Positions 1 through 64,000 of a stretch of 64,000 bases of DNA are shown one piece after another. How positions within the stretch are numbered: the first letter of the stretch is position 1; each line of letters starts with the position of its first letter. The position numbers and the translations under genes are program-made. The stretch spans positions 744,337 through 808,336 of the forward strand of contig NZ_CP075169.1 of NCBI RefSeq assembly GCF_016865525.2, given 5' to 3'. The notes beneath the pieces are model-generated. The model ran no database searches. It had not been told where the DNA came from and saw only the letters and a list, made by a program, of their open reading frames with translations. The DNA is from Sodalis ligni (GTDB lineage: Bacteria; Pseudomonadota; Gammaproteobacteria; Enterobacterales; Enterobacteriaceae).

Positions 1-75
1 GGTAACTATGTGTTAGTGGCCGTGGCGACGGGAATAATCACTTCCATTCTTATCGGTAACGCCTTAAACAACTAA
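1..75 (+). CDS. C-terminal end of an RcnB-like periplasmic protein (partial)
   Basis: The window opens inside a reading frame that ends with TAA at 73-75. The visible 24 residues start GNYVLVAVATGIITSILIG and end NALNN. This matches the C-terminus of the RcnB family, in which a GxYVLV..ATGII strand ends the protein; E. coli RcnB is a periplasmic protein linked to nickel/cobalt homeostasis. The start lies outside the window, so length and signal peptide cannot be judged. A second, divergent RcnB-like protein is encoded at 11692-12192. The family call rests on a short stretch only. Confidence 0.6.
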   Translation, partial: GNYVLVAVATGIITSILIGNALNN

Positions 76-127
76 TTTTTCGCGATGCCGATGGCGGTCT
101 TGTTATCAACGCCGCTGCAATAACCTT

Positions 128-154
128 AGCCGATGCCCAGTGCATCGGCTTTTT
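128..154 (+). terminator. Rho-independent terminator after the RcnB-like gene
   Basis: A perfect 9-bp stem (AGCCGATGC / GCATCGGCT, 128-136 and 142-150) encloses a 5-nt loop and is followed by TTTT. It lies about 50 nt past the stop codon of the gene entering from the left, and separates it from the locus starting at 299. Confidence 0.85.
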
Positions 155-223
155 GTCGCCGTTTTCCGCCTCAAATCCACTCCTCAGCACTTTCAGCGCC
201 AGCCCTCCTTTGCAAAAGAATCA

Positions 224-265
224 TATTATTCATTTACACAAAGTATAAAATTATTCATAATAATT
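224..265 (+). promoter_or_regulatory. AT-rich upstream region with a perfect inverted repeat
   Basis: A perfect 7-3-7 inverted repeat (AATTATT, CAT, AATAATT) lies at 249-265, about 35 nt before the first gene. Just upstream, TATTATTCATTTAC at 224-237 recurs with one mismatch at 5047-5060, before the transporter genes. This could be an operator or promoter region for the locus, perhaps for the RpiR regulator encoded at 1456. The function is inference; AT-rich sequence gives such matches easily. Confidence 0.35.
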
Positions 266-298
266 AAACTGAAATAAACGATACTCTCGGAGAGCACG

Positions 299-721
299 AT
301 GTCTTCAAAGGATACACTTGAGTTTCATGTCCCTGAGCTGGAGCTGACGTTCAGAGCAAAACTACTGACCGATGACAATCCTGACGTGGTCCGGCAAGTG
401 TTGGCGCAGCTGCCCCTGCACAGCATGCTGGGCCATGTGGTTATTTCCGGCGAGGCCGTATGGATGCCCACCCGCATTGTGCATCTTGGCCGCAGCAATA
501 TGGTGCCGCGCTCTCCTGGAGCGGTGTATCTCTACGCGCCCGGGCAATCGATTTGCCTGACCTACGGCCGTATTACCGAAAGCGCGAAAGTGAATAAATT
601 CGGCGAGGTTTTTGCGGAGGATCTGCCCGCGCTGCAGCGGCTTGGCGCTCACGTTTGGGAACATACCGTTGCGCAACCCCGGCGCAATACCGTTGAAATC
701 ATTGTGAGGAAGGCCGCCTGA
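299..721 (+). CDS. DUF3830 / cyclophilin-like protein, possible N-terminal half of a split cucumopine-synthase-like enzyme
   Basis: The protein has 140 residues and no signal peptide or membrane segment. It resembles the DUF3830 family: an acidic N-terminal strand region, a conserved GEAVWMP segment near residue 50, a PGAVYLYAPG segment near 73-82 where the family has a PGDI.YYPG-like turn, and a closing helix with LQRLGAHVWE. The start is supported by GGAG about 8 nt upstream. Its stop overlaps the next start (TGATG), so the two are translationally coupled. DUF3830 folds are cyclophilin-like, and as I recall cucumopine synthase of Rhizobium rhizogenes combines such a domain with a helical bundle. 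The link to opine-type chemistry is inference; the DUF3830 call is firmer. Confidence 0.65.
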   Translation: MSSKDTLEFHVPELELTFRAKLLTDDNPDVVRQVLAQLPLHSMLGHVVISGEAVWMPTRIVHLGRSNMVPRSPGAVYLYAPGQSICLTYGRITESAKVNKFGEVFAEDLPALQRLGAHVWEHTVAQPRRNTVEIIVRKAA

Positions 722-1266
722 TGTCTAGCATCACGAAATTTGAAGGTCATTGGCTTGACGCAAAAGCCATTATCGAGAAAGAAATTGATCGCGTCTGGCT
801 GCATGAACCCGAAGAAATCCAGAAAATTCGCTGGGGTATTATCGACAGCGGCGCCGGCAGCGGCGAACAGTCCTTTTCGGTATTGGTGCATCTTGAGGCC
901 TATTTGATGCTGGTGGGCGCTGACGTGATGTATCGTTTCCTGAAAATATCCCAATACGACGATATGCAGTTGCCTACCCTCAATCGTATTACCCGCGAAT
1001 TTTTAACGGCGACCTTTAACGTATTTGAATTCATGACCGATCTCGGCCTGACCAATATGCATGCCATGGGACAAATGTATTCCGACGCATTGGATACGCT
1101 GGCCACCAAGGAAGAATACGTTGAGCTTACCGGCGCAATGATGACCTATGTAATTCGCATGCATCGCTGGATCCATTATATTTTTCCGTGGAATCTCGGC
1201 GTGGCTTTCCCGCACCGCAAGCCGGAGGAGCTGTTCGCCCTGACTAAGGTGTTGCCGGTTATTTAA
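721..1266 (+). CDS. Cucumopine-synthase-related helical protein
   Basis: A 181-residue, mostly alpha-helical soluble protein rich in Met, Trp, Tyr and His, with segments such as EEIQKIRWGIIDSGAG (residues 32-47) and MHRWIHYIFPWNLGVAFPH near 147-165. I believe this corresponds to the C-terminal helical bundle domain of cucumopine synthase, the enzyme that condenses L-histidine with 2-oxoglutarate in a Pictet-Spengler reaction. In R. rhizogenes both domains would be in one chain; here they are two genes overlapping by one base. The family call is from memory and should be treated as moderate. Whether the pair makes, cleaves or only binds such a product is unknown. No other product is suggested by the sequence. 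Confidence 0.5.
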   Translation: MSSITKFEGHWLDAKAIIEKEIDRVWLHEPEEIQKIRWGIIDSGAGSGEQSFSVLVHLEAYLMLVGADVMYRFLKISQYDDMQLPTLNRITREFLTATFNVFEFMTDLGLTNMHAMGQMYSDALDTLATKEEYVELTGAMMTYVIRMHRWIHYIFPWNLGVAFPHRKPEELFALTKVLPVI

Positions 1267-1275
1267 ATAGCCTTA

Positions 1276-1346
1276 TATACCCGTCATACTTCAAGTTGCA
1301 GGTGTGTTGGCTTGCCAGTAACTCGAATTATTTAGGTTATAAATCA
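1276..1346. repeat. Dispersed enterobacterial repeat fragment
   Basis: The stretch starting TATACCCGTCATACTTCAAG and running on to about 1346 is typical of an intergenic repeat seen many times in Serratia, Sodalis, Yersinia and Photorhabdus genomes. It lies in the 180-nt gap between the cucumopine-synthase-related gene and the RpiR regulator. The exact boundaries are uncertain. Confidence 0.6.
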
Positions 1347-1455
1347 GTACATTGTAAGTTGGCGCCCAATAAATGTGGTAAACGAAGGGTCGCAGTCCGG
1401 TAGCGGTAGATACTAATTTTGTATAGACTGCAGGCTGAAATATAGGGTGATAAGC

Positions 1456-2424
1456 ATGGCTGAAAGTGAATTCGTCGACCACCTCGACACTCTTCCCACA
1501 GGAATCACAATGGCTGACAGTGAGTTTAACAAAGACCTCAACATTCCTGATATGCCAGGCGTTGCCGCTATCAGCACGCAAAACGAGCGGCAAGCCATTT
1601 ATGCCGAGCTTGAGCGGCGTGCCCAGGGCCAGCGTCTCACGCCGGCACAGCGGCGGATTGCCCAATGCCTGATTGAAAACAGCAATGAAATCGGCTTTCT
1701 TTCCAGTCTCGAGCTGGCAAAGCTTGCCAATGTCAGCCAGCCCTCTGTGACCCGATTCGCCACCTCCCTGGGTTTTGGCGGCTATCTTGAGATGCGCCGG
1801 CATCTTCGTTCCGGTCTTAGCGTCACCGAAGCCCGGACGGAAACCCTGGCCAATCGCTATCAGGCGGCGGCGCAAGCGGAAATGCACAACCTTGAAGAGC
1901 TGGGGAAAATGCTTGCCGATGAGAGCCTGATTGATTCCTTCGGCGAGGCCCTTGCTTCATCCCGGCCGCTGGCCGTCCTCGGGCTGCGGGCGTCAAGCGG
2001 CCTGGCGGCGCAATTTTCCTACTTCGCCTCGAAGGTGCATCCCGATGTCCGTCTGCTGACCGGCGGCGGTTCCATCAATGAAGATCTGCTTGAGCAGGTA
2101 AAAGCCGCCGGCGGTAAAACCTTGCTGGCCTTCATGATGCCGTTGTATCCGCGGGAAACGGTGCGGGCCCTGGAGTTTGCCCGGGAAATCGGTATATCCG
2201 TGGCCCTGGTGGCGGATGCCGGTTTGGCGGATTACTCCCGCTGGTCGGACAGGCTGCTGCAGGTGCCTATCAATACCAGCCTGGTGTTTGATTCCTATTC
2301 CGCCCCTGCCGTCATTGTGTCGGTGCTGCTGGACGCCATGTGTAATCATATGAAAAACGAGGCGGAAAGACGCCTGGATCATCTTGATCACTCTTCGCGC
2401 AAACGCAAGGTATTTACCGGCTGA
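1456..2424 (+). CDS. RpiR-family transcriptional regulator (HTH + SIS)
   Basis: A protein of about 322 residues with the RpiR layout. A poorly conserved N-terminal tail is followed by a helix-turn-helix near residues 55-115 (ELAKLANVSQPSVTRFATSL then GFGGYLEMRR) and a sugar-isomerase (SIS) domain over roughly 140-280 (LAVLGLRASSGLA, LTGGGSINED, with a second half around FMMPLYPRET). SIS domains bind phosphosugars or other small ligands. It lies between the cucumopine-synthase-like pair and the ammonia-lyase on the same strand, so it probably controls this locus. The start is unsure: an in-frame GTG at 1447 and ATGs at 1456 and 1510 are all possible, and 1456 has a weak AGGG upstream. Confidence 0.85.
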   Translation: MAESEFVDHLDTLPTGITMADSEFNKDLNIPDMPGVAAISTQNERQAIYAELERRAQGQRLTPAQRRIAQCLIENSNEIGFLSSLELAKLANVSQPSVTRFATSLGFGGYLEMRRHLRSGLSVTEARTETLANRYQAAAQAEMHNLEELGKMLADESLIDSFGEALASSRPLAVLGLRASSGLAAQFSYFASKVHPDVRLLTGGGSINEDLLEQVKAAGGKTLLAFMMPLYPRETVRALEFAREIGISVALVADAGLADYSRWSDRLLQVPINTSLVFDSYSAPAVIVSVLLDAMCNHMKNEAERRLDHLDHSSRKRKVFTG

Positions 2425-2543
2425 TATCAAGCCGACTGACTTTTTAAATTCAGCCATGTATCGGCAATATCATTCATCCTGATAAGGCGAATGTATACCC
2501 GCCGTAGGGCTTCTTTTATCTGACAACTGATTGTGAGACTACT

Positions 2544-4094
2544 ATGGGCATTATATTAAAACCCGGTCATGTGACCCTTGCCATGCTGGAGTCCATTTAC
2601 TGGACAGGTGAAATAGCATGCCTGGATCGCAGCTTCGATGACGCCATAAAAGCGGGCGCGTCACGCATCGCTGAAATAGCCCAGGGGAGTGCGGCTGTTT
2701 ATGGCGTAAATACCGGTTTTGGCAAACTCGCCTCGATAAAAATCGATGGAAAGGACGTGGTTACGCTCCAGCGTAATCTTATTTTGTCCCACTGTTGCGG
2801 CATGGGTGCGCCATTGCCCGAGAATATCGTGCGGCTGATTATGTCGCTGAAACTGATTTCGCTGGGTCGCGGCGCATCCGGCGTCCGGCTTGAGCTGGTG
2901 CGGTTGATCGAGGATATGTTGGCGAAAGGCGTGATCCCGGTTATTCCTGAAAAAGGCTCGGTTGGGGCTTCCGGCGATCTGGCGCCGCTGGCGCATATGG
3001 CCGCCGTGATGCTGGGGGAAGGGGAAGCCTTCTTCAGCGGTGAAAGAATGAACGGCGCCGATGCGCTGGCAAAGGCTGGTCTGTCGCCCATTATCCTGGC
3101 GGCGAAAGAAGGGCTGGCGCTGATTAACGGCACCCAGGCTTCCACGGCGCTGGCGCTGGCGGGATTGTTCCGCGCCTATCGCGCCGCCCAGGCCTCGCTG
3201 ATAACCGGCGCCATGTCCACCGAGGCGGCCATGGGATCGGCGGCGCCTTTCCATCCGGATATCCATACGCTGCGCGGCCATCGTGGTCAGATTGACGCGG
3301 CGGCGGCCCTGCGGGCATTGCTGAAGGATTCCGATATACTGGCCAGTCATGTGGTGAATGACGAACGGGTGCAGGATCCCTATTGTATCCGCTGCCAGCC
3401 CCAGGTGGCCGGGGCCTGTATCGATCTATTGCGCTCCGTTGCCCATACCCTTGAAATCGAGGCCAATGCGGTCACCGATAATCCGCTGATTCTGTCGGAT
3501 GGAACGGTGATTTCCGGCGGTAATTTCCATGCCGAGCCGGTGGCTTTCGCCGCCGATCAAACCGCTATCGCGGTATGTGAAATCGGCGCCATCGCCCAGC
3601 GGCGCATTGCGCTATTGGTGGATCCGTCGCTGTCTTACGGCCTGCCGGCGTTCCTGGCTAAAAAACCCGGCCTGAACTCCGGCATGATGATAGCCGAAGT
3701 GACCTCCGCCGCGCTGATGTCGGAAAATAAACAGATGTCCCACCCGGCATCGGTGGATTCCACCCCCACCTCAGCCAATCAGGAAGACCATGTTTCCATG
3801 GCCTGCCACGGGGCGCGCCGCCTGCTACAGATGACGGATAATCTGTTCGGCATTATCGGCATCGAAGCCATGGCCGCCGCCCAGGGCATCGAACTGCGCG
3901 TCCCCCTGGCCACCAGCCCTGAACTGAGCCGCGCCCTGGAGGCCGTGCGTGCCGTAGTCCCTTCCCTGGAGGTGGACCGCTATATGGCCGACGATCTGGA
4001 ACAGGTCCGTCAACTGGTATTAACCGGCGCCCTGCATGCCGCGGTGTCCGCCGAGTGTGTGCCCCGGCTATCCGGGAACGATGCGTCTGCCTGA
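2544..4094 (+). CDS. hutH: Histidine ammonia-lyase (HAL/PAL family)
   Basis: This 516-residue enzyme should remove ammonia from L-histidine to give urocanate, in the cytosol. Family marks are all present: YGVNTGFG at 53-60 with the catalytic Tyr, the ASG triad at 142-144 ([10 protein letters not shown]) that cyclises into the MIO cofactor, GLALINGTQ near 190, [13 protein letters not shown] near 275, and [10 protein letters not shown] near 410. The length is normal. No hutU, hutI, hutG or hutC is present, so this is not an ordinary hut operon. Its neighbours are an RpiR regulator, opine-type transporter genes and a hydantoinase pair. A related substrate (another aromatic amino acid or a histidine derivative) is possible. 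Confidence 0.9.
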
Positions 4095-4191
4095 TATCAA
4101 TCTGTGTCCAGGCCGTAAGATACCAAAGGCCGCATTTTGGCGTCGGTTGTCTTTGTTTGGTGTTTGTTGACTTGTGCAGCGGCCCATCATT

Positions 4192-4212
4192 CCGTATAGT
4201 TATGCTATACGG
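4192..4212. promoter_or_regulatory. Palindromic operator of the higBA operon (candidate)
   Basis: A perfect 8-bp inverted repeat, CCGTATAG and CTATACGG, is separated by 5 nt and ends 18 nt before the toxin start. The right arm contains a TATACG-like stretch that could double as a -10 region. Antitoxins of the HigA type repress their own operon through such palindromes. The role is inferred from position and symmetry. Confidence 0.7.
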
Positions 4213-4229
4213 ATAGGGTGCGCTCGCAG

Positions 4230-4511
4230 ATGATTAAAAGTTTCAAGCACAAAGGAATGGAAAGGTTTTATAAAACGGGTTCTGCCGCCGGCATTCAAAC
4301 TGCCCACACTTCGCGATTACGCGGGCAGTTGTTTGCCTTAAGCAAGGCTAAAAAGCCTTGTGATATGGGCGCTCCGGGATGGAATCTCCATCCCTTGAAA
4401 GGGAACGAGGCTGGCGTTTGGTCTGTGTCGGTTAACGGTGACTGGCGTATGACGTTTCGTTTTGATGCTGATGGCGACGCCGTTCTCGTCGATTATCGCG
4501 ACTATCACTAA
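4230..4511 (+). CDS. higB: HigB-type mRNA interferase toxin (RelE/ParE superfamily)
   Basis: A basic protein of 93 residues starting MIKSFKHKGMERFY. HigB/RelE features include the early (K)GL/GMERFY segment, the LHPLKGN turn near 60, the WSVSVNGDWRMTFRF strand pair near 70-84, and a C-terminal VDYRDYH. Such toxins cut mRNA on the ribosome. An in-frame GTG exists 12 nt upstream, but the ATG at 4230 gives the family's usual start. Toxin-before-antitoxin order is typical of higBA. The pair interrupts the metabolic locus between hutH and the ABC permeases, with its own palindrome in front and a terminator behind, so it looks like an inserted module. Confidence 0.88.
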   Translation: MIKSFKHKGMERFYKTGSAAGIQTAHTSRLRGQLFALSKAKKPCDMGAPGWNLHPLKGNEAGVWSVSVNGDWRMTFRFDADGDAVLVDYRDYH

Positions 4512-4522
4512 TGGAGGCAATT

Positions 4523-4810
4523 ATGCGTATGTTTAATCCGCCTCACCCCGGTGAGGTTTTGCGTGATTACCTGGAAGGGGTTAGCGTGACCGACGCCGCG
4601 GCGTCGCTAAAGATAACGCGCACGCAACTGTCCCGTATCCTGAATGCACATGCGGCGATTACTGCTGACATGGCGTTGCGTTTATCCAGTCTGCTTGGCA
4701 CAAGTGCGGAAATGTGGGTGGATATGCAGTCTGAATATGAACTCTGGCAGGCGGCACAGAGGCCGCGCCCGGTTATCGAACCGCTGCATAGACCGCACGT
4801 TCACGCCTAA
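4523..4810 (+). CDS. higA: HigA-type antitoxin (XRE-family HTH)
   Basis: A 95-residue DNA-binding antitoxin that should neutralise HigB and repress the operon. It begins MRMFNPPHPGEVLRDYLEG, the family's signature start, then the HTH (TDAAASLKITRTQLSRILN) and a typical LGTSAEMWVDMQSEYELW tail. An earlier in-frame ATG at 4511 overlaps the higB stop, but GGAGG at 4512-4516 sits 6 nt before the ATG at 4523, which I prefer. It is intact. It is followed by a strong hairpin terminator, closing the two-gene unit. Confidence 0.9.
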   Translation: MRMFNPPHPGEVLRDYLEGVSVTDAAASLKITRTQLSRILNAHAAITADMALRLSSLLGTSAEMWVDMQSEYELWQAAQRPRPVIEPLHRPHVHA

Positions 4811-4811
4811 A

Positions 4812-4846
4812 AGACCACGCCAGCATCCAACCGGCGTGATCTTTTT
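4812..4846 (+). terminator. Terminator after higBA
   Basis: A hairpin with arms AGACCACGCC and GGCGTGATCT (one mismatch) and an 11-nt loop is followed by a T run. It lies directly after the antitoxin stop. The remaining sequence to 5107 has no gene and is AT-rich near 5030-5080, where transporter promoter elements are expected. Confidence 0.85.
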
Positions 4847-5107
4847 TGCCGCTTTTCCCCTAAGCCAGGTTATTGCCCATCGTACTTGATGTCATCGTTA
4901 GCCCTGTTTGGCGGTTACGCCAGCGGGAAAACGATATCGGTTATTTCTCTCCGATTTCTACCCGCCTTTCCCCTAGCCATACCCCTCGCTAACGCCTTCC
5001 CGGCAGGAAATGAATAGCTTTTTTCTTTTTAATTTTTTATTGCATTTATTATTCACTTACTTTAGATTGATTTAAGTGGTTGAGATTTGTACGCCTGGAG
5101 ACAGTGT

Positions 5108-5827
5108 GTGAATAACGAGAGCTTTTTTACGTTGGTGGGATTTAGCGCGAACGGCTGGGGCGCCATCCTGCTCTCCGGCGTCGCGGTCACCCTGGCGGCG
5201 GCCGTCAGCGGTTTGGTGCTCGGCCTGCTCATCGGCGTATTTGGCGCCTGGGCTAAAATATCCGGCGGCAAAACCCTCCGTTTTTTAGCCGATGCCTATA
5301 CCACTCTGCTGCGGGGCGTGCCCGATCTGCTGGTCATTTATTTGTTTTATTTCGGCAGCAGCTCCATCCTGACCGCCATCGCCGGTTACTTCGGCAGCAA
5401 GGGCTTTTTCGCCTTGCCGGGTTTCATTGCCGGCACCATCGCCATCGCCGTCATCGCCGGCGCCTTGAGTACCGAAGTGCTGCGCGGCGCATTCCAGGCG
5501 GTATCAAAAGGCGAACTGGAGGCGGCCCGGGCGTACGGCATGGGTTTTTTCCTGCGGTTTCGGCGGATTATCACGCCCTTGACGCTTCGTCACGCCCTGC
5601 CCGGTATCAGCAATGTCTGGCTGGGGCTGCTTAAGGAATCCTCGTTGCTGTCGGTTACGGGCGTGGCGGAGCTGATGCGGCAGGCCCAGGTGGCTTCCGG
5701 ATCTACCCGCCTGCCGTTCAACTTCTTTCTGGCGGCCGCCGCGCTGTATATCATCCTGGCGTCCTTCTCCGGTGTGCTGGTCCACCTGTCTGAACGCCAC
5801 TATTCACGCGGCACCAGGAGGACATGA
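5108..5827 (+). CDS. Amino-acid/opine ABC transporter permease, HisQ/OccQ-like
   Basis: An inner-membrane protein of about 239 residues with several hydrophobic segments and the HisM/HisQ permease fold. The ABC-permease EAA loop is visible as EAARAYGMGFFLRFRRIITP about two thirds along, and RGVPDLLVIYLFYFG near residue 75 is typical of basic-amino-acid and opine permeases. I chose GTG at 5108 because GGAG lies 8 nt upstream. Its stop overlaps the next gene's start. The transporter lacks a recognisable ATPase gene anywhere in the window, so it must borrow one or be incomplete. Octopine/nopaline-type or arginine-type substrates are likely. Confidence 0.88.
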   Translation: MNNESFFTLVGFSANGWGAILLSGVAVTLAAAVSGLVLGLLIGVFGAWAKISGGKTLRFLADAYTTLLRGVPDLLVIYLFYFGSSSILTAIAGYFGSKGFFALPGFIAGTIAIAVIAGALSTEVLRGAFQAVSKGELEAARAYGMGFFLRFRRIITPLTLRHALPGISNVWLGLLKESSLLSVTGVAELMRQAQVASGSTRLPFNFFLAAAALYIILASFSGVLVHLSERHYSRGTRRT

Positions 5828-6555
5828 TGGATCTCCCGTTTATTGTCGACTGCCTGCGGCGCATGCTGGCCGGCGTCCCGCTGACGCTGCAGCTGGCCGC
5901 CATCTCGCTGCTATGCGGGGCATTGCTGGGGTTGCTGATTGCCTTTGCCCGCCTGTCCGGTAATCGGCTGGTGGCCGCGTTCGGCTGGATTTATGTTCAG
6001 GTGATACGCAGCACGCCGCTGCTGGTATTGCTGTTTCTGATGTATTACGGGCCGGGCCAGTTTCCGGCCATTCGCCACAGCGTATTATGGCCGTTCCTGC
6101 GCGAGCCCTACTATTGCGCGCTGCTGGCGCTGCTGATTAACAGTTCGGGATACGCCGCTGAAATTATCCGCGGCGGCCTGCTCTCCGTACCCCACAATGA
6201 AATCGAAGCCGCCCGTGCCTGCGGCATGTCCGGCGTGCTGTTATACCGGCGCATTATCCTGCCCATTGCCATTCGCCAGGCGCTGCCCGCGTTCAGCAAC
6301 GAAGTGATTGCCATGATAAAAGCCACCTCGCTGGTATCCCTGGTGACCTTGATGGAGATCACCGGCATCGCCACCGATATCGCCTCGGAAAGCTACCGGC
6401 CGATTCCGGTGTTTATCGCCGCCGGCGCCATTTACCTGCTGATCAATTTTATCCTGACCCGCATTATCCGGGCCATTGAACACGGTTTAACGCCCCATCT
6501 GCGTTCGCCTCCGGTGAATATCATCTTGAAGGAGTCCCCCTACGACCACAACTAG
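5827..6555 (+). CDS. Amino-acid/opine ABC transporter permease, HisM/OccM-like
   Basis: This second permease of about 242 residues is paired with the preceding one to form the membrane channel. It shows the same family layout, with QVIRSTPLLVLLFLMYYG near residue 60 and an EAA loop (EIEAARACGMSGVLLYRRII). AGGAGG at 5816-5821 lies 5 nt before the ATG at 5827; another ATG at 5824 is too close. The overlap with the upstream stop implies coupled translation. The C-terminal tail is somewhat longer than usual. A binding-protein gene follows after 46 nt. Confidence 0.88.
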   Translation: MDLPFIVDCLRRMLAGVPLTLQLAAISLLCGALLGLLIAFARLSGNRLVAAFGWIYVQVIRSTPLLVLLFLMYYGPGQFPAIRHSVLWPFLREPYYCALLALLINSSGYAAEIIRGGLLSVPHNEIEAARACGMSGVLLYRRIILPIAIRQALPAFSNEVIAMIKATSLVSLVTLMEITGIATDIASESYRPIPVFIAAGAIYLLINFILTRIIRAIEHGLTPHLRSPPVNIILKESPYDHN

Positions 6556-6601
6556 ACTTCCCTTTTGCAGTGCCAACATTCAACCATATAGGAAAAGTTA
6601 C

Positions 6602-7459
6602 ATGAAGATGTCTGTTGTTACCCGGGTCGCTTTCGCTACCGCCATTACGCTGATGGGATGCCTCGGCGCCCATGCCGAACCCCAAAAATGGACAACCGTT
6701 AAAATCGTCACGGAAGGGGGATTCTTCCCGTGGAATTACACCAAGCCCGACGGCACCCTGGGCGGCTTTGAAATCGATTTGGCCAATAATCTGTGCAAAC
6801 GCATGGGGGTGAGCTGCACCATTACCGCCCAGGCATTCGACAGCATGATTCCGGCCCTGAACGCCGGGAAATTCGATGCCATTATCGATGACGTGGCCAT
6901 CACGCCGAAACGTAAAGAGGCCATCGAGTTCTCCGTGCCTTACGCTTCACTGTGCTATACCTTCGCCACCGGCAAGAACAGCGATATCGCCAAGTCCCTG
7001 CCGCCGGAAGATAAAGTGATTTCCCTTGATGACAACGCCGCGTCGTCCGAGGCCATAAAACGCGTGGCCGCCGCCCTGAAGGGCAAGACCATCGGCACGT
7101 TATCCGCCGGCACTTCCGTCACCTTTGTGAATACCTATCTGAAAGATGCGGTGCAGGTTCGCCAGTATAAAACGCCTGAATCGCGGGATCTTGATTTGGT
7201 CTCTGATCGGGTGGATGTCATTGTCGGTTCCAAAGACGCCATGCTCGGGGTCATCAAAAAACAGGGCAGCCAGAATATCGCCCTGTCCGGTCCCTGCTTC
7301 CAGGGCGGCGTCGTGGGCGAGGGTTCGGGCGTCGGCTTGCGTAAAGGGGATACCGAACTTAAGGCCATGTTCGATAAAGCCATCAAAGAAGCCCAGGCCG
7401 ACGGCACCATTAAAAAGCTGTCCGAAGCGACTTTCGGCATGGACGTCACGCCGCTTTAA
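6602..7459 (+). CDS. Periplasmic binding protein, opine/basic amino acid type (OccT/NocT-like)
   Basis: A 285-residue protein with a signal peptide ending AHA at residues 23-25. A lipobox-like LMGC lies inside the hydrophobic stretch but Ala-His-Ala cleavage fits better. The mature part has SBP_bac_3 features: VTEGGFFPWNYTKPDGTLGG, FEIDLANNLCKRMGV, and DAIIDDVAITPKRKEAIEFS. The insert with LPPEDKVISL and the tail GSGVGLRKGDTELKAMFDKA followed by DGTIKKL resemble Agrobacterium opine-binding proteins OccT and NocT as I remember them. That makes an opine-like, bulky amino-acid ligand plausible, supporting the role proposed for the two opening genes. Ligand identity is inferred. Confidence 0.85.
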   Translation: MKMSVVTRVAFATAITLMGCLGAHAEPQKWTTVKIVTEGGFFPWNYTKPDGTLGGFEIDLANNLCKRMGVSCTITAQAFDSMIPALNAGKFDAIIDDVAITPKRKEAIEFSVPYASLCYTFATGKNSDIAKSLPPEDKVISLDDNAASSEAIKRVAAALKGKTIGTLSAGTSVTFVNTYLKDAVQVRQYKTPESRDLDLVSDRVDVIVGSKDAMLGVIKKQGSQNIALSGPCFQGGVVGEGSGVGLRKGDTELKAMFDKAIKEAQADGTIKKLSEATFGMDVTPL

Positions 7460-7582
7460 CCTCTGGTCCGGCGCTTTAATCGGCATGCCCCTTCCGGCGG
7501 CGTGCCATAACGGTCTGTAGATACCGCGATATGCATCCGGGACGCTACAGCCCACTCGATATCAGGATTTTTAACGGAGAGA

Positions 7583-9676
7583 ATGACTGTGGCTTCCACT
7601 GCCGTAACGCAGCGTCAGGTCAGAATCGGCGTCGATTCCGGCGGCACCTTTACTGACATCTGTATCTATGATGTGGCCGAAGGTTCCATTCACGTTTGGA
7701 AAGTGAGCAGTACGCCGGCGGATCCTTCCATCGGCATCGCCGACGGCATTGCCCAGGGCATCGCGTCGTTAGGGTTGGGGTCAGGTGAGTCTGTGAATGT
7801 GACTTACCTCGGGCACGGCACCACCGTGGCCACCAATGCGCTGATTGTCGGCAGCGGGGCGGCAACCGGCATGATTACCACGGCGGGTTTTCGCGATATT
7901 ATCGAATTAAGACGGCAAAAGCGTGACGGCCTGTATGACGTGCAAACCGAAAAACCGCGCATCCTGGCCTTGCGCAATCAGCGGCTGGAAGTGAACGAAC
8001 GGGTGCTGTTCGACGGCAGCATCATGACCCCGCTGGATGAGGAAGAAGTACGCGGCGCGGCGCGCCGGCTGCGTGAGGACGGCATCCGCGCCATCGCGGT
8101 GTGCTGCCTGTTCAGCTATCTGGAGCCCCGCCATGAGCAGCGTATCAAGGCGATCCTGGCCGAGGAGATTCCCGGCGCTTTCATCAGCGTCTCCCATGAG
8201 GTGAACCCGGAATTCCGCGAGTACGAGCGCTTTTCAACCACCGTGGTGAACGCCTATCTCGGGCCTATCATGCAGCGCTACCTGCAACGGCTCCAGCCTC
8301 GCCTGGAGGCCATTGGCATCGCCGCCCACCCTCATCTCACCCAGTCCAACGGCGGCGTGATTTCCGCCGATACGGCGCAGCAATTCCCGGCGCGTACCGT
8401 CCTTTCCGGCCCGGCGGCGGGGGTGATGGGGGCCACTACCATCGGTACGCTGTCGGGTTTTGATAATATCATTACCTTCGATATGGGGGGCACCTCAACG
8501 GACGTTTCGCTGATTTCCGACGGCCGGCCGCAGATGGCGAACGAATCGGTCGTACACGGCTACCCGCTGAAACTGCCGATGCTGGACATCCATGCCGTGG
8601 GCGCCGGCGGCGGGTCCATCGCCTCCATCGACGCAGGCGGCCTGTTGCAGGTAGGGCCGCAGAGCGCCGCCGCCGATCCCGGCCCCATTTGCTACGGCCT
8701 GGGCAACGAGGATAACCCCACCGTCACCGACGCCAATGTGGTGCTGCAGGTGCTCAATCCCACCCATCTGCTGAACGGGCGCCTGCCCATTGACCAGGCC
8801 AAGGCGAAAAAGGCCATTGCGCGGCTCGGTGATCGCATCGGCATGGATGTCATGTCGGTGGCGCAGGGTATTATCAGCGTGGTGGTCAGCAACATGGCCA
8901 AAGCCATCCGGGTCATTTCGGTGGAACGGGGCTACGACCCCAGGGATTATACCCTGTTCGGCTTTGGCGGCGCCGGCCCCATCCATGCCTCCCGGCTGGC
9001 GCGGGCGCTGGATATGCCCCGGGTGGTGATTCCCAAACACCCCGGCATCATGTGCGCCATCGGCCTGCTGCTCACCGACCTGCGCACCAATTTTTCCACC
9101 TCCCGGCTGATGCACCTGGAAGAAAGCAGCACCGGTGCCATGGAAGCGGCGTTCACCGATCTCGAGCAACGGGCAGGCGCCTGGTTTACCCATGAAAAAA
9201 TTTTTCCCGACAATCGCGTTATGGTGCGTTCCGTCGACCTGCGCTACGGCGGACAAGGCTATGAACTGAATATTCCCTGTCCCGCCAGAGTGATTGACGC
9301 CGCCGCCGTGGAGGCGTTGAAAAAAACGTTCGCGGCCTATCATCAGCAGATGTACGGCTACATTGCCGAGGGGGAACCTATCCACCTCACCACTCTGCGA
9401 CTGGAGGTCATCGGTCGCGTGCCAAAAGCGGATCTCAAACCGCTGGATAATGCCGTCACCCCCGTGTCGGCGGCGCGGCAGGGAGAACGGCAGGTGTGGC
9501 TGCCGGAAATGGGCGGTTTCACCCTTTGCCCGGTGTACGATCGCGAGCGCCTGGGGCCAGGCCATTGCCTCTCCGGGCCGGCCATTATCGAGCAGATGGA
9601 CTCCACCACGCTTATCCTGCCGGGCCAGAACGCCACTATCGATAGCTATTTGAATATTATTATTGAGGAAGCCTAG
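7583..9676 (+). CDS. hyuA: Hydantoinase/oxoprolinase subunit A (ATP-dependent, HyuA)
   Basis: A 697-residue cytosolic protein of the HyuA/N-methylhydantoinase A/5-oxoprolinase family, which uses ATP to open cyclic amides such as hydantoins or 5-oxoproline. The actin-like ATPase signature GVDSGGTFTDI lies at 16-26, and FDMGGTSTDVSLI lies near residue 300. A GHGTTVATNALI segment near 75 and RVISVERGYDPRDYTLFGFG near 450 are family marks. The length is normal. It follows the binding protein by about 120 nt and is separated from hyuB by 3 nt. In this context it probably opens a ring in a histidine-derived compound, possibly hydantoin-5-propionate; this is a hypothesis. Confidence 0.9.
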   Translation: MTVASTAVTQRQVRIGVDSGGTFTDICIYDVAEGSIHVWKVSSTPADPSIGIADGIAQGIASLGLGSGESVNVTYLGHGTTVATNALIVGSGAATGMITTAGFRDIIELRRQKRDGLYDVQTEKPRILALRNQRLEVNERVLFDGSIMTPLDEEEVRGAARRLREDGIRAIAVCCLFSYLEPRHEQRIKAILAEEIPGAFISVSHEVNPEFREYERFSTTVVNAYLGPIMQRYLQRLQPRLEAIGIAAHPHLTQSNGGVISADTAQQFPARTVLSGPAAGVMGATTIGTLSGFDNIITFDMGGTSTDVSLISDGRPQMANESVVHGYPLKLPMLDIHAVGAGGGSIASIDAGGLLQVGPQSAAADPGPICYGLGNEDNPTVTDANVVLQVLNPTHLLNGRLPIDQAKAKKAIARLGDRIGMDVMSVAQGIISVVVSNMAKAIRVISVERGYDPRDYTLFGFGGAGPIHASRLARALDMPRVVIPKHPGIMCAIGLLLTDLRTNFSTSRLMHLEESSTGAMEAAFTDLEQRAGAWFTHEKIFPDNRVMVRSVDLRYGGQGYELNIPCPARVIDAAAVEALKKTFAAYHQQMYGYIAEGEPIHLTTLRLEVIGRVPKADLKPLDNAVTPVSAARQGERQVWLPEMGGFTLCPVYDRERLGPGHCLSGPAIIEQMDSTTLILPGQNATIDSYLNIIIEEA

Positions 9677-9679
9677 GCC

Positions 9680-11371
9680 ATGTCCGATAGCAACGTCTCA
9701 TTACCGGCGCAGGCAGCGTATCAAAGAACATGCGATCCCATTACCGTGGCGGTGATCGCCAGCGCCTTGTCCACCATTGCCGAAGAGATGGGTAAATCGG
9801 TTATCCGTTCCGCCTATTCCACCAATATCAAGGAACGCCAGGACTGCTCCACCGCCGTTTTCGATCCCGAAGGCCGTACCATTGCGCTGGCGGAGCATAT
9901 TCCCATCCATCTCGGCTCGCTGCTGGGTATCGCCAAATACGTGCTCGATCATAACGATCTCACGGACCTGCGTCCGGGCGATGCTTTTATCGGTAACGAC
10001 GCCTATACCGGCGGCGGTACGCATTTAAACGATTTTGTGTTGATGGAGCCGGTGTTTCACGATGGGAAGCTGGTGGCCTGGGTAGCCAACCTGGCCCACC
10101 ATTCCGATTTCGTTGATCGCAGCCACAAGCATATCTTCCAGGAAGGCCTGCGCATCCCGCCGGTGCGCCTCTATCGCGCCGGGATATTGCAGCAGGATAT
10201 TCAGGCCTTGATTTTGCTGAACTGTCAGGTGCCCAGGGAGCGCATCAACGATTTGCGCGCGCAGATGGCCGCCAACCGGCTTGGGGTACAACGGGTCCAA
10301 AGCCTGTGCGAGAAATACGGCGCGGAACTGATGGCCAACGCCGCGCGGGAGTTTTTGCTCTCCACGGAACGGCGGACCCGCGCCGGTATTGCCGGCATCC
10401 CCGACGGCGTCTATGAATTCCGCCACGATTTCGACACCAATCTTATCGACGGCATTCTCGACCTGCAGGTACGCATCACCGTGCAAGGCGATGAAATTTT
10501 CTTTGAGTTCCCCGACGCGCCGCCGCAGATGCCTGCGCCCATCAATATGGTCTATACCGCCCTGCTGGCGACCATTTATTTTGCCGTTAAGGCCTTGATC
10601 GATCCCGATATTGCCGTGAATGAAGGCTTTTATCGCCCGATTCACGTTAACGCCGCCGAGGGCAGCGTATTGAATTCGTTGCCGCCTGCCGCGGTCTACA
10701 GCCGGACGGATATCGCGCAACGATTGGTGGACATGATTTTCGCCGCGCTGGCGCCGGTGGTCCCAGAACGCGTGGCCGCCGGGTCCACCGGCGGTACGCT
10801 GCTGACCACCAGCGGCATGCATCCCCGCACCGGGCGTTTCTATGTGTACAATGAAATGCAGGGCGGCGGCATGGGCGCGCGCGCCGACAAGGACGGCCTG
10901 GACGGCGTACAGGTGAATATCACCAACACCGCCAACCTGCCTATAGAAGCGCTGGAAAGCGAGCATCCGATCCTGATTGAACGCTATGAACTGGTGCGTG
11001 ATTCCGGCGGCCCCGGCCGGTTTCGCGGCGGCATGACCATGCGGCGGCGGGTCAGGGTCCTTGACCATGTCGCCACCATCTCAGCCGGCGGCACCAACAG
11101 CCTGATTGCCCCCTTCGGCCTCTCCGGCGGCATGCCGGGATTGCCGGCGCGCGTTGACCTGCCGGAAGGAGCGCCGCCGCTGCACCGCCGCGCCGGCATG
11201 CTGCAACCGGGCGAGAGCGTGGATATGATTGCCGCCGGCGGCGGCGGTTTCGGCGATCCGAAGCAGCGAGACCGCGCCCTGGTATTGCGCGACCTGAAGG
11301 AAGACCGGATTTCACTGAGTGCCGCTCTGGATATTTACGGGATGAAGATGGACGAGATCCAAGATATATAA
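9680..11371 (+). CDS. hyuB: Hydantoinase/oxoprolinase subunit B (HyuB)
   Basis: A 563-residue partner of the preceding subunit, needed for the ATP-driven ring-opening reaction. Family marks are ITVAVIASALSTIAEEMG near residue 22, SAYSTNIKERQDCSTAVFD, NDAYTGGGTHLNDFVLMEPV near 110, and the Gly-rich GGGMGARADKDGLDGV and AAGGGGFGDP near the C-terminus. The start lies 3 nt after the hyuA stop, so the two form one unit. It is the last gene of the metabolic locus. AT-rich accessory DNA begins soon after its stop. Confidence 0.9.
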   Translation: MSDSNVSLPAQAAYQRTCDPITVAVIASALSTIAEEMGKSVIRSAYSTNIKERQDCSTAVFDPEGRTIALAEHIPIHLGSLLGIAKYVLDHNDLTDLRPGDAFIGNDAYTGGGTHLNDFVLMEPVFHDGKLVAWVANLAHHSDFVDRSHKHIFQEGLRIPPVRLYRAGILQQDIQALILLNCQVPRERINDLRAQMAANRLGVQRVQSLCEKYGAELMANAAREFLLSTERRTRAGIAGIPDGVYEFRHDFDTNLIDGILDLQVRITVQGDEIFFEFPDAPPQMPAPINMVYTALLATIYFAVKALIDPDIAVNEGFYRPIHVNAAEGSVLNSLPPAAVYSRTDIAQRLVDMIFAALAPVVPERVAAGSTGGTLLTTSGMHPRTGRFYVYNEMQGGGMGARADKDGLDGVQVNITNTANLPIEALESEHPILIERYELVRDSGGPGRFRGGMTMRRRVRVLDHVATISAGGTNSLIAPFGLSGGMPGLPARVDLPEGAPPLHRRAGMLQPGESVDMIAAGGGGFGDPKQRDRALVLRDLKEDRISLSAALDIYGMKMDEIQDI

Positions 11372-11691
11372 GGAGAGGGGGGGCTCAACCGGGTACCCTG
11401 TATTCCTTCAGGCCGATGAACGTGAAATAGGGGCTGGCGGCTGTCTTTGACACGACAGTAGATTTCTGGCTGAATCTGCAGACAAATGTGGATATATGGG
11501 ACGTGCAAAATGATGCACATATGCAAGAAGAAATAAGTCGTGTTACGACCTTAGAATTTTTTGTGGCTCATAAGGGTATCAAACGCCACGGAATAGCATA
11601 GTCTCTTGTTCTAACGAAATAAAATCCATTGGGCTTGCTTATATGGTAAGAAAACGGAAATCAACTCTTCGTTTAATTTCCGTTTTTTCCA
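11372..11691. other. Intergenic stretch at the border of the decayed region
   Basis: No open frame of interest is seen in these 320 nt. They hold the end of the HyuB unit, AT-rich sequence and, at the right end, the terminator described separately. It marks the change from the GC-rich metabolic locus to the AT-richer region. Confidence 0.5.
11651..11686 (-). terminator. Bidirectional-looking terminator after the RcnB-like gene
   Basis: An 11-bp perfect stem, AAAACGGAAAT and ATTTCCGTTTT, encloses a 14-nt loop. It lies just past the stop of the minus-strand RcnB-like gene. Both strands end in T-rich sequence, so it could stop transcription from either side. Confidence 0.85.
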
Positions 11692-12192
11692 TCACATCTC
11701 GAAGAAGATATCACCGGTCTCGGCTTTTAAAATCTTGCCTTCATCATTGGTGATAAGAACATAATTCCCGCCCATATAGGTCCAATGGCTGCCTTCATCC
11801 GGCGCCGGCAGGTGTCTGATATTCCACTGGACTATCTCATAAGGCTTGGTGCGATACAGGTCCGGCACGGTATCACCGATCTTATATTGTTTGGAATCGA
11901 GATAGAACGACTGAATTTCATAGGAATGCACAGCGGGCGGATTTTGTGCTGAATCGTTAGGCGAAGTTTGAGTCGCATCAGCCGGGGGATTCTGAGTTGC
12001 ATCGGCAGGAGGATTTTGAGTCGAATCAGCAGGGGGGTTTTGCGTCGAATCGGCAGGGGGGTTTTGTGGCGAAATGCTGGGCGGCGTTGGTACGCCGACG
12101 CCCTGTCCATCTTCAGCATAGGCGGAAGAAATGAAGGGCAGCGCCCCCATAAAAAGAACCGCAGAAAACAACATGACCTTCGACTGACCCAT
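11692..12192 (-). CDS. RcnB-like secreted protein with an 8-residue tandem repeat
   Basis: About 166 residues. A signal peptide (KVMLFSAVLFMGALPFISSA then YA) is followed by a low-complexity linker of 8-residue repeats, NPPADSTQ twice and NPPADATQ twice, then degenerate copies (11934-12063). The last 70 residues, with KIGDTVPDLYRTKPYEIV and LPAPDEGSHWTYMGGNYVLI, match the RcnB domain. Location should be periplasmic. I place the start at 12192 because GGAGA lies 6-7 nt upstream; an ATG 18 nt earlier lacks a good site. RcnB proteins are linked to nickel/cobalt, but the family is broad and the Pro-Ala linker suggests a tether to the envelope. The repeat number may vary between strains. Confidence 0.75.
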   Translation of the reverse strand: MGQSKVMLFSAVLFMGALPFISSAYAEDGQGVGVPTPPSISPQNPPADSTQNPPADSTQNPPADATQNPPADATQTSPNDSAQNPPAVHSYEIQSFYLDSKQYKIGDTVPDLYRTKPYEIVQWNIRHLPAPDEGSHWTYMGGNYVLITNDEGKILKAETGDIFFEM

Positions 12193-12549
12193 AACTTCTC
12201 CGAATTTCAACCGTCTATCCCGGTAGGTAGATATTTAAATTGACACAAATCAAAAGGTTATGTCATCACTTTCTATTTCGATACGCCCTTCGGCAATGCT
12301 ATACCGGCCCATAGACCCGACCGGATACGCCAAAGTACGGTGTAGAAGATAAGGAAATTTCCGGTCGAATGGCTGTATTTTTTGTAATAAAGCGTGATCG
12401 TGGTAATTATCAGAAAACTACGTTGATTTGGCAATAGATAACAGAGGTCGGTACAAGAATAAAATCACCCCGTAAACGCTTTGTTCATAGGGTATTCCGG
12501 TTGGCCAAGGCCTTTGTGTCAACATCGTGAAGTGGTGGCCCCTTTTCAA
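12193..12549. other. Gene-free stretch before the IS21-family element
   Basis: This AT-rich 357-nt stretch should carry the promoter of the minus-strand RcnB-like gene near its left end. I see no gene and no clear RNA structure. Confidence 0.4.
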
Positions 12550-12576
12550 CGTTTCCGTTGTCCACTGTTTATCGTT

Positions 12577-14536
<1,960 letters not shown>

Positions 14537-14697
14537 GGCGCTTCCTCTTTCGGTGTCGGAACCTTAAAGAAAGACCATGTTGGGTGGAGTGGACAACTTT
14601 TCCGATGAATTACGACCTTATATCAGCGATGCCGACATTTGACGCCGCCGCCAAGGTTAGAATGGTTTTCGAGTGGGCCCTGAAGAGTGAACAGCAA

Positions 14698-14982
14698 TCA
14701 CCTTATAGTTCTGAATAGCAACAGTATCAGCGGCATGCCTATGAAAAATCCATAGAAGCCCATGTCCATCCCATAGTCATGTTGTTTTGCCAGTAGGCCC
14801 ATGGCTTTAATACAGGACCCAGCGGGCACTGATTCTCCAAGAAATTGCTCCTCCAAATCCTTTTTTGACATATAAAACATAAAGTCTAGCCAAAGATGAG
14901 CTACAAGATAAAAAGTAGCGAGAATTGTTATCGCGCTCCATCGTAGAAGCGTTTTTTTGTTCCGGTCCATATTCTTATCCAA
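14698..14982 (-). CDS. Small membrane protein of unknown function
   Basis: A 94-residue protein with a short basic N-terminus, a hydrophobic segment at about 15-36 (LLRWSAITILATFYLVAHLW), a polar middle with a single Cys, and a second hydrophobic segment at about 73-90 (FYGFFIGMPLILLLF), ending TIR. Two membrane passes are likely, with both ends in the cytoplasm. I do not recognise the family. It lies between the IS21 element and the remains of a large gene, all on the minus strand, in AT-rich sequence, so it may have arrived with that gene. It could be an accessory or immunity-like partner; this is speculation. Confidence 0.5.
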   Translation of the reverse strand: MDKNMDRNKKTLLRWSAITILATFYLVAHLWLDFMFYMSKKDLEEQFLGESVPAGSCIKAMGLLAKQHDYGMDMGFYGFFIGMPLILLLFRTIR

Positions 14983-15199
14983 AAGCTGCTTATAGATCCC
15001 TTAAGTGAGACAGATGTTGGACGTTGAGCTTATAAGCTTTCAAGAATATATGTAATTTCCTTAAGCACGGGAACGGTACCGTCCGGGGCCATGGCTAAAA
15101 ATGCCGGCGTATCATTACCGCCGGACTTATGGCCGTCATCCTATCGCTGATAATCCAAACCAATTCGCCGTCGGAGCTTTGCATTATCAGACTAAGGCA

Positions 15200-18100
15200 A
15201 TAGCGTTGTTATAAAGGCCTTTGGCCTCAGATACTATGGCGCGCGCTTGTTCCGCAGTTAAAATCCTCTACAGCCATCACCCTCCCTGAGTGAGAAAGCG
15301 CCATTAGGGCTGATGGAAATTCCGCTGGAGTTAGTAATGACTGTTTTGACTCCTGGCATATTGATGAGTTCCAATATGGGTCTTGTTCCGGAAAAATGAG
15401 ATTGGCCAATAAACATGCTCAGTCCAAAATCAGTTTTACTGTACATTCCCCAACTAAAATAATCTTTCCATTCTCACCGATGAGCTGCTTTTAATTTTAT
15501 AGATTAATTCACTGGCGTCCTCGAAATGAACTAAACCAGAGGAAACATTACTACCATAAATGTGAATAAGGGCGCGATTTTCGTAAAAACGCCATTCCAG
15601 CCAGATAATACTGCTACCGCAGAACAATCCAGCAACCCGTTAGTAGACAATATGGAAACGGAATCATGGGCCGTTCTCCACTCGCCGGAGTTCACTACAC
15701 AAATATTATCAGGACTTCTTTTAACCTGCCAGTAGCACAAAATTATCCGGGAATTTAGACAGCCTATTCATTCGGATAACTTTTTCTTCATGAGCGTGAG
15801 CCTGCTCCTATGCATCAAATAGCGTTTTCCGAATGCTTCCCTGTCCAAGGATTAACCCGTGCATAGATTTCCTGCACCCCGTGATAACCAATTATTTTAA
15901 CAGGAACATTAGTATTCGTATGAGGTAAAACGGCCATTTTACAACCTCCGGGGGCGAGGGAAGTTTGTCAATCACACCGGATGAAACGATACCCTTAGCT
16001 AAACCGGCTGTTTTTATCGGATGCCAATAGTATTGTTAATTCATTCCCTAATTTCCCGCTGAGCCCGGTCACCAGTTCAAATCCCGGATCAAGGCTTCTG
16101 AGTGCGCTTTTCCCAAGCGAAGCCAGTTCAAAGGTAGCGGGAAGGCGGATTTCTGTTAGCATGGTTTTAGCCACTGACGCCAGCGAGTCCATATTTAACG
16201 CTGTTTTCCCGACACGAAGCCCTCTCGCAAGCCCCATACCAAACTTCCCACTCAGACGTGCCGCCTGCCCGAAAGTAGGGATAAGCGAAACAGCATCAAT
16301 GAGGCATGCAGGTACTGCCTGAAAGGCGTTGTGATTTATTATCCCATCAATGCAATCATAAAGGGTATCATATGCCTCACATGGTTCCATATGGTCTGGA
16401 TGTCTGATTTGTCGTTGCCTAATTCATAGAGATGATTATAAATACTGTCACGATGTATTTTGCTAATAAAATCAACAAGCGCATTTCCTGTCTCGTCATT
16501 ATCTATGACTTTTTTCTATCGGTGAATATTAAGTAGTGAAAATCGTCACCACTGCTCGTTACTTTATTATGTATAACTTTGTAATTACTCCCGAACTGGC
16601 TATAGTTCAAAAGCCCTCTTCTATATACTTGCGGATGTCTCGATCAACCCGGATCATTCTATAACCTTCCGTACTGTTGCCATGAACACCCTGCAGGGCA
16701 TAGATTCTTTCTTCACCCCTTGATTCACTGATATAAGATCGGTTTTTCAAAGCCACATCGAAGTTATTATCAAATGGTATGCCATATGCAGAATGTACCG
16801 GCCTGCTCGTTCTCATATTGAAATGCACAGGATGTATGATGGCTCCGGGTGAAAAATAGCATTATAGTCATCTTTTGTTAACCCACTCAATGCTGAGTGT
16901 ACCAGGTACTTATCGAGCTCATAAAAGCGGTCAGCGACCTCTGACGTCAGCTTTGATATTCGTCGCTTAAACTTTCCGGGCGTTATCACAGGGTATTATC
17001 ATACCATTTAGATAATTTTGCTTTGCGCTCAACGCTGCCTTAGCATGGCGTTGCTCTTTGGTGCGGATGCCATCGGCCAAATCAGGCAGTACCGGCAGTT
17101 TCTCTATGGGGCACTGGGAAATGATCTTATCAGCCAGTTTACCTTTGCTGAGCCATCTACTGACTGATGCCTGATAATCATTATATTTACGGGTGATATC
17201 TTGGTGCATTTTCTCAACCATTCTTCTGTATTGAGTATATTCGTTGATGACCCCTACTCGAATAATCCGGAGATTTTGTTCCTGGTTAACTTTGTTTGGT
17301 GAATGAGTGGCTATGAAAAACAGTGACGGAGCGTGAAAATACACCATTTTATCTTCAGTTATGCCCTCTTTGGTGGCTTGCTGCCACATTTTTTCCGATT
17401 CTTATTGCTTCTTCCCGCGTATAAGCCTCCAGACTGAAGTCATCCAGAAATCGGGAACCGGTATAGAGAGCGGCAAAGTTGTAGTCGCCGAGTGCCATGC
17501 TTTTAACAGCTTTTTCTTCAAATTTAAGGACGGGTATCTCCTTGAGAAGGAAAGAAAACCACATAGCATTAAAATCGCCCCATCGTTCGTTCGGTATTTT
17601 GTGTAAATGTAATGATTTACTTTTATGTAATTCCTGCAATGACAATAAATGATGGATACTGCTGATAGTGAAATAAGAAGGATACGCATCGCCCGCCAAT
17701 TTCCTGGCGATATATTCTTCCGGGCTCGTTCCCAGGATATTACAGAATACCCAGTAACGGATGACTGATTCCGCCTGTTGCGTGGAGAGTTTTTCGTGTT
17801 TTTTTGCGCCATACAGGCCTGCCGCCGTCAGGACGTGCCGGGCTAAAATTTTAACTTCTTTTGCATGCCCTGCGATGCCACCCTTCTCTGTATCAAAAAG
17901 ATAACCCGCTACGACAGACATCAGAGTTTCTTTACTGGCAGGGGTTGTCTTCAACAGGTTTTTTTTACGGAAATGTTGAATAATTCTTTTGTTAGCCAGT
18001 CTTGTTACGCTAGGAAGATGCAAGCGATGTTCTCGGTTACTTACGGATTGCTGCTTTGGTTCAACAGGGCCTCTGGTGTTTAGTTGGCTTCTTACGGGTG

Positions 18101-19408
18101 ATGCTTCCGCTACCGGGAATCTTAGTGGGTCAAGGCGATATAGAAACTGCCCGGTTTTATGAAATGCATCCGCGGCCAGATTTATTATGCCGTAATGTTT
18201 TGCCGTTGGATTTGACTCCCCCACGGAAACAACCGCTTTTTCGCCTCCCCAGTCTGCTGCTGGTGGTATTGGCGTTTTTGGCGTCTTTGTGAACGCCGGA
18301 TTGACGGCCTGGGGACAAGAAAGTGATTTCTCAAATGGAGCCGGATACATCAAGGCATCGCATTTCGTATTAAAATGTGTGCTGGTGATTTCCCGCTGCC
18401 GGGTTTCTGTTTTACCGGTAACGCAGTACAACAGGCCTGACAGCCCACTTTCCTGTTTCAGCCTCTCAGTTGCCAGAGTGTGCTTTTTCAGCGATGCTGT
18501 GGTTTTGCCGGTGACATCGTCGCCCGGTTCTGTACCGTTGCTTTGATAAAAACCTCAGGATGCGCTGTTGAATTCGATGAAAAGGCGGCAATCGAAGATT
18601 TTGAAAGGCTTGCCAGCATGTCAGAGCCTGTTCCCTCATGGAATTTTCGTACCGTTTCTACGTAGGTATCCACTTCGAAAGCAGGTATACGGAGGGCATG
18701 TTCTTCCGGGGGGAATCCGTGTCTGGCCATATTGCCGAGAGCACGCCAACATTCGCCGGCGCGTATCAAAAGATTTGCCATAAAAGCAGGCAACCGCAGG
18801 AAACCACGTTGCGGAGCGCTTTTATCAGTTATCCAGTACCTGGCGGCTACCGACGTTAAAGCCAAAGCTGTAAACAGGTACTCTGAAGTGGGGCTCCACT
18901 CTTTCGGCTCCAGATAAGACGCATCGGTCCAACTGATTATCGTTTCCCGAATAAAACCGGCCAGACGAGCAATCATATTCAGGTTATCGGGCAGACATAA
19001 TGATGCCAGTCCGAGTGAATGCAACATGGCACTGTCGATATTCCGTCTTTCAGTAATAGCTATGTACAAGCTGTCAGCCGCCATGACAACGTTGACGGGG
19101 AGTCCGGGAAGCAGTCTGGCAAGTCCGGTAGAAAGCAGTTCGCTCTGCTTATAATCTCCCAAGACTTTGATGAGCTGTTGGATACAACGGCGACAATCTT
19201 CCGTGAACGGGACCAGCGATTCGGCATATTTTTCCGCGGAGATCTGCTCAGATACGGACTCATTACCCGCATCAAACCATGTCTCGTCCATGTCAACATG
19301 GTCAATGGCATCAAACCAGATATCCTTTTCTTCTGGTGCTGACAGGCAAGCGGTTTTAAAGAAATCGTTTGTTAACGAGAAAGATATTGATATAAATCTA
19401 TTTGGCAT
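15200..19408 (-). pseudogene. Remains of a very large gene, toxin- or effector-like, with several frameshifts
   Basis: Five or more minus-strand frames join end to end as one broken gene. It starts at 19408 (MPNRFISISF, with AGGAAA upstream) and runs 306 residues to a stop at 18488. The next frame is open from near that point (a shift near 18490) to 17355. A further shift in a six-A run near 17392 leads to KMWQQATKEGITEDKMVYFH (16967-17389). Then come 16607-16828 (with YALQGVHGNSTEGYRMIRVD), 15995-16390 (AVPACLIDAVSLIPTFGQAA followed by a Gly-rich, membrane-active-looking stretch) and 15227-15446. The original product would exceed 1300 residues with no clear signal peptide. The CLIDAVSLIPTFG-like segment recalls large dermonecrotic-type toxins of insect- and plant-associated bacteria. 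I cannot name the family. Confidence 0.7.
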
Positions 19409-19666
19409 GATTTTCCTGCTGTTGATATTAAAAATCAGCAGCATATGACATCAAAACCTGCAAATTTACTTTCAGTAAAAGAGTTTTTATTAGAGGTAAT
19501 TGTATTAATGATAACATTGAGAGGTTTTGTTTAAGCGAAAATGTATTCCTTTTGTTGCCACACGGTTCCACTGTTGCGGTCGCCGCTTTCCGGGGGGGGA
19601 TTCTCCGGAAAGTGCGTTTGAATGTTCGAATGTTTAAAACAACGAAAGAAATGTAAGCACGTTCTA

Positions 19667-20813
19667 AATAACTGCGCCTAATAGTAGATCACCGAAGGGA
19701 ACTCAATCCGGTTTGAGCGATCTGATCAATCGCCAAACATCACAAATCACCAACCGGACTGAGTTATGCCGATCATAGCACCCATACCCAGAAATGAACG
19801 ACGCCAGATGCAAAAAATTGTCCAGAAAACGGCAGATAAGAATCATGCCAGACGCCTTATCGCCATGTTGATGTTGCACCGGGGTGAATCGCTGACTTGC
19901 GTTGCTAAAACCCTATGTGCCGCCCGTTCTTCCGTCGGACGCTGGATTAATTGGTTCACGTTATTTGGTATTGAAGGCCTGAAAAGTCTGCCACCGGGCC
20001 GTCAAAAAAAATGGCCTGTCGACGCCATGCTGCGAATGCTCAATTTGCTTGTTCAGCGCTCCCCGCAAGATTTTGGCTATCTGCGCTAACGCTGGAGTAC
20101 CGAGATGTTAACGATTGAAATTAATAAGTTATTTAACTCTACGTTGCATCCTGGCTCACTTCGCCGTTGGTTGCCAGGAGCCGGCATTGTCTGGCGCAGA
20201 GCAGCTCCGACCTTGCATATTCGGGATCCTCACAGGGAAGAAAAGCTGGCTGCAATTGATGAGGCATTGGCAAAGAACAGTGCTGAACATCCCGTGTTTT
20301 ACGAGGATGAAGTTGATATCGATCTCAACCCAAAATCGGCGCGGACTGGCAGAAAAAGGTCAGCAGAAACGCATCCCTACGCCGGGTAAAATGAAAACAT
20401 TACCTTGCAGGTGCGCTGCATGCTGGAACGGGCAGAGTGGATTACGTGAGTGGAACACGTAAAAACTCAGGCTTGTTCATCGATATGCTATGCCAGCTGA
20501 AAAGCACGTATCGCAGCGCCAAAACGATCACCCTTATTGTCGATAATTACATCATTCACAAAAGTAAAAAGACATTGAAGTGGTTGAAGAAGAATCCAAA
20601 ATTTATTCTTATTTATCAGCCGATTTACTCGCCATGGGTGAACAAAATAGAGCTCTTATGGTTAGCATTACACGAAACGGTGACCCGCAATCATCACTGT
20701 AAAACAATGTGGGAGTTACTAAAAAATGTCAGACAATTTATGAAAACCGCATCACCTTTCCCAGGCAACAAACCTGGACTAACAAAAGTGGAGCGGTAAT
20801 AGGCGCAGTTATT
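19667..20813 (+). mobile_element. IS630-family insertion sequence (broken copy)
   Basis: The ends are inverted repeats, AATAACTGCGCCTA at 19667-19680 and TAGGCGCAGTTATT at 20800-20813. Both sides are flanked by TA (19665-19666 and 20814-20815), the TA target duplication expected for IS630/mariner elements. The length is 1147 bp. The transposase inside has an internal stop and frameshifts. The right end sits in the last codon of a cupin gene. Confidence 0.93.
19766..20799 (+). pseudogene. IS630-family transposase, broken
   Basis: The first part (19766-20089) encodes an N-terminal HTH region (ESLTCVAKTLCAARSSVGRW) and ends at an in-frame TAA, QDFGYLR then stop. The same frame reopens and includes WRRAAPTLHIRDP and the catalytic YEDEVDIDLNP Asp. 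A shift near 20330 and another near 20400 are needed to reach the last frame, with TLIVDNYIIHKS (second Asp) and YSPWVNKIELLWLALHE (Glu). All three catalytic acidic residues can be located, but no uninterrupted enzyme can be made. Confidence 0.92.
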
Positions 20814-21286
20814 TAGTACGAGGTGCCGTCTTTGTGAGCGAAATGCCATTTCCCGTCATCGCCCCTGACTGCGGAGATATCATCCGAGGGGTAATAGACC
20901 TCGTCGCCTTCCGAACGATCCCCTACCTCCAGGACAACACACGTCCCGGCGGTGCGATTTTCAAGATGATGAGCCGTACCGTTAGCAGCAAAGCCAGCGA
21001 CCATGCCAGGCTTCATCCGGATCTCGCCTTCGTCGGTCAGCAACGTAGGTTCGCCCTCGATGATATAGATGAATTCGTCCTGCCGGGAATGTCGATGGTG
21101 CAAGGCTGAGACCGCGCCAGGGGGGAGGCTGGTCAGGTTGACGCCAAAATTTGACAAGGCAAACAGGTCGCCAAGGGGCCGTTTTACTCTGCCTGCCATG
21201 AGTGAGGCGAACGGCTCGGGGTAGTTGCTCGGTTTAATGCGAGGCGGTGCATCACTCGCGGTCAGAACTGTGATCTTCTTAGGCAT
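20813..21286 (-). CDS. Cupin-domain protein, C-terminus set by an IS insertion
   Basis: A 157-residue single-cupin protein. The metal-binding motifs are visible: HHRHSRQDEFIYIIEGEPTL near residue 62 for cupin motif 1 and GTAHHLENRTA near 103 for motif 2. The segments RVKRPLGDLFALSNFGVNLT and LEVGDRSEGDEVYYP are typical of a widespread uncharacterised cupin family. The last residues are HKDGTSY. Family members as I recall end HKDGTPY plus a few residues, so the IS630-family element inserted at the very end. The stop codon (TAA, 20813-20815) consists of the TA target and the terminal IS base. The protein is probably still functional; its substrate is unknown. Confidence 0.85.
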   Translation of the reverse strand: MPKKITVLTASDAPPRIKPSNYPEPFASLMAGRVKRPLGDLFALSNFGVNLTSLPPGAVSALHHRHSRQDEFIYIIEGEPTLLTDEGEIRMKPGMVAGFAANGTAHHLENRTAGTCVVLEVGDRSEGDEVYYPSDDISAVRGDDGKWHFAHKDGTSY

Positions 21287-21555
21287 GATGTACTTCTCCC
21301 GTGGGGACTAAACCGACACTTTAATGGTTGTAGCAGTGGCAGGGCTATATAAGCCTAACGAGCATCATTTTTTATTTCAACTCATTGTGTGTGAAGTGGC
21401 AGTGCCGATGTGTGGCGAATTGTTGCGTAAAACGCCGCCGCATCTGGTCCGAAACCAATACCGGCGACGGGGAATACCCCACGTGGGCTTGAGCCAGCCG
21501 CAGTTCACCGTTTTTGTCTGCGCCCGGCAACGGTTTCTTTTCCGTTTTCGCCTGT

Positions 21556-21873
21556 TTACGGAATTGCCGCAACGACAGCCTTATAAAACACGTCAATTGC
21601 CGCATTGACTGCTTTTTGTAGAATCACTTCTGTTTCTATGTTTAACGTCAAAAGTTGTACCTTTACGACCTCACCCTCTCTTTTGATCTCATCCTGCAAA
21701 TCCGAATCATCAAGTTGTCCATTTTTCCTGGCCAGGAATAATTGCGCTAATATTTCCTTGGATTCGTCTAATACTTGGTCAACCTCTATTGCTATGGCAT
21801 TGTCAGAATTGTGGATTTCATTTAACATTGCCACAAGCATTTCTTTGAGTACTTTATCAATATCGAACGACAT
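21556..21873 (-). CDS. Small acidic hypothetical protein, partner of the lipoprotein gene
   Basis: About 105 residues starting MSFDIDKVLKEMLVAMLNE, with GGAGGA 6 nt upstream, which decides for 21873 over the earlier in-frame start at 21900. The protein is Glu/Asp/Lys-rich and almost wholly helical (LDESKEILAQLFLARKNGQL, IKREGEVVKVQLLTLNIETE), ending in a hydrophobic AAIDVFYKAVVAAIP. I recognise no family. It follows a putative lipoprotein gene after about 50 nt on the same strand, suggesting a two-gene unit. The heptad-like spacing could allow coiled-coil pairing. Confidence 0.5.
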   Translation of the reverse strand: MSFDIDKVLKEMLVAMLNEIHNSDNAIAIEVDQVLDESKEILAQLFLARKNGQLDDSDLQDEIKREGEVVKVQLLTLNIETEVILQKAVNAAIDVFYKAVVAAIP

Positions 21874-21921
21874 GTTATTTCCTCCTAATAAAATTCTCAT
21901 TAAACACAGTCTGAAGGTGCT

Positions 21922-22323
21922 TTATTTTTCTTTTATCGCCTCCCCTTTAGCCATTGCTGTAAATATTTTCAAGTATTGTTCCCTATGGGCTTCCGCTAGA
22001 TAATCAGAGAAACCATCATTGATTCTGTGTTTTTTTTGGTCACCCTCCCAAAGTGTTAAGGCTATTTTTGACTGTGCTGTAGATTGTTCATTCAATGGTC
22101 TTATTTCATTTTTCATAACTAGTTCGCGGAGATCGGTTTCAATTGCATTGTATCTGTCTTTAAATTCAACATACTGCCTTTCATTTGGTGGCGTATCAAG
22201 CATGTTTCCCAAAAGATCTACTTCCTTGGAGGCACTTATTATATTATCTTTGATTGAACTATCATAATCAGCTACGTATTTAACAGTACAGCCTGCCGGT
22301 AATAATATTAAAACGGCAATCAA
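21922..22323 (-). CDS. Putative lipoprotein of unknown function
   Basis: A 133-residue protein with a short hydrophobic start and the lipobox LLPAGC, so Cys at about residue 12 would be lipidated. The mature part is helical and charged (DLRELVMKNEIRPLNEQSTA). The start is a problem: the frame has only TTG at 22323, no ATG, and a clear AAGGA lies 15 nt before it. An ATG 4 nt upstream is in another frame, so a one-base indel may have moved the original start. Function unknown. It is co-oriented with the small acidic protein downstream. Confidence 0.5.
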   Translation of the reverse strand: MIAVLILLPAGCTVKYVADYDSSIKDNIISASKEVDLLGNMLDTPPNERQYVEFKDRYNAIETDLRELVMKNEIRPLNEQSTAQSKIALTLWEGDQKKHRINDGFSDYLAEAHREQYLKIFTAMAKGEAIKEK

Positions 22324-23028
22324 AGCATATAAAAATGAGTCCTTATATTGAAGGAAGTTTCACGCATTTTGCCCCTATCGATTGAATTACATCAACGGCA
22401 ATACCTACAAACACACAATGTAACATCTTTGAATTTATAGCAATGAAATTGCCATAATTGCAATTAATTGAAACTTAACGATAGCATGCGTGATTTTATT
22501 TATTATCGCTAGTATTTGACATTTTTTGATACTAAATTCCAGAAATGACATCAAATTAGTTTTTATTTTTTATTTCACATGCTCACAAGTTGGATGAATT
22601 GCCTTTTTGATTTTAGAACGGTGGGCAGCGGCGATAATAGAGAGCCAGCCCTTAGAGCTTGATACAACGCATTGATAAGATAAAGCTTTCGCAGCAGCCT
22701 CGAAATCCAACCTGGCGGATGTGAAGGTGAGTATGGTGATATGCATGGATTTAGTTTGCGCAAGCTGCTGAGCACTCTATTAACGATTTATCACAGGAAA
22801 GTGAGTAAATTATTAATTATAAATATAATTTTCCAGAGATTAATTCAAAGTAGATTAAGGAAGATTGATCTGCGAAAGCAGGTTTTTATACATAAGATTG
22901 GCCACGGCAAAGAAATGTCATCGCCATTTCATCGCCAAGGCTGGGACACTTATGAGACACTTTACTCAAAGAGGGGAAACCAACACGGAAATTTCTTATG
23001 ATAACTCAATGGATTATAAGGAATTTAT
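22324..23028. other. AT-rich stretch without a clear gene, left of the tRNA
   Basis: No convincing coding sequence is found in these 705 nt. Very AT-rich sequence at about 22380-22570 is followed by a stretch (22590-22740) with short frames on both strands that could be a remnant; one minus-strand frame reads GWLSIIAAAHRSKIKKAIHP, but I cannot assign it. The right end abuts the 3' end of tRNA-Ile, a usual integration point. I could not see a duplicated tRNA end that would mark an attachment site. Confidence 0.4.
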
Positions 23029-23105
23029 TGGTGGCCCCTGCTGGACTTGAACCAGCGACCAAGCGATTATGAGTCGCCTGCTCTAACCAACTGAGCTAAG
23101 GGGCC
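23029..23105 (-). tRNA. ileX: tRNA-Ile(CAU), ileX type, with encoded CCA
   Basis: The complement reads GGCCCCTTAGCTCAGTTGGT and onward as a full cloverleaf. The anticodon loop CTCATAA carries CAT, the T-arm is GGTTCAAGTCC, and the 3' end ACCA is encoded. The body matches E. coli ileX almost base for base as I recall. The C34 of such tRNAs is changed to lysidine by TilS so that it reads AUA as Ile. Its place beside mug and rpoD is as in E. coli. Confidence 0.93.
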
Positions 23106-23237
23106 GAGTGGGCGTTGATTATAGAGGAACGGCACAAACAGATCCATAGGGGCGCGTACTAGATGGCTGATTTATCGCCAAATCCCAGCTATTATGATTG
23201 GATAACAATAGCTAGGCATCATAAAGGAGCCGAAAAG

Positions 23238-23773
23238 ATGCTTGAGGATATTCTGTCGCCAGGGTTAAGGGTTGTGTTTTGCGGTATCAATCCCGGATTG
23301 TCCAGCGCCCACAAAGGGCTTCATTTCGCCAACCCCAATAATCGTTTTGGAAGATCCTCCATCAGGCGGGTTTCACCGAGCGCCAATTCAGGCCGGAGGA
23401 GGGCCTGAGCTATTGGATAGCGGTTGCGGCCTCACCGTGCTGGTTGAGCGACCCACGGTGGAAGCGGCGGAGGTGACGCTCTCGGAGATTCGGGAAGGGG
23501 CCCGCGCCTGATTGAAAAATAGAATTTTATCAGCCTAAGGCGCTGGCGGTTTTAGGCAAGCAGGTCTATCGGCAGGCCTTTCGGGTGCGCGACGTGATGT
23601 GGGGCAAGCAGGAGATGACCATCGGCAATACCGAAATCTGGGTGCTGCCCAATCCAAGCGGCCTGAACCGCATGAGCTTCGGCACGCTGCTTAAATCCTA
23701 TCGCGAATTGAACATGGCGCTGTCGCCGCTGCGGGATTCGGTCATAAAGAACCTCGGCGCTACGGAGAATTAG
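23238..23773 (+). pseudogene. mug: mug, G/U mismatch-specific DNA glycosylase, broken
   Basis: The start [20 protein letters not shown] (ATG 23238, GGAG 8 nt before) is the Mug N-terminus including the catalytic GINPG motif. The frame is lost at 23345 (one T missing in CGTTTTGG). The expected [15 protein letters not shown] lies in another frame, then a second shift is needed near 23405 to read LLDSGCGLTVLVERPTVEAA, and a third near 23525 (one A missing in GAAAAATAG) to read [20 protein letters not shown] and the final [14 protein letters not shown]. At least three lesions rule out a functional Mug. Repair of uracil and ethenocytosine opposite guanine would be reduced. Confidence 0.92.
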
Positions 23774-23814
23774 GCTTGGAAAAGCCTGCCGGCGTTATGG
23801 CGCTAAGGGCATAA

Positions 23815-23843
23815 AAAAGCCCCGCTGATCTAGCGGGGCTTTT
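23815..23843. terminator. Bidirectional terminator between mug and rpoD
   Basis: An 11-bp stem (AAAGCCCCGCT / AGCGGGGCTTT) around a 5-nt loop, with A and T runs on the two sides. It lies between the converging mug remnant and rpoD and can serve both strands. Confidence 0.93.
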
Positions 23844-23930
23844 ACGATAAAAGCATTAAACGTCAGTTTAGCCATGTCGCCTTAAATCATCATATCAATG
23901 AAACAAGGGTAGCCAGTGCATGGCGTCGGG

Positions 23931-25775
23931 CTAGTCGTCCAGGAAGCTGCGCAGCACTTCCGAGCGGCTGGGATGACGCAGCTTGCGCAGCGCCTTCGCT
24001 TCTATCTGACGGATACGTTCGCGGGTGACATCGAACTGCTTACCCACTTCTTCCAGCGTATGGTCGGTATTCATATCGATACCAAAGCGCATGCGCAGGA
24101 CTTTTGCTTCACGGGCGGTCAAACCGGCCAATACGTCATGGGTAGCCGAACGCAGGCTTTCCGAGGTGGCGGAATCCAGCGGCAGCTCCAGAGTGGTATC
24201 TTCGATAAAATCACCTAAATGGGAATCTTCATCGTCGCCGATGGGGGTTTCCATGGAAATCGGTTCTTTGGCGATTTTCAGCACTTTACGGATTTTATCT
24301 TCCGGCATCAGCATACGTTCCGCCAGCTCTTCAGGGGTGGGCTCGCGTCCCATTTCCTGCAGCATCTGACGGGAGATACGGTTGAGCTTGTTGATGGTCT
24401 CAATCATATGCACCGGTATACGGATGGTACGCGCCTGGTCGGCAATGGAGCGGGTGATGGCCTGCCGTATCCACCAGGTGGCATAGGTTGAGAACTTGTA
24501 GCCGCGGCGGTATTCGAACTTGTCTACCGCCTTCATCAAACCGATGTTGCCTTCCTGGATCAAATCCAGGAACTGCAGGCCGCGGTTGGTGTATTTTTTG
24601 GCGATGGAGATAACCAGGCGCAGGTTTGCCTCAACCATCTCTTTCTTGGCGCGGCGGGCCTTGGCTTCGCCAATGGACATCCGGCGGTTGATATCCTTCA
24701 CCTGCTCGATGGTCAGGCCGGTTTCTTCTTCGATCTGACGGAGTTTTTGCAGGTTGCGATGGACGTCTTCATCCACTTCGCGCAGTTTTTCCGACCAGGG
24801 CTTGTTCATGGCCAGCGCGGCCTTGAACCAGGCTTCGCTGGTTTCATTACCGGAGAACAGCGTGACGAAGTTTTTCTTCGGCATTTTGCAGATTTCAACG
24901 CACAGCTTCATGATCAAGCGTTCCTGGGTACGCACGCGGTCCATCATGGAACGCATGTTGTTCACCAGGTAGTCGAACTGCTTGGGCACCAGTCGGAACT
25001 GTTTGAACACCTCGGACAGCTTGAGGATTTCGTCCGTTGATTTGGCATGGCTGCGGCCGTTGGTTTTGATAACGGTTCGCGTCGCTTCATACTGCTCGCG
25101 CAGCTCGACGAATTTCTGGCGGGCCAGCTCGGGATCGATGCTGTTATCATCGTCGCTGCTGTCTTCGTCGTCTTCTTCGTCATCGTCGTCGTCGTTCGCC
25201 AGCTCTTCAGTGGTTAACTCGGAACCGATATGGGTGGCGGTAGGGGCCAAATCTTCTTCGGCGTTGGGATCGACAAAGCCGGTGATCAAATCCGACAGCC
25301 GTGCTTCCCCCGCTTCGACGCGGTCGTACTGTTCCAGCAGGTAGGTGATAGCCTCAGGATACTCCGCGACGGAGCATTGAACCTGATTAATCCCGTCCTC
25401 GATACGCTTGGCGATGTCGATTTCGCCTTCACGGGTCAGCAGTTCCACTGTACCCATTTCACGCATGTACATACGCACCGGATCGGTGGTGCGTCCAATT
25501 TCGGATTCGACACTCGATAGCACTTGGGCTGCCGCTTCGGCGGCGTCTTCGTCGGTGTCGGAGGTATTTTCCGCCAACAGGAGATCATCGGCATCGGGTG
25601 CTTCTTCCATCACCTGGATGCCCATGTCATTTATCATCTGGATGATGTCTTCGATCTGATCGGAGTCGACGATATCCTCCGGCAGATGGTCATTGACCTC
25701 GGCAAAGGTCAAATAGCCTTGCTCCTTACCACGAGTGACAAGTAGCTTGAGCTGTGACTGCGGGTTTTGCTCCAT
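23931..25775 (-). CDS. rpoD: RNA polymerase primary sigma factor, sigma-70
   Basis: 614 residues, the usual enterobacterial length. Region 1.1 starts [20 protein letters not shown], region 1.2 has [20 protein letters not shown], an acidic run of Asp/Glu lies near residues 190-210 in the non-conserved region, region 2 has [20 protein letters not shown] and [13 protein letters not shown], and region 4.2 has [18 protein letters not shown]. It directs transcription of housekeeping genes. It is the last gene of the rpsU-dnaG-rpoD macromolecular synthesis operon; a 150-nt gap to dnaG leaves room for the internal processing and heat-shock promoter known in E. coli, which I did not map. Intact. Confidence 0.98.
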
Positions 25776-25925
25776 AAGACGGTATCCACACTTCAGAGTA
25801 ATTTCGGTGTTGGTCGGTGAAATTTCATCACCAACAAGAGATCAGGCCATTATTTAACGCCGCAGCCCACTACGGCATCGCACAGGGCATTGCCCTGACA
25901 TTTATAGGCATTTAAGCCTCGTCAT

Positions 25926-27671
25926 TCATTTTTTGGCCAACGCTTTATTTAGCGACCAAAGCTCTTTACGTTCTTCGGCAGTTAACCGGTGCGTTCTGTC
26001 GCGGGCGATTAACACTTCCTGACGTTGTTCAAGTATGGAGTCGTACAGGCTCGTCAGGGTATCGATAAAAGTTTCTTCGACCATATCATCTATGATCATG
26101 TGGTTCCAGGTTGCCAGGGTTTCAAGCTGTCGGCTGGATTTATTATCCCGATAATGCTCGAGCAGCTGTCCCGTGGTAATGCCTGGTTGCGCCTGACAGG
26201 TTTGCACTAACTCGATAAACAAAGGTACACCCGGCTGATTTGCCTGCTCTAAACCCGCAATTGACGGGATAAGAGCGCAAAGGCGCGGGTTTTGCACCAA
26301 CAATCCTATAAGTATACGCATGGTTGTGCGTTTTATCCGGGGCTGGGGCGAAATATTTGTATTGCCCCCCTGTTGCGGTAGCAGCTTTTCCAGCTGGCTA
26401 TCGTCCAAAATGCCCAATTTATTGCCTAATTGCTGGCGCAGGTACATACGCAGTGTTTCTCCCGGCACCTGTCCGATGAGAGGCAGGGCCAGGGTGCTCA
26501 ATTTCGCACGCCCGTCCGGGCTGCTCAGATCCACCTGGGGCATCAGCGTCTCGAACAAAAATACCGACAGCGGCTGTGCTTGCTCGATAAGCTGCTCGAA
26601 CGCTTCTTTGCCAATCTGGCGCACCAGTGTATCCGGATCTTCTCCGTCCGGCAGAAACATAAAACGCAGCTGACGGCCGTCGCTGAGATAAGGCAGCGCC
26701 GTTTCCAGCGCCCGCCAGGCGGCTTCGCGGCCGGCGCGGTCGCCGTCATAACAGCAGATAACCTGTTCCGTGGCGCGGTACAGCAACTGTATATGCTCGG
26801 CTGTGGTGGCGGTTCCCAGCGAGGCGACGGCATAATCTATGCCGAACTGCGCCAGCGCCACGACATCCATGTAACCCTCCACCACCAGCAGGCGCGAGAG
26901 TTCCGGATGCTGCTGCTGCGCCTCATAAAGGCCATACAGCTGGCGGCCTTTGTGGAAAATCTCGGTTTCCGGCGAGTTCAGGTATTTGGGCTGGCCTTCA
27001 CCCAGAATACGGCCGCCGAAGGCGATAACCCGGCCCCTACGGTCCCGGATGGGGAACATCACCCGTTCGCGAAAGCGATCATAGGTCCTTCCCTGATCGT
27101 TAGTCACCAACATTCCGGCATCGTTCAATGCTTCTCTTTCTTCCGCCGACCGGCCGAAGCGCTTTAGAACGTTGTCCCAGCCCGGAGGAGCGTAGCCGAT
27201 GGCGAAATGGCCGATGACCTCCGCGCTCAGCCCGCGTTTGGCCAGATACTGCTGCGGGGCCGTGGCGGTGTTCTGCTTGAGGGCCTGTGCGTAAAAACCG
27301 CTCAGCTGCTCCATAACCTGATACAGGCTCTGGCGCTGGTGGCGTTCCTGCTGGTTGGGTCCGGCCCCCGCTTCGTAGGGAACCTCCAGACCGTGCATGG
27401 TCGCTAGCTCTTCGATGGATTCGACAAACTCCAGCCGGTCAAAATTCATCAAGAAGTCAATTGCGTTGCCGTGGGCGCCGCAGCCGAAGCAATGATAGAA
27501 CTGCTTTTCGCCATTAACGGTAAACGACGGGGTTTTTTCATGGTGAAACGGACAACAGGCGTGATAATTTTTGCCTTGCTTTTTAAGCTTCACGCGAGCA
27601 TCGACCAGGTCGATAATGTCGGTGCGCGCCAGCAAGTCATTGATAAATACGCGTGGAATTCGTCCAGCCAT
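25926..27671 (-). CDS. dnaG: DNA primase
   Basis: 581 residues. It makes RNA primers at the replication fork with DnaB. The N-terminal zinc domain has C40, H43, C61 and C64 (CCPFHHEKTPSF, HCFGCG). The RNA polymerase core follows, with the TOPRIM motif LLVVEGYMDVVAL near residue 265 and YDGDRAGREAAWRA near 310. The C-terminal helicase-binding domain spans about the last 150 residues. The ATG at 27671 begins MAGRIPRVFINDLL as in other enterobacteria. It is the middle gene of the operon, 156 nt downstream of rpsU, where the E. coli operon has an internal terminator that lowers primase expression. Confidence 0.98.
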   Translation of the reverse strand: MAGRIPRVFINDLLARTDIIDLVDARVKLKKQGKNYHACCPFHHEKTPSFTVNGEKQFYHCFGCGAHGNAIDFLMNFDRLEFVESIEELATMHGLEVPYEAGAGPNQQERHQRQSLYQVMEQLSGFYAQALKQNTATAPQQYLAKRGLSAEVIGHFAIGYAPPGWDNVLKRFGRSAEEREALNDAGMLVTNDQGRTYDRFRERVMFPIRDRRGRVIAFGGRILGEGQPKYLNSPETEIFHKGRQLYGLYEAQQQHPELSRLLVVEGYMDVVALAQFGIDYAVASLGTATTAEHIQLLYRATEQVICCYDGDRAGREAAWRALETALPYLSDGRQLRFMFLPDGEDPDTLVRQIGKEAFEQLIEQAQPLSVFLFETLMPQVDLSSPDGRAKLSTLALPLIGQVPGETLRMYLRQQLGNKLGILDDSQLEKLLPQQGGNTNISPQPRIKRTTMRILIGLLVQNPRLCALIPSIAGLEQANQPGVPLFIELVQTCQAQPGITTGQLLEHYRDNKSSRQLETLATWNHMIIDDMVEETFIDTLTSLYDSILEQRQEVLIARDRTHRLTAEERKELWSLNKALAKK

Positions 27672-27827
27672 AAGCCCTGATTGGTTAGCCTATAAACGAG
27701 AACAAGCCGTGCAACCCTTCCGGATCCCACGGCCTTCGTTTGCAACTTTCTGTATGCAACTACTAAGTCGTATGCAACTTCTAAGTCTGCGGATTAATCA
27801 CGCGGTCGGGGTTTTCACCCCGAAATA

Positions 27828-28470
<643 letters not shown>

Positions 28471-29484
28471 ATGCGTGTATTGGGTATTGAAACGTCCTGC
28501 GACGAAACCGGTGTGGCGATTTATGACCAACAGGCGGGCCTGCTGGCCAATCAGCTATACAGCCAGGTGAAGCTGCATGCCGATTACGGCGGCGTGGTGC
28601 CCGAGCTGGCCTCGCGGGATCATGTACGTAAAGCCGTTCCGCTGATCCAGGCGGCGCTGCTGGAAGCCGGCATGGGGGCGAAGGATATTGACGGCGTGGC
28701 CTATACCGCCGGTCCCGGCCTGGTGGGCGCGCTGATGGTGGGCGCCACGGTGGGACGGGCGCTGGCCTATGCCTGGGGGGTGCCGGCCGTTGCGGTACAT
28801 CATATGGAAGGCCATTTGCTGGCGCCGATGCTGGAAGCGAATCCGCCGGCGTTTCCCTTTGTGGCGTTATTGGTCTCCGGCGGCCATACCCAATTGATCC
28901 ATGTGGCCGGCATCGGCCGCTATACGCTGCTGGGTGAATCCATCGACGATGCCGCCGGCGAGGCGTTTGATAAGACCGCCAAGCTGCTGGGGCTGGATTA
29001 TCCCGGCGGTCCGCGGCTGTCGCAACTGGCGCGGCAGGGCGTCGCCGGACGCTTTACCTTTCCGCGCCCCATGACCGATCGCCCCGGTCTGGATTTCAGT
29101 TTCTCCGGTTTGAAAACCTTTGCCGCCAATACTGTGCGCGCCAGTGAAGGGGACCCCCAGACCCGGGCGGACATCGCACGGGCGTTTGAGGACGCGGTGG
29201 TGGATACGCTGCTTATCAAGTGCCGGCGGGCGCTGGAACAAACCGGGCTCGAACGCCTGGTCATCGCCGGCGGCGTAAGCGCCAACAGTGCCCTGCGCGA
29301 ACGCCTGGCGGCCATGATGCGAAGCCGAGGCGGCCAGGTATTTTATGCCCGTCCGGAGTTTTGCACCGATAACGGCGCCATGATTGCCTATGCCGGGATG
29401 GTGCGTTTGCAAAACGGGATCATGGGGGATTTGGCCATCACGGTAAGGCCGCGCTGGCCGCTGGCGGAATTACCGGCGCTGTAA
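28471..29484 (+). CDS. tsaD: tRNA N6-threonylcarbamoyladenosine synthase subunit TsaD
   Basis: 337 residues. TsaD transfers the threonylcarbamoyl group to A37 of ANN-decoding tRNAs, together with TsaB and TsaE. Visible marks are [19 protein letters not shown], the metal-binding HHMEGHL near residue 110, VSGGHTQLI near 134, the substrate-site [17 protein letters not shown], and [16 protein letters not shown] near 268. Length and start are normal. The gene stands alone, divergent from rpsU, as in E. coli. Confidence 0.97.
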
Positions 29485-29497
29485 GCTCCGCCAGGCT

Positions 29498-29656
29498 GCT
29501 GACAAACGTACTCGGAGTCAATAAGGAGGGACAGGCTGCCAGAAGAGTAAACCGTCCGCGCCAGGGATGGCGCGGATCGAGCCTACAAGGACGTATTTAC
29601 GGCGTGTTTACGATCTGGCAGCCTGTCACGACCGGGTACTTTGTCAACAAGCTCCG
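29498..29656. repeat. Palindromic dispersed repeat element
   Basis: An element of about 160 bp between tsaD and plsY. Its outer arms are imperfect inverted repeats: GACAGGCTGCCAGA (29529-29542) pairs with TCTGGCAGCCTGTC (about 29612-29625), and beyond these TGACAAACGTACTCGG pairs loosely with CCGGGTACTTTGTCA. The centre contains CCGCGCCAGGGATGGCGCGG, itself a hairpin, and GTAAACACGCCGTAAATACG when read on the minus strand. I associate this sequence with repeats found many times in Sodalis-like and related enterobacteria. It may also act as a terminator. Confidence 0.65.
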
Positions 29657-29659
29657 TTA

Positions 29660-30292
29660 TCAGCTTTTATGATTTTGCCGATCATCGATATCCAAATCCT
29701 TTTTGCGTTTGCGCCATAGGCGGCTTTCCTGGCCGCGCCATAATCGCTGGATATTGTCATGGTGGCGCAACAAGACCAGGCACGACAGCATCGACACGGG
29801 AAAAGTGAACTGCGGTTTAAACCACCAGACATAAAATGGCGCTATCAGGGCGCTGATGATAGCGCCCAGGGATGAATAACCGCTTAACAGCACCGTCAGC
29901 AGCCAGGTGCCGGCCATCAGCCCGGTCAGGTCCCAGCCGATGGGCGCGATGGCGCCGAACGCCGTGGCGACGCCTTTGCCGCCCTGGAAGTGAAAGAATA
30001 CCGGGTAGATATGCCCGATACAGGCGGCAATGGCCACCAGGCCCAGGTAAAACGGCGGTATCCCCAGCCGGTAACCCAGCCAGACCGGCAGCATCCCTTT
30101 GAGCACGTCGAACACCATGACGCCGGCGGCGGCGAACCGGCCGCCCAGGCGCAGGACATTGGTGGCCCCAGGATTGCCGGAGCCGTGAGTGCGGGGGTCG
30201 GGCAGGCGGGCTATCCTGCAGATCAGGATCGCGCTTGATACCGAGCCGCAAAGATAGGCGAAGATTATCATGCCGATCGAAAGAGCATTCAT
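29660..30292 (-). CDS. plsY: Glycerol-3-phosphate acyltransferase PlsY
   Basis: 210 residues. PlsY uses acyl-phosphate to acylate glycerol-3-phosphate, the first step of phospholipid synthesis, in the inner membrane. The start [20 protein letters not shown] (ATG 30292) matches the family; the frame is open a further 8 codons upstream. Motifs are [12 protein letters not shown] near residue 36 and [13 protein letters not shown] near 103. Five hydrophobic segments are visible. The basic C-terminal tail [16 protein letters not shown] is typical of enterobacteria. Transcribed away from folB. Confidence 0.96.
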
Positions 30293-30398
30293 AACCAAAT
30301 TCCATCCCGTCATCATCGTTTTTCGTGGTCTAGCTGTGGATAATACGCATATTCCGTGCTAAGTGGTATCAGACATCCACAAAAACCGAGTATGGCTC

Positions 30399-30749
30399 AT
30401 GGACATTGTATTTATAAAAGCATTAACGGTGATGGCGTTTATCGGCGTTTACGAGTGGGAACAGGAGCGCCGGCAGAAACTGGTTTTTGATATCGAAATG
30501 GGATGGGACAACCGGCCGGCGGCCGGCAGCGATGATGTGGCGGATTGCCTGAGCTACGCCGATGTCAGTGAGGCGGTGCTTGCCTTTGTGGCCGGTGGCC
30601 GTTTCGCCCTGGTGGAACGGGTGGCGGAGGAGGTGGCCGATTTGCTGCTGCAGCGTTTCGCCCTGCCCTGGGTGCGGATCGTCCTTTGCAAACCTGGGGC
30701 GGTACCCCAGGCCGAGAGCGTCGGCGTTATTATCGAGCGTACTCGCTGA
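30399..30749 (+). CDS. folB: Dihydroneopterin aldolase
   Basis: 116 residues. FolB splits 7,8-dihydroneopterin to 6-hydroxymethyl-dihydropterin and glycolaldehyde in folate synthesis. The sequence starts MDIVFIKALTVMAFIGVYEW, and ADCLSYADVSEAV and FALVERVAEEVADLL carry the family's active-site residues, ending GVIIERTR. The ATG at 30399 is preferred to an earlier in-frame start at 30363, since it matches the E. coli protein. Its own promoter should lie in the 106-nt gap to plsY. A strong terminator follows. Confidence 0.96.
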   Translation: MDIVFIKALTVMAFIGVYEWEQERRQKLVFDIEMGWDNRPAAGSDDVADCLSYADVSEAVLAFVAGGRFALVERVAEEVADLLLQRFALPWVRIVLCKPGAVPQAESVGVIIERTR

Positions 30750-30835
30750 AAAGTCTGAAAAAAAGACTTCTTAAGCTAAATTTCATGCAACGGAAACAGG
30801 GATACCGTATGTTATGTCTCATTTTCCGAATTGTT

Positions 30836-30869
30836 AGCGGCCGGAGTTTTAAACTGCCGCTTTTTTATT
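30836..30869 (+). terminator. Terminator after folB
   Basis: The arms AGCGGC (30836-30841) and GCCGCT (30856-30861), extended inward by AGTTT/AAACT, form a long hairpin followed by TTTTT. It lies between folB and uppP and stops folB transcription before uppP. Confidence 0.9.
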
Positions 30870-30896
30870 GTCGGTTGATTGAGGGGACGGTTTTGT

Positions 30897-31715
30897 ATGA
30901 CAGGTCTGCATGATTTATTTGTCGCGTTTATTTTAGGGATAGTCGAAGGGTTAACTGAATTTTTGCCGGTCTCTTCTACAGGACATATGATTCTGGCGGG
31001 CACGTTGCTGGGTTTTACCGATGACAGAGCGAAGACCTTCGAGGTGATAATCCAGTTGGGTTCTATCCTGGCGGTAGTGGTGATGTTTTGGCGGCGGTTG
31101 TTTGGTTTGATCGGCATTCATTTCGGCGAAGTCAAGCATGAGGGCATCGGACAGGGGCGGTTAACCCTGGTGCATATCATTCTGGGCATGGTGCCGGCGG
31201 TTATTATGGGCCTGGTGCTGCATGAGCAAATCAAAGCGCTGTTTGAAGCAAAATATGTCATGTACGCCCTGGTGGTGGGCGGTGTGCTGCTGCTGGCGGG
31301 CGAGTGGCTGAAACCCAAGCTGCCCCGGGCGCAGGGGATCGATGATATCACCTATCTGCAGGCCCTTATGATCGGCTGTTTCCAGTGCCTGGCGCTGTGG
31401 CCGGGATTTTCCCGTTCGGGTGCTACCATCAGCGGCGGTTTGCTGATGGGCGTCAGCCGTTACGCGGCGTCCGAGTTTTCCTTTATTCTGGCGGTGCCGA
31501 TGATGATTGGCGCCACGGGGCTGGATCTTTATAAAAGCCTGCCGTTCCTTTCGTGGCATGATTTTCCGATGTTTGCGGTGGGGTTTGTGACAGCCTTTAT
31601 CGTCGCCCTGCTGGCCATAAAATTCTTCTTGCAAATCATCAAGCGGATTTCGTTTGTGCCCTTCGCCATCTACCGGTTTGTTCTGGCGGCGGTGGTCTAC
31701 TGGGTGATGATGTAA
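30897..31715 (+). CDS. uppP: Undecaprenyl-diphosphatase (UppP/BacA)
   Basis: 272 residues, an integral membrane enzyme that removes a phosphate from undecaprenyl diphosphate so the lipid carrier for peptidoglycan can be reused. The active-site motifs [15 protein letters not shown] (residues 17-31) and [13 protein letters not shown] near 170 are both present. About eight hydrophobic segments are seen. I place the start at ATG 30897 ([14 protein letters not shown]) because it matches the family; an in-frame start 18 nt earlier is inside the leader. Overexpression of this gene gives bacitracin resistance in E. coli. Confidence 0.96.
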
Positions 31716-31746
31716 CGGGCTGGAACGGCGAATTTTCCTGCCGCTA

Positions 31747-31775
31747 CCTGTCCTTCCGGTATGCGGCGGGACAGG
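31747..31775. terminator. Hairpin between converging uppP and cca
   Basis: CCTGTCC at 31747-31753 and GGGACAGG at 31768-31775 form a 7-bp stem one base from the cca stop. It has no obvious T run on either side, so terminator activity is only possible. Confidence 0.4.
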
Positions 31776-33029
31776 CTAGTCCTCTATAACCGCCGTTCGT
31801 GAGTGCTCTTTTTGCTGTTTCCATGAGGTCAGGGCGCGCAGGCGGCGCAGGCGAATCTCTTCGCCGATCCCGGCGCCGACGAAGCCGTCTTCAATCACCT
31901 CCCGGTTGGTCACCGAGGCCGCCACTTTGAAGGCCTCCCGCAGATAATCTCCCTGCGGGTACGCATTGTTTTCAAAACCGGTGCGGCCGCGGGCATCGGC
32001 TTCGCTGGCCGTGATCATTTGCTCCAGGCGCCGCGGTTTGCGCCAGACGTCGATGGCATGGAATAACTTCATCAGCGTCTTGGGCGTTAAACGGTCCACG
32101 GTATGGATCAAGTCATGATATTCGGCGACGACTGTAGCCAGTTCCCGTATGTGGTTCGGTACCCGCAAGCGTTCGCACAGGGTTTGCACCAGCCTGACTC
32201 CCGCCGGGCCGTGCCCGTGGTGGTGCGGCCATTGATCGCGCGGAGTCAGGCCCTTGCCCAGATCGTGGCACAGGGTGGCGAACCGCACGTCCACATCGGG
32301 CGTCAGCTGCGCCGCCACCGCCAGGGTCATCAGAGTATGTATGCCGGTGTCGATTTCCGGATGCCATTTGGCCGGGGCGGGCACGCCGAACAGGTTGTCG
32401 ATCTCCGGAAACAGCGCCGCCAGCGCTCCGCAGTCGCGCAGAACCTGGAAATAGACCTGCGGATTGCGGGTGGCCAGGGCCTTCTCAGTTTCTTTCCATA
32501 CCCGTTCCGTCGAAATAAGCGGCAGTTCTCCCGCCAGAGTCATCTGCCGCATCAGCGCCAGGGTTTCCGGGGCAATACGGAAATTCAAATGCGCGAAGCG
32601 GGCGGCGAAGCGGGCGACCCGCAAAACCCGTAAAGGGTCCTCGCCGAAGGCGTCCGAGACGTGGCGTAATAGGCGGTGTTCAATATCCCGCCGGCCTTGG
32701 AACGGGTCGATAAGCGCGCCGTCTTCATCCTGAGCGATGGCGTTGATGGTCAGGTCACGGCGCAGCAGGTCCTGCTCCAGGGTGACGTCCGGGGCCGCAT
32801 AGCAGGTAAAGCCGGTATATCCCTGCCCGGATTTTCGTTCGGTGCGCGCCAGGGCATACTCTTCGCGGGATTGCGGATGCAGGAAAACGGGGAAATCCTT
32901 GCCCACCTGCTGATAGCCCTGCGCAATAAGCTCATCGGGGGTTGTACCCACCACGACCCAGTCTTTTTCCCGCACCGGCAAATGTAATAAACTGTCGCGA
33001 ACAGCGCCGCCGACCAGATATCTTTTCAC
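31776..33029 (-). CDS. cca: Multifunctional CCA-adding enzyme (tRNA nucleotidyltransferase)
   Basis: 417 residues. It adds or repairs the 3' CCA of tRNAs. The nucleotidyltransferase head starts [19 protein letters not shown] with the GGAVRD motif, then [19 protein letters not shown] and the metal-binding [15 protein letters not shown]-terminal HD domain is visible ([20 protein letters not shown]), the long gammaproteobacterial type that also has phosphatase and phosphodiesterase activities. The length is normal. Downstream of ygiM on the same strand as in E. coli. Confidence 0.97.
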
Positions 33030-33138
33030 GCTCCACTCCTGACCATGTCGGTTTTGCCATCATGTCTTAATTGTAGTCCCATCCGCAATACTGTTGCCGC
33101 GCATTGTGCGGCTTTGCCGGGGTGAACCCGCGGGAGGG

Positions 33139-33759
33139 TCAGTTCATCCAGCGATTGTCCCGTTTGCGGCGGGGGATGATATGCGGCAGCAGCAATCCAA
33201 GGATAAGGCCAACCCCGGCGACGCCGCCGCCGTACAAAAACCACTGCATGATAATGGCCCGCTGCTTGTCATCCAGCTGTACCGCATCGGCGTCCGCTTT
33301 TTTCCTCGCCACCGTCAGCTGGTCTTTCAGACCCTGGTTCTCATTGCGCAGACCCTGGAGCGTACTGTCGTTTTCGGCTACTTTCTTCTGCATATCAACG
33401 GTGCGCCGGTTCCAGTCCGCATCAATGGTGGCGAGTTTTTGCGTCAGGGTCTGCACCTGTTGTTCCAGGGAGGGGACTTTTACGCGCAGGCTGGGCTGGT
33501 CGCTCAATTGATCCAGCGGGATCCAGGCGGTTCGGCCTTTGCCATCGCGGATCTGGCCGTAATTGGTGCTATCGTTCACACCCAGCAGCGCAACTTGCTC
33601 TCCCGAGTTCAGCGTGCCGACAATACGGAATTGATTGCCCGGCCCGCTGTGAATATAGGTGGTGAGATCGTCGGATATATAACGCGTCTCATCGGCATGA
33701 GTGCTAGCGGCGAAGCTTAGACTCAATAACGCGAAGCAAATATGGCGTAATTTGTGCAT
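33139..33759 (-). CDS. ygiM: SH3-domain envelope protein YgiM (TIGR04211 type)
   Basis: 206 residues. A signal peptide ends near THA/DE (residue 22), followed by a bacterial SH3 domain over about 25-90 (YIHSGPGNQFRIVGTLNSGE and DGKGRTAWIPLDQL), then a long coiled coil over about 95-165, and a C-terminal membrane anchor (WFLYGGGVAGVGLILGLLLP) followed by a basic end. The layout suggests a periplasmic sensor or scaffold anchored in the inner membrane. Function remains poorly defined. Same order ygiM-cca as in E. coli. Confidence 0.93.
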   Translation of the reverse strand: MHKLRHICFALLSLSFAASTHADETRYISDDLTTYIHSGPGNQFRIVGTLNSGEQVALLGVNDSTNYGQIRDGKGRTAWIPLDQLSDQPSLRVKVPSLEQQVQTLTQKLATIDADWNRRTVDMQKKVAENDSTLQGLRNENQGLKDQLTVARKKADADAVQLDDKQRAIIMQWFLYGGGVAGVGLILGLLLPHIIPRRKRDNRWMN

Positions 33760-34163
33760 AGTTCCGTCGTTTTTCGGCTAATGTCGGTGGATAGTAAAGG
33801 GTTAAGTTTGACGGCGCAATGCTTAAACAAAAATGAGAACTATCTTACTATCAGGCTGCGCCCGGCTTCGCTGGGCGTGTTTGCGGCCCTTAGCCGGGGG
33901 TAATAATGCCGGTTGAGGGAAATGCGTTAATTGTTTTACTGCTTAGAACGCTTTATGGCGCCATAAGCCGTGAAAGGAGGCACAAGCGGGGCGGGGAGGA
34001 GTCAATTTTTGTCATAAATTTTCATTTAAATTATTACCATACTTGTTCAAATTATGCTTTAAGGTGATGATTACGCTCTTTAACATGACGATTCCGGCGT
34101 GTTTTCTGTTCTTAAGCGGCGTCGCCGATCGTCAGACATCAAACTATGGGTGTGGCCGAAGCT
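33760..34163. promoter_or_regulatory. Divergent intergenic region between ygiM and ygiF
   Basis: 404 nt with no open reading frame of note. It should contain promoters for both divergent genes. An AT-rich portion at 34010-34060 is a likely promoter area for ygiF. I see no riboswitch or RNA structure. Confidence 0.4.
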
Positions 34164-35471
34164 ATGAGTGAAGAAATAGAAATAAAGTTTATCGTTCATC
34201 CCGGGGCGCTATCATCGCTGGCGGAAAGAGTATCCGCCGGCGAGGGTGTCCATACCCCGCCGCAACGTCTGATCAATATCTATTTTGAAACCGCCGACCT
34301 GTTTTTGCGTCATCATGGCATCGGTTTGCGCATACGCGGCAATGGCGACCGTTATGAAATGACCGCAAAAACCGCCGGCAAAGTTACCGGCGGGCTGCAC
34401 CAGCACCCGGAGTACAATATCCCGCTATCCGGTCCCGAACTGGATCTGTCGCTGCTGCCGGCGGAAATCTGGCCTGCCGGAACGGATATCCCCAATCTGC
34501 AAAACCAGCTGAAACCGCTGTTTCGCACCGATTACCAGCGTGAAAAATGGGTAGTGGCCTTTGGCGAGAGCGAAATTGAAGTCGCTTTCGATCGGGGCGA
34601 GGTGACTGCCGGTGAACTGCGCGAACCCATCTGTGAGCTGGAACTTGAACTGTTGCGGGGTAATACGGCGGATTTGCTGGCCTATGGGCAAACCTTGTCT
34701 GCCGGGGGAGGGCTGCGGCTGGGCAGCCTGAGTAAAGCGGCGCGGGGATATCATCTCGCCGAGGGCAATCCGCCCCATGAGGTGCGCGCCCTGCCGCTGC
34801 CGAGGCCGAACCCCAAGGCCACCGTGGAGCAGGGACTAAGCGAAGCGCTGTCACTGGCGCTGGCGCACTGGCAGTATCATGAGGAGATCTGGCTGCGGGG
34901 CGTGGCGCCGGCGCGGGATGCCATTCTGACCGCCATTACCCTGATACGGGAAACCTTCGTGGTGATGGGCAATATGATCCCGCGCAAGGCCACCACCCAT
35001 CTGCGCGCTATGCTGGCGGATTTGTCGCCCCTTATCGTCAGGGCCGACTGCTCACCGCAGACCCTGTGTTATGAGGCCGCCTATCTTGAGTGCAAACTGG
35101 CCCTGACCTCATGGCTTATTCTGTCCGGTTGGCAAAAAAGCATTGATGACGACGGTCGCCGGAAGCTGAACGGCTCTTTCAAGCGTTTCTCGGATATCAC
35201 CCTGTCGCGCTGTGCCGCCGAGCTGAAGGTGGCGTTCGGCCGCACGCTGTCGCCGGAAGAATATCTCCAGCAATTGCCGCGCCTGGAGCGGCGAATCATG
35301 GCCTTTCATCTGCTTTCCGGCGCTTATCCCGCTAAAAAGGTTTTATCCTATATACTGCACTGGCAGGCGCTGGAGCAGGCGATTCTGCTGCCGGGCACCA
35401 ATGACGTGGAACATATGCGGCGCCAGGCGGTCACACAGCCTGGATTCTGGCGCAGCGTGAACCAGCGCTGA
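34164..35471 (+). CDS. ygiF: Inorganic triphosphatase YgiF (CYTH + CHAD)
   Basis: 435 residues. The enzyme hydrolyses tripolyphosphate. The N-terminal CYTH domain opens MSEEIEIKFIV with the ExExK motif, and continues with YFETADLFLRHHGIGLRIRG and EYNIPLSG. The CHAD domain, histidine-rich helices thought to bind polyphosphate, takes up about residues 220-430 (VAPARDAILTAITLIRETFV). I start at ATG 34164 since an earlier in-frame ATG at 34146 gives a non-conserved extension. It precedes glnE by 86 nt as in E. coli, and may share its transcript. Confidence 0.94.
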   Translation: MSEEIEIKFIVHPGALSSLAERVSAGEGVHTPPQRLINIYFETADLFLRHHGIGLRIRGNGDRYEMTAKTAGKVTGGLHQHPEYNIPLSGPELDLSLLPAEIWPAGTDIPNLQNQLKPLFRTDYQREKWVVAFGESEIEVAFDRGEVTAGELREPICELELELLRGNTADLLAYGQTLSAGGGLRLGSLSKAARGYHLAEGNPPHEVRALPLPRPNPKATVEQGLSEALSLALAHWQYHEEIWLRGVAPARDAILTAITLIRETFVVMGNMIPRKATTHLRAMLADLSPLIVRADCSPQTLCYEAAYLECKLALTSWLILSGWQKSIDDDGRRKLNGSFKRFSDITLSRCAAELKVAFGRTLSPEEYLQQLPRLERRIMAFHLLSGAYPAKKVLSYILHWQALEQAILLPGTNDVEHMRRQAVTQPGFWRSVNQR

Positions 35472-35557
35472 TTTAATGCCGGGCAGGCCGGGAAAAGGAT
35501 GCGGGTAACAGGTTCACCCGCGACGTCGGGTGCTCGGGGCATGAGAGGAAGAGAACA

Positions 35558-38386
35558 ATGGCGCAGCCGCTACCGCCGATATTACACCGTCAGGCACAAT
35601 CCGTCCTGGCCGGGATGCCGTTCACGATACCTGCGGGGGACGAGGGGCTGGGGGTATTGGCCATCAGCGATTTTATCGCGGCGGCGCTGACAGCCCGTCC
35701 CGACTGGTATGAAGAGCTACGCCGGCAGCCGCCGGCGGCCGATGAATGGCGGCAGTACGATGCATTGCTGGGGCAGCGGCTGGCGGCGGTGGCGGATGAA
35801 GCGGACCTGATGCGGGAACTGCGGCTGTTTCGTCGCCGTACCCTGATGCGTATCGCCTGGTCGCAGGCGCTGCTCACCAGTGAGACCCCGCAGACCCTGA
35901 CCCAGCTTAGCCGGCTGGCGGAAGTGCTGGTGTGCGCGGCGCGGGACTGGCTCTATCAGGCCTGCTGCCGGGATTGGGGCACGCCCTGCAATGGGGAGGG
36001 CGTACCGCAGCCGCTGCTGGTGCTGGGCATGGGCAAACTGGGTGGCGGCGAACTGAACTTCTCCTCCGATATCGATTTGATTTTCGCCTATCCGGAAAAT
36101 GGCCATACCCGGCACGGGCGCCGGGAGCTGGACAATGCCCAATTTTTTACCCGCCTGGGGCAGCGCCTGATAAAAGTGCTGGATCAAACCACCGTCGACG
36201 GATTCGTCTATCGGGTGGATATGCGGCTGCGCCCGTTCGGCGATAGCGGACCCCTGGTCCTCAGTTTCTCCGCGCTGGAAGATTATTATCAGGAGCAGGG
36301 CCGGGATTGGGAGCGGTATGCCATGATCAAAGCCAGGCTGCTGGGCTTTGATGATGATGCCTATAGCCGTGAATTGCACCGGATGCTGCGTCCGTTTGTC
36401 TTTCGGCGCTACATTGATTTCAGCGTTATCCAATCGTTGCGCAACATGAAAAGCATGATTGCCCGCGAGGTCCGGCGCCGGGGGCTGGCGGATAATATCA
36501 AGCTGGGCGCCGGCGGTATCCGCGAGATTGAATTTATCACCCAGGTTTTCCAATTGATTCGCGGCGGCCGGGAACCGCGCCTGCAAGGACGCGCCCTATT
36601 GCCCACCCTGAGCGCTATCGGCGAACTGGGTCTGCTGGATGCCGGACAGACCGAACGGCTGAGCCGCGCCTATCTTTATTTGCGCCGGCTGGAAAATCTG
36701 CTGCAGGCCATCAATGATGAACAGACCCAGACCTTACCGGTGGATGAACTGAACCGATGCCGCCTGGCCTATGGTATGAACGAGGCGGATTGGCCGTCGT
36801 TATACCGTGCTCTCGGCACGCACATGCAGCAGGTGCGCCGCATCTTTGATGAACTCATCGGGGACGATGCGCCCGACCCGGCGGATCCGGCGGATTTTGG
36901 CCGTTACGGCACCCTGTGGGTGGATGAGGGTGAAGAGCCTGAACCGGATTTCTGGGAGCCGCACCTGACCGAGCCTTCTCGCCAGCGGCTGCTGGAACAG
37001 CTAACCGGCTTTCGCCGCGACGTGGCGAAGCGGACCATCGGACCGCGCGGACGCGAGGTGCTGGATCAATTGATGCCGCGTTTGCTGGGAGAAATCTGCC
37101 CGCGCCCGGACGCCGATATGGCGTTCAGCCGTTTGGCGCCCATCTTGCTCAGCATCGTCTCCCGCACCACCTACCTCGAATTGCTGCTGGAGTATCCCAA
37201 GGCGCTGGTGCATTTGATTCGCCTGTGCGCCGCCTCGGAAATGATCGCCAGCCAGCTGGCGCTTCATCCCCTGTTGCTGGATGAATTGCTTGACCCCGCC
37301 ACGCTGTACAACCCGCCGGCGCCGCAGGCCTATGCCGATGAGCTGCGCCAGTATCTTATTCGGGTGCCCGATGAGGATGAGGAGCAGCAAATGGACGCGC
37401 TGCGGCAGTTTAAGCAGGCGCAACAGCTTCGCATCGCCGCCGGCGATATTACCGGCGTGCTGCCGGTGATGCGGGTGAGCGATCATCTTACCTACCTGGC
37501 GGAGGCCATCATTGCCGACGTGGTTCGGCAGGCCTGGCGCACCATGGTATCCCGTTACGGCCGTCCGGGGCATCTGGATGAAGAAAGCGGGCAGGGATTC
37601 GCGGTAATCGGCTACGGCAAGCTTGGGGGATGGGAATTGGGTTACGGGTCCGATCTCGACCTGGTGTTTTTGCATGATTGCCCGCCCGACGTCATGACCG
37701 AAGGAGAACGCCAAATCGACGGACGGCAGTTTTATTTGCGGCTGGCCCAGCGCGTCATGCACCTGTTCAGCACCCGGACCCCCACCGGTATCCTGTATGA
37801 GGTGGATCCCAGGCTTCGCCCCTCCGGCGCGGCCGGTATGCTGGTAAGCACCCTGGATGCCTTCGGGGATTACCAGGCCCACGAAGCCTGGACCTGGGAG
37901 CATCAGGCGCTGGTGCGGGCGCGTATGGTCTATGGCGATCCGGCCCTGGGGGCGCGCTTTGGCGAGATCCGTCGGGCGGTGCTGTGCCGGGAGCGGGATC
38001 CGGCGGCGTTACGCACCGATGTCAGCGAGATGCGGGGGAAAATGCGCCGGCATTTGGCCGGCAAAAGCGGCGATATGTTCGATATCAAAGCGGATGAAGG
38101 GGGCATTACCGATATTGAATTCCTGGCGCAATATCTGGTGCTGCGCTATGCCGCCGCCATTCCCGAACTGACCCGCTGGTCCGATAATGTCCGCATTTTT
38201 GAACTGATGGCCCGCCACGATATTCTCGACCCACGGACAGCGGAGGCGTTAAGTCAATCCTATATTACCCTGCGGGATGAAATCCATCATTTGGCACTGC
38301 AGGCACAGCCGGGCAGAGTAGCGGCCGACCGGTTCCCGGCCGAGCGCGCCTTGATTACCCAATGCTGGCGAAAGTGGCTGGACTGA
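35558..38386 (+). CDS. glnE: Bifunctional glutamine synthetase adenylyltransferase/deadenylylase
   Basis: 942 residues. GlnE attaches or removes AMP on Tyr397 of glutamine synthetase in response to PII and glutamine. Two nucleotidyltransferase domains are visible: the N-terminal deadenylylase with [20 protein letters not shown] near residue 155 and the C-terminal adenylylase with [20 protein letters not shown] near 690. Linking helical bundles have [19 protein letters not shown] and [17 protein letters not shown]. Length and start ([17 protein letters not shown]) are normal. Between ygiF and hldE as in E. coli. Confidence 0.97.
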
Positions 38387-38493
38387 GCCCTTTTTGCCGG
38401 TGGAAAAACGCATTTCCCCGGCGGTGAACGAGAGAATTCAACCCGCCTGTGCTACTATCCGGCGCAATAAATTGTTAAAGCGAGAGCGAATGG

Positions 38494-39927
38494 ATGAAAG
38501 TAACGTTGCCTGATTTTCGCCGTGCTGGCGTGCTGGTGGTGGGTGATGTCATGCTGGACCGGTATTGGTATGGCCCCACTAACCGTATCTCCCCGGAAGC
38601 ACCGGTGCCGGTCGTGAAAGTCGAGACTATCGAAGAACGGCCCGGCGGCGCCGCCAACGTTGCCATGAATATCGCCGCGCTGGGAGCAGGCTCGCGCCTG
38701 GTGGGCCTGACCGGCATGGATGATGCCGCCCGTGCGCTGGCGGATAAGCTGGGCGAGGTCAGCGTCACCTGTGATTTCGTCGCGGTATCCACCCATCCCA
38801 CCATTACCAAACTGCGAATCTTGTCGCGCAATCAACAATTAATCCGCCTTGATTTCGAGCAGGGGTTCAACGGCGTTGACGCCGCGCCGATGCTTGAGCG
38901 CATCCGCCAGGCGCTGCCCGCCGCCGGCGCCCTGGTATTGTCGGATTACGCCAAGGGAGCGCTGGAAAAGGTGCAGGATATCATTCGCCTGGCTCGGGAT
39001 GCCGGGGTTCCGGTATTGGTGGATCCGAAGGGTACCGATTTTACCCGCTATCGCGGCGCCACCATGCTGACGCCGAATCTGTCCGAATTCGAAGCGGTGG
39101 CCGGACAGTGCCGGGACGAGGACGAACTGGTGAGCCGGGGCATGAAGCTGATTGCCGATTATGATCTGTCGGCTCTGCTTATCACCCGTTCGGAACAGGG
39201 CATGACCCTGCTGCAACCCGGCAAGGAGCCGCTGCATTTGCCGACCCAGGCGCAGGAAGTCTACGATGTTACCGGCGCGGGAGACACGGTGATCGGGGTG
39301 CTGGCGGCAGCGCTGGCGGCGGGCAACTCCCTGGAGGAAAGCTGTTTTCTGGCTAATGCCGCCGCCGGGGTGGTGGTGGGCAAGCTGGGAACCTCCACCG
39401 TCAGTCCCATCGAGCTGGAAAACGCCATCCACGGCCGGGCCGACGCCGGTTTCGGCATCATGACCGAAACGGAGCTGGCCCAGGCGGTGGCTCAGGCCCG
39501 CCGGCGCGGCGAGAAAGTGGTAATGACCAACGGGATTTTCGATATCTTGCATGCGGGCCATGTCTCTTATCTGGCCAATGCCCGGCGGCTGGGGGATCGG
39601 CTCATTGTCGCAGTCAACAGCGATGCTTCCACCCAGCGGCTGAAAGGCGAACACCGGCCGGTGAACCCCTTGGCCCAGCGGATGATCGTGCTGAGCGCAT
39701 TGGAGGCGGTGGACTGGGTGGTGTCGTTCGAAGAGGATACCCCGCAACGCCTGATTGCCGAAATCCTGCCGGATTTGCTGGTGAAGGGGGGCGATTATAA
39801 ACCCGAGGAAATCGCCGGCAGCAAGGAAGTGTGGGCCAACGGCGGCGATGTGCGGGTGCTGAATTTCGAGGACGGCTGTTCCACCACTAATATCATCAAT
39901 TCGATCAAAAGCGGCAAGCGGGGCTAA
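38494..39927 (+). CDS. hldE: Bifunctional heptose 7-phosphate kinase / heptose 1-phosphate adenylyltransferase
   Basis: 477 residues. HldE makes ADP-D-glycero-beta-D-manno-heptose for the LPS inner core. The N-terminal ribokinase-type domain (about 1-320) has [16 protein letters not shown] and the catalytic [16 protein letters not shown] near 260. The C-terminal nucleotidyltransferase domain (about 344-477) has [18 protein letters not shown] with the HxGH motif, and [13 protein letters not shown]. Both are intact, so a heptose-containing LPS core is expected. Ends at a terminator shared with the converging ubiK. Confidence 0.97.
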
Positions 39928-39948
39928 AGCTGAGTGCAGGCGTGAAAA

Positions 39949-39973
39949 ACCCGGCAATCAATGGTTGCCGGGT
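39949..39973. terminator. Terminator between hldE and ubiK
   Basis: A perfect 9-bp stem (ACCCGGCAA / TTGCCGGGT) with a 7-nt loop. An A run on the left gives a T run for ubiK transcription on the minus strand; on the plus strand the T-rich sequence is weaker. Confidence 0.88.
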
Positions 39974-39988
39974 AGGTTTAATTTTATA

Positions 39989-40354
39989 TCATTTTTTCGG
40001 TTTGGCCGACGTATCGTCCGCCACATCGCCGGCCTCCGGCTCGTCAATGTCCGTCTTGGCGACGGCGGGTCCGGTTTCGGTTTCGGCCGCCACCGTCGGG
40101 GTCACGGCATTTCCCGGCATCGTTTCCAGGGCATTGATCCGCAATTCCAGCTGGCTCAGCTTTTCCCGGGTGCGCAGTAATACCTGAGTCTGCACGTCAA
40201 ACTCCTGCCGGCTGACCAGATCCATGCGGCTAAACTGGCTTTGCAACACCTGACGGATTTTCTTCTCGACATCATCACCCAGTTCACGAATGCCTTTGGG
40301 CAGGGATTCATGGATTTGACGGGCAAGCTGTTCAATTTTTTTAGTATCAATCAT
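39989..40354 (-). CDS. ubiK: Ubiquinone biosynthesis accessory factor UbiK (YqiC)
   Basis: 121 residues. UbiK helps assemble the ubiquinone-making enzyme complex (with UbiJ) under aerobic conditions. The start [20 protein letters not shown] (ATG 40354) is conserved, while the frame stays open 26 codons upstream without homology. The helical core has [20 protein letters not shown] and [20 protein letters not shown], the DUF526 coiled-coil signature. The C-terminal 40 residues are a low-complexity Ala/Asp/Glu/Thr tail ending SAKPKK. Converges on hldE. Confidence 0.94.
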
Positions 40355-40527
40355 CGGTGAGTTTCCTAGCGCGTAAGATAAGGTTAAGTGTAATGCCTGT
40401 TCGATAGAGAAGAAACTAAAACAGCGACACATTAATTATATCTCTTTATAGCCGCAAATTTTCCGCTTTGCCCCTCGCCGTTATTGCCCTGCAATTTCAT
40501 TGGCGCTATAGTTATTGCGCTTATTCT

Positions 40528-40687
40528 CAGGGCGGGGCGAAACTCCCCACCGGCGGTAAACCTCTGCAACTATTGCGTGCAATAGTCGGGGGAAGCCCGC
40601 GAGCGCTCAGATTGCTGGTTGATCTGAGGTCAGCAGATCCGGTGTAATTCCGGGGCCGACGGTTATAGTCCGGACGGGAGAGAGTAA
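40528..40687 (+). ncRNA. FMN riboswitch (RFN element) upstream of ribB
   Basis: The conserved aptamer is easy to follow: TCAGGGCGGGGCGAAACTCC, CCACCGGCGGTAAA, AGCCCGCGAGCG, CAGCAGATCCGGTG, ATTCCGGGGCCGACGG and TATAGTCCGGACGGGAGAG. The RNA binds flavin mononucleotide and lowers ribB expression. Downstream, GGGCTTGTGCCC followed by T-rich sequence (about 40697-40725) could be the regulated terminator or part of a start-site sequestering helix. About 110 nt separate the aptamer from the ribB ATG. Confidence 0.95.
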
Positions 40688-40798
40688 CGGCTTACTATGG
40701 GCTTGTGCCCATTCTCGTTATTTTTCAGCCTTCAATGGCTCGCTCCTAAGTCCGCCCTGGTTCTGGTAATCCATATACTTTATGAGGTTTTATTTACC

Positions 40799-41452
40799 AT
40801 GAATCAGACGCTTCTTTCCAAATTCGGTACACCGATGGAACGCGTGGAAAATGCACTCACCTCGCTGCGCGATGGTCGCGGTGTGCTGGTGCTCGACAAT
40901 GAAGATCGTGAAAACGAAGGCGACATGATTTTTGCCGCCGAAAACATGACGGTTGAACAAATGGCGCTGGCTATTCGTCATGGCAGCGGTATCGTTTGCC
41001 TGTGCCTGACGGAAGAGCGGCGCCAGCAGCTGGATTTACCGATGATGGTGGAACGCAATTCCAGCCATTACCAAACCGCGTTCACCGTGACCATCGAAGC
41101 GGCGGAAGGGGTGACCACCGGCGTTTCCGCCGCCGATCGCCTGACCACCATTCGCGCCGCCATCAAAGATGGCGCCAAGCCCGGCGATCTCAATCGTCCC
41201 GGCCACGTCTTCCCGCTGCGGGCGCAGCCGGGCGGGGTATTGACCCGTGGCGGCCATACCGAGGCCAGTATCGATTTGTGCACCCTGGCGGGGCTCAAAC
41301 CTATGGGCGTGCTGTGCGAAGTCACCAATGACGACGGCAGCATGGCCCACGCGCCGGAAGTCATCGAGTTTGCCCAAAAGCACGCTATGCCGGTGGTGAC
41401 CATTGAGGATTTGGTGGCCTATCGCCAGGCGTTGGCCCAGCGGGCCAGCTGA
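40799..41452 (+). CDS. ribB: 3,4-dihydroxy-2-butanone 4-phosphate synthase
   Basis: 217 residues. RibB turns ribulose 5-phosphate into formate and dihydroxybutanone phosphate, a riboflavin precursor. Marks include [20 protein letters not shown] with catalytic acidic residues, [11 protein letters not shown], and the [16 protein letters not shown] segment. The start [20 protein letters not shown] at 40799 is the conserved one; the frame extends 34 codons upstream into the leader but without conservation. Controlled by the FMN riboswitch. A tandem array of repeats starts within a few bases of the stop. Confidence 0.97.
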
Positions 41453-41454
41453 GT

Positions 41455-42373
41455 TCAGGCCCGGAGGCAGCGGGCTTACCGCGCCGTGGGGCACTCCGGC
41501 CGCCGCTGGACGGCGGCTTCGACCCCATCGGCACGGTCTCCCTTTAACACGGTCGTTGCACGCCCGGTGATAGCGGGCTTACCGCGCCGTGGGGCGCTCC
41601 GGCCGCCGCTGGACGGCGGCTTCGACCCCATCGGCACGGTCTCCCTTTAACACGGTCGTTGCACGCCCGGAGGCAGCGGGCTTACCGCGCCATGGGGCAC
41701 TCCGGCCGCCGCTGGACGGCGGCTTCGACCCCATCGGCACGGTCTCCCTTTAACACGGTCGTTGCACGCCAGGTGATAACGGGCCTACCGAGCCATGGGG
41801 CGCTCCGGCCGCCGCTGGACGGCGGCTTCGACCCCATCGGCACGGTCTCCCTTTAACACGGTCGTTGCACGCCCGGTGATAGCGGGCTTACCGCGCCGTG
41901 GGGCACTCCGGCCGCCGCTGGACGGCGGCTTCGACCCCATCGGCACGGTTTCCCTTTAACACGGTCGTTGCACGCCCGGTGATAGCGGGCTTACCGCGCC
42001 GTGGGGCACTCCGGCCGCCGCTGGACGGCGGCTTCGACCCCATCGGCACGGTTTCCCTTTAACACGGTCGTTGCACGCCCGGTGATAGCGGGCTTACCGC
42101 GCCGTGGGGCACTCCGGCCGCCGCTGGACGGCGGCTTCGACCCCATCGGCACGGTCTCCCTTTAACACGGTCGTTGCACGCCCGGTGATAGCGGGCTTAC
42201 CGCGCCGTGGGGCACTCCGGCCGCCGCTGGACGGCGGCTTCGACCCCATCGGCACGGTTTCCCTTTAACACGGTCGTTGCACGCCCGGTGATAGCGGGCT
42301 TACCGCGCCGTGGGGCGCTCCGGCCGCCGCTGGACGGCGGCTTCGACCCCATCGGCACGGTCTCCCTTTAACA
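41455..42373. repeat. Nine tandem copies of a 103-bp unit, each with a hairpin
   Basis: The unit AGCGGGCTTACCGCGCCG onward repeats nine times with an exact 103-bp step; for example the hairpin is at 41499-41517, then 41602-41620. Each copy holds a perfect 7-bp stem with 5-nt loop (GCCGCCG, CTGGA, CGGCGGC), then ACCCCATCGGCACGG and AACACGGTCGTTGCACGCCC. Copies differ at a few sites: GAGGC or TGATA before AGCGGG, GCACTCC or GCGCTCC, GGTCTCCC or GGTTTCCC; copy 4 is the most divergent. 103 is not a multiple of 3, so it is not a coding repeat. The array fills the gap between converging ribB and tehB. Function unknown. Confidence 0.97.
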
Positions 42374-42382
42374 GGCTCGGTT

Positions 42383-43288
42383 TCACTCCGGCGTTAGCGG
42401 GCCGGCCACGGGGCGCTTTCTGGCCAGCAGGGTGGCGAACCGCAGCTTGATGCGGTTGCCGTCGGCATCGGTTTTATGCAGTTCCCCCAGGTCCTCGTTA
42501 TATTTGATAATCTCCCATCCCTCGTAATACCGCTTCAGTTCGCCGAGTCCAAAGGTAAAGGGAAACGGGATGGGGCAGGGGAAGTCCGGCGTCGACATGG
42601 CGGCGACAATCAGGTTCATTCCCCCCGGCAGCGTGCTGCGCTGCATGTCGCCTATCAGGCGGCTGATACAGCCGGCTGGTAAAAACATCATCACCACCGT
42701 GGAAAGAATAAACTGATAGTGCCCGCTGATGGTCTCTTCGCTGATATCCAGCACCGACGCGCTGATATTCTGCCGTTCCTCGGCGGCGATAATCTCATTA
42801 AGGGCCGCGATGCTCTGGGGATTTTTATCATGGGCGGTTGCCCTGTAGCCCAGCAGATCGAGATATAGTGCATTGCGGCCGCCACCGCAGCCCAGGTCCA
42901 GCGCCTTGCCGGGCAACAACCCGCTGCCGGGCAATAAATAATTAGCCGCATTAATGACTTCGGAATGGGTACGGGTTAAGCCGTATTTCAAATGATAATA
43001 ATCTTCCGGCCGGCAGTAAAACGCCAGCCGGCACCGGATATCATCTGACACGGCGGCAATGCGGTGCCACTGCTGCGGTTCCACCTGCGGCGGCTGCCGT
43101 AGGCTGGAAAACGTCCCGCTTTGCAGAATATCGCTATCCTCGTTAAGCAGATCAAAGGTCAGGCTGCCTTGCAATACCGTCAACCGGGCCCAGACGCCCT
43201 CTTTGGTATTGTGGCGCTCGCGAAAGGCCGCCGGGATCGTTTCGGCCGTCCAGATAGGCATGGTTTGATAACACAACAGTTCCTGCAT
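42383..43288 (-). CDS. tehB: Tellurite methyltransferase TehB
   Basis: 301 residues. TehB is a SAM-dependent methyltransferase linked to tellurite resistance. The N-terminal TehB-type cupin-like domain ([40 protein letters not shown]) precedes the methyltransferase domain with motif [21 protein letters not shown] near residue 173, and [14 protein letters not shown] near 240. The ATG at 43288 has GGAGAG 6-8 nt upstream. The frame is open further upstream through a norW remnant, but that part is unrelated. It probably shares transcripts with the norVW remnants. It ends 10 nt from the tandem repeat array. Confidence 0.93.
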
Positions 43289-43299
43289 TTGACTCTCCG

Positions 43300-43789
43300 T
43301 TATTGATTGCCCAGTTGGCGTAACAGTGAAAACGCCTCCTGCATACGTGCTTCGCCGGCCACAAAAGCGCACAAGCGCTGACGGTCGTCCCATGATGCCC
43401 CGCAGCAGCGCGGCGACAATGCCGGTGCCGGTCTGGCACAGGCTGAGCAGGTCGGCATTCAGGATCAATTCTACCCCTTGTTGCACCAGGCGAAGCTGCA
43501 ATCGTGCGCTGACCTCGGCCGGCATCAGTGAAGCCAGGATGCTGGGGGCTTTATCCACCAAAGTAACCTCTTTACCCGCCCGGGCCAGGTCCATCGCCAG
43601 CTCGGTGCCGATCAAACCGGCCCCCAGCAACAACACCCGCCGGGACTGCCGTAACCGGGATTCTATCCGGCGATACTCCTGCTGGCTATTTAGCGTCAGG
43701 AATAAATGGCCGCCTTCCATCGGCGGGATCACCGCTTCGGCGCCGGTAGCCAGAATCAGCTGGCGGTAGGGATAGACGCTCTCTTCGCA
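43300..43789 (-). pseudogene. norW: norW, flavorubredoxin reductase, reduced by two deletions
   Basis: Only two parts of the roughly 377-residue NorW remain. The first reads [37 protein letters not shown], and the NAD-binding [20 protein letters not shown], up to [11 protein letters not shown], about residues 105-215. It then jumps, at about 43400, to the C-terminal end [20 protein letters not shown] ending LRQLGNQ at 43300 in another frame. The FAD-binding N-terminus and the second FAD segment are missing. No active reductase can be made. This remnant directly follows the truncated norV, so a deletion joined the two. Confidence 0.9.
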
Positions 43790-45078
43790 ATCGCAGGCAG
43801 GGTCGGGGCGCCGATAGCTACATCGATAACGGCGGAGGACTTTTTAGCTGTCCTGTCATTCACCGCCGGGGCATCAAGAGGGTGTAAGGCCCACTGGCGG
43901 GCTATCTCCCTGCCGTGCTCGCGGCAGATGTCCAGGGCTTCGCCGTCGGGCCGCCACTTCAGCTTGAGGGCCAGGGTAGTGTCGAACCCGGCGTCCATCA
44001 GCCTGGTTTGCACCCGGTCCACCGCGCCGCCGTTCCAGCCGTAGCTGCCGAAAGCGGAGGCTTTCTTGTCCCGAAAGCGCAGGCCGGTCAGTTCTTCCAG
44101 CAGGGCGGCCACTTTCGGCATCATGACGTTGTTCATGGTTGAGGATCCCGCCAACACTCCTTTGGAGCGGAAAATTTGCGTCAGGATCTCATTCTTGTCG
44201 TGCCGGGCCACGTTATAGATTTTCACCGCGACGGCGGGATCGATTTCGTTAATGCCTTGGGCAATGGCGTCAGCCATCATGCGGGTGTTATTGGACATGG
44301 TGTCGTAAAACAGGGTGATGCGATCTTCCTGATAGTTATCTGCCCATTGCAAATACTTAGCGACAATTTGCACCGGATCGTCGCGCCAGACCACGCCATG
44401 AGAGGTGGCGATCATGGATAGCGGCAGCTTGAATCCGAGGATTTCGTTGATTTTGGCGGTAACCAGACGGCTGAAGGGCGTCAGGATATTAGCGAAATAG
44501 CGCAGGCATTGTTCGAATAATTCATTTTGGTCTACTTCATCGTTAAACAGATGCTCATCGCAGTAATGCTGGCCAAAGGCATCGTTGCTGAACAATACCG
44601 CATCGCCGCTGATATAGGTCATCATACTGTCAGGCCAGTGCAGCATGGGAGTCTCGACAAAAATAAGCTGTTTATCGCTACCGATTTCCAACCGATCGCC
44701 GGTTTTGACAACATGGAAATCCCATTCAGGATGGTGATGGTGACCGTTAATGGAATCGATTGCATTAAGGGTGCAATAAATCGGCGTGTCTGGAATAATC
44801 GCCATCAGCGCGCTCAGGGCCCCGGCGTGATCTTCCTCTGCGTGGTTGATAACAATGTAATCAATATCGTCCAGATTGATTTCCGCTGCGAGATTTTGCA
44901 CGAATTCATGGCTGAATTTATGATCCACCGTGTCTATTAATACGGTTTTTTCTTCGCGGATAAGGTAGCTGTTATAACTGCTGCCTTTGAGCGTCTTGTA
45001 TTCGGTGCCGTGGAAGTCCCGTACTTCCCAATCCCGTTGTCCCACCCAATAAATATTATTTTTTACCAGTACGCTCAT
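43756..45078 (-). pseudogene. norV: norV, anaerobic nitric oxide reductase flavorubredoxin, rubredoxin domain lost
   Basis: The first about 415 residues are intact. The diiron metallo-beta-lactamase domain has [14 protein letters not shown] (HxExDH) and later [10 protein letters not shown]; the flavodoxin domain has [20 protein letters not shown] and [15 protein letters not shown]. coli NorV is 479 residues and ends with a rubredoxin domain carrying two Cys-x2-Cys pairs. Here the chain stops at about 440 with [20 protein letters not shown] and PTAS, encoded partly out of frame across the deletion junction with norW. Without rubredoxin and NorW, electron delivery should fail. The start [20 protein letters not shown] is canonical. 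Confidence 0.92.
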
Positions 45079-45121
45079 AGCCTTTCCCAATTCAATAATG
45101 TTAAATGATGGGAGAAAGATC

Positions 45122-45136
45122 GCATAGAGCGTGCCA
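45122..45136 (-). promoter_or_regulatory. Sigma-54 promoter of norV
   Basis: On the minus strand TGGCACGCTCTATGC matches the -24/-12 consensus TGGCAC-N5-TTGC with a single mismatch. It lies about 45 nt before the norV start codon and between that gene and the NorR sites, as in E. coli. Confidence 0.85.
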
Positions 45137-45178
45137 GTGATTATCTGTCTGAATATTAATATTATTTTAAAGTTAATT

Positions 45179-45234
45179 GTTAAAATGACTATTTTTTTTA
45201 TTTGTCTTTTTGACATAAATAGTGTCATAATCAC
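45179..45234. promoter_or_regulatory. Three NorR enhancer sites
   Basis: Three GT-N7-AC sites are visible: GTTAAAATGAC at 45179-45189, GTCTTTTTGAC at 45204-45214, and GTCATAATCAC at 45224-45234. E. coli has three such NorR sites between norR and norV. They stand upstream of the sigma-54 promoter and beside the norR start at 45241, so they can also control norR. Confidence 0.8.
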
Positions 45235-45240
45235 ATTCCT

Positions 45241-46761
45241 ATGCCTTTATCCATTGAAACCTTAAGTCATCTCGCCATTGAGCTGCAATCGGGCATGTCC
45301 AGCCAAGACCGGTTTGCGCGGCTGATTACCGGCCTGCGGCGGCGGCTGGGCTGCGATGCCGTTGCGTTGCTAAGCTATGAGCAGCAGTTGTTCCGTCCGC
45401 TGGCCACCGCCGGGTTATCGCCGGATGTCTTGGGGCGGCGGTTTCGTTTGGCCGAGCATCCGCGCCTTGAAGCTATCGCCCGCGCCGGCGATGTGGTGCG
45501 TTTTCCGGCGGACAGCCAATTACCGGATCCCTACGACGGATTGATTCCCGGCCACCAGCAGTTCAAGGTACATGCCTGTATCGGCCTGCCGCTGTTTATC
45601 CACCAGACCCTGATCGGCGCGCTGACCCTGGACGGTATGGATCCCCATCAGCTCGATCATTTCAGCGATGAGGAATTGCGGCTGGTGGCGGCGCTCTCCT
45701 CGGTGGCCCTCAGCAATGCCCTGCTGGTGGAGCGGCTGGAGAAACAGGTCATAGCGCCGGTGAGCGCCGGCAGCGTATCGACGGCGGTTGGCGGCGACGA
45801 AATGATCGGGCTATCGGCGGTGATGCGACAGCTGAAAAAAGAGATCGGTATCGTCGCGAACTCGGATCTGAATGTGCTGATCACCGGAGAAACCGGCGTA
45901 GGTAAGGAACTGGTGGCCCGGGCTATCCATCAGGGGTCGCCCCGGGCGGCCAATGCCTTGATTTATCTGAACTGTGCGGCGTTGCCGGAATCGGTGGCGG
46001 AGAGCGAACTGTTCGGCCATGTAAAAGGCGCCTTTACCGGCGCCATTCACCATCGTATCGGAAAATTTGAGCTGGCGGATAACGGTACGCTGTTTTTAGA
46101 TGAAATCGGCGAGCTCTCCCTGACGCTGCAGGCAAAACTGCTGCGCGTGCTGCAATATGGCGACCTGCAGCGGGTCGGGGATGACCAAAGCCTGCGGGTG
46201 AACGTCCGCGTACTGGCCGCCACCAATCGGGTGCTGAAAGATGCGGTGGTGGCCGGCGAGTTTCGCGCCGATCTGTTTCATCGCCTGAGCGTGTTTCCGA
46301 TCCATGTGCCGCCGTTGCGGGAGCGGGAACAGGATATCGCCCTGCTGGCGGGATTTTTTTGCGAGCGCAGCCGGGAAAAGCTGGGGCTGGGCAGCCTGGT
46401 ACTGGCCCCTGGCACGCTGGGATTGCTTACCGATAATCACTGGCCGGGCAATGTGCGGGAATTGGAGCATGCTATTTATCGCGCCACGGTATTGGCGCGT
46501 GCGGAACAAGGCGGGGGCGATATCCTGCTGCAGCCGCAGCATTTTGCCCTGGACGCGGCGCGTCCGGCGGCGGATAGCCGGCCTGATTCGCCGGAACGGG
46601 TGGAACTGGTCAGCCTGCGTCAGGGGACCGATAACTACCAGCGGCACTTGATCCGCCTGGCGTTGGAAAGCTGTGGAAACAATTGGTCGGCCTGCGCGCG
46701 CCAGCTGGCCATGGACCCGGGCAATTTGCATCGTCTGGCGAAGCGGCTGGGGATTAAATAA
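45241..46761 (+). CDS. norR: NorR, nitric-oxide-sensing sigma-54 activator
   Basis: 506 residues. The N-terminal GAF domain senses NO at a non-haem iron; R75, R81, D99, C113 and D131, as reported for E. coli NorR, can be read at the same positions. The AAA+ domain has Walker A GETGVGKE at 216-223, [13 protein letters not shown] with the sigma-54 contact loop, and the Walker B segment [21 protein letters not shown] Fis-type HTH closes the chain ([20 protein letters not shown]). It is intact, although its target operon is not. Divergent from norV with three enhancer sites between. Confidence 0.96.
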
Positions 46762-46926
46762 AAGGCCGCGGGATAATGAATGTGGGGTAGGCGTAAGGGT
46801 TGGATAGATTATATATTCAATATTTTTGAATGTCTTTATCATGCTTATCCGAGTTCATTATGTGAACGAAGCGCGTACCTTAACGGTTATGAAGCGCCCG
46901 GTGCGCCATACCATTAAGGAATAACC

Positions 46927-47709
46927 ATGAGTGAATCCCGCATGCCCGCGCTGTTTCTCGGCCACGGCAGTCCGATGAACGTGCTGGAAGATAATCGTTA
47001 TACCCAGGCTTGGGAACATCTGGGGCAAATCCTGCCGCGTCCCCGCGCCATTGTGGCGGTGTCCGCCCATTGGTATACCCGTGGAACCGCGGTTACCGCC
47101 ATGGAAAATCCGCGCACCATTCATGATTTTGGCGGGTTTCCCCAGGCGCTGTTTGATATCCGTTATCCGGCCCCCGGTTCGCCGGCGCTGGCGAAAACGA
47201 TCCAGGAAATCCTGTTGCCGGTTGAGGTGGCCGCCGATCAATCCTGGGGATTCGATCACGGCTCCTGGGGCGTGGTGAAAAAGATGTATCCCGCGGCGGA
47301 TATTCCCATGGTGCAGTTGAGCATCGACGGGACAAAACCCGCCGAATATCATTACCGGCTGGGACGTGAACTTTCCGCGCTGCGTGACCAGGGGGTGATG
47401 ATTATCGCCAGCGGCAATGTGGTGCATAATTTACGCATGGTAAACTGGCAGGGCGCGGCCGAGCCCTATCCCTGGGCAGAGTCATTCAATCAATTTGTTC
47501 GCGACAATATCGCCTGGCAAGGGGAGGGGCAGCACCCGCTGGTGGACTATATGCGCCATGAAGGGGCGGCGTTGTCAAATCCTACGCCGGATCATTATCT
47601 GCCGCTGTTGTATATTCTCGGCGCCTGGAACGGCAAAGAACCCATCTCGATACCGGTGGACGGCATCGAAATGGCCTCGCTGAGCATGCTGTCGGTCCAG
47701 GTGGGTTGA
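46927..47709 (+). CDS. ygiD: 4,5-DOPA dioxygenase extradiol family protein
   Basis: 260 residues, of the LigB-type extradiol dioxygenases; the E. coli YgiD converts L-DOPA to betalamic-acid-type products in vitro. Zinc/iron ligands are visible in PALFLGHGSPMNVLED near residue 15, AVSAHWYTRGTA near 47, FDHGSWGVVKKMYP near 115, and GNVVHNLRMVNW near 160. Length and start (SD AAGGAA) are normal. It converges on the tolC-ygiB-ygiC operon. In E. coli the zinc transporter gene zupT lies between ribB and ygiD; here nor-teh genes take that place. Confidence 0.94.
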   Translation: MSESRMPALFLGHGSPMNVLEDNRYTQAWEHLGQILPRPRAIVAVSAHWYTRGTAVTAMENPRTIHDFGGFPQALFDIRYPAPGSPALAKTIQEILLPVEVAADQSWGFDHGSWGVVKKMYPAADIPMVQLSIDGTKPAEYHYRLGRELSALRDQGVMIIASGNVVHNLRMVNWQGAAEPYPWAESFNQFVRDNIAWQGEGQHPLVDYMRHEGAALSNPTPDHYLPLLYILGAWNGKEPISIPVDGIEMASLSMLSVQVG

Positions 47710-47769
47710 TATCCCAGAAAAGGCCAGGATACAAGGCGCACCGATTACGGGCCACGCACCCGCACCCGG

Positions 47770-48930
47770 TCAGCCGAGTATGATGTGGGGATAAAACCGC
47801 GACAGATCCTGGGTTATCCGCTCTTTATCCTCGCGGATACCGATACCGCATGGCTGGTCGTTCACCAGCCAGCTGCCGATAACGGTGTAACTGTCGCCAA
47901 AAAGCGGCAGCGGGCAATATTGCTGGATAATGTAACCCTCTTCGCCATAGGGACCGTCCACCCGGGCGGTTTCCTGGCCGTTTTCAACGATGCGGATATT
48001 GGCCCCTTCCCGTGAAAACAGCGGTTTCGCCACATAGCTGGCCATGGGCGGCGGATTGTCTTCGCTGAAATAGGCCGGCAGCAGGTTGGGGTGGCCGGGA
48101 AACATTTCCCACAGCATGGGCAGCAGGGCTTTGTTGGACAGGATAGCCTTCCAGGCCGGCTCCAGCCAGCGCACCCCGGCATCCTCCAGCTTGGTGGAAA
48201 AGATCTCCTTGAGCATGAACTCCCAGGGATAGAGCTTGAACATATTGCCGATCACCTGGTTTTCGGTGTCGGTAAACTGTCCTTTTTCTCCCAGGCCGAT
48301 CTCCTCGATAAACAGGAATTCATTGGCCAGTCCCGCTTCCAGCGCGCAATCCTGCAGGTATTGCACCGTACCGCGATCTTCATCGGTATCCCGGCAGCAG
48401 GCGAAATGCAGCGCCCCGAAGCCATGGCGCTCTTTCAGCTCGCGAAAGCGATCGATTAATTTTTCCTGCAGGCTGTTGTATTGATCGGCTCCGGCAGGCA
48501 ATTGACCGGCCTTGATCTGATCTTCCAGCCAGATCCATTGGAAAAATGCCGATTCAAACAGGGAGGTGGGGGTATCGGCATTGTTTTCCAGCAGCTTGGG
48601 GGGTTGCCGGCCGTCATAGACCAGGTCGAGACGGGAATAGAGTGAGGGCTGGCCGCTGTGCCAGGCATTGCGGACAAATTGCCAGGTATGCTTCGGGATA
48701 CGGAATTTGGCCATCAGCGCATCGCTGGCCACCACCTTTTCAACCACCTTCAGGCACATGCGGTGGATATCGGCGGTGGCGTCCTCAAGCTGGTCGATTT
48801 GCGCCAGCGTGAACTGATAATAGGCGTCTTCGCACCAATAAGGCTCACCGTACATGGTATGGAAATCAAAGCCATATTCGGCGGCTTTCTCACGCCAGTC
48901 CGGCCGTTCATACAGCGTTACTCGTTTCAT
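47770..48930 (-). CDS. ygiC: Glutathionylspermidine synthase-like ATP-grasp protein YgiC
   Basis: 386 residues, similar to the C-terminal synthetase domain of glutathionylspermidine synthase. It is probably an ATP-dependent ligase acting on an unknown amine or peptide. Marks are [55 protein letters not shown] and the closing [20 protein letters not shown]. It starts only 3 nt after the ygiB stop, so the two are co-transcribed; in E. coli they follow tolC. The pair ygiB-ygiC recurs widely, suggesting envelope work. Confidence 0.93.
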
Positions 48931-48933
48931 CCG

Positions 48934-49593
48934 TCAGCCGCCCATACTGCGGCGCGGCACGGAGGAAGCGGCGGAACTGCGCTGCATCATGGTGTTCTGT
49001 CTGGCCACGGTTTCGCCGAAACCGCCGCGGGTCACGGTATTGGTGGCGGCGGGCTTGGGCGCCATGGCGCTTTTCGGCACATTCATGCTGCGGCCGCCGG
49101 TCGCCGGGCCGTAATTGCGGCCGCTGGCATCGACGAATTTGCCGTTGGCCGGGCTATTGGGCGCGCGGGAGGTGAACAAAGGCTGCTGGGAATAACCGCC
49201 GCCCATCATCCGGCCCATCATATAACCGGCCATCAGCGGCATCCAGAAGCTGCCGCTTTGCTGCGGTTCAGCCGCCGTGCCCGCCTGGGCCGGCGCCTGG
49301 GTGCACTGATTTTCGCCGAACTCCGCCACGCAATCGGCGCGGGAGGCGTATTTGGGGGCGGTTTTCTTGGCTTCCGCCATGGCATTCTTATAGGCGGTGG
49401 CGCACTGTTCGCTCATGGAGGGATTGGCGCGGGAACAGTCGTCGCTGTTTTGATAAAGCGTCACGTTTTCGTCGCTTTTTTCACAGCCGGCCAGAACGAA
49501 TACCGCGCCTACCGCCAGCGCGGCCGGCGCCATTCGACAAACCCGCCAGCGCTTGCGAAAGCCGGCGTGGTTGATTTCTTTTGTCCGTTTCAT
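48934..49593 (-). CDS. ygiB: DUF1190 lipoprotein YgiB
   Basis: 219 residues. A positively charged N-terminus ([20 protein letters not shown]) leads to a hydrophobic segment with lipobox VLAGC at about residue 36, so the protein should be lipidated. The mature part has Cys-rich [20 protein letters not shown] and the family's [20 protein letters not shown], then Gly/Gln/Met-rich repeats ([20 protein letters not shown]). The tail ends VPRRSMGG. The start is the ATG at 49593. Between tolC (187 nt upstream) and ygiC. Function unknown. Confidence 0.93.
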
Positions 49594-49749
49594 TATTTTC
49601 CTGCTTTATTAATGTTTTAACTTACCCAGAGTTCCCCCTAAGGATAGGGGAAAAGCGTTTAAATAAGAAGCGTCGGCAACAACCATGAAACAACTTTACA
49701 AAGTTATACACAACGATGGGATCGGGGCGGGAGGATCAATGGGATCAAG

Positions 49750-49773
49750 CCAGGCGGGAACGGACCCGCCTGG
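49750..49773 (-). terminator. Hairpin after tolC, possible attenuator
   Basis: A perfect 9-bp stem (CCAGGCGGG / CCCGCCTGG) with a 6-nt loop begins 8 nt past the tolC stop. It has no T run, so it may act as an mRNA-stabilising or attenuating structure between tolC and ygiB rather than a full terminator. Confidence 0.55.
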
Positions 49774-49780
49774 ATATGGC

Positions 49781-51310
49781 TTAGTGCTGGAACGGATTGC
49801 GTTTTTTCGCCGACGAGGATGCCGGTACGGTGGCGCTCACCGGAGTGGCGGACTGCCTGGCCGATTGGGCGGCATCGGACGGATTACTGCGGGGCGCCCG
49901 GGAGGTCTGGCCCGGGTTAACGCCTTCGGCATTGGCGTCCTGATTGGGATTCACCGGCGCCACGCTCTCGGGACTGGTGGCGATGGGTTGCCCAAGGGAG
50001 GCGTTCAGCGTACGGATATCATCCTCGTTGAGGGTGCCCAGGGCATTTTTAAGCGTCAGCTGGTTGATAACATAGTTATAGCGGGCGGTGGAAAGATTGC
50101 GTTTGGCGTCATACAGCGTGGTGGTGGCGTCCAGCACGTCGACAATGGTGCGGGTGCCAACTTCATAACCGGCTTCCGAGGCATCCAGAGAGCTTTGCGC
50201 CGAAATCACCGCCTGGCGATAAGCATCGATGCTGCTGATGGAGGCGGATATGTTATTAAAAGATGACCGCACGGTTTGCACCACACTGCGATGGGCGCTT
50301 TCCAACTGTTCGCTGGCGCTGACGAAGCTGTACTGCGCCTGTTTGACCTGCGAGGTCACCGCGCCGCCGGAATAGATAGGCACGCTCAGGCTAAGGCCGA
50401 TGGCGTTCTGGCCGATATTGGTATTGTTATAATTGGCATTTCCGTTGGTCCGCGAACCGTTATAATCGGTATTGCTTAACGATGAACTGGCGGTCAGGGC
50501 TAACGTCGGATAATGGCCGGTTTCTTCCAAACGAATCTGTTCCCGCGCAACATCCTGCGACAAGCGGGCGCTTAGCAGGGTCAGGTTGCGCATTTCCGCT
50601 TCTTTCAACAGCGCGTTGATTGGCTGCGGCTGGGCGGCTTTAAAACGATCGATATTCAGCGACGCCAACTGCGGATAAAAGTTGCCGCTGATCTGGCGCA
50701 GGCTTTCCAATGCGTTATCCACCGTATTGCGGGCATTCACTTCGTCGGCCAACACGGTATCATAGTTGGAGCGGGCGTTTTGCACGTCGGTAATAGCCAC
50801 CAGGCCGACGTTAAAGCGCTGTGTGGTCTGGTCCAGCTCCCGGTAAATCGATTGCTTTTGCGCTTCGGTATAAGAAAGTGCGTCGATGGCGCTTAATACG
50901 TTAAAATAGGCGGTAGCGGTATTAAGAATCAGCGTCTGCTGCTGGGTTTGGTAAGTCACATCCTGGACACCGGCGGTTTTTTCCTGCACCGTCAGCGCGC
51001 GCCATTTCGACATATCAAAAATGGTCTGGGTGAGCTGCAGCGAGCCGCTGGTCTCATTGGAATTGATATCCCTCTGATCGCGAAAGCCATTGTTATAGGT
51101 GTAGTCCACCCCGAGTCCAAGCTGTGGCAGCAGGGGGCTGCGGGCTTCGTTGATCTTTTCAAATGCTGCGTCGCGGTCAGCTGCCGATGCGCGAAGATCC
51201 GGATTGGATAGCCGTGCCTGCTGATACACTTGAAGCAGATTTTCTGCCTGACTTAAAGTACTGAATCCGCCGAGGCTCAGTCCAATAAGAAGGGGGAGCA
51301 GTTTCTTCAT
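49781..51310 (-). CDS. tolC: Outer-membrane efflux channel TolC
   Basis: 509 residues. TolC forms the outer-membrane exit for RND and type I systems. The signal peptide MKKLLPLLIGLSLGGFSTLS ends QA/ENLLQVYQQ as in E. coli. The repeat structure is visible (AASADRDAAFEKINEARSPL and VSASEQLESAHRSVVQTVRS) with GYEVGTRTIVDVLDATTTLY near 390. The ATG at 51310 is preferred; one 6 nt earlier is too close to AAGGA. The C-terminal 60 residues (Pro/Ser/Ala-rich, ending AKKRNPFQH) are a longer and poorly conserved tail than in E. coli TolC (493 residues). First gene of tolC-ygiBC. Confidence 0.97.
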   Translation of the reverse strand: MKKLLPLLIGLSLGGFSTLSQAENLLQVYQQARLSNPDLRASAADRDAAFEKINEARSPLLPQLGLGVDYTYNNGFRDQRDINSNETSGSLQLTQTIFDMSKWRALTVQEKTAGVQDVTYQTQQQTLILNTATAYFNVLSAIDALSYTEAQKQSIYRELDQTTQRFNVGLVAITDVQNARSNYDTVLADEVNARNTVDNALESLRQISGNFYPQLASLNIDRFKAAQPQPINALLKEAEMRNLTLLSARLSQDVAREQIRLEETGHYPTLALTASSSLSNTDYNGSRTNGNANYNNTNIGQNAIGLSLSVPIYSGGAVTSQVKQAQYSFVSASEQLESAHRSVVQTVRSSFNNISASISSIDAYRQAVISAQSSLDASEAGYEVGTRTIVDVLDATTTLYDAKRNLSTARYNYVINQLTLKNALGTLNEDDIRTLNASLGQPIATSPESVAPVNPNQDANAEGVNPGQTSRAPRSNPSDAAQSARQSATPVSATVPASSSAKKRNPFQH

Positions 51311-51523
51311 TTGCATTCCTTTTGATACAGCAAAATTGCTATGGTAGCGCTGTCGACAGATAAATATCGCCCGATTCTATCAGAGTCAGCGGAGTGTATG
51401 AGGTGGCTGAACGTGCCATCTTGTCTCTATATCACAAAATTTATCACAAACCTGCACTTTGCGGCACAGTGATTGCTTCAGCAACCACGAAATCGCCGAT
51501 TATACAGACTAGGAGTCGTTAAA

Positions 51524-52156
51524 ATGGCATTAACCGAACCTACACCCGTTACATTCGGTAAAGAAGATGTAGAAATTATTGCACGGGATAAACTTTACCA
51601 AGGTTTTTTTTCGTTGGAGCTGTATCGGTTCCGTCATCGCCTGTTTAACGGCGAAATGAGTGGAGAAGTCACCCGGGAAATTTTTGAGCGCGGCCACGCC
51701 GTGGTCCTGCTGCCTTATGATCCGATACGTGATGAAGTTGTATTATTGGAACAAATTCGCATTGCCTCTTATGATAGCAGTCCGACCCCCTGGCTGTTGG
51801 AGCTGGTAGCCGGTATGATCGAACCCGGAGAAACCCTCGAGCAGGTGGCTCGCCGGGAGTCGGTGGAGGAAGCGGGGCTTCAGGTCGGACGCTGCAAACG
51901 GATGCTAAGCTATTTGGCAAGCCCGGGCGGCACCAGCGAACGCCTGACCATTATGGCCGGGGAAGTTGATGCCGGGCTGGCAGAAGGTATCCATGGATTG
52001 GTGGAAGAAAACGAAGATATACGTCTTCACGTGGTGAGCCGCGAGCAGGCTTACCGCTGGGTGGAAGAGGGCGTTATCGATAACGCGGCCTCCGTCATTG
52101 CCCTGCAGTGGCTGGCCTTACACCATGAATCCTTACGAAAAGAGTGGACGGATTAA
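51524..52156 (+). CDS. nudF: ADP-ribose pyrophosphatase
   Basis: 210 residues. NudF splits ADP-ribose to AMP and ribose 5-phosphate. The complete Nudix box [20 protein letters not shown] (then AGL) is visible near residue 97. The start [18 protein letters not shown] at 51524 has AGGAG about 9 nt upstream. Its stop overlaps the next start (TAATG). First gene of nudF-yqiB-cpdA-yqiA-parE, divergent from tolC. Confidence 0.96.
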
Positions 52157-52581
52157 TGACCAAGCGCTATACCCCTGATTTCCCGGAAATGATGCGCCTG
52201 TGCGAAACGAACTTCGCCCAGCTGCGCCGGCTATTGCCCCGCATTAATGAAGTAGGGGAAATGATAGCCTATCAGGTTAACGGCGCCAGTTATCGCCTGA
52301 CCATTCTGGAAGCGACCCGTTACACCACCCTGGTGCAAATCATCCAGACCGAACCGCTGGTCAGTTTCTGGAGCCTGCCGTCCATGAGCGTCCGGCTGTA
52401 TCACGACGCCATGGTTGCGGAAGTGTGTTCCAGTCAGCAGATCTATCGTTTCAAGGCACGGTATGATTACCCTAATAAAAAGTTACATCAACGTGACGAA
52501 AAACATCAAATCAACCAGTTCCTCGCGGATTGGCTACGCTATTGTTTAGCGTACGGGGCGATGGCAATTCCAGTGTGTTAG
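52156..52581 (+). CDS. yqiB: DUF1249 protein YqiB
   Basis: 141 residues starting [20 protein letters not shown], strongly conserved in enterobacteria, with [20 protein letters not shown] and [20 protein letters not shown] then [10 protein letters not shown]. The function is not known to me; the family is soluble and always found in this operon next to cpdA. It overlaps the nudF stop by one base. Confidence 0.94.
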
Positions 52582-52608
52582 GCAGATTTCAATAACCAAG
52601 GATACCCT

Positions 52609-53436
52609 TTGGAAAGCCTGTTGAGACTTCCTGTGGCGAATGGGGCCATAATCAGGATTTTACAAATCACAGACACTCATCTGTTTGCCGGTGAGGATGA
52701 GGCGCTGCTTGGGGTGAACACCTATCGTAGCTATTGTGCGGTACTGGACGCGATAGAAGCGGAACAGCATCGTTATGATTTGGTGGTGGCCACCGGGGAT
52801 CTGGCCCAGGATCATTCACTTGAAGCGTATCAGCTTTTCGCCAAGGGCATTTCGCGCCTGCCCGCTCCCTGCGTTTGGCTGCCGGGCAACCACGATTTCC
52901 AGCCGGCGATGGTTAAGGTGCTTGACGAGTGCGGCATTTCGCCGTCCAAGCATGTGCTTCTGGGTGACAATTGGCAGTTGATCCTGCTGGATAGCCAGGT
53001 GTTCGGCGTGCCTCACGGAGAACTGAGCGAATACCAGCTGGAATGGCTGGACAAAACCCTTCGGCTGCAGCCGGAGCGCCACACGCTGCTGCTGCTGCAC
53101 CATCATCCTTCCGCTTCGGGATGCATCTGGCTGGATCAGCACAGCTTGCGCAATGCCCATATGCTGGCGGCGGTGCTGAATAATTTCCCGCGGGTTAAGA
53201 CCTTATTGTGCGGTCATATCCATCAGGAACTGGATTTGGACTGGCAAGGCCGGCGCGTTCTGGCGTCACCCTCCACCTGCGTGCAGTTCAAACCCCATTG
53301 CACCAATTTCACCATCGATTCCGTCGGCCCGGGCTGGCGTTATCTCGATCTCTATCCGGACGGCAAGCTTGAAACCGAAGTCCACCGGTTATCGGGCGTG
53401 GAGTATTTGCCGGATACGGATTCGGAAGGCTATTAA
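52609..53436 (+). CDS. cpdA: 3',5'-cyclic-AMP phosphodiesterase CpdA
   Basis: 275 residues. CpdA degrades cAMP and so tunes CRP regulation. It is a class III metallophosphoesterase: QITDTHLF near residue 20, [11 protein letters not shown] near 63, [10 protein letters not shown] near 95, [11 protein letters not shown] near 163 and [10 protein letters not shown] near 203 provide the metal ligands. The start codon is TTG (52609, [10 protein letters not shown]) as in E. coli. It overlaps the yqiA start by one base. Confidence 0.96.
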
Positions 53437-54017
53437 TGGCTGTTCTGCTCTATCTGCACGGTTTCAACAGTTCCCCTTTATCCTCCAAGGCGACTTCACT
53501 CATGGCCTGGCTGCGTCAGCACCATCCCTCCGTGAAAATGATCGTGCCGCAGCTGCCGATGTATCCCGCCGAGACCGCGGAATTGCTCGAAAGGCTGGTG
53601 CTGGAGAACGCCGGCGAACCGCTGGGACTGGTGGGGTCATCCCTCGGCGGCTATTACGCCACCTGGCTATCGCAAACCTTCAAGCTGCCCGCCGTGGTGG
53701 TTAACCCGGTGGTACGTCCCTATGAGCTGCTGACGGGATTTTTAGGCGTTAACGAGAATCCCTACACCGGTCAGCGTTATGTGCTAGAGTCTCGTCATAT
53801 TTACGATTTGAAGTCCATGCAGGTGGAGAAGCCGGCATCGCCGGATCTTATCTGGCTACTGCAGCAAACGGGGGACGAGATCCTGGATTACCGCCAGGCG
53901 CAGGAGTACTACACTCATTGCCGTCAAACGGTGGAGTCAGGCGGGAATCATGCATTTATCGGGTTCGAACATTATTTCTCCCCCATCGTGGATTTCCTCG
54001 GGCTCGCCGCTGTCTGA
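53436..54017 (+). CDS. yqiA: Esterase YqiA (alpha/beta hydrolase)
   Basis: 193 residues. A short alpha/beta hydrolase active on palmitoyl-CoA and nitrophenyl esters in E. coli. The nucleophile elbow is [12 protein letters not shown] near 69, [16 protein letters not shown] forms the oxyanion region, and the late His is in [13 protein letters not shown]. Length normal. It follows cpdA with a one-base overlap and precedes parE by about 95 nt. Confidence 0.95.
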
Positions 54018-54110
54018 ATCCCCTGCGCATCGTCTTGTGCGAATTAACACTTTCCGAACCGGTGCCCTTTGCGGTAGGCTCTCCAACAATTTGTCACGAT
54101 AGTCGATTAA

Positions 54111-56009
<1,899 letters not shown>

Positions 56010-56018
56010 TAATTCCCT

Positions 56019-56058
56019 CGCGCTCCGCATTTGTCCGGAGCGCGGCCTGTCCTTTTTC
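56019..56058 (+). terminator. Terminator after parE
   Basis: A 9-bp perfect stem (CGCGCTCCG / CGGAGCGCG, 56019-56027 and 56036-56044) is followed after 7 nt by TTTTT. It lies 10 nt past the parE stop. Confidence 0.85.
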
Positions 56059-56232
56059 GCCATCCGCCGGGCCGGGCCGGTATATAAAGCTGCCTGATTA
56101 CGCGCTTGCGCTGCTTGCCTATAAAAATCATTCTGCCATATCGAGCCCATATCCTTTTGCCCGCGCGCTCCGAAACCCTCTGTGTACGCTGTTGCCGCCA
56201 CATTAACCCGATGTTACTATTTCTGGCTGTAA

Positions 56233-56248
56233 AGACATACGGACGGTT
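56233..56248 (+). promoter_or_regulatory. Possible MetJ boxes upstream of mtnB
   Basis: AGACATAC followed by GGACGGTT resembles two adjacent 8-bp met boxes (consensus AGACGTCT), with about half of the positions matched. It lies about 60 nt before mtnB. Low confidence by itself. The rest of 56059-56301 shows no gene or riboswitch. Confidence 0.3.
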
Positions 56249-56301
56249 ACACGGCTATATTTCCCGGACTGAGAGACTGCGCTTCTGGAGAATGGATACT
56301 T

Positions 56302-56916
56302 ATGATAGTGACTCAGCAATTAGCCGAGCTGGTGGCCGCATGCCATTGGATCGGCGCAAAGGGCTGGTGCCCGGCCACCGGCGGCAATATGTCGGTACGC
56401 CTGGACGGGCAAACCTGCCTTATCAGCGAGTCGGGCCAGGATAAAGGCTGCCTGGAGGCCGAACATTTTTTGCGGGTGGATATTCTGAGCCAGCGGGTGG
56501 ACGACAACCGCAGACCGTCGGCGGAGACCGCACTGCATACGCTGATTTATCGCCGTGACCCGCTGGTAGGGGCGATATTGCATACCCATTCGGTGAATGC
56601 CACCGTACTCTCGCTCGCGCAAGCGGGTGATTCGCTGGTCCTGAACGGATATGAAATGCAAAAATCCCTCGCCGGCGTTCATAGTCATTTAACTCCGGTG
56701 ACCGTCGCAATATTCGATAACGATCAGGATATCGCCGCCCTGGCGGAGCGGGTGGCGGCCCGCGATAAGCTTGAGGGACTGCGTCATGGTTTTCTGGTGC
56801 GCGGCCACGGCCTGTATTGCTGGGGACGGGATGTTAAAGAGGCCCGACGCCATTTGGAAGGGCTGGAGTTCCTGTTTCAATGCGCGTTGCAGCGTCGTTT
56901 GCTGGAGGCGAAATGA
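56302..56916 (+). CDS. mtnB: Methylthioribulose-1-phosphate dehydratase
   Basis: 204 residues, class II aldolase/adducin fold. It dehydrates 5-methylthioribulose-1-phosphate in methionine salvage. Zinc ligands and active-site segments are [19 protein letters not shown] near residue 25, [15 protein letters not shown] near 92, and [15 protein letters not shown] near 162. Length normal. The stop overlaps the mtnC start (ATGA), so mtnBCD form one unit. No mtnE aminotransferase is seen nearby. Confidence 0.95.
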
Positions 56917-57602
56917 TCAAGGCCGTCGTGACCGATATCGAAGGTACCACCAGCGATATCCGCTTTGTACATCAGGTCCTGTTCCCTTATGCCCGGGAGC
57001 GGCTGTCCGAATTCCTGCGCCGGCGCGAACATGAACCGGAAGTGGCCGCGGCTTTGTCGGAATTGCGCCATGAAATAGCCCGTCCCGGCGCCACCGTAGC
57101 CGATATGATTGCTGAATTGTTCAGTTTTATGGATGAGGATCGGAAATCCACCGCCCTGAAAATGATACAGGGCATGATTTGGCGTGAAGGCTACCTGAAA
57201 GGGGACTTCCAGGGCCATCTCTATCCCGACGTCGCTCCCCGGTTGGCTGAGTGGCGGCAACAGGGAATCTCCCTTTATGCCTACTCTTCCGGCTCGGTAG
57301 AAGCGCAGCAGCTGCTGTTTGGCTACAGCGAGTCGGGAGACTTGCGTCCGCTGTTCAACGGCTATTTCGACACCCGCATAGGGGCTAAACGACAAGCGGC
57401 ATCCTATCGCAACATTGCCGCCCGCTTGCAGTGCCCGCCTAAGGAAATACTTTTTTTATCAGACATTATCCAAGAGCTTGATGCCGCGCGGGAGGCGGGC
57501 TGGCGTACCTGTCAGCTGATTCGGGACCCGGTGAAATGCCCGCCGCTGCATCCCCAGGCAACTCATTTTAACCAAATTGATTTACAGGAGCTGGCCTCAT
57601 GA
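56913..57602 (+). CDS. mtnC: Enolase-phosphatase
   Basis: 229 residues, HAD superfamily. It enolises and dephosphorylates diketomethylthiopentyl-1-phosphate to acireductone. The HAD motif I is [12 protein letters not shown] near residue 5, motif [18 protein letters not shown] near 115, and motif [25 protein letters not shown] near 180. The ATG at 56913 gives the conserved start [13 protein letters not shown]; an earlier in-frame start would extend into mtnB. It overlaps mtnD by 4 nt (ATGA). Confidence 0.96.
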
Positions 57603-58144
57603 GCGCGTTAACCATTTTCACCGATTCCGATGCGAGCCGGCCCATTTGGCGAAGCCGTGACGCCGATGCCATCCGCGGGCAGCTGAATGCGGTCGGCGTC
57701 CGTTTCGAACGCTGGCGAGCCGACCGCGAACTGGGCGGCGATCCGCAGCCGGAGGAGGTCCTTGCCGCTTATCAACAGGCCATCCAACGGCTGGTGGCGG
57801 AGAAAGGCTATCAAACCTGGGACGTGATCAGCATGCGCGCAGATCACCCCCAACGGCAGGAGCTGCGCGCCAAATTCCTCTCTGAACATACCCATGGTGA
57901 AGATGAGGTGCGGTTTTTTGTCGAAGGCTCTGGTCTGTTTTGCCTGCACATCGCGGGGAAAATCCTGCAAATCTTGTGCGAAAAAAACGATTTGATCTCC
58001 GTGCCGGCGGGCACACCCCACTGGTTCGATATGGGTGCCGCGCCGCATTTCACCGCCATCAGACTGTTCGACAATCCCGAGGGCTGGGTAGCCCGCTTCA
58101 CCGGCGATCCCATCGCCGATAACTACCCGCGGCTGGAACGCTAA
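57599..58144 (+). CDS. mtnD: Acireductone dioxygenase
   Basis: 181 residues, cupin fold. With Fe it yields the 2-oxo acid precursor of methionine and formate; with Ni it makes methylthiopropionate, formate and CO. The metal ligands are in [20 protein letters not shown] near residue 95 (two His, one Glu) and [12 protein letters not shown] near 138 (His). Start [15 protein letters not shown] is conserved. It ends the mtnBCD unit; 79 nt separate it from the converging mtnA. Confidence 0.96.
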
Positions 58145-58223
58145 GACCCGGCCCGCGATCGCCGATCGTGCAGCCAACGTGTTGAAGGCCCACTGTCAAG
58201 GTATGCGGGTTTTGAAAAAGCAA

Positions 58224-59255
58224 TTATCTAACCAGCGGTCGCCGGAAAATCCCCGCGGCCACCTGCCCGGAGGTAATAACGCCGCTATCCAGCACCCAGG
58301 CGCTGATAAGTGATGCAGGAGTCACATCAAAGGCCGGATTATAAACCTCCGCGCCTTCCGGCGCCCAGCGGCAGCTGCCGAAACCGCCGCTTACGCCGGT
58401 AACTTCCCCCGCATCCCGCTGCTCGATAGGAATCGCACCCCCATCGGCGCACGCCGCGTCATGGGTGGTATGGGGCGCGGCGACATAAAACGGGACGCCA
58501 TGGTAATGCGCCAGCACCGCCAGGCCATAGGTGCCGATTTTATTGGCCACATCGCCGTTGGCGGCGATGCGATCCGCCCCCGCCCAAACGGCGTCCACCT
58601 CGCCCCTGGCCATAAGCCCGGCGGCCATGGAATCGCACATCAGGGTATAGGGTATGGACAGTTCGCCCAGCTCCCAGGCGGTCAGGCGTCCGCCCTGCAG
58701 CAGCGGCCGGGTTTCACCCACCCACACCCGTTTCACTTTGCCCTGTCGATGCGCGCGGCGTATCACTCCCAGCGCGGTGCCGATACCGGCGGTAGCCAGC
58801 CCGCCGGTATTGCAATGGGTCAACAGGCGGCTGCCGGGACTCACCAGCGTCGCGCCATGGCCGGCGATAGCCTCGCACAGCGCCCGATCTTCCTCCACCA
58901 GCCGCAGCGCTTCCCGTCCCATGGCATCGCTATAATCCGCCGTTGCCAGCGCTTCGCCCATCCGCGCCAGGTTATTCATCAGATTCACGGCGGTGGGGCG
59001 CGCCGCCAGCAATTGCGCCAGCGCGGACAACAGCTCCGTGCGCGACATCCCTTGCTCCGCCAGCAGGCCCAGCAGCAGGCTGGCGGTCAAACCAATCAGC
59101 GGCGCGCCGCGTACCCGAAGGGCGCGGACATGATCAATAAGCTCATGCACAGTGGTGACCCGATACCAGTTTTTTTGCTGCGGCAGCGCCTGCTGATCCA
59201 ATATCCACAAGCGGTTATCCAGCACCCGCAAACTGGTGGCGTTAATGTTCTGCAT
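58224..59255 (-). CDS. mtnA: S-methyl-5-thioribose-1-phosphate isomerase
   Basis: 343 residues, eIF2B-like fold. It isomerises the aldose phosphate made by MtnK to methylthioribulose-1-phosphate. The catalytic Cys is in [20 protein letters not shown] near residue 150 and the catalytic Asp in [20 protein letters not shown] near 235. Length normal. It is divergent from mtnK across a 102-nt region with a likely MetJ site. The pair mtnA/mtnK is common in enterobacteria such as Klebsiella. Confidence 0.95.
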
Positions 59256-59319
59256 CAGTTGTTAAATCCTTTTAGGTTATTGCGCCAAAAAAGGTATTCT
59301 GCCAACATGACGTAAAGAA

Positions 59320-59335
59320 GTATAGACGTCCATAC
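59320..59335. promoter_or_regulatory. Likely MetJ box between mtnA and mtnK
   Basis: The near-palindrome GTATAGACGTCCATAC has one central mismatch pair and contains AGACGTC, seven of eight bases of the met box AGACGTCT. It sits about 22 nt before the mtnK start and about 65 nt before mtnA, so MetJ could repress both. Inference from sequence only. Confidence 0.5.
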
Positions 59336-59357
59336 TCTTAAATAGAGGTGCTGAAAT

Positions 59358-60558
59358 ATGTCCGCTTACCGGTACGCTTACCGCCGCCGATGCCGTTGAT
59401 TATGCCCGCCGTTATGCCGGGCTCAGCGACGCGGAAACGTTGATAAACGCCGAGGAAGTGGGGGATGGCAATCTCAATCTGGTGTTTAAAATCCTCGACG
59501 GCCAAGGCGTTAGCCGGGTAGTGGTCAAACAGGCGTTGCCCTATGTGCGCTGCGTCGGCGAATCATGGCCACTCACCCTCGATCGCGCCCGTATCGAGGC
59601 AGAAACCCTCCTTGCCCATGGCCGTTATTGTCCGCAGCATACCGTGCGAGTCCTGCATCATAATGCCGGTCTGGCGGTGATGATTCAGGAGGATTTGTCT
59701 TCCATGACCATCTGGCGGCGGGAGCTGGCCTATGGCCGCTATTATCCCCAGGCCGCCCGCCAATTGGGGGAGTATCTGGCCAGAACCCTGTTTCATACCT
59801 CGGATTTCTATCAGCATCCCCACGAAAAAAAAGCCGAGGTGGGCCGGTTCAGCAATCCGGAAATGTGCCAGATCACTGAAGATCTGTTTTTCACCGATCC
59901 CTACGGCGGCCACGACCGTAACTCCTACGAGCCGGCGCTGAACGAAGCGGTGGCCTCATTACAAAGCGATTCCGATCTCAAGCTGGCGGTGGCGGCGCTT
60001 AAGCATCGTTTCCTCACTAAAGCGGAAGCATTGCTGCATGGCGATATCCATACCGGATCGATCTTTGTCGCCGAAGACCGGCTAAAGGTTATCGATGCGG
60101 AGTTCGGTTATTACGGCCCCATCGGGTTTGATATCGGCACCGCCATCGGCAATCTGCTGCTGAACTACTGCGGCCTGCCGGGATTGCTGGGGCCGTCTGA
60201 GGCCGCCGCGGGCCGTGAACAGCGTCTGCAGGATATCGGCGAACTGTGGCAGGCCTTTGCCGAGAGATTCCGGACGCTAGCGGCGGAAAACACCCGAGAC
60301 CTCGCCCTTGCCGAATCGGGCTATGCCAGCTGTTTCCTCCGGCAGGTCTGGACCGATGCCCTGGGTTATTGCGGTACCGAATTGATTCGCCGTACCATCG
60401 GCCTGGCCCATGTGGCGGATCTGGATACCGTGACCGATGCCGCCATGCGGCATAAATGCCAGCATCATGCATTGAAGCTGGGTAAAATGCTGATCCTGTC
60501 GGCGCCGCACATCGACGATGCGGCGGCGTTGATGGCCTGCATACGGCAGGGTGGCTAA
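59358..60558 (+). pseudogene. mtnK: mtnK, methylthioribose kinase, probable one-base frameshift near the start
   Basis: MtnK phosphorylates methylthioribose, the entry step of this salvage branch. The expected start is ATG 59358 with GAGGTG 7 nt upstream; it reads [13 protein letters not shown] and stops. The homologous N-terminus, [15 protein letters not shown] followed by [10 protein letters not shown], is in the next frame, which has no ATG, GTG or TTG until TTG 59440. From there 372 residues are intact: [44 protein letters not shown] (catalytic loop) and [20 protein letters not shown]. The span 59358-60558 is 1201 nt, one more than the 399 codons plus stop usual for MtnK, so an inserted base is the simplest explanation. 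A sequencing error is possible. Confidence 0.75.
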
Positions 60559-60687
60559 GGTTCCGTCCGGGGCGGCTTAATGTAGCCCCCGGCCTGTCAA
60601 TTCCATTTTCTTCTTCTATACTCATTTAAAGATATCATCCACTTAACTCCGCATTGATGATATCCCACCTCACAAGAAGGAAACGGA

Positions 60688-60771
60688 ATGAAAATATTTC
60701 TCTGGATTATCGCAATTATCTTTATTGTCGGCCTGCTGACCATTACCGGCGTATTTAAATTAATCTTCTAG
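60688..60771 (+). CDS. yohP: YohP-like 27-residue membrane protein
   Basis: The peptide begins MKIFLWIIAIIFIVGLLTIT and ends GVFKLIF, 27 residues, nearly the same as E. coli YohP as I remember it (also 27 residues, with GVFKMIF at the end). A single membrane segment fills most of it. AAGGAAA lies about 6-8 nt before the ATG. E. coli YohP inserts into the inner membrane, and its mRNA reaches the membrane before translation. Neighbouring genes differ from E. coli, so its location here is unusual. Confidence 0.88.
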   Translation: MKIFLWIIAIIFIVGLLTITGVFKLIF

Positions 60772-60861
60772 GACAACATCGGCGCCAATCAGGTCAGGCG
60801 TTCCCGGCCACATTGCGAGGCCGTAATGAACGCCTTAATTGAGTGACTCCGTTTCAGCATG

Positions 60862-62217
60862 CTACTCCGCTGCGGCGTCGGTTAAGGCAGGCCGTTTTGT
60901 GTCGCTGAGCATGGTTAATAACAGCAACAGCACCGCCAGGACGCAGCCGCCGATCATGACCATGAAACCGCCGTCCCAGCCGAAAAAATCCACGGTATAG
61001 CCGATAACGGCGCTGGCGGCCATGGAACCGTCCAGATAACCGAACAGGCCGGTAAAACCGGCGGCGGTACCGGCGGCTTTTTTCGGCGCCAGCTCCAGCG
61101 CATGCAGGCCGATCAGCATGACCGGACCGTAAATCAGGAAACCGATGACCAGCATGCACAACATGTCCACACCGGGGTTGCCGGCCGGATTGAGCCAGTA
61201 CACCACCGTGGCGATGGTCACCAGCACCATGAAAAAGACGCCGGTGGCGCCGCGATTTCTGTTAAAGACCTTGTCGGACATCCAGCCGCACAGCAAGGTA
61301 CCGGGAATACCGGCGTATTCATAAAGAAAATAGCTCCAGGACGATTTTTCCAGCGTGAAGTGTTTCACTTCTTTCAGGTAGGTGGGCGACCAGTCCAGAA
61401 TGCCATAGCGCAGCAAATAGATAAAAACGTTCGCCAGCGCGATGTACCACAATAACCTGCTGGGCAAGACGTACTTCAACAGGATTTCACGGGTGGTGAG
61501 TTCCTGTTCGGCGTTTTCCCCGTCGTAGTGCTCCGGAAAATCATTTTTATATTCTTCGATGGGCGGCAGTCCGCAGGATTGCGGAGTATCGCGCACCAGC
61601 AGCCATGCCACCAGCGCCATGGCCATGGCCGCCAGCGCCGGTAGATAGAGTTTGCTGTGCCAGTCGCCAAACAAGGCCATGCCCACCATGGCTAATAGTG
61701 GCGGTATACCGCCGCCGACATTGTGGGCGCAGTTCCATACCGAGACAATCGGCCCCCGTTCCTTATGGGACCACCAGTGCACCATCACCCTGCCGCAGGC
61801 GGGCCAGCCCATGCCCTGAAACCAGCCGCAGATGAACAGCAGGACATACATGATGGCGATACCGGAGGTTGCCCAGGGCACCAGCCCCATGAAAAGCATT
61901 ACCGCCCCGGCGAGAAACAGGCCGGTGGGTAGAAACAGGCGGGCATTGGACCGGTCGGAAACCGATCCCATGACAAATTTGGAAATACCATAAGCCAGGG
62001 AAACGCCGGACAGGGCAATGCCCAGATCTCCTTTTGAAAATCCCTGTTCCATCAGTTGGGGCATCGCCAGGGCGAAGTTTTTCCGCACCAGATAATAAGC
62101 GGCATAGCCAAAAAAAATGCCGAGAAACAATTGCCGGCGCAAACGGCGATAAAGAGGATCGGTGCTCTGATCCGGTACCCTTGGCCGATGGGCGGCGGGT
62201 TTGAACAAACTTAACAT
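60862..62217 (-). CDS. glpT: Glycerol-3-phosphate/phosphate antiporter GlpT
   Basis: 451 residues, a 12-segment MFS transporter of the organophosphate:phosphate antiporter family. It imports glycerol-3-phosphate in exchange for phosphate. The sequence follows E. coli GlpT along its length: [20 protein letters not shown] near residue 36, [54 protein letters not shown], and [20 protein letters not shown]. The partner glpQ is not downstream; the gene appears alone. It also carries fosfomycin. About 245 nt of AT-rich sequence lies upstream. Confidence 0.95.
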
Positions 62218-62462
62218 CTTATCTCCGGTATTGTCATGGTATGGGCTGCCTGCGGTTTCAGGCGGCAGAAGTATGAACGTCGAAACAAGTCATGTCGCCA
62301 GGGGAAATGACCTTCTGTGAAGACAGAGCGGATGTGAATTCAATATATGACAGGAATTTGCCTTAATCGGATAATAACTCTATAAACTTTAGGGTAATAG
62401 CCGGCGGGCAGCGCAGAATTCATGGCGAGGCTACCGTGAATAGTTCATTAAGATGCCCGAGC

Positions 62463-63251
62463 CTAACATTTTTTTACGGATATTTTTTGGCACAGGGCAT
62501 CCCAACCGGCGACGAACGCGAGCCTCCACCTGGGTTGGGATGATTCTCGCAGCCGGTTTGACAAGGCGGGTTCCGATACCGCCTGTATCGCGGACATAAC
62601 GTCTTCGTCGTTATGGTCGCCGGCTTCCCGCTCATCGACCGTGAAAAACGCCGCCGCAGGTCCGTGCGCGGCAACGTCGATGCCCAGGCGGGCCCATGCC
62701 GCAGGCACTATTTTTAGCTGGTTTTTATTGATTGAAAGAACGCGCAGCGATAATGGCGGTTTTTCCGATAAGCGCGATAGCCGGTTATTTTGGACATCAA
62801 GGAACTCGAGGGAATCGGGCAAATGCGTCGGCAGCCTGCTTAATTTATTGTTGGCGGCGTTTAGCTCCTTTAAATCGGTAAGCATCCTCGCCGAAATTTT
62901 TTTTAGCCGGTTATAGCCGACGTTGAGCTTGCGCAGATTCGGCGGCAAATCGTTCGGCAGGGATGTCAGCTTATTATTGTGGACGTCAAGTATTTCCAAC
63001 CAATAAAGATGCGACATATTAGGCGGCAGGGTGGTGAGATTAAGATCGACCAAGCTTAATTGATTACATTTTCTTTGCCAGCAGTCCTCAAGCATATCCA
63101 CGGCTATCTGCCGCAATTCGTCACTGCCGTGAGCCGCCTGATTTTGCCAGTAACCCCATGAGTCATACAATTCGTTACTGAGTAATCCAACGCATTCAAT
63201 ACTTTCAAATGCCGCAGTGGAATAGCATGTCTTTAATGTTGAAAAATTCAT
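62463..63251 (-). CDS. Leucine-rich-repeat protein, IpaH/YopM-like possible type III effector
   Basis: 262 residues. A helical N-terminus (FESIECVGLLSNELYDSWGY) with Ser/Thr/Asn-rich first residues could be a type III secretion signal. Residues about 80-185 hold five or six short leucine-rich repeats of the bacterial LPX type: LEILDVHNNKLTSLPNDLPP, LRKLNVGYNRLKKI, LKELNAANNKLSRLPTHLPD, LEFLDVQNNRLSRL and LRVLSINKNQLKIVP. The C-terminal 75 residues do not look like the NEL ubiquitin ligase domain of IpaH (no CxD motif seen), so it is YopM-like or truncated. No type III genes are in the window. The frame looks intact. Function is inferred from repeats alone. Confidence 0.75.
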   Translation of the reverse strand: MNFSTLKTCYSTAAFESIECVGLLSNELYDSWGYWQNQAAHGSDELRQIAVDMLEDCWQRKCNQLSLVDLNLTTLPPNMSHLYWLEILDVHNNKLTSLPNDLPPNLRKLNVGYNRLKKISARMLTDLKELNAANNKLSRLPTHLPDSLEFLDVQNNRLSRLSEKPPLSLRVLSINKNQLKIVPAAWARLGIDVAAHGPAAAFFTVDEREAGDHNDEDVMSAIQAVSEPALSNRLRESSQPRWRLAFVAGWDALCQKISVKKC

Positions 63252-64000
63252 AGGGCATGGAATCCTTAATTGGTGTCATAAATATTTTCGGAAATTGGAT
63301 TATTAAAATAAATATAATTTTTGCCTTAACCATTCTAAGACTCGAAAAAAGCCAAAATACTAACTGAGAGATATTATATAATATGTATTCCTCTGGCTCC
63401 TGCCGAGGGCCATATTCATAAGAGATATGATAACCCTGCCGCTCTGTTCAGCCCAGGCTCCATGCTCGGGGAAATCTCCGTTCGGCAATACGGGCCATTC
63501 AATCCGTTATGTTAATGAAAGATATTCAAAACAAGAGTATCGGCATCGGCCATGGTTGGCTTAATTTTCCAAAATAAGTAACTTTAAATGATATATTTTA
63601 GTTTCTAACGCATTTATCATCGTTTGTAAAATATATTTTCCAAGCATGTGTGATGGCTGTTGGCGATGCTTCTTTTTCACTGATCATGACTATTTTTATA
63701 ATAATCATTATTCGCATTATCAATATCAGTAAAAGTATTCATTATCTCAAAGCAGGTGTTGAAACCATGAAATTAATTGACCCTCCATGATAACAAGGAC
63801 CCTGTCACGGCGACGGCTATATAATACTACAATGCGGACGGCACGGTGTAAATTAGCGAAGGGCCAATTTCAAGCTCATCAATGGCATCTGAATCCCCCC
63901 GGAGATAATCCGACAACCACCTGCATAACGCCGGTGATTGTCGGAGGCAGTGCTTACGGCAAATCGCCATCGATATAGGCGTTAATCAATCGGTACGCTT
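63252..64000. other. AT-rich end of window, no clear gene
   Basis: Little coding capacity is seen in the last 749 nt. A possible plus-strand frame at 63787-63978 (63 codons) has no recognised family and no good ribosome site. The AT-richness contrasts with glpT and mtn genes and agrees with an acquired segment around the leucine-rich-repeat gene. Confidence 0.4.

Follow-up and report, generated by a model that had tools for sequence, protein, structure and literature searches.

The gene cluster described here lies at the beginning of the window, i.e., the whole analyzed stretch of 64,000 nucleotides, and is located on a 6.44 Mb contig (chromosomal), not on a plasmid with a matching T-DNA synthase. 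The genes listed in an earlier note on this DNA (a coupled pair, an RpiR regulator, histidine ammonia-lyase, two permeases, a binding protein, and HyuAB) were all recovered on the plus strand when the open reading frame positions were checked on the window, and the list was backed by profile matches. The following features were distinguished:

224..261, plus strand: 38-base motif preceding the pair, resembling a promoter/operator (41.4 bits; common to pRi1724 and other loci)
299..721, plus strand: subunit 1, cyclophilin-like DUF3830-type domain with an invariant Glu, E94 (phmmer and predicted fold; PF12903 below cut-off)
721..1266, plus strand: subunit 2, Cucumopine_C helical bundle (PF18631 and predicted fold)
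1447..2424, plus strand: MurR/RpiR-family regulator, probably regulating the cluster (HTH_6, 52.5 bits)
2544..4094, plus strand: histidine ammonia-lyase HutH (TIGR01225, 713.2 bits, cut-off 539.15)
5087..5827, plus strand: ABC permease, HisQ-like (equivalog cut-offs not reached)
5824..6555, plus strand: ABC permease, ArtM/HisM-like (equivalog cut-offs not reached)
6602..7459, plus strand: periplasmic binding protein, OccJ/NocT-like (match to 5ore)
7583..9676, plus strand: HyuA, ATP-dependent lactamase-type subunit (Hydantoinase_A, 338.4 bits)
9680..11371, plus strand: HyuB, partner subunit of HyuA (caprolactamase beta, 264.7 bits, cut-off 1000)

A HigB/HigA pair, absent from the earlier note, was also found inside the cluster (4218–4810).

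The genes of subunits 1 and 2 overlap by one base. Their proposed resemblance to the two domains of cucumopine synthase was confirmed for subunit 2, which gave a strong match to the C-terminal domain in the profile search (PF18631; 90.8 bits, cut-off 27), and did not hold at the profile level for subunit 1, whose DUF3830 score (PF12903; 20.5 bits) stayed below the cut-off of 26. The family kinship of subunit 1 was therefore deduced from phmmer matches to KslB, McbB, and related chains (E-values between 2.9e-6 and 3.3e-5) and from its fold. For the AlphaFold2 model of subunit 1, KslB and McbB represented the best 34 of 43 PDB chains with E ≤ 0.001 (TMq 0.77–0.86), and all 12 chains found at this threshold for the subunit 2 model were KslB or McbB. 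Within the same genome, PF18631-type matches occurred in only four places, and a search with the DUF3830 profile gave no match at E ≤ 0.001. Residue E94 of subunit 1 was invariant in all 30 alignment rows and aligned with residue 118 of the McbB chain, as counted in the chain; its counterpart is presumably the catalytic glutamate of McbB, which we take to be E97. Judging from sequences and models, the pair at 299–1266 belongs to the cucumopine synthase/McbB/KslB family of Pictet-Spenglerases, here in a two-polypeptide form. It has both folds and the invariant glutamate in common with the beta-carboline Pictet-Spenglerases KslB and McbB, whereas the latter are biosynthetic enzymes for which tryptophan is the substrate and in which the domains are fused in one chain, in opposite order in KslB. 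2-Oxoglutarate is used by KslB (PMC12513458).

The best solved relatives of the binding protein were the octopine-binding 5ore (OccJ; E-value 1.1e-60, 208.7 bits), followed by nopaline-binding proteins, in agreement with its previous designation as OccT/NocT-like. Residues Ser72 and Asp161 of LAO, described as locking the amine of a free amino acid (PMC4192606), correspond to Ala and Ser in the aligned window protein, and these residues were missing in all eight aligned homologs. The absence of an LAO-type Asp161 is common to OccJ and NocT; however, neither the octopine nor the nopaline signature is retained in full, since the positions of Tyr33, Trp71, Ser91, and Gln159, belonging with others to the octopine signature of OccJ (PMC5740067), are occupied by Phe, Phe, Ala, and Leu, respectively, and that of NocT Gln165 by Leu. 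Octopine and nopaline were dropped as substrates for this reason. Using the ATPase of Sodalis praecaptivus as a tblastn query, no match (E ≤ 1) to an ABC ATPase or its remains was obtained in the whole window plus 12 kb upstream.

The histidine ammonia-lyase call was upheld by the TIGR01225 score, and hutU and hutI are present in the same genome, 2.2 Mb from the cluster. By sequence, HyuAB is kin of the caprolactamase CapAB, but not a CapAB, because both subunits (605.3 bits for HyuA against the alpha profile) scored below the NCBIfam cut-offs of 1000. A lactam opener would be a better fit than a true hydantoinase, and a lactam-opening logic for HyuAB has been published for other opines (PMC6733357, PMC8554961). 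Relatives of HyuA are widespread, with matches in 1013 of 72,556 plasmid records.

Homologs of the two subunits (74% and 81% identity, respectively) are located just outside the T-DNA of the mikimopine Ri plasmid pRi1724, accompanied by HyuAB, RpiR, and an amino-acid ABC transporter; riorf22/23 of this plasmid were described as mikimopine synthase (mis) homologs lying outside the T-DNA (PMC4242671). The split pair, RpiR, an OccJ-type binding protein, two permeases, HyuAB, and the upstream motif are shared between this region and the window. In contrast to the window, the pRi1724 region is plasmid-borne beside T-DNA, features its own ABC ATPase, GntR, a second ABC system, and formimidoylglutamate deiminase, is without HutH in the 32.5 kb shown, and differs in gene order and strand. 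Homologs of mis, opine-type transport, and HyuAB, the combination expected of a mikimopine-type catabolic region, were all found in the window. In the tree, from which L017 (broken partner) and L022 (second pRi1724 copy) were left out, mis was placed within the split-pair clade (19 rows, support 99/98), showing 43–46% identity to split pairs versus 24% to the fused A. vitis protein; its branch is long (3.09), making both this placement and the assignment to mikimopine rather than cucumopine unsure. WP_176453671 was taken as mis because of its position beside RolB-family genes, its two domains, and the location of mis near the right border stated in PMC5606197. The border-like sequence (three matches at ≤2 mismatches versus 1.74 expected) is statistically weak alone, and its position makes a reading as a border plausible.

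The predicted co-occurrence of these families was found to be conserved, though not universal: within the locus DNA compared, the other 18 pair-bearing loci contained some ABC transporter in 15 cases, RpiR in 14, HutH in nine, HyuAB in nine, and none of these in three. In two loci without partners (L013 and L014), an M24 peptidase-like gene was detected beside the pair among the nine proteins scanned, and L014 also contained IS genes. A collinear cluster is carried by the Sodalis praecaptivus plasmid pHS1, on which the pair, RpiR, HutH, permeases, binding protein, HyuA, and HyuB follow in identical order (71–83%); this cluster differs in its plasmid location, a following ABC ATPase, the lack of HigBA, and a poor upstream motif. 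A single search returned 161 proteins related to the pair, and many of the bacteria concerned are not known to come into contact with galls that make opines. The sources include rhizobia, Chelatococcus, Paraburkholderia, Cupriavidus, Pseudomonas, and Verminephrobacter as well as metagenomes, mostly with no known T-DNA plasmid.

Regarding the upstream motif, the next-best place in the window scored 19.1 bits compared to 41.4. Among 18 upstream regions, including that of the window, eight scored 37–45 bits, four 24–34, and six below 20, the latter including S. praecaptivus despite its collinear cluster; these scores were computed on the set that built the motif, near relatives included, and for some loci the gene was taken to begin where the BLAST alignment began. 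The log-likelihood of the motif was 345 versus 196–217 in six shuffled sets, which served as a rough control with 12 starts each versus 60 for the real set.

A parallel is provided by pRi2659 and pAtAG67, which encode cus-type genes together with HutH, HyuAB, and HutU/I/F/G; the corresponding region of pAtAg67 was named cucumopine-catabolic (PMC10745273). Like the window, these regions combine Cucumopine_C/DUF3830-type enzymes with HutH, HyuAB, and an amino-acid ABC system; unlike it, the enzymes are fused and present as two paralogs, HutC and LysR replace RpiR, and the hut genes lie alongside. The binding protein of pRi2659 belongs to another family and is not comparable with that of the window. 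A stretch of 837 bp is shared at 99.6% between the T-DNA cus of pRi2659 and its twin in the catabolic region (cus2), which renders their grouping in the tree trivial. Two non-T-DNA paralogs are present on this plasmid.

Taken as a whole, the locus is best read, with a probability of about 0.7, as a chromosomal opine-utilization cluster for a mikimopine-type Pictet-Spengler adduct of histidine and 2-oxoglutarate, which would be imported and then degraded. The earlier proposal, uptake and degradation (or making) of a cyclic histidine derivative, is thereby supported and narrowed to uptake and degradation of a mikimopine-type opine; we infer this substrate, its stereochemistry, and the direction from the closeness of the pair to the pRi1724 homolog of mis (PMC4242671). 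The OccJ/NocT-like binding protein and the two permeases would import the opine and its lactam, possibly energized by an ABC ATPase recruited from another part of the genome. HyuAB, which belongs to the 5-oxoprolinase/caprolactamase family, may open the lactam, presumably a substituted 5-oxoproline, and the DUF3830-like/Cucumopine_C two-subunit enzyme would then release L-histidine and 2-oxoglutarate by a retro-Pictet-Spengler reaction. HutH could pull this step by converting histidine to urocanate, to be processed further by the hut genes elsewhere, and RpiR may control the promoter at 224–261. Pictet-Spengler products are usually stable, so the retro-reaction is not a given, and no description of such an opine lyase step was found in the literature searched.

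Several observations were counted against this reading, namely the patchy partners and M24 peptidase neighbors, the ATPase-less cluster, the long mis branch, the poor S. praecaptivus motif, the two pRi2659 paralogs, and the broad spread of the pair. This spread across diverse genera and metagenomes, mostly without a known T-DNA plasmid, together with the carbonyl partner varying within the family (McbB, KslB; PMC12513458), would also suit the same chemistry acting on another widespread histidine-derived ring compound of soil or plant exudates (e.g., spinacine or another keto-acid adduct), with Agrobacterium opine use as a special case; since the window is closely related to the pRi1724 region that lies next to mis, this is rather unlikely. 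Biosynthesis of a mikimopine-like compound (signal, metal binder, or nitrogen store) recovered by the transporter was judged very unlikely: the nameable relatives of known activity (KslB, McbB, mis, cus) are all synthases, and the pRi2659 twin, near-identical in its core to T-DNA cus, should be able to catalyze the forward reaction, but the pair commonly neighbors an importer, HutH, and HyuAB, histidine would be consumed by HutH, and the pAtAg67 counterpart is termed catabolic (PMC10745273). Least probable is an ordinary histidine or hydantoin utilization cluster with the pair in an unrelated role, which the hutH-level score and the commonness of HyuA relatives would allow, and which was dropped as the main reading in view of the missing LAO/HisJ amine-locking residues, the distant hutU and hutI, and the presence in all compared loci of the pair, an opine-synthase relative.

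Beyond the mikimopine-type utilization cluster itself, it is tentatively proposed, at somewhat less than even odds, that the pair is a two-subunit retro-Pictet-Spengler opine lyase, that such lyases are old environmental enzymes, and that T-DNA mis (split-pair lineage) and cus (cus2 lineage) arose from them separately, running the reaction forwards. If true, this would provide a mechanism for the breakdown of histidine opines, extend their use beyond agrobacteria, here to a Sodalis relative, and support the recruitment of T-DNA opine synthases from bacterial degradation enzymes, in this case twice. The pair would also offer a natural two-polypeptide Pictet-Spenglerase and make opine degradation directly testable in E. 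coli. The same genome was found to contain a second, cucumopine-type cluster similar to that of the cucumopine plasmids.

The gene cluster at the start of the window, which belongs to one contig of 6.44 Mb, is, judged from sequence comparison, best read as a locus for mikimopine-type opine utilisation, in which its first two proteins (subunits 1 and 2) would act as a two-subunit retro-Pictet-Spengler lyase. The strongest doubts about this reading concern the reversibility of the reaction, the patchy occurrence of partner genes and the lack of an ATPase in the cluster. The genes listed in an earlier note for 299-11371 were all seen at those places, and of the two domains that it had proposed for the first proteins, the second exceeded its Pfam cut-off and the first did not:

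299-721, DUF3830 match under the cut-off (Pfam, 20.5 bits, cut-off 26)
721-1266, Cucumopine_C protein (Pfam, 90.8 bits, cut-off 27)
4218-4810, HigB/HigA toxin-antitoxin pair with HTH antitoxin, between HutH and the permeases (Pfam)

Further Pfam matches in the cluster were an RpiR-type HTH, an aromatic/histidine ammonia-lyase, two ABC permeases, SBP_bac_3, and HyuA. HutH exceeded its NCBIfam cut-off, and caprolactamase was the nearest NCBIfam family for both HyuA and HyuB, each under the cut-off. No ABC ATPase was present at the downstream end of the cluster, where S. praecaptivus has one. IstB-like and transposase-like frames, which we take to be of the IS21 type, lie directly downstream (12577-14536).

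Structure models of the pair (mean pLDDT 81.7 for subunit 1 and 85.7 for subunit 2) resembled the Pictet-Spenglerases KslB and McbB. For subunit 1, these were the best PDB matches, accounting for 34 of 43 chains at E ≤ 0.001, the other nine being cyclophilin-like proteins; for subunit 2, all 12 chains at this threshold were KslB/McbB. Invariant in all 30 aligned rows were L38, P39, H46, G51, Y89, G90, E94, and G116 of subunit 1 and P30, G46, P156, and G160 of subunit 2. By our own count, the McbB (3x27) position aligned with E94 is chain residue 118, which we take to be the catalytic E97. Among the relatives, either domain order is found: C-N in KslB, the T-DNA cucumopine synthase cus, its homolog cus2 and a protein of the own genome (L037), and N-C in the mikimopine synthase mis, McbB, a fused A. 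vitis protein and another own-genome protein (L036).

A tblastn search with the Cucumopine_C protein matched 7 of 72,556 plasmid records, two of them being copies of the mikimopine plasmid pRi1724 (81.5% identity), whose DUF3830-like partner is 74% identical to that of the window. On pRi1724, RolB-family genes are followed by a 308-residue Cucumopine_C protein in the mis position, a border-like GACAGGATATAT, the pair, an MR_MLE_N-domain gene, ABC transporter genes, HyuB, HyuA, GntR, RpiR, a second ABC system, and formimidoylglutamate deiminase, the sole histidine-degradation gene beside its pair region. PMC5606197 places mis near the right border, and mis homologs outside the T-DNA are already published, with their role unstated in the accessible part of that report (PMC4242671).

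A search with the fused A. vitis relative matched 18 plasmid records, its own among them. The cucumopine plasmid pRi2659 (L040) carries cus and a twin of it:

L040:12234-13196, minus strand, T-DNA cus, adjoining RolB genes
L040:29301-30248, plus strand, cus2, the twin of cus in the catabolic region

They are 99.6% identical over an 837-bp block but diverge at the ends, a pattern that suggests recent duplication or gene conversion. Outside the T-DNA, pRi2659 encodes LysR, MmgE/PrpD, ABC genes, HyuB, HyuA, HutC, HutH, a fused paralog and cus2, followed by a second ABC system, HutF, HutI, HutG, HutU, and HutD. A corresponding gene set was found in the stretch examined of pAtAG67, an octopine/cucumopine-catabolic plasmid according to PMC10745273 (citing Hooykaas 2022). 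A third, T-DNA-type copy was not seen on pAtAG67, because the fused query matched two places only. The mikimopine and cucumopine systems are therefore alike in the setting of their non-T-DNA synthase homologs, namely with HyuAB, transport, and histidine degradation genes.

In a tree of 30 rows built from both domains, the T-DNA synthases were apart: mis fell inside the split-pair clade (19 rows, support 99/98), and cus grouped with cus2 (100/100). The exact place of mis is unsure because of its long branch (3.09), about which the tree program warns.

The binding protein had been called OccT/NocT-like, and its best PDB matches were indeed octopine- and nopaline-binding proteins. In LAO/HisJ, the ligand amine is held by Ser72 and Asp161, the NocT equivalents being Gly97 and Ser207 (PMC4192606). 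These positions are Ala and Ser in the window and Gly and Ser in pRi1724, and both amine residues are absent in all eight aligned cluster homologs; L039, the own genome's other binding protein associated with HutH, retains the Asp. Since, in addition, the guanidinium-binding Gln165 of NocT is replaced by Leu in the window, an N-substituted amino acid without guanidinium, such as a histidine opine, would fit as the ligand.

Cucumopine and mikimopine have lactam forms, and by chemical reasoning a substituted 5-oxoproline would be expected as the lactam of the histidine/2-oxoglutarate adduct; the term 'mikimopine lactam' did not occur in the literature searched. HyuAB-type proteins of pTiEU6 were proposed to open lactam opines (PMC6733357), a link likewise drawn for rideopine (PMC8554961). 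HyuAB alone proves little, because HyuA relatives occur in 1013 plasmid records, Ti plasmids included. A literature search reaching few subscription journals found no description of enzymes that break down mikimopine, nor of such a cluster in relatives of Sodalis.

Neighbours were counted by tblastn (E ≤ 1e-8) inside the compared stretches of 18 further pair-bearing loci (15 plus L021, L023, and L024; L022, the second pRi1724 copy, was omitted). RpiR was present in 14/18, any ABC system in 15/18, and HutH and HyuAB in 9/18 each. An OccJ-type binding protein was found in seven and a second, PotD-type ABC system in eight, and three loci had none of these partners (L012, with 5.4 kb only, L013, and L014). 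An M24 peptidase/creatinase-like gene adjoins the pair in L013, L014, and S. medicae (L023), representing an alternative partner set. A 38-base motif, on which RpiR may, at a guess, act, scored 37-45 bits upstream of the pair in the window, Sodalis dw_96, strain BGMRC 2031, Phyllobacterium, Chelatococcus, Mangrovicella, one MAG, and pRi1724; in the remaining of the 18 upstream regions, it reached 24-34 bits in four and <20 in six.

The gene order of the window is kept in Sodalis dw_96, BGMRC 2031 (filed as Martelella alba, with S. praecaptivus as the closest relative according to a published abstract), and S. praecaptivus, dw_96 alone of the three sharing the HigBA insertion. Protein 2 had matches in 5 of 119 sampled family members, two of them close (the own genome and one at 83%), and in 1 of 394 sampled from the order, again the own genome. 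Within Enterobacterales, the cluster is thus rare, and it has probably moved horizontally. For another enterobacterium, Serratia entomophila, a DUF3830-like partner with 72% identity is named (P0165). Two distant pairs were also located:

L042:8528-9543, P. phenoliruptrix pSYMBR3459, strongly diverged split pair next to genes for GntR and an amino-acid ABC system
L038:8689-9651, minus strand, own genome at 1.177 Mb, remote split pair (30% and 26%) that is not part of any recognised opine cluster

Genes for CtlX and ornithine cyclodeaminase lie near the former, which may serve another amino acid.

In the own genome, protein 2 was matched four times (window, 5.157-5.175 Mb, and 1.177 Mb). The locus at 5.157-5.175 Mb (L036:9836-14745 and L037:31-11384) is a second, cucumopine-type cluster. 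Its fused protein shares 66% identity with the pRi2659 paralog; with it occur ABC genes, HutC (67%), HyuB (60%), HyuA, cut at the edge of the two DNA stretches analysed, and, right before a second HutH (69%), a protein of C-N order that shares 55% identity with T-DNA cus. The locus may be incomplete, since its binding-protein frame is short (174 aa, with matches at 137 of 299 positions) and a single permease was matched. Next to another HutH-like gene (518.8 bits, under the cut-off) stands an ABC system with an ATPase 73% identical to that of S. praecaptivus; this ATPase could serve the permeases of the window. For hutU and hutI, one match each over the cut-off was obtained, both at 2.96-2.97 Mb.
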